From contig JAPEIS010000017.1 in NCBI GenBank assembly GCA_029531795.1, forward strand, positions 434,001-498,000: a DNA stretch of 64,000 nt. Reading direction: 5' to 3'. The notes under the pieces are model-generated. The model searched no databases and was not told the origin of the DNA. It was given only the letters and a program-made list of their open reading frames with translations. How positions within the stretch are numbered: the first letter of the stretch is position 1; each line of letters begins with the position of its first letter. This document shows, piece after piece, positions 1 through 64,000 of the stretch. A program made the translations under genes and the position numbers. The stretch comes from Sclerotinia nivalis (Eukaryota; Ascomycota; Leotiomycetes; Helotiales; Sclerotiniaceae).

Positions 1-3000
1 TCTACCCAAAGTCGACATAGTAATACAACGTCGCGCTCCGATCAAAACCCCTCCCGACCTGGAACCAGAGGTACAAGTAAGACGAGAAACACGGACAGTG
101 AACATGGAGGAAGCGATTCGGGTACTCTTCACGATGATGATTCCGACCAAGGCAGCATTAAGAGCGCACACACTAGTTCCAGCGGCATGCCAGTCATCGC
201 GCGCATTTCGTCCCACGGTCTGAGAGAAGAGAGGGCCTTCCATATATGTCAAAATGTAATAAGGTCAGTGGATCCAGACGGCAATCACATTATAAAGCCA
301 GTGGATCTGGTGAGATTGCCGACTCAACAAGGCGATAAAGGTTTTAATGTGGTTTGCATTTTCGAGCACCCGGGTAACAACTACTTGCAAAAAATGGTGG
401 ATTACGGGCCCGCTTGGTACAAGGGAAGGAAGGTTGGGGATAGGCATGAGGCATTTCGGGATGATTCATTCTCGCCGGGTGATGTGGTACCGTTGCAAAC
501 GTTTTTGGACTTTGCAGTGGGAGCCACGGAGTGCTTGGAAATTCTTCACCATGGTCAGAGGCCTCTTGTACATGGAGAAATAAGGGGAGATGCGTTTCAT
601 ATGAATGTGGAAACAGGTCGAGTCAAGTTAATCAATTTTGGATCAGGCTTGCGAACTTTCGAACATGGCCTCACAAGTACGGGATGGTCTACGTTAACGA
701 AAGAGTTGGGCGCGAAGAACAAACTTACATTCATGTCACCAGAACAGACCGGCCGCATGCCTGCTGAACCTGATAGTCGCACGGATATTTACTCCCTTGG
801 AATATTGTTTTGGACTATGCTCACCCAACAGGCTGCTTTCGAAGGGGAAACTCCGATGGATATTATACAAGCTGTTCTAGGCCGACGCCTTCCGTTGGTC
901 TCTAGTGTCAGACTAGATATTCCCGACGTCATTAGCAAAATCATCCAGAAAATGACAGCCAAAAACATTAGTGAAAGATATCACAGTGTCAGTGGCTTGC
1001 GATACGACCTTGTGGAAGTACGGAGGCTCCTAGGAGCAGGAGACTCGATTGCCTTGAAAGAGTGGCGTATTGCCACGAAAGACGTTTCTTCATTTTTCAT
1101 ACTCCCATCTATTATGATTGGAAGATCGAGCGAGCATGATGAAGTAGTCAAAATTATCGACAAAGTTTCTAGACGTCATATCACGTCGCAGAGACAGGAT
1201 CAAAGCAGCTTATCTTCTGGCTCCAGCTTATCTGATGGACGCCTGGACGCCTTCGACGCGGTTATAGGCGGTGGAGACTTCTCCAGTGAAGAGAACACAA
1301 GTTCTGCCGAGGGGAGATCAAATTCGTTTAGTACTACCAATATGCTATTCCCGTCGAATTACAGAACCCACAGAAGTAATTCGAGTCAACTTCGATCTCC
1401 GGGAAATTCTCAAGATAATTTTATGGACGAATCTAATCGTTCAAATACAAGTGTCAAGCCTTGGGAGAAGAACAGCTCATTAGTGTCTTTGGATTCAAAA
1501 AGTCCTACAGACAGTATCAATGGCGAAAGCCCAGCTAAATTGGTGTCTGATGGAGTTGGAAGCCTGACCAGTATCCGGAACGCCAACAAATTTCGACGAA
1601 AAGGTAGATGCGAGGTCATAAGCATAGCAGGAGCAGCTGGGCTGGGAAAGAGTTGCCTTGTGCAATCAGTTCATATCGAGGCAAGGCGACGAGGATATTT
1701 TGCGAGCTCAAAATTTGATTCGGCCAAGCGAACACCCTTCGGGCCCGTGCTTAAACTATTATCAAGTCTTTTTAAGCAAGTCTTCTCCGAGAGTGACACT
1801 GATACCCCGTTTCATTCGATTCTGAAACAGTACGTTAGGCCTGCGTGGCCACTACTCCACAAAGTGTTAGGATTACCTGAATTTTTGATCGGTCCCATAT
1901 CGACCGCCGATTCGTCTTCTGGGCAATTATCTCAAGGGTACAACAAAAGCCTGAGGGCAGAATTCAAACGCCGTGACTCTTCACCTTCAAGCCAAGGTAG
2001 TCTTTACAATCTTACGCTTGGCTCCCAAAGTTCCCAGGATTTCCTTCGAGCAGGCTCCTCAACGAAATCCGTACGGCTGATGAACACATTCCTGGATGTC
2101 CTTCGAGTTTTCGCGCAACACAAATTCATATGCTTTTGCCTAGATGATCTGCAGTTTGCGGACGACGAATCCTTAGACTTGATAACCCAAATTATATCGG
2201 CACGAATGAAAATGGTCATTATTGTAACTTATCGTCCCGAAGGAACTCTACCTGAGAGAATCAAGGGGATATTAGACCCTCCGGGCGTTGAGGGTATCAG
2301 TTTGCATGCCCGCACTTCTGGAAAACGGAACTCACTAACTTCGTCTAGGACATGTTAAGCACAATGGCGTTGGAATCACTCGAATTGTGCTCAAGCCGTT
2401 AAATGAAGACGATATTTTAGAGTATATTTCTGCCACTCTTTGCCGGCCCAAGAATGAGATAATTCCCTTGTGCGCAGTGATACAATCGAAGACGGCTGGC
2501 AATCCCTTCTATATTCGCGAGATGTTAGATAGTTGCCACAGGAAACAATGTATATGGTATGACTACAAGGATAATCTTTGGAAATACGATCTCGACAGGA
2601 TATTTAAGAACTTCGAAACCAAGAATTACAATGAGGTACTGAACACCGAGTTCGTCACAAGCCGTTTGAATGAATTACCTCCAGCTTCCAGGTCCATTCT
2701 TGCCTGGGCTTCCCTCGTGGGGACGGCGTTTTCATTTGAACTAATTCAAAGACTTATGAGTGGCGAGTTTGATTCTGAGGATAACATGATTGGATGTGTT
2801 CCAGATCGGCACTATTGTTTGTCACATACTCAACAGGACGCTATTGGTGGGCTTCAAGCTGCTATTCAAGCTTATATAATTGTCGCAACGCAGGACGATG
2901 ATCGATTCCGTTTTGCACATGATCGCTACATCCAAGCTGCGTCGTCATTAAGGGAGTGCAATGGCCCCAAGATGCACTTCATCATCGCACAGACGCTTAT

Positions 3001-6000
3001 GAAATACTACAGTGCTGATGAGCGATCTCGAGATGTGACGGCATCACACATTTGTGAATGTGTTGATGTTATTGTTGAAAAAGTAGTACACAGACATTCA
3101 TTCAGGAAATTGCTCTTCGAATGCGCCACGGCCGCTGCTGAGAGTGGGGCTAGACCGACTGCTGCTAGATTTTATGCTGTATGCTTCCGGTTATTGCAGA
3201 AAGATCCATGGAATAACGACGAACTAGACTGCTATTATGACGAGACACTTCAACTCTACACTCGAGCTGCCGAATGTTATCTCTATATGGGACATTATCA
3301 GGAAACAAAACGAGTATTGGCAATCATCTTCGAAAATGCACAAACTCCGGTGGATAAATCTCCAGCTTGGGTGCTTCAAAGTCGTACCTTTTCACAAGAA
3401 GGCGATTCATTCAGTGCGTTTGAGGCATTGAAACAATGTTTGGCAGCCTTAAATATTGAGGTTGACGAAAAACCCAGTTTCGAGAAGTGTGACCTCGAAT
3501 TTAAACGTCTCTCCTCGGAAATTCGATTGATCGACAAGAAACTGGTTATTGATAAGCCAATGATGAAAGATTCTAATCTTGCTGCTGTTGGCGCGGTCTT
3601 GGTGGAAACCATCAGTGCTGCTTTTTGGTCTGATACTTTGACATTCTACCAAATGACAATTGTCATGATTCAGACTCATCTAAAGCGGGGCAGTTTTCCT
3701 CAAGCCGGAATGGCTTTTCTTCACCTGGCCACTATTGCAATTACGAGATTTAATATGATTAAATTTGCAAGTGACATGGGCAATGTCTCACTAGCCCTCA
3801 TGGACAGATGGCGTGACATCTACACGTTAGGTCGGGGTGGAACCATTTATTCTCTTTTCGTTGGGCATATCCATTGGCCACTCTCCCAATCAGCCGGCCA
3901 ATTGGAAAGTGCACTCGAGTATACCATCCAGGCTGGTGACAGGATATCGACGATTCTTAATTTCGGTTTTGTCGGCACACTAAAGTTCTTTGCCTCAGAG
4001 AACCTGGCAGATCTTGAATCTTTCTGTACTTATGGTTGTGAAGAAGTGCCTGATTGGCAGATGGACAGTAGAGGAGGAACGATGCTTATTGTTCTTCGAC
4101 AAGTATGCAGAGCGCTGCAAGGCAAGACGATAACTAATTCTCCGACGGAGTGCCTGAATGATGCATCGCATAACTCCTTATTGTACAAAGCATGGCTGAG
4201 AGATAGCATAACCAATAGTGATCGGTCGATCATGATTTATGAAGGACTTGAGGTTGTGCCACTCTTTCTCTACGGGCACTATCAAGCAGCCATCACCTTA
4301 GGTGAGAACTTTTTGAAGCAAGTAGATTCGCTATGGTCAATCAGAAACACCCGCTTTTTGATGTTCTTTCACGGCCTCTCCTTGGCTGCATCTTTATGGG
4401 TCAAAAAACAGGATCCTGTTCGATCGGCGACCAAAGGCTTCAACGGCAACAGTGAATCGGAGCTCGGCGATGCATTGGACGACACCAAGGAAAAAGTTTC
4501 ATACTTCAAGAAAAAGATTGAGGATTGGCAAGTCGTTTCAGATGTCAATTATTTGGCTTGGTCAAAATTACTTGCCGCTCAGGTATCTGAGATGGAGAAC
4601 GATCATGGAGGGGCACTGAGGCATTACGAAGAAGCTTTGGACCATGCTTCTTCACATGGCTTTGTCTTCGAAGAAGCTCTGGGCAATTTTCTCCTTGCAG
4701 GATTTCTCTTACGCGCCGGTTCTCGAAGACCAGCAAAGGCTGCATTAGTAGAAACAATTATGCTTTGGAGGCAGATTGGAGCAGTAGGCATTGCTCGACA
4801 TATTGAGATGGAACACAGTCTTCTACTACAAGGACCCACTCGCAATCTTCGGTATTCCGAAGCTAGCACGCAAACAGATTTCGCTGGCGACTCTGCATCT
4901 GCACCATATCATACACTCGAGGGAGATGAGAATGACGAGCAACAACGAGCTCATGCCAACGTTGCCGAGACGAAAGGCGATAGAATTGGTGCCTGGCAAG
5001 GAGGCTCAGCAAGACCTGATGCAGGATCTGGGCTTCCAGCTCTAGATATGCTAGACTTAACATCTATTCTTGAAAGCTCGCAAGTCATCTCCAGTGTGCT
5101 TCAGGTTGATGAATTGCTTAAAACAATGTGCGAAATCATTTTGCAGAATTGTGGAGGCTTGGCATCACTTGCTGCAATCGTCGTCGAAGAAGATGATCCT
5201 GTTGGTTGGAGCATAGCCGCTAGTGGCAACCCAGAGAAAGGTGCTGTGGCTCACATACCCGGGCTGCCATTGAATGAAACGGCATTGGTTGCTGAAGGTG
5301 TCATTCTTTATTGCACTCGATTTCGCGAAACTGTCTTCCTACCTGATCTCATCAATGATGAAAGATTTAGTAACGTCAGTCCTGCTTGGTCTGCCCGGAA
5401 TCCTTTGGGAAAATCGGTTATTGCCATTCCAATCTGTCATGGAATCAAACCATTGCTTGGTGTTCTTTACTTGGAAGGCCAACCAAATGCTTTTACAGAT
5501 AGGAATCTTACGGTCCTCCAATTACTTGTCAACCAAATTGGCATTAGTTATTCAAATGCTTTGACCTTGAAAGAAGTAGAGAAAGTTTCGGCTTTCAATA
5601 ATTCTATGGTTGATGTGCAGAGGAGAGCTTTGGCTAAAGCGTTGGAGGCCGAGACGAACGCCAACGAGGCAAAAAAGGAGGCACTTCTCAATGTTAAATT
5701 AGCAGAGGAAGCCGCTAAAGCTAAATCTATCTTTCTCGCCAACGTATCACATGAACTGCGTACTCCTCTGAACGGGGTTATAGGTAATTCGGAACTCCTT
5801 CGAGATAGCGACCTGCGTAAGGAGCAAGCTGAGATGGCTGACTCGATCCGTGTCTCTGCCGATCTATTACTCACTGTCATTAACGATATTCTTGATTTCT
5901 CTAAGATGGAAGCTGATAAGATGAAGCTCTTCATTGTAGCATTCAATGCTGACGAGATGATACGAGAAGTTGTCCGATCCGTTTCCTACAGTAACAGAGA

Positions 6001-7405
6001 CAAAAGGAGCTCTCGGAATGTGGAAATCATTCAAGACATCAATCTTCCACAATATCTGATTTATGGAGATCCGGTTAGACTCCATCAAGTTCTTGGCAAT
6101 CTCATCGGAAATAGTTTAAAGTTCACCGAGAATGGATCTATTACGGTCGGTGCTAAAACTGATTGGGAAACCAAAGATGCTGTCAAGTTGACATTTTGGG
6201 TCAAAGATACTGGAATTGGCATACCAAGACAACAGCTCCTCAAACTATTTAAACCCTTCTCTCAAGCAGACAATTCCACAGCTCGTCGTTACGGTGGATC
6301 TGGTCTCGGTCTTAGTATTTGTAAGTCACTCATACAATCGATGATGGGTGGGCAAATAGAACTTGAGAGTGTCGAAAATCAAGGCACAATTGTTTGGTTC
6401 TGTGTAACTTTCAACAAGGCCAACCCAGAAGTTTCTGCTGGGGACAGTCAAAAGGAACCTCCTCGCGAAGTTGTACATAGACCCGTAAAGGTCCCAGGAA
6501 CACAGCCACCTACTACTGAGTTCAATGATTTCTCACATGTCAGTCGAGAGAATTTGCGAATTTGTATTGCTGAGGATAACCCCATCAATCAAAAAATTGC
6601 GATTCAATTCATGCAAAAGTTAGGGTTCAACATTATTGATGCTTATGACAATGGGTTAGCGGCTGTGGAAGGTGTGAGACAAAAAGCTCGAGAAGGAACT
6701 CCATATCATATTATACTCATGGATGTACAAATGCCTGTTCTTGATGGATATGAAGCGACTAAATTGTTACGCAAAGATCCAAATGATGCTGTAAGAGGTA
6801 TTCTTGTCATTGCTATGACGGCATCGGCTATTCAAGGGGATCGAGAAAAGTGCTTGGCTTCTGGTATGAATGATTATTTGGCCAAACCAGTTCGCTCGGG
6901 TATTCTGAAGAAGAAATTGGATCAGTATCTTCAGCAGGTAAATTTCACAAAAGATATGAAGAAAAATGCTAATATTTCACAGTCCCCTCTTTCCCTTCCA
7001 AATCTCAATGCAGATGCTAAGAAAGTGGCAAGAGATGTCCTTCAGGGAGCAAAAGATGATAAGAATTTAAATGGAGCAAATGCTCCTGCACTTCCAGCTG
7101 CAAAAGATGCTCTTATAGATTCTAATGAACGAAGTCCTGCATCCTCACCTTCAAATCAAACACCATCAGTACTGCACATTTCTGGAACTGCTACACCTAC
7201 ACCACTTCATCCTTATGGAAGCGTCAAAAATGAACCTCATCGTTTATCAGTTTCTCAAATAGATTTGGAAGACTTTGATAAGACACCCACTGGGGAAGGA
7301 CATCAGTTGCCTGATGGAATTTCGGGGGTACATGAGGTGAATGGAACTGGGGGGTCTGCTAGGGCAAGCGAAGAATTATCGCCTAAGAGTATACCAAGGG
7401 CATGA
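1..7405 (+). CDS. Group X-type hybrid histidine kinase (5' end outside window)
   Basis: Two exons, 1-2293 and 2349-7405, joined across a 55-bp intron (2294-2348; donor GTATCA, acceptor TCTAG). The splice restores frame; without it two ORFs in different frames would be called. The frame is open from base 1, so the true start lies upstream; 2449 residues are visible. Domain order in window numbering: protein-kinase-like fold (about 63-345), AAA/predicted-ATPase module with P-loop GAAGLGKS (about 544), long helical TPR-like region, GAF (about 1665-1840), HisKA H-box SHELRTP (about 1898), HATPase with DTGIGIP and GGSGLGLSI, and a receiver domain with phospho-Asp in MDVQMP (about 2222) and Lys in YLAKPV. 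This order matches the Chk1/Mak2/Mak3-type group X kinases of fungal two-component stress signalling, which feed a phosphotransfer protein. The kinase-like domain has HGEIRGD and NFG where HRD and DFG are expected, so it is probably a pseudokinase. Confidence 0.93.
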
Positions 7406-7730
7406 AAGATTTTGATGTGAGAACTGAGTTTTTATATTGGCGTCAATGGAGTGAAGGTTAATGATATATATGGGTCTATGTATTATATTAAAGATCAATT
7501 CAACACGCATTCAAATTAGGTTCAAGGAAGGGGAAATATACCAAAGTTGATAGGGATTGGAGGCTTGGTCGAAGTTGGTGGGGGAAGGATATACAGATGT
7601 TGGATGATGAATGATGGATGACGGATGTTTATATGAAAGAGTGAAAGAGACTATTTTTGTATAAAGCGAGGACATGGCAGAAGGTGTGATTAGATATTCT
7701 TTTTACGATGCATATTATTCGGTCTTGAAT

Positions 7731-7755
7731 CTATCTATCTATCTATCTATCTATC
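7731..7755. repeat. (CTAT)n microsatellite
   Basis: About six perfect tandem CTAT units in the 3' spacer of the histidine kinase gene. Confidence 0.95.
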
Positions 7756-7814
7756 AGAATTTGCCACGTGTAGCGATGATGTTTTTGGGTGTTGCGAAGT
7801 TAGTGTGGAGATGG

Positions 7815-7862
7815 GTGGGGAGGGAAGGGAAGGGAGGGAAGGGAAGGGAGGGAAGGGAGGGA
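7815..7862. repeat. GGGAA/GGGAGG purine-rich tandem repeat
   Basis: G-rich purine tract of irregular GGGAA and GGGA units, all purine on the + strand. It has enough G-runs to form a G-quadruplex in principle, but nothing shows that it does. Confidence 0.85.
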
Positions 7863-7880
7863 ATCTTGAGATTGAAATTC

Positions 7881-7917
7881 GAATATGAATATGAATATGA
7901 ATATGAATATGAATATG
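7881..7917. repeat. (GAATAT)n hexanucleotide repeat
   Basis: Six perfect GAATAT units. In frame they would read as alternating Glu-Tyr, which explains the spurious ORF covering them. Confidence 0.95.
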
Positions 7918-8079
7918 CTGCTACTGCTACTACTGCTAACGGAGAAAAAGGAGTGACACAATTGCCGTAAAGAGCCGAGCCGAGAAATCAGGGTTCAATT
8001 ATCCTTAGAATCTATAACTGGCGATCGAAAGCGATGGCCCCAAAGGGCTTATATATACTAGCTATAGGTACGTGATCGA

Positions 8080-8107
8080 CCTCGAGCGCTGGCCTGGCCG
8101 CTCGAGG
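8080..8107. repeat. GC-rich palindrome
   Basis: Perfect 9-bp arms CCTCGAGCG and CGCTCGAGG around a 10-bp GC-rich loop. The arms extend imperfectly outwards through GATC-containing flanks. It lies in otherwise AT-rich DNA downstream of the transporter gene. Confidence 0.7.
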
Positions 8108-8757
8108 CCCGATCGGGGTGATCGGCTTACATAATCCTTCGAACCGTGACACAACTTCCGTGGTATTCGTAAACCCTCACCCCGCACTTATACAATCACC
8201 AATGCGGAAAGTCGAGAAAAATGAAATGAATATAATTATATATGATTTTATTTTCTATAGTAATCTATCATAACACCAGTCATCTCATTACATATCACTG
8301 GCCCCAAGATCTTACACCTTCCCTTATTTATACACATATACATACATACATCCCATCCATCAATCCATCCATATTCATCTACTTTCATATCAAATATGGT
8401 ATTTGCGGGCGCTTTGAAAAAAAAAAGAGGAAAAAAAAGTCCTCATCTAAAGATTGCAAAGCAGTAAAGTCATTTTGAAATGTAAATGTGCCAATGTCAG
8501 ACAAGATCGAGCTAACTTAGCTACTTGTATGGCGCCGTGCACTGAATATGAAATGACCTGAGAGCACAACATGCATCTAAAGGCGCAGCCGATGGTAATA
8601 TGTACTTTTTAAAGACATCTCAAGGTTCAATTGATCCAACCCATTGAACCATATATGATATATGGATTACAATAGAATGTTATACCCCAAACTTCTCTTA
8701 TTCATTATCGAAGCGAAAAGAAGGGTGCTTCAATAATGTATCATACAAGAAAACACT

Positions 8758-10186
8758 TTATGAGCTTCCAACGGCATTTTTGGCTGCGTTGATATATTCG
8801 CTTGCGTGAATGTCATATGAAGGTGCGAATCCACCGAGGAGGGAGAAGATGGTTGAGACAATAAGACCAAGGACGATAACTTTGCGAAGGATTGGTCGAC
8901 GGGAACCGAAATCTGCCCATTGACGTCCACCTTCAGCAAGATAACCCTTAATCTTTTCAGCTCCAAGCTTGAACCAAACCATTCCACCCAAAGCAATAGC
9001 GTAACCGAAGCATTGAAGAGGAGTGATGAAAGTTCCCCAGATGATGATGGAAAGGCAGACGAGAAGAATATCCTTCAAAACACCGCAGAGGGTGAAGATG
9101 AGAACGGAGGTTTTACCGATCTAAAGAGATATTGTTAGTTATGGATTTTAAATTTGCCATTGAATTTAGCTTACCAAAAATACAACGGAAACGTTTAACA
9201 TGAATGCGCACATGGCATTTGCCAAAAGAGTCCAGAAACCAACATTGTAGAAATCGCCCATGGTCATGGTTGGAATTTCCCAGAAAAGTGCGATAACAAA
9301 GTTCATAATGGCACAAACTGGGGCGAAATAGTAAAGAGATACCAGTGGATCCATCTTGAATTCAGCAGAGCTGAGAAGTCTTTGAACCATGACAATTCGA
9401 ATGGCTTCGAAAATGATACCACCAATTTGGAATAGAACACCGATGACAACAAAGTCAATTTCTCCAATGGATGCGATAACGACACCGATGACAATGAAGG
9501 AGACGTTGAAGAGGGTTTTCATGTTGGGCTCGGCAACTCCAAGGGCCCAACTGGTGAGCAAGACTGCGACAGGAGTAGTAGCCTGCAATCAAGGGTTAGC
9601 ATTCTGCAGCAGAATCTCTAACTTTCGAACGTACCTTAAGCATCTGAATGAAAGAAACACTAAGATATAGATATGTCAAGTTTCCGCAGATCAAACTCAA
9701 ACTGAAGAAGATTCCAATTGGCACAATAGCTCTCAAGTATACACGACCCGTCATCTTAACCGTCTTTCGTCCATCGAGGAGATTGGTCGTTCGTGCAAGA
9801 ATTTGAGTCATCAAAGTCGCAAATCCAAGATGCCATGATGTGAGGAAGATTGGGAAGTCTGCAGAGCTGTTAATTGAGTGTCGCAAGTAGGAATGATGAA
9901 TCGCAGGAGGCGACCAAGGAGAACGTACGGAATCCGACTGTCGACAAGATCCATTTGTTGAATAGAATCACACTGGAACTGAAGAAAATCCATGTCCTTT
10001 GAGAAGGTCAGCAAGATGTTGTTTCAAATTGATGATTGTATGTTTAACTAACATAACATAAAATGCTGGGTGTACAGCTGCCTTTGGAGGCTCTGATTTC
10101 TCGGCGGCAGGGTTAACTATAGGAAGGACAGGAGAATCTGCCGATCTGGAGACCTCTCCAGAAACTCGAACTTTTTCTTCCGTCAT
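8758..10186 (-). CDS. Triose-phosphate/nucleotide-sugar-type transporter (DMT superfamily)
   Basis: Five exons on the minus strand: 10053-10186, 9929-9996, 9635-9858, 9175-9582 and 8758-9120. Introns are 54-70 bp with GT-AG ends, phases agree throughout, and the product is 398 aa. The spliced N-terminus reads HPAFYVMTWIFFSSSVILFN then KWIL, followed by FPIFLTSWHLGFATLMTQ, typical of the TPT/DUF250 family. There are about ten hydrophobic segments after a short hydrophilic leader of about 38 residues. Family members exchange phosphorylated sugars or nucleotide sugars across ER, Golgi or other internal membranes; the substrate cannot be read from sequence. The first small exons are short, so an ORF-only view misses the first membrane helix. 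Start chosen: the ATG at 10186, the first in frame and followed by a normal leader. Confidence 0.9.
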
Positions 10187-10494
10187 GATTGTGATTTATT
10201 TGTTTGTTGAAGAATTGGTGAGATGATTCTTCAAAGTTGTTGGAGATGGAAAGGTAATAGATGATTTTTTGGTACCGATTAAAGATTCACAATCTAAAGG
10301 AGTAGAGCACAGTACGTGTTGTACGCGTTTTCCCTGTGTGCTTGGCACTAGATAACGATCGGAAAGGTCAAAAATCCAAAATCCTAATGGAGAACGACTG
10401 TGGAGAATTATGTTACTGTGATGCGACCGACTTTTGTTGCAGGAAGAAATGGAAGATTTGAAATTTTGGTGTATCTACCACACAAATAGAAAAA

Positions 10495-10540
10495 ATGAAG
10501 AAATGGATGAAGAAATGGATGAAGAAATGAATGAAGAAAA
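10495..10540. repeat. AAATGGATGAAG-type tandem repeat
   Basis: Imperfect tandem copies of a 12-bp unit upstream of the transporter start, followed at about 10590-10618 by GGAGA repeats. Confidence 0.85.
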
Positions 10541-10629
10541 TGAAGGAGTAGGTAATCTTGGGGATGAGAGAAGATGGAAAGAAATGATAGAGAGGAGAGG
10601 AGAGGAGAGGAGAGGAGAAAAGAAGGTTG

Positions 10630-10713
10630 GAATTGAGAAGAAAGTAATCTTTTTGATAAATTATTGAATTTGAATTGAGAAGAAAGTAATCTTTTTGATA
10701 AATTATTGAATTT
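10630..10713. repeat. Perfect tandem duplication of a 42-bp unit
   Basis: Two adjacent identical copies (10630-10671 and 10672-10713), beginning GAATTGAGAAG and ending TTGAATTT, upstream of the transporter gene. Identity of the copies implies a recent duplication. Confidence 0.93.
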
Positions 10714-11076
10714 GAATTTTGGGTGTTGAGTTCTCGAACTCATTAGATACTGACTGGGCTAGAGAGGTTACAGGTACAGGTCCTAGGCTAGGTAGGTGCT
10801 CTAAGTTGGAGTACTGTACTCCATTAAAAATGAACAGCAAGGTTTAAAAGCGGGTGGATATTCACTTTGCCCAGCTAAAAGAATATTAACTGTAGGACAT
10901 TTTCATTTTTACATTCACTACCATCATTCAATCTATTCAATCTATTTAATCAATTTTGAAGTTTATAATTCGAAGCTTATTTATTAATTTGAAGCCATAT
11001 CGGTAAACTTCTCGAAGAATCTAACAGCAATAGGAATAAAGGTCCCGACAAAGAGTTTCTGTAGTTCATATGTATA

Positions 11077-11120
11077 GAACTCAAGAACTCAAGAACTCAA
11101 GAACTCAAGATCTCAAGATC
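11077..11120. repeat. CTCAAGAA tandem repeat
   Basis: Four to five units of an 8-9-bp motif (GAACTCAA) that grade into GATCTCAA in the shared promoter region. Confidence 0.9.
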
Positions 11121-12550
11121 CCCCGTCCGAAAAGGGGCCGGCAAACGCGCAATCATCGTTTTGATCTTCCCCCCTTTTTCCCCTTCGCGGCAATAGCTGG
11201 ACAGGGTTTTGGAAATGATCATTTTCGGATCCTGTGTGCCAAATTAAGTAACAACCCGGTACTCTTGATCTTAGGTCTTAATCGACCAACTACATCTTGA
11301 ATATCGAATCATGAAACTCGAGAAAGGAAATTCTCATCGCATCATTTTGCTACACAGCTAACTATAAGCCTTCGGATCATCAAAGACAACTTGTTGGAGG
11401 TTGAATCTTTGGTAGCAGATCTACAATCTTTTGAATCTAAATTTTACTTAATCTCAGCCTCGTCACCTAGGGACTACCCGTTTGTTGTAAGGTTCTTGGC
11501 GCCACCTCCTGAATGTTAAATGTTTTCTTTCCCTCCCCTTGCTCACCCTGGTCTATCAAAAGTTATCCTTAACGATCTGTCAATTGCATCATCATCATCA
11601 TTGGTCGGTCCCCTTACCCCTTACCCATTGCCGATAAATCCCATATCTAAATTTAATTAACTGGCCCCATATTGACGTTCTCCAGAGGGGTAACGAAAGA
11701 AGAAGGCACAAAGCTCAAAGCTCGACGTTGTAAATTGGCTACTGTATGCTAAATTGATTGATTTACTTGAGAGATTAGTAGAATATGCTGATCCGTTTCA
11801 TATATTTCTCTGTCGACGTCAATCCTGGTGTATGACGGATTAAATGTGGATTTCACGGATAGACACCGCAGAATGGGTCGGTCTGGTTATATACTACCGT
11901 AACTTTAACATGTTGTGGAGAAAGTTCAATTTGTCTCAGAGATGAGATCGGGAAACTTAAAAAAAGTTAACTGATACCTTAGATTACCAAGACCGCGAAT
12001 CTCTCAGGATTATATAGTACCTGCAACCGATTTTCATCTATACCAGACTTTATACTTTTTATATCTGTCGTGATGTTTGGAGATCGACAGTTTATCCATG
12101 TTGATATTCATTTGATGAAGCCTCACTCGGGTAGTCTTCCAGAAGATTGCAGTTTGTAGAACTGCACAAGGCAACCAAGGTAACCATGGAATTTGCTTAT
12201 TACAAGGTGGTCGGTACCATGCATGATGCTTCCCGAAGGCTTTTTGCATTGCGGTAAATAAACGGTAAAGGTGTAGGTAGACTGGAATAACTTGAGAATC
12301 TATTCTTGTCGATCAAGGGAAGGGACAGATTGGAGTAGTAGGTAGACTTTGTAGATATATATATCAATGCTCAATGCGGGTGGTATGTACTTGGTAAAAC
12401 ACCCAAGGTCGTGCAAAAAAGTAGGTTAGCCTATCATCAGGGAATGGTCAAGTCAAAAATCATAAGCTAACTGACTGGCTTGGAATCTAGGGATAGATTA
12501 AAGGGAGGGAACGTTTTGAATTGATATTCGCGGCCGATCAGCTATTTCGT

Positions 12551-12577
12551 TGTTTGATTGTTTGATTGTTTGATTGT
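12551..12577. repeat. (TTTGATTG)n tandem repeat
   Basis: Three perfect 8-bp units about 0.5 kb upstream of the UDP-galactopyranose mutase start. Confidence 0.92.
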
Positions 12578-13010
12578 AGATGGAATTTTATATTCTTTTA
12601 ATATCTTGTCCCAAACTTCGAGAATGAATCTTTCTCGAGGTTTTTATGCCGGGACTGAACCAATCGATAAGCGTTCATAACCCATGTTTCTTCTCTTATC
12701 CACATCTGGTTGTAGCGTCTTCCATTATCCGTCTACCGGAAATTCTAGATGTCATTCACAACATGAGAGGACGGGAACATCTCATCCTGGTCAAAAATTA
12801 ATTTGACTGAGAAAGTCGAATTAACCCCCTTATACTTTAATCCTGGTCAGGTACGTAGGCTCGTTTACCCTCATTTTCCCTCATTTCAACTACATACCCA
12901 CCGAGATTCCCCAATCAGTGTCCCATTTATTTCCAGTGCTGTCAATAATATTGCTGGCAGAACGACCGTCAGGGAAAGATACATCTAGCCACCTTTACTT
13001 CACAATCTAA

Positions 13011-15150
<2,140 letters not shown>

Positions 15151-17916
15151 ATTCTCATTTAGAAGTTCGGAAGAAGGGTAGAGGCGTTGAAAGATGGAGA
15201 GGAGTCTCATAAAACCACTTTATACCTCTCGACTTTAGCGAAGTTGAGAGGATGCTTTTTTGATGCATCTATATTTGTCTAAAATCAAATGCTGTTTGCT
15301 TATTGCGACTTAGATACACACATATGCGGTTTGAACTCGTATATGAATTCTGTTATTTAAAATAGTTAGCGAGGTTCATTTGAAGAGCTTGTTAATTTGC
15401 TACCCTTTAGAAATAGATTCTAGAAAGAGAATTTACATTTTACAATATTCATTGATGCGTTTTAATTGTGAGAGGAATCGTTAAGTTATTTATTAATATT
15501 GTTGTGGCGGGTTTAGCAATGGTATAGTTTCTCATTTCCACGATCTTCTGTGTAGTTGAATGGCATGATCCACGGTGGTCCTGATCCCTGAAGATTAACT
15601 AAACACAAACTAGGTATTATGAGAAAGTTGGATTACTAGGGCTATATACATAGCTAGTTTATAAGCATTAGATTATATAATCCTTTATAGTTAAATATAA
15701 GGAGAAGGCTTCGTTTTCCCTTTCAAAATAATCAATCGTTTTTCATTAATCTTTTTGTATATCTATTGTAATTCCAATCTATTGTTAATTCCATTAATTC
15801 TACTATTCGAAATTTATATAATATAATTTGATCAGTTCGTACCCTATTCCCCCTCACAGTATACTATCGGGATGTATGTATCTCGACCTACCTCTTTCAC
15901 AGTATCCTCTATTGACCTTGGGAATTAATGATATTTGACATCTTTCGTTATGGATCATCGATCTTGGATCGTGGTCGTGGGGATCGTGGGGGGATTTATT
16001 GGTGTTGCTAGTGTGCTGGTGTGCTGGTGTGCTGGTGTGGTGAAGCGGTGGTGCGGTATGGAGTTGGTTTTTGTACCATATCAATACTTCTTCTTCGACA
16101 ATTATCAATTGAGAATCGTTGCAAATCCATTTATGAAGCAGAAAGAAAGACCCGCGTAAGGATCTCTCTATGTAACAATCGGTCCATATTATCATTAGCT
16201 TGTTCTTTGATACCCGACATAGCATCAAGTATGCGAATGATTGAAATACCGGACATCCATATCTTTACGACCAGAGGGCATGAATGCATGCATAAGCACC
16301 GGAGATCGATAATTTGAGCCGCAGCATGAAATCAGATGCGCTACGTTCTCGTACATCTTTATCTTTTCTCAAACGCAACTTTGACGTGTGAAGCGATATC
16401 TCGGCTTGCCGTAGCTGCATCAAGAGTTGCAGCAAGGAATGCGAGGATTTGTATAGAGAGTACTAGTATAGATAAAACAATTAATACCTGGAAAGTAATG
16501 CTCGATGCCAGGTTTTATGTATACGAAAACGTATATGAAAGGAAAGAAAGGTCTATATATAATGCTGAAAGATGGAGAGAGAGGGGAACGGATTAGTACT
16601 ATCAACTGTTCCCATTTGGCCGGGATAAAGTTATATCCACTGCTACCAATCTCTTCGCTATCTCATTTCGGAAAACACAGGTGAATTCAAATAAATACCT
16701 GTAAACCCAGCGCCATCAAATCAGCCAAAAAGAACTAATTGCCACTCACTGGAATATGATTTTGATTGATGCTTCCAGCTAGGGTACTTCGACTTGGGCC
16801 AGACTTATCCAGAATTCGCTAGATATGGAAGAAACGGAAAGACCTTTATCTGCCTGGGTCTACATCGTACATAAGCTCTAGCTCTTCGAATGATTTTATG
16901 GTAATTGCCTTATAATCACAATTGGTACTATATCAAAATTACTTTTTACAGGGCAAAAGCATGAATTGAGAAGGGTATGAGAAAGCTGGTTGTGTATCAA
17001 TAATAGAGTTTCATTACTTAGAAGCCCTTAGTAATGGATTTAATTGACGTAAGTAACGTGGTGAAGTTAACATATTTGCCCCAATTGTGGCGCAACAATC
17101 CCCCTTTTACAACGGACAAAGAATGATTGGCATGTATGCCATCATGTAACACAAAAAATGGTGCTAAACTGCTAGTGAGCGAAGTATAACTGCCGTGACA
17201 CCCTTCCATATTTTGTCTCGCCGAGATATCGGAATGTGCGGTACTACTATGTTCCAAAATTTCTCATTTTTGTTCCCATCCAATCCTCACCACCTAAAGA
17301 ATCATTGTCCCTCGAGCCAAAGAGGATCTCGATGAGTTCGGTCGAACATATCAGGATGTTAGTGTTGGATTATTTTGTGCCAATCGATCTCGTCTGCTCG
17401 CTACTTGAGATGAGTCTTCATACTGCTAAGCCATGAAGCAGTCTTGAATACGGCAGTCATGATCGCACATCGTTTTCGATTTTAGCGAAACACGTATTCG
17501 TGCAATTAGGCTGTCGACGCAACCGTGATTTGTGCGATCTACTATACTGATCTTAAGCTCGAACGTACAGATAGTAAGAACGTCAGTTCGGTCCTTGGGA
17601 TTAGAAGACAGAAGATATTCTTTATTGAATGGTCCTAGAAAACTCAATTTGCGCTGGAAGTTGACGTGCCGCCGTTCAACCCGCTCTTTAGTTGTCGTCC
17701 CAGTCATTGATTGTCCTTTCAATCTCAAAGAGAGCAATGCGGTAATAGAATAACTGCTATCAATAATCCAATTGTTCATCAATGAAAACCTGACACGGAG
17801 TCCCCTCGAAGTGGATAGTGATGTTATCTTCGAGAGTCACTCAGGAGCCTATTCCTCAAATCTTTCGTCTTTTCTGCGCTCTATGCTATCGGATTGAGTG
17901 ACAGTCACCATGCAAT
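15151..17916. other. Intergenic spacer, 2.8 kb
   Basis: Between the mutase (3' end) and the transcription factor (3' end), so the flanking genes converge on it. It is AT-rich around 15250-15850, with one short GTGCTGGT repeat. Small ORFs occur on both strands (for example 15854-16228, 16021-16317 and 17426-17782) but overlap each other and show no conserved domain. I see no convincing gene. Confidence 0.5.
16011..16040. repeat. GTGCTGGT short tandem repeat
   Basis: About three to four copies of a GTGCTGGT-like unit in the spacer downstream of the mutase. Confidence 0.85.
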
Positions 17917-19990
17917 TCATTGGATTATCGTTGGCTTGTCCGTATCTTCCTTGCATACAGCATCTTCATCGGCTTTAATTTCGCCTACGATACTTCCTAC
18001 CCACTGCTGTTCGCCTACATGCGGAATGGTATTCGTGTTCGATCCATTTGCATGTTGCATGGTATCAATCGATAGTACCTTCGTCAAGATGTGAGAAAAT
18101 CTCCGTATTTCTGGCTTCTCGGCCACTTTCGCAAGTAAAAGGTTCGCATATTGTCTTTGAGAGTTTGGTGTTTGACTCAGTGTTCTCACGAACATATCAA
18201 ATGGATCTTGACAGATACCATATACTTCATGGGGAATTTGTGATCCATAAGCTTGCATAATATCTACCATCGAATTCCCGATCTCAAAAATCTTCTCGAA
18301 AATACCCATTCCATGTACTTCTATACTTGTGATGGGTAGTGAAGATACAGCGCTCAATAGAGAGTGTGCGATCTTTAGAGGATATCGGAAAGTCATGCTT
18401 TCGTCGGCTGCCACGGAAGAGAGGAGCCCTTGACGCATCGAAGATTGCCAAACGATTAGGCGCAGCCATTGTTGAGTAACGAGTATATCAGCTTTCTGTA
18501 TGGCAGTAAGGGACACGTGAGAAGAATGGGAAAGATTTAGTTGTTGTTGAAGGGCTGTGTACGTAAGTGTCGATATTGGTGCATCAGAAGCTTCATTCCA
18601 AGAATCGACGAAGTTAGAGTCTAGCAGATGGTAAGAATGTACTAGATGCATAAACCCAGAATGAATTTCTGGTGCTTCATAGTCGTGTAGTGTTGATGGT
18701 AGAGCTGGCGTTTTCGAGAGGGTAAGAGGTTTGTGGCGAAGAATGGCAAAAGACCTATGATCATGTTAGAACCTCACATTTTTGCATAAAACGAACTTAC
18801 CTTTCCGTGACATATAAGATCCAAAATGTACGTCTACGGCACAATTCTTCAGCTGGATGAAGACCGGAATATTTATACTCTTCATGTAACCCTATATCTT
18901 GGGCCATCGTCATTGCTTCCCTCAAATAATACCAGGATTTCCTAGACTGATTGAGCTCGAAGGATGCCGTTGATACAAAATATGAAGAAATAACAGCGGA
19001 CAATGATCTATCTTCCACGAAGTCATAACCCTGTCGAACCATGATACATTCGTCTAAGAAGAACCGTCCAGCTATTTCCCATGAAGGTGGCCCTGGAGCT
19101 AATATGTTTTTACCCGACATGTGTGTTGAAGTAATAGCACATAAAGAATAAATAAGGTTTTTCTCGTGCATCTCCAATGGTCGATTGATAGAATCTCTCA
19201 GAGTGGGCATATGCACTAATGGCATAATCGGGTATAAGTGCTCAAGAAAGAGGTCAAGGCATGTCGGGATTAGATACATGTAGCTGACACATGTTGGCCT
19301 AAATTGATCCGTCGTGAAGATTCCATTTGTCTCATCATTCGAAAGGGGTGAGATATCCGACATGATTGGATGCCAGGTTGGTCGTCCTATATATGTTTGT
19401 GCAGCGGCGGAGTTGACCGTATCCGAAATCCAATGATCAATATCAATTCTATATTACATCTCATTTAGTTAGTGGACAACAAAAGGCGGTGCAAAACGTG
19501 TGACTTAAATTCCTTATGTCATGGCTCGTGTGATAATACCTGAGGTTTGATCCATCTTCAGATATCCCTCTGATTCTGACGTTACTTGCGGTCGAGTTGG
19601 AACACTAAGGACTCTGACACCCCGCTGCAGGAAGAAATATCATTACTTACGAGCCGGGCCTGGAACTGCTCCCACCTGAGCCTGAGTCACGGGACTCTGC
19701 GAAGCTTTTGATAGCTCCGCCATCTTGAGCTCTCAATTCATTGATCACTCTACCACTTCCTCGCTTTGGTCCTCTCCTCTTCGGTATGTGCTCTCTCTTA
19801 CAAGTCAATGATGCATTTCCGCATTGCTTACACGGGAGATTCCCATCACATCGTATCCCTTAATTTGTCAATACTCGGAACTCATTTACAGCACCAGGAA
19901 CCGTTAGGTATATGTGAAAGACTCACTTCTCCGTCGACAATGATCGCAAACTTTTCTAGGTGTCGGTATCTTTATATCCTCTGGAGGCAT
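17917..19990 (-). CDS. Zn(II)2Cys6 transcription factor, sugar-regulator type
   Basis: Modelled as five exons on the minus strand: 19927-19990, 19651-19858, 19586-19624, 18801-19448 and 17917-18754, giving 598 aa in consistent phase. Splicing exons 1 and 2 builds a complete zinc cluster, VCDHCRRRRIRCDG then PCKQC and LTC, interrupted by an intron between Cys 2 and Cys 3. A basic linker (KRRGPKRGSGRV) follows, as in AmyR/maltose-type regulators. The C-terminal part carries the fungal-specific transcription factor domain (LEHLYPIMPLVHMPTL, then RRRTFWILYVTERSFAILRH). The product is expected to be a nuclear DNA-binding regulator; target genes are unknown and no sugar-use gene is adjacent. The 39-bp third exon is the weakest part of the model: it rests on one acceptor (CTGCAG) and a GTAACG donor chosen because they keep phase. 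Flanking exons are well supported. Confidence 0.85.
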
Positions 19991-20130
19991 TCCAGCTTCT
20001 TCTTTAGATCACTTAATAGTATTCGACCAACACTTGAGCTTAATACTTGGCGATCGAACCTCGGAGTTTGTAAATTTGTTGATCCGTTGTTGATGCTCGT
20101 AAAAGCGGGGAAATTGATGCTAGTCTCCAT
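19972..20130 (-). promoter_or_regulatory. Possible uORF (52 codons) overlapping the transcription factor start
   Basis: An ATG at 20130 on the minus strand opens a 52-codon frame that stops at 19972, past and out of frame with the ATG at 19990 used for the zinc-cluster protein. If transcribed in the leader, it would be an overlapping uORF able to reduce translation. It could instead be part of an unrecognised 5' exon. Confidence 0.3.
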
Positions 20131-22470
20131 CTAGATTAGTATCTACCGGTGACACTGAGGGTTAAGAATGCGAGTTTGTACTACGACGACGTCGACGACA
20201 ATAATCTGTTTGATCAATGATCGAAATCAATTATCATGAAGCATATTGCAAGTGCTGCGTGTAGGCGTTATACTATTTAGCAAGAAAGCCTGATTTACGA
20301 GCCACAAAAGTTCGAACAGGTACGACGACGATGACATCCTCGAGCAAAATCAAGTAATCACCAGACTTGAACAAGTGTATATTTTGGTACAATAATCTCA
20401 GCGACGGAAAGTAAGAATAGCTAAAAGCTAGAAATCAAAATGGTGAGAACAGCTATTCGACAAAGTTGTCTTGTGTAGATTCTGATGGCACGAATTTGAG
20501 CTTGCGGTAGAGCTTTACCAGACATGACTCTGTTCAGGATCTTCTATATAATTTCTTTCTGCTACACACTGGCCCACCAGGCATGATTTCTAGTCGGTTC
20601 ACGACTCTAAGACCATGGGAAAGTCTAATACAGCGTTTTCGAGTGTTTATATTGCCATCTATGAGAAAGATTCGAGTGTCTGAGAGGAAGAAACTGTTTT
20701 GAGTTTAAACACAAATGATATTTGAGGGATATTCTTTCTAGATATTGAGATTTAAAAATCGCTTTCGGCACCGAGATAGGACCTATGGCTCTTGATGGAA
20801 TTACAAATACAATTGGTGGAAAAATTCCTCTCATTCAACTTAGTCATTGAGCTTCGTAGTCTTCGCCATGCCCACTTTGAGGATGTATGTGACTCAAGAA
20901 AAAATTCGAAAATTCGGAGACATCAGCGGTGTTTTATGTAGGATCTTACAATTATTCATTTTCATAACTTGCTGGAACTTTTAAATTTTAATGACTTCCG
21001 CTAGGAACGAATTATTATATCTATTCTCTATACCAGAGTAATACAAGTTCTTCCCGCCGTGGCTTTTACCGCTTATAGCGCCTTCACGATAACAATTCCC
21101 AATAAAATGATACTCGTTAGCATTGCCTTATTGTCGCAGTACAAAAGATAGCCGAGAGCTAGCTAATACCTATACCTCATGGCCAGTTCTTCCCTTTGGG
21201 TCACAGAGACCCATCTTCCGTTTATCCGTGACGAAAGAAGAACAACCCGTACTAGCCATATTGAATGCTCCTCTCAGCACTTCCGGTAATTCTCAGGTAT
21301 CACCGGCCACGAACTGTTTCCATTCTTCTGTATTGGGAAGGTCGCTTTTCTTCAATAATTTCCATCAGCGATAATGCCCATAAAAAAGTACTAGGTCATC
21401 TACAATCAAAGTACTAATAGAACGAGCCAAAGCCATACGAACAGGAGCTTCTTCACAGATTCCTACTGTCTTTTCGCATAGTGTGCTGCAACCCATTAGT
21501 ATATCTTTCGGCGTCTCCACTGAAACATATACAGATTCGAACACAGGTCCAATAATTCAGATAGTATCTACCGTAGCCCTGATACTGAGATTTCTGATCC
21601 ATTATTAAATCGAAGCCCTCCGACTTCACCCCGTGAAGCATTGAACACGGCCGAAAACAAGATATTCCGAAGGACCGCTTCCATAACAACCAACAGTATG
21701 ACATCCGGAAAGTTAGGAACTATGATGGAAGATCCGGATGATGCGTACAATTAGTCTGAATCGCTGTTTTGCTGAATTTGCGTTTGCTTTGCATGCCCTG
21801 GATAATTTCATGGTCTCATTAGCAGAGCAGGTGGTACTTTCTGGAGGCATTGTAATGTTGTTGAGGATGTAATAATCATCGAGGATATTGTGAGGTATTG
21901 CGATAGATTTGCAAAGAGTTTTGTTGAGAATATGTATGATAGATGTTCTCGTATCGATACTTGGATATCTGTTTCTTGCTTTGAATGATAAAACTAGGAA
22001 CATCGTGCTGGATATTTCGAAATGTTTACCCAGATCTCAATACTAACATTTAAGTGTGATTTCACAACTTAATTGGGGGCGTTCGCTTGATAAGCTCTGG
22101 TGACGGTTAACCGGATATGCGAAGATGCTGATGCATCCATGATGCCTAATGACTGTGCTTCACGACTCGCAAAAACAATCCCAACTGCATAATTGAGTCT
22201 TGGGTTGATTTATAGATATTTAGTCATTTACTGTCTGTAGGACAGATTTCTACCTAGGTAGTCAGTGGTTGCTATTGTAGCTGGCCAGACTTTGTAGAGA
22301 GATGTTCGATGTGGCAACGAAAGGCACGTCCTGGTGCACAGCAGTCGAGCGCAGCAGCAATACCATCCTTCAATGTAAGACTCCATTTTCGAGGCTTATC
22401 TCCTAACGAGTACTTTCATGAGCAATCTAGTCTAATCTACCATACTCCGGGCTTGAATGTGTGAAAAACT
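19991..22470. other. Intergenic spacer, 2.5 kb
   Basis: Upstream of the zinc-cluster gene and downstream of the HAD phosphatase. Overlapping short ORFs at 20625-20834, 21123-21374, 21453-21750 (-) and 21713-22003 (-) have fairly ordinary composition, but I recognise no family and could not splice them into a longer product. Small orphan genes or relics cannot be excluded. Confidence 0.45.
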
Positions 22471-23403
22471 TTACGAAATGGCAATGCCATATGCCTCATA
22501 GGGAAATTTCTCCAAAGTAGGTAGGAGTTGGCCCCACCCGTCACCAACATGACCCAATTGTTCTTCATTCCCAATCATCATACCCATCCTCCCAGCCAAT
22601 ATCATTTCCTCCTGCCCTTTATACTCGGCTACCAATCCCTCATGAGGAACCCAAACAACCCTCATCCCCGCTCTTCTCCCCGCCTCCACCCCCGGCACCG
22701 AATCCTCAAAAACAAGACACTCTTCCGGTCTTATCGGCCTCTCATTCTCTCCCAAGCTCTCATTAATTAACTTCAAAGCCAACAAATAAATATCCGGCGC
22801 GGGTTTTCCCCTCCCCTTCTCAACCCTCGGATCATCACCCAAAACTCGTCTTCCCTCCGGAAAAACCTCAAGCAACTTCCTCGTCTCATCTTTACTCGTC
22901 TTCAACCCAAAATTATACTTTTCACTACTCGTTGCCAACGCAATATGCACTTTGTTACCCTTCACATCACGTGCTGTACTCAAATCCTTGAGTAATTTCT
23001 CAACGCCTGGTAAGGCTTTACATTCCGGGAAATGGAGGCGTTGTTGCTCGCGTTGCTCAAGAGCATATTGTTCTTTGGTGATGGGAAGTTGAGCCCAATC
23101 CATGAATACGGAACTGGTAGAACCACCGGGGACCCCCATGAGTTTGGCTTTGATGGACCAAGGGAGAGGAGGTCGGTTGTAGGTGGCGAGAACATGGTTG
23201 GCGCATAGGGTGTACATATCTTCGGTGTTTATTAGGAGACCATCCATGTCGAAGAGACATGCTCGAATGGGGGGAAAACTGAGGTGGTTAGTATGTTAGC
23301 TTTATGTGGAACGGGAAATATTTCTCATAAATTTGGAGATATCTCTAATTGATTCCCCATTGCGAGAGGAGAAAATGGCTGCTTACTCAGTTTTGACACT
23401 CAT
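22471..23403 (-). CDS. HAD-superfamily phosphatase (GS1 / pseudouridine-5'-phosphatase type)
   Basis: Two exons, 23387-23403 and 22471-23278, with a 108-bp intron, giving 274 aa. The 17-bp first exon (MSVKT plus two bases) is needed because the long ORF otherwise starts inside motif I. Spliced, motif I reads RACLFDMDGLL, with nucleophile Asp and general acid Asp two residues later. Motif II lies in ALATSSEKYN, motif III Lys is in GKPAPDIY, and motif IV is VFEDSVPGVEAG. The helical cap after motif I fits subclass I HAD enzymes that dephosphorylate small sugar or nucleoside phosphates in the cytosol. The closest type by overall pattern is the GS1-like group, which includes pseudouridine-5'-monophosphatase; the substrate remains inference. 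It stands alone, with no operon-like neighbour. Confidence 0.9.
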
Positions 23404-25847
23404 GGCTGGTTGATATAAAACGGTTGCGTAGAACGTGACACAGTAATTCTTATCGTCCTTTGCGATCTCGGAATGGGGGTGAAAATTTTCCAAAACACCT
23501 TCAAGTCTTGACTCTATTGAATATTGGGATTGTTCTGGGGCAATAAAAAGATCTAAAATCTACCTTGACACTTGAGAGTCAGAAGAGGAAATCAAAGTAA
23601 GTAGCTCTGGACATAAGATTCACTAAATATAGATGTACAGAAGTATATGTGAGATTCCATAGACAGCACAACCTCCAGGGTTCATTTCGGGAGGCTGCGG
23701 CTGAATTTGCCCCACTCTCTCACCAACAAAAATTTGTTTGTCCCGAGCTGCCTTCTCTTTCAACATCACCATCAACACTCTTGATATTTAATTTTATCAT
23801 GGGGTTTCCATTTCGAGAGGGTTTCTTTGTGGCCTCGCAGATTTTTTATTTGTGAGAGACTAGGATTCTCACTTGAGATTGTGGAAACACCTATATTAAC
23901 TGCAAAGATCAATCACGGATTCCTATAAGGTTTAACGCAAATGGAAAGAACGTCCAGGGAAGTGGGACGGCGAGGACATTGAAATATCGAGTGCGAGTGC
24001 ATTCACTTCGCATAAACTCAAACGTTATATGTCATGTTTTTCTCCTTAAATTCTTATCTCAATCGTTTCTATGTTAAAAATGCCTTCTCTTTCTCTTCTT
24101 CCAAGGGTGCCACACTTCCATTTACCGAATTCTCGTTTTGACCGCCGAGGAAGAAACTTGACAGCGCGAATATGAAGGGAACTGGCCGAAAAGGGTGCAA
24201 GTCGCGGGATCATCATAGAGTTCAACATGAGCATTTGGAAGTATAGGTAGGTAGAACATATTGGCTTGAGGATTGCGATCGGTGCAGCGGAAAGCAGCCT
24301 GGTGGTTGTTCCTGAAACCGGAATACCACGGGGTACAAAATTGGTATTTGTATCTGGATTGATAAAGCAACTACAACGACAAAATCAGGGTCGTCATCAG
24401 TCTGAAAGCGCAATCTTTGGTTGCCAGAGGGGTGAACTCGGCCAGCTTTCACCGTTGCATTAGTACTGGTCAGCGAATCTCTCAGCTCATCAATACATCT
24501 CAAGGGGTCCGAGGCGTGAATAGGACTCTCGTTGGGGCAGTGAGAGCGAGGATGGCCCTCATTGTCCTCCTCTTGGTTAACTGTGCTAGAATTATAAGCC
24601 AACCGGTTGGCGGGAGGACCGAGAGGCTCGTCAAGAACGCTACCGGGGAAATTGGGTTTCGGGACTATTATGCGCCAATACCAATAAACTCTCATTTCTC
24701 CGAATCGGAGCTGGGGCCCTCTGGCATGATGATTGAAGGACTGAAAGGAGAAAGAATCCTTGTAATAAGAAGGGTATTGGCTTACCCCGGTTTGACAGGC
24801 TGGGGCCATTACCGCTCTTTAGCAACAATCCGCTAGGCGAGACAACCCACAGGATAAGTCTCCGAAAGGCGGTATTGGCTTTCATTTCAACGTAAATTCC
24901 GTGTTGTTGGTCCATACAACGGAGGGATTTTAAGCTGAGGCAACGCAGTCAATGCTTGACAGTATTGTCAATGGTTGCGACCAGTATCGAACCGTTTTTC
25001 CGCGGATCCATTACGAGACGGCTCGATGACAACATGGCCCAGGTCTTGTTCTGCAACTCCATGGCAAGTTGCCAAAGAGCACAAATCGCGGCAAATATCA
25101 TCACTTAAGTGGCTTTTCTTAATCTTATCCAACGCAAAAGCGGAAAGAATGTAGCTGATATTGTAGCTAGAACTCGAAATTTTGGGTGAATACGCCGACT
25201 GGACGGTGTTACTGGAGGTTGAGCCAACCATGAGAGTTGTAAATTCTGCCGAGCGCGGCTGCCTCGCCATCTGCCATTCTCGCTTGCTGTAGATGACGAT
25301 TTCCCACCTTCAATAGTGAGCATTGGTGTACCGTAGCATGCCTCAAGTGTATATGACTTCGGTAGAATCTTGTTCACGCTTATGCAAAGTCATTTGGGAG
25401 AATCTTAAAGGCTACCTTTGAGAGGAAGAAGCTTCTGAAAAGAAATATTCTTCGTTTCAGGCGTCCACCGGTCTTCGTCGTTGGAGATCATTGGAGGAGC
25501 ACATTCTGGCTTTGGAAAGCCGTGCTGAAGTTCTGGAATAAGGCAAAATCAAGATTGACTGGGACACAAGTTAATCCTGCCAGTGCGCTAGGATTTAGTT
25601 TCAGAGATATCACCAATCGTTTCCAAGTTGGTCTCTCTGGTAGAAACGCTGGCTTTCCCCCTTGTATTGTGCCCCAAAGCTAAGGTTCGGAGAACCTCCA
25701 GCCCAGCATCCCAGGTGGCCGCCTCGCGTATCTGTATTGAATACGTAGGTGTTGCTTATTCTGGCCCGGGATGCTGTTGTGGGGTATGCAGACTACCAGT
25801 AGTTAGCTTGCTACGAAGTAGATGCCTGTCGTAAGTACTGTGAGGTA

Positions 25848-26433
25848 CTAGCAACCTTTTGATCGCCGGAAAATTGGCAGCGCAGGCATATTCACGGCAC
25901 CATCCCGCATCACACCAAAGAGCTTGGCGAATCCATTATTAAACTCGACACTCAAGTCTCGAAAGTGTGATTCAAAGAGCGGAGTAAAGAATTCCATCAA
26001 ATATTGGTAGCGGTCGAAAGCAAAAGAAAAACCTTTAATGCACACCAATATAGGATTTCTTATTGTGTTGTATTCATTCCGGAATGGCGTTGGAGGACGT
26101 ACATTTGCACGCAAATGCTCCTCATGACCAGCTGAATGGTTGATAGATGTTTGACCACCTGGTGTAGTTGGTCGTAAAACAACCGGAGACCGAGGAGAAA
26201 AATGTAAGCTGTAATACAAAGAAGCCTTGTGGGGACATCTTAACTTTGGAACTTGCCTTGTGAAGGTTTTTGGCGATGATGGTGATAGAATTGTCATCAC
26301 GCATGGTGATGAGAGGTACATGACCAACTTGACTCGCTCGTGATGTGCATGTGGATGCATTAAACCTGAAAAGGGCTTCAAAATGGGTGGCTAGGTCTCT
26401 TGGTCTTCGAGAACTGTAGGAGAAGTATTCCAA
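25848..26433 (-). pseudogene. Unassigned gene or gene remnant
   Basis: The minus strand carries two overlapping coding-like frames. One (from 26433) contains NLHKASSKVKMSPQGF. The other ends at 25848 and contains GFSFAFDRYQYLMEFFTPLF, then FNNGFAKLFGVMRDGAV. They look like parts of one protein separated by an intron or frameshift, but the only candidate donor near the switch is a GCAAGT and the phase does not fit. There is no recognised family. It may be a lineage-specific gene or a decayed one. Confidence 0.25.
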
Positions 26434-26614
26434 ATTTTGGCTTGTCTTTCATAACTTTTGCAGCACCTTTGGCACTGAATGGCCTAGATTTGAGGGAGGA
26501 CCACACACCCAACCCTCACTTCATCTAGTTGGTGAAGCCATTGACCTGAACACAAAACCTGATCTTCAGAGATTTTGGACCAAACTCGAGCGTGTACGGA
26601 GAGAAAGTGCTCCA

Positions 26615-26732
26615 CGATGAATTGGCATAAAAGCAAGAATAGACATACTTCATAGTGGTCTTATACAAGCTCGTGGATGGTGGTTGGTGGTTGGTGAAGT
26701 ATGTCGATTCTTACTTTTATGCCAATTCATCG
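26615..26732. repeat. 118-bp near-perfect inverted repeat (MITE-like hairpin)
   Basis: A 38-bp left arm (26615-26652) and right arm (26695-26732) are inverted copies with two mismatches, around a 42-bp loop. Each outer end begins CGATGAATTGG. Single-stranded, the whole unit would fold into a long hairpin. No flanking target-site duplication was obvious. Confidence 0.85.
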
Positions 26733-26768
26733 AAATGAAGAGCCTCCAAAATTTGGAACTTTCTGATC

Positions 26769-27174
26769 CTATCGCCATGTAGATTGCCGAGTTGTGCCTG
26801 GGAACCCACCAGTAGTTGGTCCAGCTTGAGGGCTGTAGCTTTGCTGAGAGCCGTCGAAGCCTGCTGAGGTAGGTGCTTTGTCTTTACCCCACTGGGTAAT
26901 CGTTAGCTTAGAAGGATATGAAAGAATAGGCTAAACTTACACTACACTTGGGAGGACGGGAGGACGAGATATCGATCTTTCCAGGTATTTTGCTCATGGG
27001 GTTGCCATTTTCAATAGTGTGTTTTGCCCTCATCACACCTCCTTTTGATTGGGGGGTAGTCATAGTACTTGTCGTTACTGGCCGCGTGCTTTTGTGGAGG
27101 TTTTTCAAACGGCTGCTTTTGAGCAAATTCATGACGACCTTGCTGCATGTTGTAAGAAACTTGGAGGATACCAT
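26769..27174 (-). CDS. C-terminal exons of an unassigned Gln/Pro/Gly-rich protein
   Basis: The last exon (26769-26891, ends TAG) reads WGKDKAPTSAGFDGSQQSYS and continues into a Gly/Thr-rich tail. It joins in phase to an exon ending at 26941 with SSRPPKCS across a 49-bp intron (donor GTAAGT, branch-like GCTAACG, acceptor CCCAG). The upstream exon is open to 27174 but changes to a second coding-like frame containing EFAQKQPFEKPPQKHA, so there is either another intron or a frameshift. Further upstream coding-like pieces (QYQHISNQASLF near 27240; SQQQQYPVEQQLQSALG near 29420) have the same low-complexity style. There is no known domain; the product is likely disordered. The true start is unknown. 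Confidence 0.38.
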
Positions 27175-29122
27175 GCGATGAGACTCACTCGAAATAGTGA
27201 GGCCTGGTTGCTGATATGCTGATATTGAGGGGTAGAGAACTCAACCTTGTCGTGGAAAATTTGGCGGCAAGTCTCAGGCGCGGAGGCCACCTCAAGCACA
27301 ACTACCTTACTCGCTCACCCCAGATCTCAACACTATTCCACCACAACCACCTCTTTCGCATCCTCAACCATCCCATCCGCCAGAATTGTTCCTCCACAAC
27401 AACATGCTCCTTCTCTTCCATAAATCTCCCTACCATCGCAGTTTTTTACAAGACGGGAAGTCTTTCGAAGGTCTCAAGCCAAGTGGATTCAAACCGAACA
27501 TTCCAGGGTCTTCCCACCTGGCGGAGCAGGCGTGAAGAGTGTTGATAACCGGAATGAGAGCAGCTGCTTTCGAATTTGGCCAACTGCGGATGGATGGTAG
27601 TGAAACCTTTGTGTTTAGTGGCACACCAGAAGTAGGATCGGCATCACAGGTAATTGTTGCTGGAACAGTGTGAACACCTTGCAGGCTTGCGCTTGGTTTG
27701 CGTCAATATTCAGGATGGTGAATGATGAAACTTGCAATAGGGCAGAGCTAGGTGCTGGCCGTATGGTAGTAGGACAATTCAACCTCGAATCCGCCTTCCA
27801 CGTATTCCTCCTGAGAGGTTTCTCGGAGTATTCGACACCGGATACAGTCGTCAAGAAGATGCTAGATCTCAATGGCTCCTTAACGAGGTTGCTGCGTGAA
27901 GATGAGATCGTAACAGCAATGTAAAAATTTAATTTGTGCTCGTAGCATGCAGCAGGCATCAATTGAAAAAAAATCTTGCTCAAAGAAATAGTTTTTGGAG
28001 GATGGATCTCTGATTCAGCCGTTCGGGGTCTCGTGAGATTCAAATCTACTTCAGATTATTAGCATTGGAACTGGATTTGAAATGTATGGGATTGATAACT
28101 ACCTTTTTGTCAATTCCTTCCAATGTTTCCTTCTTGTCAAGTAGACATAGATTGATATGCATTCCAACATTTCTCGCGGTGAGCCAGGCAGCGAATAGGA
28201 GTTGATTGATGAAGGAAAATGGTAAGTTGCAATCCACATACCACCGAGTAAATGGACTCTTGCAAGTGCCAAAAGTACCAGCTTCACGAAAAGAAATATC
28301 GAGAAGGCTCGCCGAAGCGGCTGCGGAGAACTAAATATATTGGTACAGAAATTCAAACTAATTTAATACAAGATTCTTCATCACATTAATCCCAAGTCCC
28401 ATACAAAATCTCACTCGTCAGATGCTAACGTGAAGCTCCTCCGAATTTTCTTGGATCTATCGATCATGTCCAAGACTAGAATCATCAAATTCTTGATAAA
28501 CCATCTTGAATTGCAAATCGAGTCGAAGAGCGTGAGGCATCTCTTGCATACGGTTGACAGTTTCATCTTCGAAAAGAAGGTTATCGTGCAGCTGGGGAAT
28601 ACCCCTCGTTTAGGTCACCATCTTCATCCTCATCCTCGAGATCGCAGCTGCTTCTTGAGCTTCTCTTGGCTTTGTCGATAGCGTAGTGGTGGGTGTGATT
28701 TGACTACTCTACTTGATTAGGTCAGTATATGTACACCGGATTTGTGGATCTTTTACACATACCTTTGCTCAGACGTTGTCAAAAGATGGAGGGCAGACAA
28801 TCGAGAAGCAAGTCGAAAGACTCGTCCTGCAATGGTATATCCCAGCACGCAAAGCACAGCACCTGCAAGCTGATGTAAACAAAGGCCGCAGGTGAGGCTT
28901 GCGGCGTCTTAGGCTCGAAAGACTGCAGATTGGAAAAGTAAAGCCATTCTGCAGGTTGGTAACCCATTTATGCTGCTGCATATCCCCACATTGGGTCCTC
29001 CTCGTTGCGGCTGCGGAGACAGGATTAGGTATTGTTGAACACCATGCTGCGATTGCACAGATGGGGAAGTAATTGGAGCTCCAGGGTCTGAGTGTTGACC
29101 AGAATTTGGATATCCACCTTGA

Positions 29123-29933
29123 AAGCCGCATGGCTTGGCCCATTTGCTGGAAAGATGTCTTTTAAACTTTAGGTGAGTCAGTATGTGTATGAGAAGGATC
29201 TGGTGCTTACAAAGAAGAAGAAAAAAGAGTACTTGCTGTGTAGAGGACGCGGAGAACGGATCTCTGAGCCTTCATGAAGACCTGTATTGATTGCATCAGT
29301 TTCTTGTCTTGAAATACAGATTTGTGGCATACCAACGGCAGTTGCTGTTAGAGCAACAATGGGTGGCTTGACATTACTTACTGAAGTAGGCAGCCCCAAT
29401 GCTGATTGCAGCTGTTGCTCAACCGGGTATTGTTGTTGTTGCGAAAAGTTGGAAGCCGACCTTTGGAATATCGAGGATCTTGTCTCTTGTGTCTATCAGT
29501 TGGTGAGCTATCCAATGAGCCTATCTTCGTCATAAGCCACCTCGATCTGAAGCAGAGTTAGCATATCGATTCATAATCCGCGGAGGTGGATTGGGAGAAA
29601 AGATGAGTACTGAAGAACTTACCAAAGTCCTAAGACCAAAGGGCACTGGCGAGTAACAATATGCTCGCTATGGTCATCTCGAGCTGCCACTATGGTGTGT
29701 TAAAATGAAAGCAGGCTTCATGGAAAGCTTCGAACTTACCCTGGAAAGTTGGAGAAGCGGAGCAGCTCATGCAGGTAACGGGGAAAGTTCCTGATATAGT
29801 CAGCACCGCCCTCGGTCTCTATGGAGTTAAATGCGTTAAATGCGTTAAACTCGTCTTAGAGACCGAGGGCGAGGGCTTACGAAATTGTTTTCGGTCTATG
29901 AAGCCGCATAGCTTGGCCCATTTGCTGGAAAGA
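29123..29933. repeat. 33-bp direct repeat pair, 778 bp apart
   Basis: Copies at 29123-29155 and 29901-29933 differ by one base. On the minus strand each begins with an acceptor-like CCAG followed by a frame reading KWAKPCGF or KWAKLCGF, suggesting that an exon start was duplicated. Confidence 0.85.
29808..29870. repeat. Hairpin with tandem 9-mers in the loop
   Basis: Perfect 14-bp inverted arms (GCCCTCGGTCTCTA at 29808-29821 and its complement at 29857-29870) enclose a 35-bp loop that contains tandem GTTAAATGC units. Confidence 0.85.
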
Positions 29934-30201
29934 GTTTGTTTCTATCTCGATCTAAAGTTAGAATCAATCTTGTTCTTTTAACAGGAAAGGCTTTGTTCTC
30001 AATAGGAAATATAATGAGATTGATGGAAGGTTTGAAAGGGGATGAGATAACCTTACCCAAGACTGTAACTTGACAGGTAATGTCTATGGAAAGGAAGTAA
30101 GAGTTTGTTATTGAAAGAGAGAAGGATTATAAGCTCACAATAAGATTAGAAAGCTCAATTAAATTATTCAAAGAAAACTCTGTTTGGACTAAGGACACCC
30201 T

Positions 30202-30263
30202 CGAGGGTACAAAACATCCAGTAAGCTTACTTGGTTTCTTCGAGGGTATGGAACATCCAGTAA
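30202..30263. repeat. Short direct repeat, 39-bp period
   Basis: CGAGGGTACAAAACATCCAG (30202) recurs as CGAGGGTATGGAACATCCAG (30241), both followed by TAA: 23-bp copies with three mismatches. Confidence 0.85.
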
Positions 30264-33200
30264 TAGTGTTCGAATTCATAAGTAGGCAGAGACTTAGCTT
30301 CAATTTAATCACACAAACTGCTCATTGTGATCAATTGTTTACTCAAGCTTTCAATTTCTATCCATCAAAAGCTTTTCAAAAATTTATTTCTCCTCCTAAG
30401 CATGCTACAAAGTCATGTCTTACTCTGAGCTTGGCTGGCGCTATTTTGCTGTTTCTTCGGATCTCATTCATTTTGACGCCACCTGCAACTGGATCTTTGT
30501 CCATGGCATTTTGCGCTTGGAGATGGAGTACCATTACTATATGGTATTTTCCTACGAGGAAACTTCCGTATCAACAAACTATTCCTCCCATGCACAACTG
30601 GAAACGGTCTCCCAAATGATCTCTCAGGTCATTAGGATAATTCACCCCGAACGTTTCATTATCAATGAACTTCTATGAATCTATGACTTATGGTATAGCA
30701 TAAAAAACCCCCTCTTGTCCTACATCGCTGATTATTAGTCGTTTTCTGTTGCGCCAGAACCCATGTCCTTTTCGCTTTTCGAGAGAGATCGCCACCAAGA
30801 TTCATCTTTCATGGATAACAACCAACAACCCGACAATAGCTTCATGGACAAGGTTGTTTGTCTATAGCAACCTGTGACGAAGTCATTATGGTAATTCAAT
30901 TTCTTGTACATAAATAAGATCAAACCTCTATACGTTAGTGAATCAGTGACTAACGGCAATCTTGTCAAGCAGATCTCGCCCCCTCTTCAAAATCAATGGT
31001 TCAGCAGTTCAGACCGTATAATCTTCCTTTTCCGGGACGGAGTCAAAGAATCAAGCTTAGTTCCCCAATCAAACTGGAGGAAAGAGTGGAAAGCAAGGTT
31101 TGGCCTTTTGATGAATAAGGCTGCTCCCGCACAAAGGCTGGTGGAGACCTTGGTGACATGATCTTTCCTCTATGGAAGTTTGTGCCAAGATGTGGACTAC
31201 TCGAGCGTTTACTGGAAAGGTCAAGGGTGTCAATACGTCGAGCTTAAAAAGATGTGAGGCTTCTGAAGCGCCAAAAACCAGTCTTGTCAAATATTCAAGA
31301 TGCATAGCAGGTTTGTTCTTCTGTTTTCCGTGTTTGACCAAGGCTAATTGATCATAAATAGAGCATAGGAGCATCCTGTCATACTAATACGTCGTGTAAT
31401 TCCGACTGTGGGAAATTTCCCTATCCCTACACCTACTACTGGCAAGACAGCTACGAAGTGCAAGCTTTTCACGCAGGAGCGCGCTCGCAGACAAACAATG
31501 CCAACGTTCATTGTATTCGGCACTAGCCAAAAACAACCCAACAACGCTTTTGTACTACACTTCAAAATCTGTTTTCACTAGGCATGGAGACAATTTATCA
31601 TACAGTGTACACAGCAAACACTAGCAAAATCCCTTACCAAATCTCAATAAATTGTACCATCATCGGATCAGAAGCCCATTCATAAACTTTTGAACGAATG
31701 CCTTGCTCGAGATCAACACAAAGAAACTTAGCATCTGCTAAAAAGCCACAATATTTTGTTGCTGAGCAATCCGTGCTGGGCAATCCGTGCTGATCAAGTC
31801 AATCATCAGCTCATGAACTACGATACATTCGCAACGATATGCTTATTCACCATACCGCGTCCCTTGATGACATGCTCGGTCCTTAAATGAACAAGGTCTG
31901 GAAGTGTCCAAGCAGATATCGTTAAACAGCTTCTAAATTTAGCGTCGGGAATCTGCTGGAGATAGCCAAAAATGCTATGGTGGAATTTGTACTAGGTCAT
32001 GCTCCTCGTTTGCTTTCTTTTAGCGCCGCATTGAATATGGGATTTTGGTTATGCCGAGGTTGCTGAAAGATGCAGCAAAATACGAACATGCATTCTTCCA
32101 TCAAAGCCGTGTTTCCCTGTCTCTCCAAACTTGACATTCACAAACTATTCGCTGGCTACACACAAAACCAGCTCGAGTGATGTGGTAGTGAGAAATTCGT
32201 CGTACTCAACTGCTCGCCACCACACGCTGACACAAGAATTGCCGAGTCTTGAAAGGGTCTTGATTGAAATAAATGCTTTTTGGCCATGAACTTGCGAATC
32301 TTCACAGCTTGAATAGCTTTTCACTCCCATTCAAAACCACACTTGCAAAGAACAATCATAACCCAATACCACAAAATAATCGATCAATTCTATTTGAACG
32401 CCAAAAATTGTCAGCCCAGAATAACCTAGAATAACCAACGTGACGAAAATAATCCTCATAACAACCAATTCCATCACAAATTCCAAATCTAGCATGTAGA
32501 TCTTACGTCGGCTCTTCCTACCACATCACAGATTCATTCTGGGCCGAAAAATGCACGGGCACTTGAAAGTTCACTCCTCTTGAGACTGCAAGGTCAGCAA
32601 GGTCAGCAAGCAAATCGGACGGAATTCAAGGATGAATGTATGAAGGCGAGCAAATGGCAAGGTATTCTGTATGTAGAAGTAGAAGTAGAGCAGAGTCATT
32701 AACGAAGAGTAAAAGATGACGACGATACGCAATGTCGCGTCTGCCTCATCAATCGCTGTTCCTTATTGGTTTTGACATGTCATAATTTTTTGGATCAGGG
32801 GATATCTGCGATTTTCAACAGCCTCCATCAATTAAATTCTGCAATTACGAGGAAGAATAGCACTTTTGAAAACCATTCTCACTCAAAGCTGATACTCTCA
32901 AATACTAGCCCGAGACACCATTCACTGTCTCTGGTCCGGGCAAAACACCTGTAAGCTTGCACGTGGTATTCTACTGATATCAATCAAGTCACACTCCTAC
33001 CACCGCACACATTCCAGGGAGTATGTGCAGCGGATTTATCGACCCAACATTTTAATTGTAAGATACGTAATAGTATGATATGTTTAATTCCGTAGAATTT
33101 AAAATTAATAATCATCTATCTTCCCTCCTTTGCTCCCCTCTTCTTTTTATTCCCTCCCCCCCCCTCCCCAACGATTTATTCACATTTTCAGATACAAATC

Positions 33201-33506
33201 TTAACATCATCGATCATCGATAATTCATTCATCCATCTATTCAACCATTAAAACAACATTATATCAAGAAAGGGACGTGACGCAATGAGGGTATGTAAAA
33301 AATGTAAACCATGCAAACATGCAAACAATAGAAAAAGCAAATAATCCAACTCCCAACACCATACTTAAATGCAATGCAAACGCATCTCTTATCCTATCCT
33401 ATCCAAAATCCTCCCTTATGACTCCTCATCCTCATCCACATAATACTTTTCGATTGCTGTAACTTTCTCCACTCTTCTCTCATTTACCCTCCCATAACTT
33501 CCTTCC

Positions 33507-36044
33507 CTAATGAAAAGCCAACCTAACAATACTAAAAAGCATGTTTTGCAACACATGCACCATAACAACTACGCCCGTCGGAAGTAATTCCGGCCAACTA
33601 CCCAAATCCCTCTTTCCCTCTCCCGTAACATCCATTTTCCATCCAAACCACAATATCCTCCTCGTGATCCACCCAGCCACAATTTCACACGCCCATGTAA
33701 CGACTGAAGCGTAAAATGTGAGTCGGAAATCGTATTGTGGGCCGGATCGAGAGGAAGGTAGGTGAACAGGTCCATGTGGGATACGAGGAATGTTGGGGAA
33801 GAATTGAATTTTGTCAATAAGAGAGAGGGAGGCATTTGGTAGTGTTTGATTTGAGGGTGCAATAGGTATGTCGAAGGCAAAATAAGGGTAGACGTCCTTA
33901 TTAGCTCCGTAATGGAGGACAAGGATACTTCCCAAAAAGGTAAGCATGGAGACATTTTCGCTTAAGCCTCTGAGGAAAATATTTCGTGTGCAGAATTTTT
34001 GGTATGCGGTGTAGGATTGACCATTTAGACAAAGAAAAGTGAGAAGAGAATGAAATTGAGCGGACATGGTGAGGGGAGCGAGAAGAATTAGGAAGGAAGA
34101 GGACATTATTTGAAGGTAGATGAATTGTTGTGGTGAGCGAAGGCGAGCATATAATGCGCGGACGTAGGTTTGGTAGGTTAAAGCGAAATAGCTAGAGTTT
34201 CATGTCAGTACTTTTATAGCGGTACAAATGATAGAGTTATCTTACAGTTTAAAAATCCAACCGAGGGGGTAACTGCCTACTCTTTCTCCATCGTTACCCC
34301 CTAAGATCCAACCACATAAGCCATCTAATAAATGTACCGTTACAACCCAACTGTAAACGTATACAAGAGTTTCAATGGTACTGTGTGGTAATGTTCGTAA
34401 ATATATCTCGGCATAAGTTTCTCCCAATAGGTAAGTCAATATAGCTATTAGTAAAGCAGCACAAAACCACATGAATCTAACGAAACTTGCTGGAAGCCAA
34501 CGCTTCCTCAACATACGTTGAGAATCTCTCGATCGATATATATTATCTGATGCTAAAGCTACTTCCAAAGAAGCATTTGGATCAAAAGCACTCTGATTTC
34601 GGATGACATTTGGTCTTCGTGGTCGATCTCTTGCATTTATCGTGTCAGGATCACCTGTCCACCATGAAGATGTAAAAAGTCGTTGGGTTTCAGAAAGAGG
34701 AATACGCAATCCAAGATGTCGTTCATGATTGAGAAGGATAGCAAATGCAACCAGTAATGGCATTGCCATGGCGAAGAATGTCCAGCATATCCACGCTGTA
34801 TTATGTGATGTGATATATCGAAGTTTCGGTATACAATAAAAAGGAATTGGAGCTGCTATAGACATTGCGGCAATAATAGAGACTGTGAGAGGAAAACCAA
34901 GACTTTTAGGCCACCTAAAATAAGTTAGTGTATGTAATTGTCAAGACATATAAGGTTCAAATATACCAATTCAGCGAATAGATGTTGAAGACTTTTGTTA
35001 TCCACATTAATGCTGTTATGTTATAAAAGCCATAGTATACGAATAGAAAGAACCAAAAGTTGATTTCAACTCTAGCTTCTCCGTGACCTGGTATCTTGTG
35101 TCCAAAAATATTCGATGGTAAACCTCCCACGTCGTCATCATCGGGAAGCTCGTATTGTGGGAATGGTAGCGCACACCATGCAACAGCCTAGTATTTCCAA
35201 TTGTTAGTATATGGCTATCTGATATGTTTGTTCATCCGCAACTTCGATATCGGCTTTTTGAGATGTGATAGCTTGACTCGTACAAATATGATTTTTCGCT
35301 TCGTCGTTCTCGTAAATGGACACCCAATTGAAAGACGCTCCGCTGGCCCTCCGGGGGCCACTGCCGTGGAGGCCGACTAGTATCATATACGAAATCTTCG
35401 AGCGCAGCGAGCAAAGGGGGGTCGGGGGCTTGCCCCCATATCACCCCCCCTCCCCCCAGACTCCCGCTCCCCGTTTAATAATAGTCTCATCAATCAAGTC
35501 CTTAATCAACCATAATAAATCTCACTCTCCTCGGCCAACCCTCCATCCATCACCAACACCATAATATCATCTCCATCCGCATTCCCAGGAAGAAGAAAAA
35601 ACATCTCAAACTCACCAACAAAGCCGGCAGCACGACCAAAACCCCGCATCTCATCCACCATCTATCCACCACCCTCGCCACCTTCCCCTGTTTCGGTTCA
35701 ATCCAAAGATCCCACATCTCCCTCCCACACGCCCTAACTTTCCTATGCATCCCTCCTATCCCCGCGATCCCTAAACCAGCTACCCCCTCATCCTCATCAT
35801 AACCCTCGACCTCCCCCTCGTCCCCCTCATCTCTGCCTCCAAACGTCCCTCCAAACCCATCGATATTAAAGCCTAGTAGGCTTTTCCTCCTGCTTCGTTG
35901 TGGATATGATATTTGAGGTGCATGGGTAGGAGAGGTAGGAGAAGGCGGTACGGCGCGGAAACGGCCCAGAAGCGGTGAGGATTCGTTGGGGGAGGAGAAG
36001 GAAAAACGTTCGGATCCTTGGTCGAAGGTGAAGAAGGAAGGCAT
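33507..36044 (-). CDS. Conserved polytopic membrane protein, function unknown
   Basis: Four exons on the minus strand: 35616-36044, 34967-35187, 34246-34914 and 33507-34191, with consistent phases, giving 667 aa. The N-terminal ~115 residues are hydrophilic (ESSPLLGRF, acidic stretch EGDEGEVEGYDEDEG), like the cytosolic tails of vacuolar or Golgi membrane proteins. About nine hydrophobic segments follow (for example VLVVLPALL, INFWFFLFVYYGFYNITALM, WICWTFFAMAMPLLVAF, FMWFCAALLIAILTYLL, and a C-terminal LLPTGVVVMVHVLQNMLF). A hydrophilic loop of about 80 residues (SSWWTGDPDTINARDRP) separates two membrane blocks. I do not recognise the family. Introns 2 and 3 are about 52-54 bp, but intron 1 (35188-35615) is 428 bp because it holds a GC-rich insert. 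Location is inferred from sequence type only. Confidence 0.82.
35325..35480. repeat. GC-rich palindromic insert inside an intron
   Basis: A GC-rich block within intron 1 of the membrane protein gene. It contains nested palindromes (GGCCCTCCGGGGGCC, GGGGGCTTGCCCCC) and a CGAGCGCAGCGAGC motif followed by C-runs. The base composition is unlike the AT-rich intron ends and suggests a dispersed GC-cluster element or small transposon piece. Confidence 0.6.
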
Positions 36045-37260
36045 TTATTTCTTTTATGATTCCATGCTATGCTATGCTATGTACTCCGTATGCTATTTCA
36101 AGTATTCGTAACTGAGGGTTGTGAATTCGAACTCCGCGTTGTATTTATTGTATTGTATTGCATGCAATCTTAGTTCTATAACTCCGTACGTATCTAACAG
36201 AAAACTTCGTATACGATAGGAAAGAAAACAGATAAGTAGGTAGGCGAAACGAAAAAATAGAAGAATTCGTAAAAAGTAACTTCGCAAATGAGGGTGAGGA
36301 TGGGGGTGTGGATGTGGTATTAAGACATTAAGGTGAGATGTATTTCTCGTGACAATAATTATTCACAAGGCTGGCCGCCGCAGCCGGGATGTCATTTAGA
36401 GAATCTACTAATTTAGTGCAATCAAAATGGTAAATTTCCTTATCGGTGAAAAGCTTGTTGCGTAAGTGGGTTGGAAATTAGAACGAGTGGGCTGATGATT
36501 TGACGATAAGAGAAAATTTTGAGGGAAAGCTTTTTCTGTTTGATGAGTTGTACCGTTATAAGGTTTGGTGGGTTGATGGGCTGATGATGATGATGTCTCA
36601 CGGAGAGGAGGATTGAGGGGAAAAGGAGGGGAAGCGGAAGATGGGAATAGGAAAAAGGAGGGGAAAAGGAAGAATGGGATGGAAAGAGAAGAGAAGTGGG
36701 AGAACATTAATCTTGGGATAAAAATACATAAATTCACAGATACGAATGATTCACTCATCCGCCTTTACCTAGGTAGGTATGTAGGTATGTAGGTATGTAG
36801 GTATGTAGGTAGGTAGGTAGGTAGGTAGAGTCTTTCGAAGTTCTGAATGTGTGATAGTGAATGTGTTGGTATGATATGTATGATATGGAAAAATACTTAA
36901 GTTGGATTGAATACATGAAAATGTAATTACGCATTTTGTATTGCGATATTCTGTTCCCATCTCAAAATCCAAAATCCAAATATGATCCAAAATATTTTCC
37001 TATATGCATCCAAGATAAATCGGCATCAAGATATTATTTTATCCAAACCATGAACAAACATACTTTACCCTCAACGAGTATAACAAACTACTCTTATGCA
37101 AAGGTCCACCCATTCCCTCGTAACAAGACCATCTTCACCTCAACATCGAAGAAGCTCTGTAATGCAATGAATGCTGTCTATGATGAATGCCCGACACCAA
37201 CGCCAACGAAATCCAACAAATTGGGATCGTGACTTTTTAACTCTTTCAATCCATCCCCAT
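36045..37260. other. Intergenic spacer, 1.2 kb
   Basis: Promoter side of the membrane protein gene and 3' side of adenine phosphoribosyltransferase. It contains a TAGG/GTAGGTAT microsatellite (36769-36828) and pyrimidine/purine-rich low-complexity DNA. The ORFs at 36408-36758, 36769-36990 and 36936-37232 look non-coding. Confidence 0.55.
36769..36828. repeat. (GTAGGTAT)n / (TAGG)n microsatellite
   Basis: Tandem GTAGGTAT units grade into TAGG units; about 60 bp in total. Confidence 0.93.
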
Positions 37261-37988
37261 TTAATCGCGTAATAATGTTGCGACGGGGGCGGAGAGTTTA
37301 TCACGTCCTTTCAAGAAATCCAATTCCAAAATAAATAAATATCCCATGCAATTTCCTCCGAGTTGCTGGACAAGCTTTCCGGCTGCTTGAGCACTTCCTC
37401 CTAAAATGAAATGTTAGTAAAATGTTCATCAAGATCAGTGAATTTAAAAGGTCCCGCAGATAGTGAATCGGAAAGATTTATCTTACCAGTAGCAATGATA
37501 TCATCTACAACAAGTACTGATTGCCCCGGTTTAATCGCATCCTTTTGGATTTGAAAATAATCCTGACCATATTCCTTCTCGAAAGAAGCTTCCTCGGTAG
37601 GACCAGGAAGCTTTCCTCTCTTTCTTACAGGAGCAAATCCAGCTCCTAATCTCAGAGCAAGGGAAGGTCCAAAAAGAAATCCTCGAGCATCCAAACCAAC
37701 AATAACATCGGGTTTCTTTCCGCCGTTCACAAGAAGAACTTGTAATTCCAAAGCGCGGATCAAAGATTCGTGAAGATCGTGAGAAGCGAAGAGAGGAAGG
37801 ATATCAACGAAATCGATACCGGGGATTGGGAAGTTAGGGAAATTTCGTAAAGCCTTGCGCAACTTTAAGGTGACGCTGGTGAGTTCGGAGGAACTGGAGG
37901 TGGACTCGGGCTCTCGTCTCTGGGAGGCATTCTCGGTATGATTATTGACTGATTGATTTAAGTCTGGGGTTTGTGGGGAAGTCGACAT
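37261..37988 (-). CDS. apt1: Adenine phosphoribosyltransferase
   Basis: Two exons, 37487-37988 and 37261-37400, with an 86-bp intron (GTAAGA donor, TTTAG acceptor), giving 213 aa. The intron falls inside the PRPP-binding loop: exon 1 ends VLVVDDIIATG and exon 2 continues GSAQAAGKLVQQLGG, rebuilding the family signature. Other family blocks include NFPNFPIPGIDFVDILPLF, VIVGLDARGFLFGPSLALRL and FAPVRKRGKLPG. It is a cytosolic purine-salvage enzyme that makes AMP from adenine and PRPP. The first ~35 residues (Ser/Thr/Gln-rich) extend beyond the usual APRT core of about 180 aa and may be disordered. Start: the ATG at 37988, the first in frame. Confidence 0.96.
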
Positions 37989-38964
37989 CGTGAAGAAAGA
38001 AGAGAGAAAGGAAGACTTTAAAAATATTCGCGGTGTATTGGTTGGTATATCAGATAAAAAAAATTCTTAATAGGAATATGCGAAATGCGGCGACCCTCGG
38101 AAAACTACTGGTTAGAGCAACTTGGAGGGGTAAGGTTGTTTTGTGTGCGTGCTAGGGCCTATGGGCCTATGGGCCTATTGCAGGGACTAGGGAAGGAATC
38201 ATGCAAATATGGTAAGTGATAGGTGATAGACAACTCCAAATCCGATGCAATGCGGCAGAAGATGACTTGGTTGGTATTCTGAATCGTGTTGTGTATGTCT
38301 ACTGCCAAAAAGTTGTCTAATTATGCTTGTATTGATTAAGCGGTGGGTGGAAGTACCCGTTATTGGATGGAAAGGGGGTTAAATGTGAATGAGGAGTGTG
38401 AGGAAGTGGTACACTAAACAAAGGTTAAGTTATTTAGGTAAGTAAAAGTTATAAGTTTCCTTTGCCACGCTTTGCCTAGGCTTTGACTTATTGGATTCTC
38501 ATGTACAGTAATTTCATGTACTTTATTGTGATGTAGGGAGTATTGTACGAAATACTACAGTGTATGTTGTATCTACGAGTATTAAGTTAAGATTGTTACT
38601 TGGCTCGTCCCTTTGGTGGCTTTGATGATGATTTACGGGATTCTAACTGTAGTAGTCCGGGTAAATGGTGTATGTCTTTACGGAGCATGGAAGGCATTCG
38701 GGTGCCTAGTCTATAAATGGTACCAGTAAAATAGGTATCTACCTCCTCAACCTTTTGATATATGACTAACTCTTTGGTAAAAGTCGTATAGCTAGGTAGG
38801 TATGTAACTAGCTGTTGTAACTGGTAACTGGTAGCTGTTGTGTATTTTTTGTATTTCGCATAGCAGCTATCATTATATGAAAATAACACCTCGATTTGAT
38901 CAAATTGGTAGATACTTCAAAAAGGTTGAAGGTTAATCATTCCCTGCCTATTCACAGCTATCCA

Positions 38965-39017
38965 CAGTCTACGGTCTATGGTCCACGGTCCACGGTCTAC
39001 GGTCTACGGTCTACGGA
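38965..39017. repeat. GGTCTAC/GGTCCAC 7-mer tandem repeat
   Basis: About seven copies of a CGGTCTA/CGGTCCA heptamer upstream of the APRT gene. Confidence 0.9.
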
Positions 39018-39280
39018 CTACTCGATAATCTCTTATAATGATAATCTCTTATAATGATGGAGGGGTAATTTCTCCCATGTTGGTTTTTGAATGTTTTTTA
39101 AGGTGGGGTAGAAATTGTCTAGGTATTAGGTACCTTGTAGTACTTGCTTCTCAGCGGAGGGTTCAAATCCTGTCTCCGATTGGTTGATTTCTTATGTATC
39201 ACCTGGTACCCACGATTCAATCAATTCCATACCTACCTACTTACTTACTCACAACTCACATACTTCCTACATTTCACCTG

Positions 39281-39300
39281 TCGAGGTCGAGGTCGAGGTC
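39281..39300. repeat. (TCGAGG)n repeat
   Basis: Three perfect hexamers. Confidence 0.85.
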
Positions 39301-39670
39301 GTTGGCTACCTTGTCATTCATTTATTACTAACATTGACAACGCACCTTTTACATACAGAAAATTGTCATTATTGGCATTTCCAAGTTACTTACTTGCATG
39401 TCTGACTGAGCATGTATTATGTATTTCGTATTTCATGGATAAAAGAGTCATGGACCCATGGACCATGGACCATGGGCCGACCGACCATTGAAACTCAATC
39501 ACAACAAAAATCTTTTCCCCACGCTTTCAAAGTTGCATTTGTGACATTCGTATGCATCTCCATCGAGATCTTGTTGGGATTTCTTTTTATCCCCCTCCCC
39601 TCTGGTAGATCAAATATCACCTTGATTATCCAAGCCGCCATCACCCACACAAATTAACCATACCAACAAT

Positions 39671-39712
39671 ATCTGTATCTGTATCTGTGTCTGTGTCTGT
39701 GTCTGTGTCTGT
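39671..39712. repeat. (ATCTGT)n to (GTCTGT)n repeat
   Basis: Seven hexamer units that shift from ATCTGT to GTCTGT. Confidence 0.93.
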
Positions 39713-41405
39713 CCAATTAAGCCGAGAATCTTGAATATTCCTATTTTTATCTTCACATTATCTCAATATATTATTGACCGGACTCTCAATCACTCTATTG
39801 TCTTCTCCATCAAGGTTTATCAATCCCGGATTCATAATCTTTCCCCACCATCAACTTTTTCTCCGTTTCCACAAGTTCCGTATTCTCCAAATGATGGTTG
39901 CGTTTGTGAAAGATTGGGTGGAGTAAAAGTATTGGGCTTCCATCACCAACAAAACCTTGATGAGGTGATATTGAAACCCAACCACAACCCCAAAGAGACA
40001 GAGATGGATGCACACTTTCTTGACTTGCGGCCATCCCCAATATTGCCCCACGTTTGTGGCTGAAGGTAAAAATAAAAAAATACGAGTACTCAACAAGTCA
40101 TCGACATTTTTCACATGTTTATTGAAACAAGGCCAATGAAGATCATTTCCATATACTTGAGTATAACATCTCCAACATCTTAACTACCGAGAAAACAAGA
40201 CAGGTAAGATTATCTAGTACTGCTACTAGGTAACATTCATGTATTCATTTCTTTCATTTTGCATTATTCGGTCCCCGCATTAATCACAACTTACAACACT
40301 TACGCTGTAGACTATCATGAAACACAACAACCCTCTCTACTCTGTACACCAAATACTCTCCATACATGATATCCACGTAAGGAAAACACCAACGACGTTA
40401 CTTTCATGCATGGATTCCCACAACACCACATATCTTATCGATAAGCCCAGAGTGGTACAAACTTATGTCGCGCTTCAAACATATTCCTTGACCGCTCATA
40501 TTACGCAGTAGCTGGTTTCGAAGAGACTCGATCAAGAAGCGGTTCAATGTTACCTGGAATAATACGAACGAGGGGGCACCTTGGATGAGAAGATTTGTTG
40601 TTACCCCAAAAGGTAACGAGTGGTCTAGAATCATAAGAACCACATTTTGGCCCGGACTCTCATCTCAATCGGCCATTCTTTTCTTTCAAGACTAAATATA
40701 TCCATCCATACATCTATTTTTGAGGTTGAAGCTTCCCAAACAACCACAATTCAGTCGTTTTCGATCATTATATCTTCTTGCTTGGTCTCTTCAAAAAGTC
40801 GGCATTGAATCATAACCCATGAATGAGGATTACACCTCCAAAAGCTCTCTTTTCAACTTCAGACAGAAAGAACTATTGACGTTCGGAAGTCAAAAGTCGG
40901 ACCTTAAAATAGCCGAACAAGTAAGTACCGGTTAAAATCACAAATCAGACAGCATGGCACAAACACAATACTCAGTCAGAAACATCAAGAATGAAACGAA
41001 AAGTAAAGCAGAGTATTCAATGTTGAAAATGTTGAAATATCAAATAGCGGTGGGGACTGGAAAGTGTTGCATAGTACCTGCAGAGATTATCATATTAGCG
41101 TTGTGTTTCCATAACTCCTTGCCATCATTGGCTCAATTAGTATTGGAGGCAATGTAACTTTCTATACAGCCACGGAGTATTGCTGCAGGTGAAAGAATCA
41201 TACACTCCAAGTGGGCAGTATTCCGAGTGGTTAGAAATGTCCCGATGGTGTGAGAAGTCTTCATTCTGGCTCGACTTAACTTGCTTGTCTAAGGAGGAAA
41301 GGGGAATTACCTACATGTTTACTTTCTTTCGTGCATGGAGATGTTGTGCGGAGTTGTTGTTGAAGCTGAGTGCCGAGTTTCCAATATTCGAGAATGGTTT
41401 TTCTA

Positions 41406-41427
41406 CCATTCCATTCCATTCCATTCA
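41406..41427. repeat. (CCATT)n repeat
   Basis: Four perfect pentamers. Confidence 0.92.
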
Positions 41428-41860
41428 CATTATTTCGTGGGATGTATTTAAAATACATGAATGGATAGGAGTAATGAGTAATACATGAACGTGGTTATTG
41501 TATCTCTCCTCTCCCCATTACCTAATGCGGGGTAAACCACATTATTTGAGATTATGTTTGTTAACCTTATAGCTTCGATGTTAATTGAAAGATAAGTAAG
41601 TACTCGTATATTGGAATATACAGGATATCAACAGCGAACATGGGAGTGAGTGGTAAGTCTTCCAATATTAGATACTCGATACTCAATACTAGATACAAGC
41701 TTCAATCATATCTGAACTTGAGATTCAACAAGTGAAAGACAGCTCTCTTGACCGCTCAGTTATTTACTCATCATTACTTTACTACTTTATCAATTTATCG
41801 TCACTTTACTCTAGTATAAACATTATGGGCAATAACTCTAGATATCACATCCGCAATCCA

Positions 41861-41937
41861 ACACATCCAGCACATCCAGCACATCCCAACAAACAAAACA
41901 AACCCCTTCAAACCCTTCAAACCCTTCAAAAACTCCC
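41861..41937. repeat. Adjacent (ACATCCAGC)n and (AAACCCTTC)n minisatellites
   Basis: About three 9-mers of ACATCCAGC, a short spacer, then about three 9-mers of AAACCCTTC. Confidence 0.9.
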
Positions 41938-42012
41938 AAAAATTCAAAATCGCTGAATAAATCCATTCATAGATAAACATGTAATCCAATCCCAAAATCC
42001 CAAACCCAAAGA

Positions 42013-42073
42013 TTCAAAACCCAAAACTTCAAAACCCAAAACTTCAAAACCCAAAACTTCAAAACCTAAAACC
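42013..42073. repeat. 15-bp minisatellite TTCAAAACCCAAAAC
   Basis: Four tandem copies of the 15-bp unit, the last with one substitution. Confidence 0.93.
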
Positions 42074-42142
42074 CAATATCGGAATAGAGTGAGATAATTC
42101 TAATTCTCAGATCCTCATATACAAAATACAATTTTTTTTTAC

Positions 42143-42183
42143 CATCATACATCGTACATCATACATCGTACATCATACATCGT
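42143..42183. repeat. 14-bp minisatellite CATCATACATCGTA
   Basis: Three tandem copies next to poly(T) and poly(A) runs downstream of the karyopherin gene. Confidence 0.93.
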
Positions 42184-42657
42184 GCGAAAAAAAAAAAAAT
42201 TTTTGAGTTCCGAAACAATGGATAAATGGGCGATCGATCTATGCCCACCTCACCTCATACCTAATTGAAGAAGATAAGGTAATCTTACGTCATATTTCCG
42301 GTACCTACCTAGTAGGTAGAGCTTGATATACTTCGTAAATAGGTTGGATCATGTCATGATACACCAAAGTTCTATACCACCCAAACGATGGTATTCAGGT
42401 CTCTAGATGTGTTTTTAAGGGTATCTATTTTGTTTATCTAAAGTAAAGATTACTCCAATCTCTATGCCAATGTTATTTTTCCTGCCCCTATTCTCGGCAG
42501 ACGATATTATCATAAACCAAATCTCTCAATTCGCAAGCCTTTGTTTGGTGCTTGTATTTGGATGTCCCACCTCGAACCACATAATTTCAAACCTCTCTTT
42601 CGATTATCCATTTCATCCCCAACATAAAATTCTTTTGGCTCTCCCACTTCTAACCCT

Positions 42658-45600
42658 CTACTCAAATTCCCTTTTCTCTCCTAGCTTCGCCCATCCTTCT
42701 AGCACATACCTATCAACATTGATCGCCCACTCCGTCTGAAAAGCGTCTTCTCCCCCACAAATCCTCACTGCCTCCCCCAACCTCACCTTAACAAACTCCC
42801 ACGCATTAACTTGATGAACCGGATCAATCATCTTCCACTCCCTCTTCCTCTTATCCTCTTGACTTTCTCCCTCATAAGGTTGCTGTTCCCCCCAAATTAA
42901 ATTATCTCCTCCAATATCATCTCTACCCGCCATCATCTCACTAATAACACTCGTCCACATCGCAAAGAAATCTTGAAGTTTCGAAAGTATAATTGGTGTC
43001 ATTGGGAGCTGCAATTCAAGAAGGCGTGTTAGGGCTAGACAAGAAAGTTTTTGTCTCTCCATGTTTGCCATACTGTCAAAATGACGGAACCATTCTTCGC
43101 TCAACCATTTCCAGATATTTTCAAAATTGTTATCAATGCTACCAAGGAGATTAGCAAAAACGGTTGGATCTGCTAGAGCGATGCGGGCGAGAATTGTGAA
43201 GTAGTCTGTTTCAACTACATCGTCTAATTTTGGATATCTGCGATCAGGACCGGTGGTTTGATGAGCTTCCCATGCGTCAAGAAGTCCCGAAAAGATTTTT
43301 TCCGTGTAGCCGGATTCGTGAAGATCTTTTGTAATTTGTGTTACACCATTTGAACCTCCAAGTTTTTCAGCGGCACGAATTAGATCTTCGACGGTTGTGG
43401 TAACTAGACCTGCGAGGTCGCGTTTTGTGACTCCTAGAAGATTTGCCATGTATGAGAGAATTCGAAGTCGGTTCGTATCACCAAGCATAACCTCCGGTGC
43501 TAATAGAATGTATTCATTCACGATATTGAGAACGACTCGAAGATTATCGGAACCGAGTTCTAGTAGAGGAAATGCGCAATCAACAAGAGCTAAGACTTCA
43601 GGAGATGCAGGTGATGATGTCTGAGCGAGGATTTGTAACCACAAATCAAGAGCTTCGTCCATAAGATAAACCTGCATTTCGGAACTGGGTTCCACAGCAC
43701 GTTGAATTAGAGGTAAGATTAGTGAGTGGTAACGTTCAGATTGGCCTTGCATGGAAGATACAAGGGTGGACATTATTGTTAATATGGCCTGCTTAAGTAG
43801 ATGTTCTTCTCCAGAAGCTTCCCAAAGACCGGGCAGAATAGAAACAATTTGATCTGCATACGGAGCGATATGAGTTTCTAACCTGACAGCAATCATTCTG
43901 ATCGTTTCCAGTATTACCAATTTTGTTTCCGTATTTTCGACCTCCTGAATCAAACCCATAGTGCGACCAAGTATATCTGGAGCATATGGTAGAAAAGGTT
44001 CAACATGGAATTCGAAATCATCAACAATCGTCTTAAATTGACGAGCTGCAGTAATGCGAACAACGTGATCATTTGTCTCATCTTCTGCTTTGAGTAAATG
44101 TTGAAAGATTTGATATACCAATGGTCTATTAGCTTGTGATATTCTGACAGGAATCCATTGGCCAAGTAGAATAGCAATTCGTCGACGAAGTACCTTCCAG
44201 CTCTGACCGGTTTGTTGAACATCATTAACTAGAGTTGATGTAAGAAAGGTATCGAAGTCAAAGCTTTGATGTATAACGGCAGCAGACAATCCCATGGCAG
44301 TGTAAACAGCATCCTTAGTTACTACAGATTCCCCATTACTACCTGTAACCGACTGGAAGTATTGTAGCAACGGTGCCACCAGAAGATCTTTGAAATTGAT
44401 AACAAGGTCCATGAATAGCTTCTCCGCACAAGGTCGAACTTCAAATTCCCAGGTGTCTCCACCACCTTCTTCACGGATCTCCCATTCGTCCTCATCTTCT
44501 TCCCAAGCCTCTAGATCAACTTGACGGAAGACGAAAAATTTAGTAACAATAACACTTGCCATTTCGGCGATTAATTGTTCGGTAAGCAATTCGGATTTGA
44601 GGAATTCCACAGCTTGTCGCTGTTCCTCCTTGACTTCGGGAGTCCTGTATTTGAATGATTGTGTTGGACTAAATACCATCTTCATACAAGCTCGCAAAAG
44701 TGTAAGACCTTTTAGACATAGTTTTTCCATGATTGGTCTATCTTGTTTTGACCCATCATCAGTTGCTAACGCCTTGGAACTGAAATCCTGTGTTGCTGAT
44801 CCATAAGAGTCTCCAAATTTCGCAACAAATCCCCAATATGCTCTTACCAAATCTATGGAATTAGGTAACAGTGCGAATGCAGCAGGATGTGTGTTTGACA
44901 TTTGAACATGTAGTTTTGCAAATTGAACAAGATGTTTCTCAGCTAGTTCTTTCGCGGGAGAAGCCAAGATTGCCGATTCTCCATTTACCATTGTCAGCAG
45001 CTGACCAAACTGTTGCTGTGATTGTTGCCATATTTGTTGGACATCTTTGTCATGATTTGGATACTCATAACCCACAATAAGTAGTCGTCGAAGAATTTTG
45101 ATCGCAATTAGACTGTTTTCCATGGCATCTGTAGCCCTGCCGTGATCTTCTGAAGATGTCTCGGTGAAGAAGCTTAGCCATTGTGAAACCTTTTGTGTAT
45201 AAATGCTGCTTAACAAGAATATCATCTCTGGCGTGACCGACTGTAAACTCGTTTGAGATCTCCTTAATCGTGCAGTAGCCAGTTCCTTCACAACCTGTAA
45301 TAATATCAACATTCCTCTCCGCAGATGAAGTTGATTTGTTTCATTCGCCGTTCGAAGCATTCTAATTAAATTTGTAAGGACATCCGGCCAATCCATAGGA
45401 TAATCCACTCGGACTACTTTCGAAATCACCAAGGCATTTTGCAAAGCAAGTTGAGGATCGGTCTCTTCGAATCCGCTCTCCAACAGATGGGATCGAATAT
45501 GCTCTTTCTCTTCCGCAGTAATAGCATTTGGAGCCGTCTTTCGCCAGTATTTATCGATGCCATTCTTCAATTGTATGATCGCAAGATATCTTATTTCGGA

Positions 45601-45846
45601 GGGTAGGGACTTATCGAGATATACTGCCTAAGCAAAAGCATTAGTCAAGTACCCAGATTTCAATACTCGTGGAGAAAATACCTGCAGTAAAGTATAGTAT
45701 CCTCTCTGTGTCTTCCAAGCTTCTAGCTGTTGTGTTCCAGTTTGTATAGCTAGCTGTTGAGAGGACCCCGCCGACTGCAAGGCTAGATACACCTGTTGAG
45801 GATTAAGAGGAGCTGCTTCACCAGGAACTTCGATCGAAAAGGCCAT
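42658..45846 (-). CDS. KAP120: Importin-beta family karyopherin (Kap120/importin-11 type)
   Basis: Two exons, 45682-45846 and 42658-45627, with a 54-bp intron, giving 1044 aa, close to Kap120 (about 1030 aa). The N-terminus reads LNPQQVYLALQSAGSSQQLA then QQLEAWKTQRGYYTLLQ, and across the splice AVYLDKSLPSEIRYLAIIQL then KNGIDKYWR. This is the importin-beta N-terminal HEAT repeat that binds Ran-GTP. The rest is continuous HEAT-like helical repeat, with an acidic patch (WEEDEDEWEIREEGGG) typical of this subfamily. It should be a nuclear transport receptor acting at nuclear pores, carrying proteins such as ribosome-assembly factors in yeast; cargo here is inference. Without the first exon the Ran-binding end would be lost. 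The C-terminus ends normally at GWAKLGEKREFE. Confidence 0.93.
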
Positions 45847-48800
45847 AATGAAAGCTTTGAAATCTTCACAACAGATTAAAGAATGTAATTATCTTCAAGA
45901 CAAGAAAGAAAGTTGTGGTGTATTATTGAAACTGCGCCCCACCATGCGAGCTTGTTTTTCCTGAGGTCTTTAACTTTTTGTTTGAGCTTGTGACGCTTCA
46001 CTTCATTTCAGCCTCGTCAGTGCACCACCGACTTTGAGAATCCACCAAAAAGATGAGAAGTTTCTAAAATTAGTAATCGAACATAACGTCGTAGAAAACT
46101 AATAATAAACTCACTCTGTCAATACAAATGGATCTTTGCTATCCGGAACACGAAAAGGATATACTTCATCTTCAAAATTCGTTATCTATTAAAGCTTTGA
46201 TTGTGTGTGGAAACCATCGACGAACGGTTTAAATAAGGTTTGCTCCTTATTTGGAGTTAACCTTATATTAACATCAAATTTGACACACAAGATGATGTGA
46301 ATAGATCGTTCGTCAAACAAGTCCCTTCCGATCGCAAAGCCTGAGATGATTATTAGCATCCAATACATAGTTCTGGGTCTTATGATATCCCTAAAGGGGC
46401 TCTCAATTCATTGATTGTGGGTAGTGCCCTATTATGGTTGAAGCAGATCTCAGAAGTTGTCATGTCCTATGTTTCATGCCAATGTTAGAGTACTTATCGC
46501 TGTACCAGCTCCGAGGTCAAATATACCAACTGCAATTGTATAGTTCTGCCTATTCTTAAAGGCACTCTTTTTAGCATCACTGATGATACCCTAGATTGTT
46601 GGCAGGTTGGCATAGGCAACACAATCGCTTCACCATGGATATATATATGACCAAGACAACCTGCCCTTTGAAGCAATGCTCGAAAGTTCTGCACTTCTTC
46701 AATCTTGTAGTACTCAGGTACCGAAAATACCCAGCATTTTGTAGGCTGCTGTTCACCACATTCCTTCATCGCATGGTCGATCGCGAACCTTGAAAAGTCT
46801 TCTGGAATCTGCTATACAGATCTCAAGTAGGGATCACCTGCTGCGTCAATCAGAGCAGTATAAACATAACCATAACTTTCAGAATCTGATAGAGGAGCAA
46901 TCTTCACTCCGGATACAAGTTTTTAACGATGGCGTGGTTTAATGTAGCCAAATGCCACAGGTTTAACTGGTTCATCGCAATTGGGTTCTTATATGATGTT
47001 TGTTGGCGTCTGAGATACAAGAGATGGCGTACCTGCTCGCGTTCCAGGATAGTTCCCGATTTATGCCGAGGACATAATTGAAGTAAGACGGGACAATTGC
47101 CCTCGCCTTCATATATCAATATCAATAAGATGGAAATGGAAGTTGTTATATAGGGAGCGGGAATTGGAGCTGAATCGGGAATAACTAACCGGTACTATGC
47201 AGTCGACGTGCTTTAATTTAATTGAGCTCCTTTAATGAGGGAATCTATTCGGGTAAGATAGTGTTGTGTTTCAGTTGGCCGTTTTCTTCTACAATTCCTT
47301 CAGCAATTCATCAATTAATCTTTTTTATTTGAATATAAGTTCTTATAAGAATCGTATTGACAATTTTAAAAACAATAATTGTGAATATATTGCTTACCTT
47401 GAGTGTAAGGTACAATAATTGATTCAAGTCTCTTTTCCACCTTCTCCTCCGAGATCAGATATACTCGAGAAAGCGATTGATTATTCCGATAGCGAAAAGG
47501 CTTCAGGTTAGTCTCTTGTATTCATCGAATTCGAATCCGGAAAAGATGTACAAGATGCTTGCCCTCGAAAGAAGTCACGAATTAAAGAAAGATGGATAAT
47601 GAAAATAGATGATATACTAAAGGATATACCAAGTTCGTTTGATTAGTCAATCAAAAGAAAAGAGATCGGCCTTTTTACTTTCAACGAAGTTTGTATAGTA
47701 TTGAATATGATAATATATAATATAAAATCATCAACTAAACTTCCTACAACAAAAACAAACAATGTATATTCATATTTTGTGAATAACAAAAGCCCAACGA
47801 TAATAATTATTCTTTTCTAAGCTAATACAAATGCTAAAGGGATAATCAATTACTCAATATTCCCGTTTTGTAAAGGCAGGCGAACACGGATATCAATATT
47901 TTAAAAATCATATCCCAATCTATAACCCGCAGTTTGAAATACAAAATTCTGAACTATTTATGGTCCCGTTTATCATTAAAGAGATAACAAATTTAATTTA
48001 TAAATAAAATCTATTGCTATAAAGCTAATATAATATTAATATCTCTAATCTTCTAGAAATTTGTATAGCTTTAGAATACAACAAAGAATTACAAATGAAT
48101 AACTATCTACGATTCTGCAAAACATATCATAATAGAAATACTCTGCTACCTTTATTTGCTATAGAAATACCAATGGACTATTCTGAAGGTATAGTTGTCT
48201 CGGTACTGTTGTTCAATTAAGAACTAATGGAGATGTAAAAGATGTGATTCAGATTTTGCTAACAATTGCATAACAGAGTGAATACTTGTTAGAATCAATT
48301 ATAGGTCAGTAGATAGACTTGAACGCAAGTTTATTGGATATAAATGGTATAGATTATACTCAATGTCAGATATCTAGGGTGGAATAGTTTGATCAATTGA
48401 TTTTTGACGAATTATTCAATAGGGAGATGAACTTACTTCTGTATATTTTTAGGGTGACAAATCAAAAAGAAATAAGAGAAAATCTTATATGAAACTATAT
48501 AGAAACTTGTACAATCTGGGGTCCTTTATCCTTTCCTATACAAAGTACAATATATAACACTTTGCTTTGTATAGACAACTATATTGAACATCTTTCAGTG
48601 ATCAAAAGCTCCGAATTAGTTTGAAATTTGAATATTGTTTTTCGGTTACTTTTCTTCAAGACAATCTTCTCGAGTGTAGCCTCGCCAGAACCAACTATAT
48701 CGATAGGTATGAAGATTCCAACTGTTCTCCAATGCCTACAGCAATGTTCGAATCCATACTACACCGTGATAATCAGTACTACGGTCACCAAGAAGAAGAA

Positions 48801-49966
48801 TGTGGCCAATCTTCCTAAACTAATCCGCGATTTCCATAACGATAGAACGACTGTGTTTTTGGTAGATCCGGCAATGGATAATGCTCGATACACTAAGCAG
48901 TCACAAGCGAAGTACACATTGAAGGAGATATGCGCCGTGTATTTGATTATATCACTAATTGGATTGAACAAACGTTTGATGTTGTACCAAAAGTCTGGCA
49001 TTATTGGGAAGCTGGGCCTCCAGGCCCTGGTGTCACTACCTCTGAAACCATCGATACAACAGTCGACGGGAACATACATAGAATAACCGAACAAACCGAT
49101 TGTAGACTTCATTCTTTTATTCTTCCCGATTCGCATTCGCTGAGATTCTCAAGATATCTTTCCAGTTTCATTTTTGAATTTCATTCTTTGTTCATTATGA
49201 GTCGTAGGGTTGTTTCAAGGGTCAAGGGATGGCCTCGAGGTTGTGATAGCTTTAGCAAAAACTCTTAACTCAAAATGTATTTGGATGGAGAGTGCGTGAG
49301 ATGGGATTCAATATAGCTTATGGGTTGTGGCTTATGGTTTGTGGATGCTCACTTGTTGAGGTTTGTGGAACTACCTGGCGCTGTACAAATCGATACGCCC
49401 AGAGCTTTCCGATATATCGTTCCCCCTTCGATTGCAATATATGATCGCTATATCTTCGAAAGCAATTCATCGAGGCGCAAATTCTCTTTCATCTATATCA
49501 AGTATATATCGAATAATAACTTTCCCTTCTATTTCAATCAATTTATGATTATTTGCTTTAGTTTCGCGACAATATGTTCGGCTAATCATTCTGTCGGTAA
49601 ATGTCGGATAAAATACTTTGTAGAGCTTTGCAGCTTTAGCTATTTTTTGGATGATCGAATAGCTTCAATAGCTAAGATTATTCTTACTTCTTGGGGTTGA
49701 ATTCCCATTTGTAATTGTTGGGAAAACGCGTGTTGAAATCGAAGGAAGGAAAATCGGGAAAATTCACGACTCGGTGATAAAGCACGTATATATAACCCAA
49801 TTGTGGCCCTTATTATCCTTATTCTTTACCTCCTCTCCTCCTTTATCTCGCGACTCCCGCTCCGTAGATTTCCTGCTCCGCGATACTCGATCTAATAACA
49901 TATCTGACATTATAGAATTCTCTAGGCAGATATTAAACCAACGAAAAAAAATAAACATATTGTTTT
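45847..49966. other. AT-rich gene desert flanking the biosynthetic cluster, 4.1 kb
   Basis: The first few hundred bases are the karyopherin promoter. From about 47.2 to 48.6 kb the DNA is strongly AT-rich and stop-riddled, as expected of repeat-induced point mutation. Coding-like debris includes a minus-strand pair (46494-46769 and 46904-47125) and 48621-49268 (+), where frames change and no family is recognised. This is consistent with decayed transposons or genes, but I cannot name the source. Confidence 0.5.
46494..47125 (-). pseudogene. Unassigned decayed coding fragments
   Basis: Two consecutive minus-strand open frames, 46904-47125 (ending NHAIVKNLYPE) and 46494-46769 (starting MKECGEQQPTKC, with VPEYYKIEEVQNFRALLQRA). 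They lie in order with an interrupted gap between them and look like parts of one protein broken by stops. The family is unknown. Confidence 0.25.
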
Positions 49967-52900
49967 CTAAGCATTTGCCAACAGCTCTGGTTTGGATGTG
50001 GCCGAACGAATGATTTCAGCCAAGGATGCGGCGTGCTCGCCATTCTAAAAAAAAAAAGAGAATGTCAATAGGATCTCACGTTTAGATTAGGAGGGTGTCT
50101 GATTACCATCATTGAAAAGTGATTTGCTCCTTCGACTACGTGAACCTCTACCTTGGTACCTGGGAAAAGAGAGGCCCAACCGCCGGCGCTAAAGTCAGTC
50201 CGTTGCTCGGTCAAAAACTTCATACCCTCTGTGTCATCAGCACTCAGTGGAAGCTTTCGATTTTTGACACCGTCAAGGGTGCATTGCCCTGCCCAAATGA
50301 TCGAGGTTCTGGGTGTGAGACCTAGTGGTAAAGGTTCGGCCCAGTATTCATGTAGCACATCGATAGTGGCATTAAAATGCGGAATCAGCCACTTTGGTGG
50401 TACGGGGACGGGACCGCCACCTGTTTTGATCTGTCCAAATATACCGATGGCACTACAATGATCGTAGAAGCGCTGGGGCAAGCTATCCATGCCCTTCGGC
50501 TCAGGAGAATCGATTATCACCAAATCTTCCACCCTTTGGCCCTCCGCAATTAACATTTGCGTAGCACGATATGCAAAAACACCGCCGGACGACCAACCGC
50601 CAAGGATGTACGGCCCATTCGGCTGTCGCTTTTTTATTTCTCTTAGAAAGCCAGTGACGAGCTCGTCGAATGAGCATTTCATTTCTTCTGGTTCACGCAT
50701 ATATGCGGATACGAGGGCAACAACCGTCAGGTCATCATTCACTCGCGGAATGTTGGCGTAGGAATACGCCGAGCCGGATCCGTCTGGAAATAAAAACAGT
50801 GACCGAGCATCAATGCTCGTGTGTGCCTTTTGGAGGACGACGGAACTGGGCTGGCGGATTTGTGATTTGTGCATCGTGCTTAGATCATCTGACGAGAGAA
50901 AAGGCTGTGGTGAAGTTTCTTGAGAGGATAATGGTGATGTTAGTTGTGTTCCCGTCATCCTTGGGGAATGAGCAGTTGAATGAGCATCACCAGTGGAAGA
51001 AGGACACGGGCTTTCCTTTTGAGGCAACAGTCCCATGGACTGTGCCAAGCCACTTTTCAACTCACCCACTGTAAAGAACTGGTCAAAAAGGGAGAATCCA
51101 GAACTCGTATCAAAGTCCACCTCTTCCCTGAGGCGACTTGTGATGATCAATGACAAAAGCGAGTCAACTCCAATTGTTACAAAGTCAGTTCCATCATTCA
51201 ACTCGTGAATATCGATACCAGTCTCCTCGGAGACGATTTCCATGATTTTGGCGTACTTTTCATGTAGAACCTTGTTCATCACATCTAATTTCGCCTCAAT
51301 TTGCGTGGGGATACTGTCTATGTAATTATTGGTGACTACAATGCCATTTGCAGAAGAGGGTGGCGTCAATGGCGTAGCCAGATCTATACCAGATGGCTCA
51401 AATCTGGGATATTTGGAAGTATCCTTTTGCGACTGTTGCCTACTTGCTGACAGTAGAATGCTATGCAAAAGCCGTTTAGGGACACCTTGAAGCTAAAGTC
51501 GAGCTTAGCATAATTTTGTTTCTCACGAATGGGGATTTCATTTGAAGAATGTTCCGGGCTTACCTGAATCTGTTCAAATCTTCCAACGGGACGGTTACCG
51601 TCAAGTATCGTTACATCGCCTTCCCAAATAGAACCTTGCGCCTTCACCATTTTGACATATGTCTGATAGACTTTGTGCGGAAGAAGCGGCTCAAAAAGTT
51701 GGAAAGAGCCCCAGCCGTGGTTGACAAATACTTCAGTGGTGGGATCTGAGTTGTCATTGGCGTTCATAACAAAGCCAGCGGATTGAGAAAACGCATCGAT
51801 ATAGGCGGGGTGTGTGTGAAAAATGGCACTGTCAGTATTGTTTACAGCATTTAGATCGACTTTGCTACCTGCTTCCATGGACGAGCTGTTCAGAACGATC
51901 TCACTCAATGCACGGTATGCTGCATCAAATTCGGCCAGTGTATCTACCATCCTATATATCATTGTTTTGTTAAATTTATAACATTGATCTGTAGCGAGGC
52001 CTGCTTCGAGTTGCTTAATTCGGGATTCGAATTCTACTCCATGATCTTCCAACCATTGAGGATCAGGACGAGAGGTGAATAAGATGTTACACTTGGCATG
52101 CAAGACAACAGTTTTTTTGTTTTTCTAGAGTTATTAGAGGTCAGTAACATATGAAAGATGAACATTAGAAATTATCTCACATCGACCGACGAAAATTGGC
52201 AACTGGCGCTCTTTTGATGCCAGTCAATGTCTACTGATGTACGAAGTAGCTGTGGCCCCTTCTCTTGAGCGATGAGCGCCTTCTCAACCACCATGTTTGC
52301 GATATCAATTTGTTGGTCTTCCATGACTGGTCGATACTTGTTAAGGAGATACCGGCCTATAGAAAGTCCAATGTCGGCGTACACGGACTGTTTTCTGTGT
52401 TAGGTTTGAAAGCTACAGGCCAAGGAGAATCTACAGATGAGCGAAATCTTACCGGTGTGCAAAGTGGAATGCCATTCACTTTGTGTCCTTGAACCAATGG
52501 ATGGAGATCAGAACGATGGATGTCAGACTCTACAATTATTGAACCAGACTGGTCTCCCATATCTTCGGAAATTACCTCGTGGATTGTCGTACTTAAAATT
52601 TTCAAGTGTTCATTCTGCACTGCTTGAAGCTCAGGAATCGGATCCCCCTTTCGAAGTGACCAATTGTTGACATACTGTATCCAGTAGTCTTTGAGATCCC
52701 ATTGATATGCCGGCAGGTCCATAACCTTCTGGCATGACGGGAAATTGCTATGGAATTCTTTCCACTGAATTTCGGCGCCTGCCAGATACAATGATGACAT
52801 TGTATCCGTCAGAGTTTTCCATGTTCCTATGTCACGCGCGAGTGACATTAAGACCGTTGAACGATTGCCAAGAATTGATTTCACCATTCGCGAAACTGTA

Positions 52901-55900
52901 GGATGGGGACCAATCTCAACGAAAGTTGTATTGTCTGCAATCGTACCGCCTGCAGTTGCAGCAAAGAGTGCTCCGACCAGATCAACAGGTTTGCGGCAAT
53001 GGTCCGTGAGGTGTTCCGGTCCAAAAACTCCGGGAAGACGAACCACAGTTGCTGAGAGGGGGCATATGACAGGAATATCTGGTGGGTGGAAGGCCACACC
53101 TCGGGCAGTTTGCTTGAATTCCTCTAGTATACTATTCATTTGAGAGGAGTGAAAAGCATAAGGGGTTTTGAGGATTGTCCCCATGATTTTTTGTGACATC
53201 AAAAGCTCAGACAGACTTTCGATATTTTCCCGAGTTCCACTAAGGACAATATCGCTTAGGCCATTGATACAAGCAATCTCAACTTCCTTGTCTTTCAAAA
53301 AGGGGGCGAGTGTATCGATCGAAGATTTGACAGCCAGCATCAGATGTGTATGAGGCAAGCAAGCTTTTTCGAGCTCTTGACCGCGCATACCGACTAGGTA
53401 GATTGTCTCCGCCGCCGAAAGAACCCCAGCAGCATTTAATGCAGCATAATGACCAAGACTATGGCCAACGACACAACTGGGGGTAACACCCCATGAGGCC
53501 CAGAGCCTCACTAACGCCATCTGCAAGCAAGTGATAGCCAGTTGCACTGCCGTTGGAGATTGATCGGATATCTGAGTTTTATCTCTATCCTCGCTGATAA
53601 CGGATATAATCGAAGGGAAGCCTTGTTTTTGTGCCAATTTATCGTAGAGACAAATATCAGCCCGAAAAGAGGAGATGCTTTCAAATAGCTCCTTCCCCAT
53701 TCCAATATAGCTAGACCCTTGCCCGGTGAATACGAAGGCAATCGAAGGGCTTGAAATGGATCTTGCTTTTCCAACCTCGGAATCTATCGCTTTGGACAGG
53801 TTGACCGCTATGTCTTCGATATTACATCCAGTTATGGCGATGCGATGGGGATGGTGAATACGTCTTGCAGTTGTGGTATAAGCAAGAGAAGACAGGGACA
53901 GGGGGGAACTAGGAGTACTCGTCAGGAATGACAACAGAGACTGGGCATTTGCTTTCAACGCCGAAGCCGTTTTAGCAGAGACGGCAACTAAATGTATGGC
54001 TCGAGTATCTTCCTGTGAGTCGGCTACTCTTTGAGGAGAATCTGCCAAAAGCAGGGCAGTGTTACCACCTGCAGCACTAAAATTATTTACCAGTACTTGA
54101 CGAGGACGGCCGTGGACTCTCTCCCACTTGATCGGCTTGTCCGTAATACGAACACCGCGAGAAAACAAATCCTCCGGGAATCTGTGATTTATCCTAGTCT
54201 TAATGCCGCAGTGAGGAGGTATTGTGTTATTGCGCATCATTAGTAAGACTTTGATAAGGCTCGTCACTCCTGCTGCAGCTTCGCCGTGACCCACATTTGC
54301 TTTGGCAGATCCAAGATAAAGAGGTTTGTCCTCAGGACGCTGACCAACTTTAGGTGCAAAGCACTCCAGAACGCTTGACATCTCAGCAAAGTCGCCAGTT
54401 TGTGTCCCGGTTCCACTAAATATCGAGTTAGCCTATTCCTTTCAGTAAGAATGGAAACATCTAGATTTGGACTTACTGCATCTCGACATAACTGACACCT
54501 TGGCGCTCTACACCGCTAAGAACCTTTTGGAACATATCTTTTTGTGCTCCCACATTTGGTCGAGTGATAGAATTTGATTCGGCTGAATGGTTAGTAGAAA
54601 TATTCAGTATTACGCCCTGAATTGGGTCATTGTCTGCCAACGCATCTTCAAGACGTTTCAAAATCACCGTAGCGACACCTTCCCCTCGACAATAGCCATC
54701 GGCCGAGTCATCGAATGTTCTGCAGTTTCCTGTACGTGATAAGAAGTGTCCTCTGTCAAGTCCACTCGTGAAATCTGGGTTTGTTATCACGTTGGTACCG
54801 CCGGCGATTGCAGTGTCGACGTCGCCCTGCCAGAGGGAGTTACATGCAATATGAATTGCTGCCAAGCTGGATGAGCATGCGGTGTCCACGCTATAACTCG
54901 GTCCACTGAATTTAAAGCAGTAGTTGATGCGACCTGGGATGAATGCGCGATTTCCTCCGGGGATAAAGTATGTGTCTATATCCTGCGCGCTATTTGTTTC
55001 CATCCAGTCGTTGCTTGTAACACCATAGAAAACCCCAACTCGGTCTCTTTTAGTCGAAGGCGTATTGTCAGGGACAACGCCTGCTTGCTCTAGTGCTTCA
55101 TAGGCTGTCATAAGAGCAAGACGCTGCGCGGGATCAACCTGCTGAGCTTCTCTCGGGGACATACTGAAAAATCTGGCATCAAACAACCCAGGCTCCTCAA
55201 GCCAACAACCGTAAGGTGTAACACTAGTGTTTTTCCTGGTGCCTGAACTGTCAACATGCGTCTTTTGATCCCATCGGAGTGGAGGTACGACCTCATGCAC
55301 ATCTAGGCCTTTGTAGAGAATATCCCAAAATTTTGCGGTGTCGTTTGCACTAGGAAATCTGCCTGACATACCAATAATGGCAATCTTGGACCTTGGCGAA
55401 TTTCCAGCGACGCTTGAATATGTCTCGTGTTTTTCGGCATCAAATTGATCATGATTTGCAGGCCCAAGTGGATGGCCTGCTATTTCAATGTTTGTGTTCC
55501 CCTTCATCTTCAACACCGCCTTGAGACCAAGGCAAGCATCCGTGGAAATTGGAATCAACAAGGTTTTAGTGTCTTTTGAAGATTGCAAAATGGAACTTAG
55601 AGTATTTGCCAGCAAATCCCACTGCATAGGTCTCAGAAAGATGTCTATAAGGGCATTTTGTAGCAATTCTCTCAGAGTGCGGGTACGAATGACCTCTCCC
55701 GTCGCTATTGATAGAACTGGAATGCTTCTGGGTGTCTCGGGCCAGCAACATACTGGATCTAGATCTAAGATACTTTCGACATCTTGCTGTGTATAGAGAT
55801 GTGGTGCATGATAAGGGGCATTCACACACAACTCAATACCTTTATAGGTACTTACATCTTGATGTTTTCGGAAGGCACTCAGTAGCCTGGGCGGGCCACT

Positions 55901-56643
55901 GATTGTGACACCACGGCTCGAACTGCTACTGACGTATGGTCGTGAGATCAGAGGAATACACTGCAATTTCGGTCAGTAAGAATCTGTTCTACGAATGTAT
56001 TTTCAAGCATACATGAGATTCTGAGAAGTCTTTGATAACAGAAGTTGCCTTCTCTATCGATAACCCCGGGTAAATTACTGCCCATGAAGCCCCGGTCTTG
56101 TCGTTTAATGCCACTTGTGTCCCGATTTCTGCAGCCAACACACCAGCGCGAAATGAGATGATGACAGTCTGTACTGCTACTGGTACAAGCTCGGAGAGCG
56201 ACCGGCTATAACTGACCGCAGCTGCAGCAAGCGTGCCGGTGCATATCCCTGCTAAATAAGAGTCTGATAGCTGTGGGTAACGCCCAGTTTTATGGCACAA
56301 TCTATATAGAAATTAGCGGCTGTTTCACTATCAATTTCGATCTATCTAGTATATATGAATCGTACCGGATGAAGAGACTAATTTGATAGATAACAGTAAG
56401 GGCGTGGTCTAGAGGAACGCTTTTGAAGCCATCTTCTCGTAAAGCTAACAGGTCTAGTAAGCCTGCAAATTTGATGGATACTCTGGGTTTTAACGCCTGA
56501 ATTTCAGAACGAATCGCTTCATATGCTTTAGTTAAGAATGAATCCTGGATAGGATCACGATCAGAACAGATGATGGTTCTTAGTCCTTCATCAACCTTTT
56601 GTGATTGGTCTCCGAAGATATAGAGTTCGATACCTCGATCCAT
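49967..56643 (-). CDS. Non-reducing polyketide synthase (SAT-KS-AT-PT-ACP-TE)
   Basis: Eight exons on the minus strand: 56366-56643, 56013-56301, 54477-55960, 52453-54415, 52181-52387, 51564-52124, 50107-51492 and 49967-50044. All phases agree, giving 2081 aa. SAT: Cys in GICTGT (about C113). KS: DTACSSS (about C551), His in VEMHGTGTQTGD (rebuilt by a splice) and in KANVGHGEAAAG. AT: GHSLGHYAALNAAG (Ser near 1003). PT: His in HPLVQGHKVNG (about 1323) and Asp in YIDAFSQSAGFVMN (about 1515). One ACP: GVDSLLSL (Ser near 1706). TE: GWSSGG (about 1895) and His in GANHFSMM; exon 8 adds the final 26 residues. There is no methyltransferase or reductive release domain. The enzyme should make an unmethylated aromatic polyketide released by the thioesterase. 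All catalytic residues appear intact. The flavoenzymes to the right are the likely tailoring steps. Confidence 0.95.
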
Positions 56644-57005
56644 GGCTACTAAGTTAGTTTATTTTGTAGTAGTTTGCAAAGGTAAGAGTTTTGATAAGGA
56701 GTGAGTTTGAAAGTTTCATGTTTTTAATACAATACATGAATAGTTGGACTATATCTCAATGTATCAAAGTTCTGTTACGCGATTGTTCATGGCAATATTA
56801 GTACTCTATATAGTGCATCTAAGGCAAGTGAGGGTACGCACACGAAGGCAAAAAGATCATAGGTTGGAATCAATATCAAAGTGGGTCGAACCTCATGCGA
56901 AGTAAGCTTGCGTTATTATTGGTAAGTGATTAATAGAGCTCCTAGGCCATTCTCAAAAATCCCAACATCACCATAAAAAACGACACCCAAGCTTCAAGTC
57001 ACTTC
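56644..57005. promoter_or_regulatory. PKS upstream region
   Basis: 362 bp between the PKS start and the end of the next minus-strand gene; it must hold the PKS promoter. It is AT-rich, and I see no clear regulator site. Confidence 0.4.
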
Positions 57006-57428
57006 TCATTCTGATTTCCCTTCCTTATTGAGCCTTGCATTCTCCAAAGCTGTCCCAACAGCAACCATGCTCAACAGAACAGCAGAAATGTACGCCTGCG
57101 GGAATCCATCGCCAAACTCGGGATCTATAGGTAGCGACCCCGGGTAAAATGCCGCGCTAACTTGTGCAACCCAGTTCAGACTCGTCAGTAATGCAGCTGT
57201 GTAGAGCGATTCTTTCTCAATGACACGTGAGGTACTTGGGCGATAGAGGTAATAAAGAGCGCCAATGCCGAGAAGCACACCCGTTGACAATGTTTGCCCG
57301 TTGTGGAACTTGGCGTGCGGCGGCCAGCGTGGGTTGTAGACATGGGTGTCATTCCAGTCAGCGATAAAACCACCGATACCATTTATAACGGCAACGATAG
57401 CCAGGATGGAGCGTCCCAATTTGGGCAT
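57006..57428 (-). CDS. Small cluster-associated membrane protein (DUF6640-like)
   Basis: Single exon, 140 aa, directly upstream of the PKS on the same strand. Four hydrophobic segments are visible: ILAIVAVINGIGGFIADW, TGVLLGIGALYYLYR, YTAALLTSLNWVAQVSAAF and AYISAVLLSMVAVGTAL. A conserved-looking hydrophilic motif, NPRWPPHAKFHNGQ, follows the first segment and contains two His plus Trp and Asn that could form a polar site. I associate this pattern with an uncharacterised fungal family of small four-helix membrane proteins (I believe DUF6640) found near secondary-metabolism genes; the name is from memory and unsure. No catalytic role is established. It may share regulation with the PKS. Start: the ATG at 57428, the first in frame. 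Confidence 0.72.
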   Translation of the reverse strand: MPKLGRSILAIVAVINGIGGFIADWNDTHVYNPRWPPHAKFHNGQTLSTGVLLGIGALYYLYRPSTSRVIEKESLYTAALLTSLNWVAQVSAAFYPGSLPIDPEFGDGFPQAYISAVLLSMVAVGTALENARLNKEGKSE

Positions 57429-58508
57429 TTTGACTGCAAGCTCTGGCTTGTGATTCGGGCAGTTTGGGGAGTTGTGGTTGAAGATAAAAGTTGAGGTGCG
57501 GAGCTTGGTTAACCATTTATGAATGAAAGTGAAGACAAAGTTACAGGTATTATACTACCTAGCTGCATAAATTGTGATGTGTTGGCTTACTGCCCCTTTG
57601 ATAACATAACCGGGACTCTCATTGGGTCGTTCGGCAATGAAGTAAGGCGGATACATATGCGGGTGAGTCCGGTGAAGTCCGTCTTAAGCGAACTGGAGGG
57701 GAGCGATTGGAGTGGCGGAAAAAATTACGATCTAAACTTATCCGGGTACTTGGATCTTTTTCCTATTCTAGCTGACTCAAAAACGTTACCAAAGTTAGTA
57801 AAATGTCACGGTTTATATCGTAATTCATTATATAGTTAATAATGTGTCACGAGGGTTTATTTTCAATTAATAACATTCGAAATTAATTATTTAAACTCTA
57901 AATATTATACTATTCAGAGTTTCTGATTGGTTAGTATATTAAAAATAATGAAATATCGTGATTGGTGATTGATTTGATTGAAATATTGCGATCGAGGTTC
58001 TAAAGGCACTATAATTCAGTTGTTGGGGGCCTAAGTAGTAGCCTATAAAATGGCCCGGTACGAGAAAAAGAAAAAAGTTCTAAATCTTCGATTCTGATAA
58101 GGGGTGATATGATATGAATGGCTATTGGATAATACTTAATTGGGTATAGTTTCAAAGGTTTTTTGGCCATTTAAATCGCTCCCAACCGGAGAGCGACCGG
58201 AGGGCTCAGTATACTTCCCTCAAATAATCTTTGCATCGATCTCCACTGTTTTGTGATGCAGTGTAGAAGGCGAGAACTTGATATATATGGAGAGCACTGG
58301 AAGAGATTTGGGGTTGTGGCATAGAGGTTTGAGATTGTGGCATTTAAGTTTGTTTAACTTGTTCAGGATTTGATACTCCATTCCATTGCATTAACTTATC
58401 CCACATTGTTTCCTGATTTTACAGATATGAATGTAAAATTGCAGCGCGCTGCTCCCGAAGTTCCAATTTTGATTGAGATCCTCTAGAGACTATATTGTAT
58501 GTGAGAAA
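57429..58508. promoter_or_regulatory. Bidirectional promoter in the PKS cluster
   Basis: 1.1 kb between divergent cluster genes. It is AT-rich (57840-58050) with a GC-rich island at about 58185-58215 containing CCGGAGAGCGACCGGAGG, two CCGGAG half-sites 10 bp apart, which could suit a zinc-cluster regulator. The ORF at 57519-57839 (+) has no recognised domain and is probably not a gene. Confidence 0.4.
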
Positions 58509-60327
58509 ATGGCCAGCGGCAGCAACAGCAAAGGACTACCAGTTGTGATTATAGGAGCCGGAATTTCAGGTGACCTTATAACAGAACATTCGTTAACGGG
58601 GGCTGACCGATAATACCCAGGCATATGTATGGCAGTTGATCTAATACGTCGTAATGGAACTCGAAACTTCATAATACTTGAAAAGTCAAGCGATGCTGGA
58701 GGTACCTGGAATGACAATCGTTATCCTGGATGTTGCGCTGATGGTGAGTTCACACCTCAAATGCCAATAGCGTCATCATTCATTGTATTCTAAAATTTCA
58801 ACAGCGTGGAGCCATCTATATTCATTTTCATTCAATCCGAATCCAAATTGGATGTGCAATTACCCCACACAAAGAGAGATCCACGCGTATCTGATTAGCA
58901 CAGTTCGGCAATGGGATCTTTTCAAGCACATAGTTTTCAATACTGCTGTTGAAAGTGCGAAATGGAGTGATACCGAGATGGTATGGCGGATTGTAGTTAC
59001 GTCTACAAGCAATGATAAGAAAGAGGAGTGCCATCAGGACACGATCATCACTCCTTTTCTCGTCTCAGCCGTGGGACAGCTCAGCATACCATCCATCCCC
59101 GATATAGCTGGGCTTGACGATTTCAAAGCAAAGGTCATGCATTCTTCAAGATGGGACGAGAGTCAGGAACTTAAAGGCAAAAGAATTGCAATCTTTGGGA
59201 ACGGAGCAACAGGCATTCAAATGATTCCAGAGATTGCAAAACTCGCATCGCACCTTACAGTCTTCCAGCGTACACCAAACTGGGTCTTACCTAGAAACAA
59301 CCAGAACATCTCCCTCGCTCAAAGGTTAATATATAAATTCTTTCCGCATATCCGCGAGCGCTATCGAGAAAGATTAATGGTTTCTCAAGACCAGGTACAT
59401 GATATGATTATCAAGCCAGAAGTTGGCGAGTTTGTGAAAAGTTTAAGCCTGGATATGATGAAACGTCAAATCCCGGAAAATGGAATTTTGCGCGAAAAAC
59501 TGACACCTAACTATCCCTATGGATGCAAAAGGGTCATCTTGAGCGACGAATTCTTTCCCACCATGAATCAACCACATGTTAAATTGGAGACTAGGCCAGT
59601 GGATCACATTACTGAAAGAGGCATCCTCATCGACGGCGAAGAAACTGATTTCGATATCTTGATTCTAGCCACAGGATTCCGCACAACAGAATTTATGCAT
59701 GGCATCAATATCGTAGGCAATGATGGGCGAGATATCAGAGAGATCTGGCGTCAAGGTGGTCGCGCCTACCTTGGAATGACAGTGGAATCCCTTCCGAACT
59801 TTGCCATGCTTTACGGGCCCAACACAAACCTTAGCCATTCTTCCGTACTTCTAATGATCGAGTCACAGGCTCGGTATATCAGCGCCATGATCGGAACTAT
59901 TCAGTCTGCCGTATCAAGTGCTGAAAATCTCGTCTTTACAGTGAAAAAGGAGAGAGTGGAAGCTTTCAATCAGGAGCTGCAGCTACGACTTCACGAGACT
60001 GTTTTTGCACACCCGGGCTGTAGCAGCTGGTACAAAACGAAAGACAACATTGTCACTAATAACTGGCCTGAAAGGGCAGCGAAATATCAGCAGATGCTGA
60101 TGGTTTTGGATTGGAACGATTATGAAATTTTGGGAACTTGGCCTAAGGGTTGCTCAAAGACAGATATTAAACATTTTGGACTTCCAATTGAGGAGGAACT
60201 GAAAACTCGATTCCCAACCAGATATATCCTTGGAATATTAGGCATTTCTAGTCTTTGTATGGCTATTTGGAGGTATAGACGCTGGGCAAAAGTTCTTAAT
60301 GGGCAAAGAACCGGAATCATCGAATAA
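58509..60327 (+). CDS. Baeyer-Villiger-type flavin monooxygenase
   Basis: Three exons, 58509-58569, 58621-58743 and 58805-60327, with introns of 51 and 61 bp, giving 568 aa. The first Rossmann motif GAGISG (residues 16-21) is rebuilt across intron 1, and GGTWNDNRYPGCCAD across intron 2. A second dinucleotide site GNGATG (about 193) binds NADPH. The BVMO-type fingerprint is FKAKVMHSSRWDES (about 167-180), with Ala in place of the usual Gly at the third position. LILATGFRTTEF is the later FAD motif. The C-terminal hydrophobic stretch (YILGILGISSLCMAIW) followed by RYRRW suggests a membrane tail. In fungal polyketide pathways such enzymes insert oxygen next to a ketone or hydroxylate; which it does here is open. 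It is divergent from the PKS side and probably co-regulated. Confidence 0.9.
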
Positions 60328-61349
60328 CTCTATAGTAAAGTTTATCAAACACTCTGAATCTGAACTTGCAGACCTCATTTTGGTATCTTACCACGAGAAA
60401 AAAAATCCATTATAAAAACAGATAAACTCGAATGACCAAAGACCTCCATTGCGACTGGTAGCACTTGGAATTGCTTTTCGCACCAGTAGTCTCGGTGGTG
60501 CTAACGATAACCTCAGCTGATAATCATTCGGATGTGGCCCAAAATCGCTGGAACCCTCCGTGGCCTCCCCTCAATCTCCAACATTAGTAAAAGGATCCGG
60601 TTGGCTGCATAACTGCGCCACCGGCTAATTATTCGTTTAGCGAAAGCAACCAAATGGCATGCTGACTGCAGTAGCAGCCCCAGTTTTAACCAACTGAAAT
60701 CAAAAAAATTTAATGGTGAGTAGCTGACTGCATGAATGCAGCAAAGTGGATATTTTGCATACTTTATAAAACAAATCTTGTAGCGGGGTTTGTTAATCTC
60801 ATTCCCAGTCTCTCGAGTCTCGATGTTGTCCTTGATGTATTGTCTACGTAAGCCCCATTTAGCCTAATTCGTTCTGCTGATATTGGGTCAATTCCAATCC
60901 AACCGGGTTATACGAAACTATACTCTATATTGCAAGAGAGATGGCAATTAGGATTAAAAGTGCATCTAGCTATCGGTTACGTAGCTCTGCTAAAATCATA
61001 CCCCATCACTGATCGGGGGTCTTTCCGTTATCCTCGGTAGCACAAAAGACTTTGATATATGTTCTTATGTATGTACTATCTAGAAAGTAGCTTGGAACTA
61101 AACCCTTTCTTTGTACCTATCTAGAAGTTAGTAAGTGGAGATTTTGTCTGATCTATTATCCGATCCCTGATCCATTTTTCTGAAATTATCTTCTTTGGGA
61201 ATTTCGTTGGTCTCTTCTACATAGTAGAAAGAGCTTTCTTGAGAATATATGATCGCACCTGTTTAGATACCTAGATCTTATTGATTTGCAGCATACTGTC
61301 TACAGTGACATATCAGATTAAACCTTGGCTAGTTCGACTTCCCCTCATT
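60328..61349. other. Spacer between two cluster monooxygenases
   Basis: 1.0 kb; holds the 3' end of the BVMO gene and the promoter of the next gene. It contains GC-rich patches around 60530-60640 and an imperfect pair GCTGACTGCAGTAGCAG / GCTGACTGCATGAATGC at about 60660 and 60724. The palindrome AACCGGGTT lies near 60901. No gene is seen. Confidence 0.4.
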
Positions 61350-62561
61350 ATGTCAGCGCCTCGAGTTTTGATTATTGGTGCTGGAGTAGGCGGTTTGGCG
61401 CTTGCACAAGGCCTTAAGCGGAGTCAAATTGACGTTGCCGTCTTCGAACGTGATACACTACTAGATTCTCGGCTTCAGGGTTACCGACTCAAGATTTTTG
61501 GCGAATTTCAAAAGAAATTACGGGATCTCCTGTCTGATGAAGCATGGCCAGAGTTCGAGGCTTCTTGTGCAGAAACTAACCTCGGCGAAACAACATTGAA
61601 CGCACCGGATGCGCATATCATTGCGAGTCGTAAAGGCCACCTCCCTGATGGAGTACCTCTGCCGTATACGATTGACCGTGGAATGCTGCGCCAGTCAATG
61701 ATGAGAGGAATTGAAGATTCGGTGCATTTCGGAAAGCGGTTCGTTAGGTATGAGCTCAACGACACAGGCATCCGCGTTTTCTTTGAAGATGGTAGCGTTG
61801 AGGAAGGTACATTGCTCGTGGGTGCTGATGGAGCTCGTTCGGCGGTCCGTCGGCAATTGCTTCCAGAAATCAAACTTCTTGATACTGAGGGATGCTGCAT
61901 CTATGGTAAGACATTTCTGAGGCCAGAGTTTCTCTCACGATTTCCAGAGAAACATCGAAGATGGATGACGGTGGTACTTGATCAGACCCCAGTTTTACAG
62001 ACGATCATCTCCGGCGAAGCACCCGTTACGCTTGTCTGTGAGCAAGTTCGCTTCCTGAATCGAAGCGAAAATAACGCTTTGCCAGAAGACTACATACACT
62101 GGGGATTGCTTTTCCAAAATACTACATTTGGGTTAAAGGGGGAGGCGCTGGAAAATTCATTGCGAACTGAAGCATTTAAAATGTCGCTACGATTGACAAG
62201 TGAATGGGATCCTTCTATCCGAAGTTTGCTGGAGCTTCAAGACCCTTCTCTGACGATGGGAATGCGAGTATTCTCCTCCAGTCCGAATTTGCCGAGCTGG
62301 ACGCCTTCCTCGAAAGTCACTATAATTGGAGATGCAATACATGTTATGTCGCCAGCAGGAGGGGTCGGTGCTGTGGCGACGCTGCATGATGCCGCCACTC
62401 TGGCGCGAATAATTAGCGAAGATGGAATCTCGCAGACATCCATTGGCATATTTGAAGAAGAAATGAGAAAATTTGCAAGTATTTGTCTTAAGAGGAGCTT
62501 CGTGGCAGGGGAAAAGCTTATAAAAACGCCCTTGGCTGAGAATTGTAAGACAGTAGTTTAG
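61350..62561 (+). CDS. FAD-dependent aromatic monooxygenase (PHBH / salicylate hydroxylase type)
   Basis: Single exon, 403 aa from the ATG at 61350 (MSAPRVLIIGAGVGGLALA). An in-frame ATG at 61281 would add 23 residues before the FAD motif and is less likely. The FAD-binding GAGVGG is at residues 10-15. The DG motif is VGADGARSAVRR, and the GD motif is IIGDAIHVMSPAGGVGA. These are the three signatures of class A flavoprotein monooxygenases, which hydroxylate or dearomatise phenols with NAD(P)H and O2. No membrane anchor is evident. It is in the same direction as the neighbouring flavoenzymes and a likely tailoring enzyme for the PKS product. Substrate and position are unknown. Confidence 0.92.
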   Translation: MSAPRVLIIGAGVGGLALAQGLKRSQIDVAVFERDTLLDSRLQGYRLKIFGEFQKKLRDLLSDEAWPEFEASCAETNLGETTLNAPDAHIIASRKGHLPDGVPLPYTIDRGMLRQSMMRGIEDSVHFGKRFVRYELNDTGIRVFFEDGSVEEGTLLVGADGARSAVRRQLLPEIKLLDTEGCCIYGKTFLRPEFLSRFPEKHRRWMTVVLDQTPVLQTIISGEAPVTLVCEQVRFLNRSENNALPEDYIHWGLLFQNTTFGLKGEALENSLRTEAFKMSLRLTSEWDPSIRSLLELQDPSLTMGMRVFSSSPNLPSWTPSSKVTIIGDAIHVMSPAGGVGAVATLHDAATLARIISEDGISQTSIGIFEEEMRKFASICLKRSFVAGEKLIKTPLAENCKTVV

Positions 62562-62970
62562 TAAGCCTGTGTAGCTTGGGTCTCTCATATATTCACACAA
62601 ATCCCAATAGAAAACGTCATTTAATGCAAACGGAGTATTTAGACGGGCAACAAACAATAGTAGCTAACCAATAAGAGCTGATTTGATATTGAACAACTAT
62701 AAGCTCAAAACTAACGTCGTATTTATCTTTTTATCCGTGCCGTTCTTGCCCAAATGTCGGTATTTGCGGCACAGATTAGTTCGTTGTTAGGCTTAGTTCG
62801 TGGGGACGCAGGAATAAATACATGTGGTGTATATTAATAGATCCCACGCGAAGTAAGAAGGATCGCAATGTCCCTGTTCCCGGATACACTGAAAGTGTAT
62901 ATATACTAATCTCTCAGTACCCGGGTATCTATCACAATACCATTCACCACTTGCTTCTTCATCTTCAATC
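62562..62970. promoter_or_regulatory. Promoter of the BBE-type oxidase gene
   Basis: 409 bp. A TATA-like TGTATATATACTA lies about 70 bp before the ATG. A perfect 10-bp palindrome, TACCCGGGTA (62918-62927), follows; CGG-type palindromes are typical zinc-cluster sites, though no binding is shown. Confidence 0.4.
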
Positions 62971-64000
62971 ATGGGCCCATCAATTTGGAAAGTTCTTATT
63001 GCCAGCATAATTTTTAGTCTTTTTACCGATGTATCGACAGCCGCTGTCAATATCTCCGGCCTTAAACCCCTACTCTCATCTCTAGCAACGATTGTCAACA
63101 ATACTTCTGGAGCCCCACGGTGGAGTGACTTTGATGCCCCGACTCCTGGCGCCGTGGTCAACGTAGCCACCGAAAATGATGTGTTAGTTACTGTAAGCTT
63201 ACCGATGATTCACAAGAATTTCTAGAAACACACGCTTACTAGAACCCCTTCATAGGTCCGATACTGCATAGCTGAGAACATACCATTTCTTGCCCAGAAT
63301 GGTGGCCACGGCTGGTCTACGACGCTTGATTTATATCAAAACGGCATACTCATAAACTTGGCCGGCATCAAAGCTATCTCTTTCAACTCCGCCAAAACGC
63401 AAATCACATTTCAAGGCGGTGCCTTGATATCAGATGTGGTCGACGCCTCGTTTAAAAACAGTGTTCTAGTCCCGACAGGTACTTGTAACTGCGTTGGCAC
63501 GATTGGAGCTGTCCTGGGCGGAGGCTTTGGCAACTTAATAGGTATCTATGGTTTTGGAGTTGATAATCTAATCTCCATGAACGTTGTTACGCCTTCCGGA
63601 ACCGCAATCACTGTATCCCCAACGAGCAACACGGACCTATGGTGGGCTATGCGTGGCGCCGGTCCTAATTTTGGAATTGTTACATCAGCAGTTATGAAAT
63701 CGTACCCTGTCGCTTCCAGTCTGCTAAACGCATGGACAGGCCCTTTGATTTTCACTGGTGCTCAACTCGAGGCTCTCATAGAAGCACTGAGCCAGCTGGA
63801 TTTACAATCAGAGATGAGCATAGCAATGTTCTTCCTGATGTCTGACAACTCGCCTATCATATTGGTGACAGTATTCTACTACGGTACAGAAGCGGCTGGA
63901 AAAGCAGCGTTTGCTCCACTCTATTCCGTCGGGCCCATTGTGGACGGAACAGCTATTTTACCCTATAACGAATGGAATTCTGGCGGTGATTCTTTCTGTG
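62971..64000 (+). CDS. Secreted BBE-type FAD-linked oxidase (3' end outside window)
   Basis: Exon 1 is 62971-63192, intron 63193-63255 (GTAAGC, ATAG) and exon 2 runs from 63256 past the window end; 322 residues are visible. A signal peptide covers about residues 1-25 (KVLIASIIFSLFTDVSTAA). The FAD-binding domain includes QNGGHGW, whose His (about 92) is the usual covalent FAD ligand. GTCNCVGTIGAVLGGGFG follows, with Cys about 151 aligned to the second covalent Cys of bicovalent enzymes. LWWAMRGAGPNFGIVTSAVM is the family signature. Such enzymes use bulky phenols or alcohols, making oxidative rings or couplings and reducing O2. With a secretion signal it may act in the secretory path, in vesicles or outside the cell. 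Nothing can be said about the missing C-terminal substrate and BBE domains. Confidence 0.93.

What the first reader, a model, noticed from the sequence alone, without database searches (positions are those of the whole stretch)
49967..64000. Candidate undescribed aromatic polyketide cluster: NR-PKS with three different flavoenzymes
An intact SAT-KS-AT-PT-ACP-TE synthase sits with a small membrane protein, a BVMO-type monooxygenase, a PHBH-type monooxygenase and a secreted BBE-type oxidase, all within 14 kb and all apparently functional. There is no methyltransferase domain and no reductive release, so the core product should be an unmethylated, hydrolytically released or cyclised aromatic acid or lactone, then oxidised up to three times. 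I cannot match this gene set to a named metabolite. No pathway regulator or transporter is in the window; they may lie beyond 64 kb.
Basis: partly seen in the sequence, partly recalled or inferred. Interest (0 to 1): 0.85.

Follow-up and report, generated by a model that had tools for sequence, protein, structure and literature searches.

The report
Sclerotinia SsPKS4-type aromatic polyketide cluster
This is a real fungal gene cluster for an oxidised aromatic compound, the counterpart of one already catalogued in the white-mould fungus Sclerotinia sclerotiorum; its product is unknown, and it carries a little-studied membrane protein that recurs beside this kind of synthase.

Summary
The genes are real, but the cluster is not undescribed. 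The genome is close to Sclerotinia/Stromatinia. The window's small membrane gene matches sscle_05g048030 of S. sclerotiorum (94%), next in number to SsPKS4, and PKS, UAP1 and nox1 stand in the same order in both. SsPKS4 is in print as an orphan NR-PKS, induced early in infection, guessed to make sclerotinin.

The cluster runs past 64 kb: an O-methyltransferase and a secreted oxidase close to patulin synthase follow, so 'unmethylated' does not hold. The PKS has one ACP and no C-methyltransferase, and sits in a fully supported 11-row single-ACP clade near melanin, naphthopyrone and perylenequinone synthases. Sclerotinin is less likely: another NR-PKS, on contig C5, ends in a C-methyltransferase and has an FSH1 hydrolase beside it, resembling the pair that makes anhydrosclerotinin B.

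Best reading: an orphan pathway to an O-methylated, oxidised naphthopyrone or naphthoquinone (inferred). Least known part: DUF6640, adjacent to the PKS in three genomes and on same-length contigs in three more, a predicted four-helix bundle with 13 invariant residues, beside redox genes in bacteria. The window's BVMO departs from its fingerprint, so 'all functional' is unproven.

The parts
49967..56643 (-). non-reducing polyketide synthase, SAT-KS-AT-PT-ACP-TE, 8 exons (56366-56643, 56013-56301, 54477-55960, 52453-54415, 52181-52387, 51564-52124, 50107-51492, 49967-50044), 2081 aa
   Evidence: Pfam domains exon by exon; spliced model without internal stops; 91, 79 and 70% identical full-length homologues; one ACP
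57006..57428 (-). DUF6640 (PF20345) small membrane protein, 140 aa, same strand and just upstream of the PKS
   Evidence: Pfam 2.6e-34; 94% identical to sscle_05g048030, next number to SsPKS4; joined to the PKS in the S. borealis annotation; four-helix model, mean pLDDT 95.2
58509..60327 (+). Baeyer-Villiger-type flavin monooxygenase, 3 exons (58509-58569, 58621-58743, 58805-60327), 568 aa, C-terminal hydrophobic segment
   Evidence: FMO-like 1.9e-19; BVMO structures are the best PDB matches; 92% to S. trifoliorum, 77% to S. borealis; fingerprint residue 170 deviates
61350..62561 (+). FAD-dependent aromatic monooxygenase (FAD_binding_3), 403 aa, one exon
   Evidence: Pfam 1.8e-13; PDB matches are FAD-dependent monooxygenases and hydroxylases; model
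62971..64000 (+). secreted BBE-type oxidase (exons 62971-63192, 63256-64325, 64406 to ~64535; the last part lies outside the window), 473 aa
   Evidence: FAD_binding_4 9.4e-19; best PDB matches EncM and 6-hydroxy-D-nicotine oxidase; model. Outside the window follow the O-methyltransferase (65607-67097 +, contig C17:499607-501097) and the GMC oxidase (67723-69927 -, C17:501723-503927)

Best explanation
The window carries the Sclerotiniaceae SsPKS4 cluster, compactly arranged: PKS and DUF6640 on the minus strand; BVMO, FAD monooxygenase, secreted BBE oxidase and O-methyltransferase on the plus strand; then a secreted GMC oxidase on the minus strand (~50-70 kb on the window scale). Shown: gene content, intact PKS frame and active-site motifs, conserved neighbours of the SsPKS4 locus, membership of a single-ACP clade. 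Inferred: the PKS makes an unreduced, not C-methylated chain, folded C2-C7 by the PT domain and released by the TE as a naphthopyrone, naphthalene or nor-toralactone-like compound; the O-methyltransferase caps a phenol; the FAD monooxygenase and BVMO hydroxylate it and oxidise it to a quinone or open a ring; the secreted BBE and patulin-synthase-like GMC oxidases finish it outside the cytosol. DUF6640 is inferred to be a membrane protein that handles a quinone or phenol intermediate. Use in early infection is inferred from expression of the S. sclerotiorum gene.
For: Locus: DUF6640 is 94% identical to sscle_05g048030, the next number after SsPKS4 = sscle_05g048020. In S. sclerotiorum PKS4, UAP1 and nox1 are SS1G_05681, SS1G_05671 and SS1G_05661; here PKS, a UAP1-like gene (~82.0-83.5 kb, recognised by eye) and a NADPH-oxidase-type gene (~105.7-106.6 kb, FAD_binding_8 and NAD_binding_6) follow in that order. 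S. borealis holds PKS+DUF6640 and its BVMO on contigs of the same length, 501,624. Class: in a 123-row and a 35-row KS-AT-PT tree the PKS falls in one clade of 11 single-ACP rows, support 1.0 and 100/100; the 120 listed hits include Alb1-, fusarubin-, elcA- and ctb1-named synthases. Tailoring: Pfam and PDB matches. Expression of SsPKS4: up 3.4-fold at 6 h and 2.5-fold at 12 h on Brassica napus, at 3, 6 and 12 h in a reanalysis, at all times on soybean.
Against: I know of no product for any row of the 11-row clade, and its sister is not resolved (CTB1/ElcA-named rows join at 0.76; no starred branch places the clade), so chain length and cyclisation are not fixed. Tailoring functions are by family only. 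Whether the GMC oxidase, the second BBE (~75-77 kb) and genes up to ~80 kb belong is untested. I did not see the SsPKS4 protein itself, so orthology rests on neighbours. The BVMO fingerprint deviates in this genome. No regulator, transporter or laccase was recognised next to the cluster.
Confidence: 0.6

Rival explanations
1. The cluster makes sclerotinin A/B and then sclerin, as Graham-Taylor et al. 2020 suggested for SsPKS4 or SsPKS17. Methyl groups would be added by a separate enzyme, and the BVMO would open the ring.
For: Suggested in print. SclA of Malbranchea, assigned to sclerin by gene inactivation, is reported to lack a methyltransferase domain. The sclerin pathway is proposed to include a ring cleavage, which a BVMO could do.
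Against: The PKS has no CMeT domain by Pfam; the only methyltransferase recognised nearby is a PF00891 O-methyltransferase. Its best hits are melanin/naphthopyrone/perylenequinone-named synthases. SclA has two ACPs, this PKS has one. Another NR-PKS on C5 ends in a CMeT domain with an FSH1 hydrolase next to it, resembling AsbPKS+AsbTE, which give anhydrosclerotinin B.
Confidence: 0.12
2. It is a bikaverin-type pathway: single-ACP PKS, FAD monooxygenase and O-methyltransferase, with extra oxidases.
For: Recalled, from no call: Bik1 has one ACP and the cluster holds a FAD monooxygenase (Bik2) and an O-methyltransferase (Bik3). The same three types are here. Bikaverin synthases are placed in the multicyclic C2-C7 group.
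Against: No name with bikaverin among the 120 listed hits as shown; the clade's named members are not Fusarium. Bik1 itself was not in the tree. BVMO, BBE, GMC and DUF6640 are extra.
Confidence: 0.08
3. It is a perylenequinone-like (cercosporin/elsinochrome) pathway: nor-toralactone is O-methylated, ring-opened and dimerised.
For: ctb1/elcA-named rows were the nearest sister in the large tree; OMT, FMO and BBE types recur in those pathways.
Against: Sister support only 0.76 and no starred branch for it in the second tree. One ACP here, while P0087 and P0101 are not among the single-ACP rows; OMT and FMO are separate genes, not a CTB3-type fusion; no multicopper oxidase on contig C17 among 8 scored matches in the genome (a lower bound); no fasciclin recognised by eye.
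Confidence: 0.1
4. The cluster is partly decayed in this genome and no longer makes the full product.
For: BVMO fingerprint glycine replaced, kept in 120 of 120 listed homologues; an SDR-like gene at ~71.0-71.9 kb has an interrupted frame.
Against: PKS, FMO, BBE, OMT and GMC frames are open over ~20 kb. The SDR may not belong to the cluster.
Confidence: 0.1

Closest known systems
SsPKS4 cluster of Sclerotinia sclerotiorum (sscle_05g048020 / SS1G_05681)
   Same: next-number DUF6640 gene 94% identical; same order of PKS, UAP1 and nox1; NR type I PKS; induced early in infection
   Different: I could not read the sequences of SsPKS4 or of the other S. sclerotiorum cluster genes; the published product guess (sclerotinin) is not favoured by the domain content here
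Sclerotinia borealis PksA locus
   Same: 79% identical PKS, with DUF6640 joined to it in the annotation; BVMO 77% on a contig of the same length
   Different: other cluster genes not examined; no product known to me
CTB1 (cercosporin) and ElcA (elsinochrome) synthases and pathways
   Same: same broad NR-PKS group; OMT, flavin monooxygenase and BBE oxidase types recur
   Different: elcA- and ctb1-named rows are not single-ACP; di-domain CTB3/ElcB there, separate OMT and FMO here; laccase not found here; BVMO and GMC extra here
asb cluster of Aspergillus novofumigatus (anhydrosclerotinin B)
   Same: nothing in the window; it resembles the C5 PKS of the same genome, which ends in a CMeT and has a separate hydrolase
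   Different: the window PKS has a TE domain and no CMeT
Patulin synthase (PatE)
   Same: the GMC oxidase beyond the window matches it over 576 residues with 655.7 bits; the next structure has 213.4
   Different: patulin starts from 6-methylsalicylate (recalled), not from an NR-PKS product

Membership tests
SsPKS4 cluster (orthology) | PKS next to the DUF6640 gene sscle_05g048030 | tested here: met
   94% identical DUF6640, 0.36 kb from the PKS here; neighbouring numbers in S. sclerotiorum
SsPKS4 cluster (orthology) | PKS, UAP1 and nox1 in this order | tested here: met
   SS1G_05681, 05671, 05661 against ~50-57, ~82-83.5 and ~106 kb here; the UAP1 gene here was named by eye
SsPKS4 cluster (orthology) | reciprocal best match of the PKS protein to SsPKS4 | not tested
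   no S. sclerotiorum PKS was listed by name
multicyclic C2-C7 NR-PKS (naphthopyrone, melanin, perylenequinone group) | SAT-KS-AT-PT-ACP-TE, no CMeT, no reductive domain | tested here: met
multicyclic C2-C7 NR-PKS (naphthopyrone, melanin, perylenequinone group) | KS-AT-PT groups with alb1-, elcA-, ctb1-named rows to the exclusion of a CMeT NR-PKS | tested here: inconclusive
   grouping seen, but the hit rows were picked as best matches and the single CMeT row has a very long branch
multicyclic C2-C7 NR-PKS (naphthopyrone, melanin, perylenequinone group) | product is a C2-C7 cyclised multicyclic compound | not testable with these tools
   needs expression and structure determination
DHN-melanin synthase (PKS12/PKS13 type) | tandem ACPs, as in the presumed melanin synthases of this genome on C7 and C8 | tested here: not met
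   one ACP here; two PP-binding stretches on C7 and on C8
perylenequinone pathway (CTB/Elc) | bifunctional OMT-FMO protein | tested here: not met
   separate FMO and OMT genes
perylenequinone pathway (CTB/Elc) | laccase working with the BBE oxidase | tested here: inconclusive
   none on C17 among 8 matches scored genome-wide, a lower bound
sclerotinin/sclerin pathway | C-methylating activity, in cis or in trans | tested here: inconclusive
   no CMeT in the PKS; only an O-methyltransferase recognised nearby; SclA precedent without MT domain
bikaverin pathway | orthology to Bik1 | not tested
   no Bik1 sequence at hand
BVMO | FxGxxxHxxxW(D/P) fingerprint (motif recalled) | tested here: not met
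   one position differs in the window copy and is kept in 120 of 120 listed homologues; overall similarity to BVMOs is strong

The most novel reading that the evidence does not exclude
DUF6640 is a small membrane enzyme or shuttle, unnamed in the papers searched, and the dedicated partner of a single-ACP NR-PKS lineage spread over several classes of Ascomycota: it accepts the phenol or quinone released by the synthase in the membrane, using its invariant Asp/His/Trp/Gln residues, and the cluster exports an oxidised naphthoquinone or lactone of a new type that Sclerotinia makes in the first hours of infection.
Probability: 0.2. Interest if true: 0.62.

Novelty: new member of a known kind. Interest (0 to 1): 0.42.

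Why it matters
SsPKS4 is one of four NR-PKSs reported for an important crop pathogen and one of two named candidates for its sclerotinins. The comparison here separates the candidates: the synthase on C5 fits sclerotinin, the one in the window does not fit well. That makes the assignment testable with two gene deletions. The recurring DUF6640-PKS pairing gives a first functional lead for a family whose name appears in no paper of the library searched.

Full report
What is there. The window is C17:434001-498000 of a 50.3-Mb, 31-contig genome. The PKS at 49967-56643 (-) has eight exons and 2081 residues without internal stop. Pfam finds SAT, KS, AT, PT, one ACP and TE. Motifs read directly: SAT GICTG, KS DTACSSS, AT GHSLG, ACP GVDSL, TE GWSSGG, PT HPLVQGHKVNG.

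Beyond the window edge. The next 59 kb were fetched. The BBE gene ends at ~64535 on the window scale. An O-methyltransferase (65607-67097, PF00891 3.8e-24, 422 aa) and a GMC oxidase (67723-69927 on the minus strand, 616 aa) follow. The GMC oxidase matches patulin synthase with 655.7 bits over 576 residues; the next structure has 213.4 bits. Both it and the BBE protein begin with signal-like segments (read by eye). Further out lie an SDR-like remnant with an interrupted frame, a membrane protein, a second BBE-like gene, a quinone-oxidoreductase-like gene (PF13602 on one piece, below cut-off), then a uracil-DNA-glycosylase-family gene and a UAP1-like gene. I take ~50-70 kb as the likely cluster; the right border is not proven.

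Which organism and which cluster. The DUF6640 protein is 96% identical to one of Stromatinia cepivora and 94% to sscle_05g048030 of S. sclerotiorum 1980. The BVMO is 92% identical to one of Sclerotinia trifoliorum. The PKS is 91% identical to an unnamed sequence, 79% to S. borealis PksA, 70% to Lachnellula suecica, then 51%. In S. sclerotiorum, sscle_05g048020 is SsPKS4, next in number to that DUF6640 gene; SS1G_05681 is PKS4, SS1G_05671 is UAP1, SS1G_05661 is nox1. The same three anchors stand in the same order here, the last with FAD_binding_8 and NAD_binding_6 domains, the UAP1-like gene named by eye. I take this as the SsPKS4 locus; the SsPKS4 protein itself was not compared.

What is in print. 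SsPKS4 was listed in 2011 among S. sclerotiorum genes not shared with B. cinerea. It is induced on Brassica napus at 6 and 12 h, or 3, 6 and 12 h in a reanalysis, and on soybean at all times. Graham-Taylor et al. 2020 count four NR-PKSs and name SsPKS17 and SsPKS4 as candidates for sclerotinin A/B; their table marks the two NR-PKS clusters 05_7 and 05_8 as up-regulated and co-expressed. They state that in Leotiomycetes SsPKS4 occurs only in S. sclerotiorum and S. borealis; the hits here add Lachnellula suecica. Four papers in the library name SsPKS4 or SS1G_05681; the passages I read report no mutant of it.

Which kind of synthase. One ACP is found in the window PKS and in 15 of the 120 listed homologues. 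In a tree of 123 rows and 1244 columns, the window PKS lies in an 11-row clade of single-ACP synthases with support 1.0; in a 35-row IQ-TREE the same clade has 100/100. Besides the window and one unnamed row it holds Sclerotinia borealis, Lachnellula, Melanomma, Phaeosphaeria, Byssothecium, Apiospora, Coniella, Diaporthe and 'Penicillium occitanis'. ctb1/elcA-named rows come next in the first tree with support 0.76 only, and the deeper branching is not resolved in the second. Five of the 15 single-ACP hits lie elsewhere in the tree, so the trait is not unique to the clade (at least 3 changes forced). I know of no product for a clade member.

Less likely sclerotinin. On contig C5 (~2.54 Mb) of the same genome a second NR-PKS (SAT, KS, AT and ACP matched; PT not matched by Pfam) ends just after a C-methyltransferase (PF18558 1.8e-27, PF08242 4.2e-16), and an FSH1 serine hydrolase (2.3e-26) lies beside it. 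AsbPKS, SAT-KS-AT-PT-ACP-MT without release domain, expressed together with the esterase AsbTE, gives anhydrosclerotinin B. The C5 pair resembles this. Against a clean rule, SclA of Malbranchea is reported to make sclerin without an MT domain and with two ACPs, so the missing CMeT in the window PKS is evidence, not proof. Whether the C5 synthase is SsPKS17 was not tested.

DUF6640. No paper in the library uses the name. In 93 aligned sequences 13 columns are invariant: D24, H29, N32, W35, H38, A39, H42, G44, T46, P96, D102, P103, Q111. The predicted model has four long helices, mean pLDDT 95.2. The S. borealis annotation fuses it to the PKS. Among the 120 PKS and 120 DUF6640 rows, three pairs share the exact longest-contig length, each pair of one species (Melanomma pulvis-pyrius, 23.5 kb; Byssothecium circinans, 494 kb; Phaeosphaeria sp., 1.04 Mb), and all three PKSs are in the 11-row clade. 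Same contig is not adjacency: only the Melanomma contig is short. So the pairing is seen in the window and in 4 of the 10 other clade rows; Lachnellula suecica has both genes on contigs of different length, and for the other five rows no DUF6640 partner was matched among the 120 listed of 290. In bacteria the gene lies near redox genes more often at 0-2 kb than at 2-4 kb: 15 of 30 loci against 5 of 30; Pfam confirms representatives of the SDR, HxlR, zinc-binding-dehydrogenase and OYE kinds. A role with quinones or phenols is my inference.

Caution on function. The BVMO has Ala at fingerprint position 170, where 120 of 120 listed homologues have Gly. Whether it is active is open. The published co-expression concerns S. 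sclerotiorum, not this strain.

Verdict. Real, intact-looking, conserved in close relatives, already catalogued at the level of its synthase, product unknown. New here: the fuller gene set, the reasons against the sclerotinin assignment, and the DUF6640 pairing.

Noticed in passing
G000 contig C5, ~2.5408-2.5488 Mb (locus L030): NR-PKS (SAT, KS, AT, ACP matched) that ends in a CMeT domain with no release domain found, with an FSH1 serine hydrolase beside it and a fungal transcription factor and an MFS gene in the flanks: the better sclerotinin/sclerin candidate of this genome.
   Followed up: partly
L037-L104 (bacterial genome contigs): DUF6640 also occurs in several bacterial phyla, often close to SDR, HxlR, quinone-oxidoreductase-like or OYE genes.
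   Followed up: partly
58509-60327: The BVMO fingerprint of the window copy has Ala where all 120 listed homologues have Gly.
   Followed up: partly
window scale ~71.0-71.9 kb (L009:8000-8900): SDR-like gene remnant on the plus strand with an interrupted reading frame, between the GMC oxidase and a membrane protein.
   Followed up: no
window scale ~75.1-76.95 kb (L010): A second BBE-like oxidase gene with apparent introns, recognised by eye; its middle exon alone scored no Pfam family.
   Followed up: no
18797-19453: Fungal_trans-domain transcription factor piece on the minus strand, ~30 kb left of the PKS, with an importin-11-like and a phosphoribosyltransferase gene in between.
   Followed up: no
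G000 contig C11:887283-887738 (L036): Second DUF6640 gene of the genome; no PKS was recognised by eye among the ORFs of the 20 kb around it.
   Followed up: no
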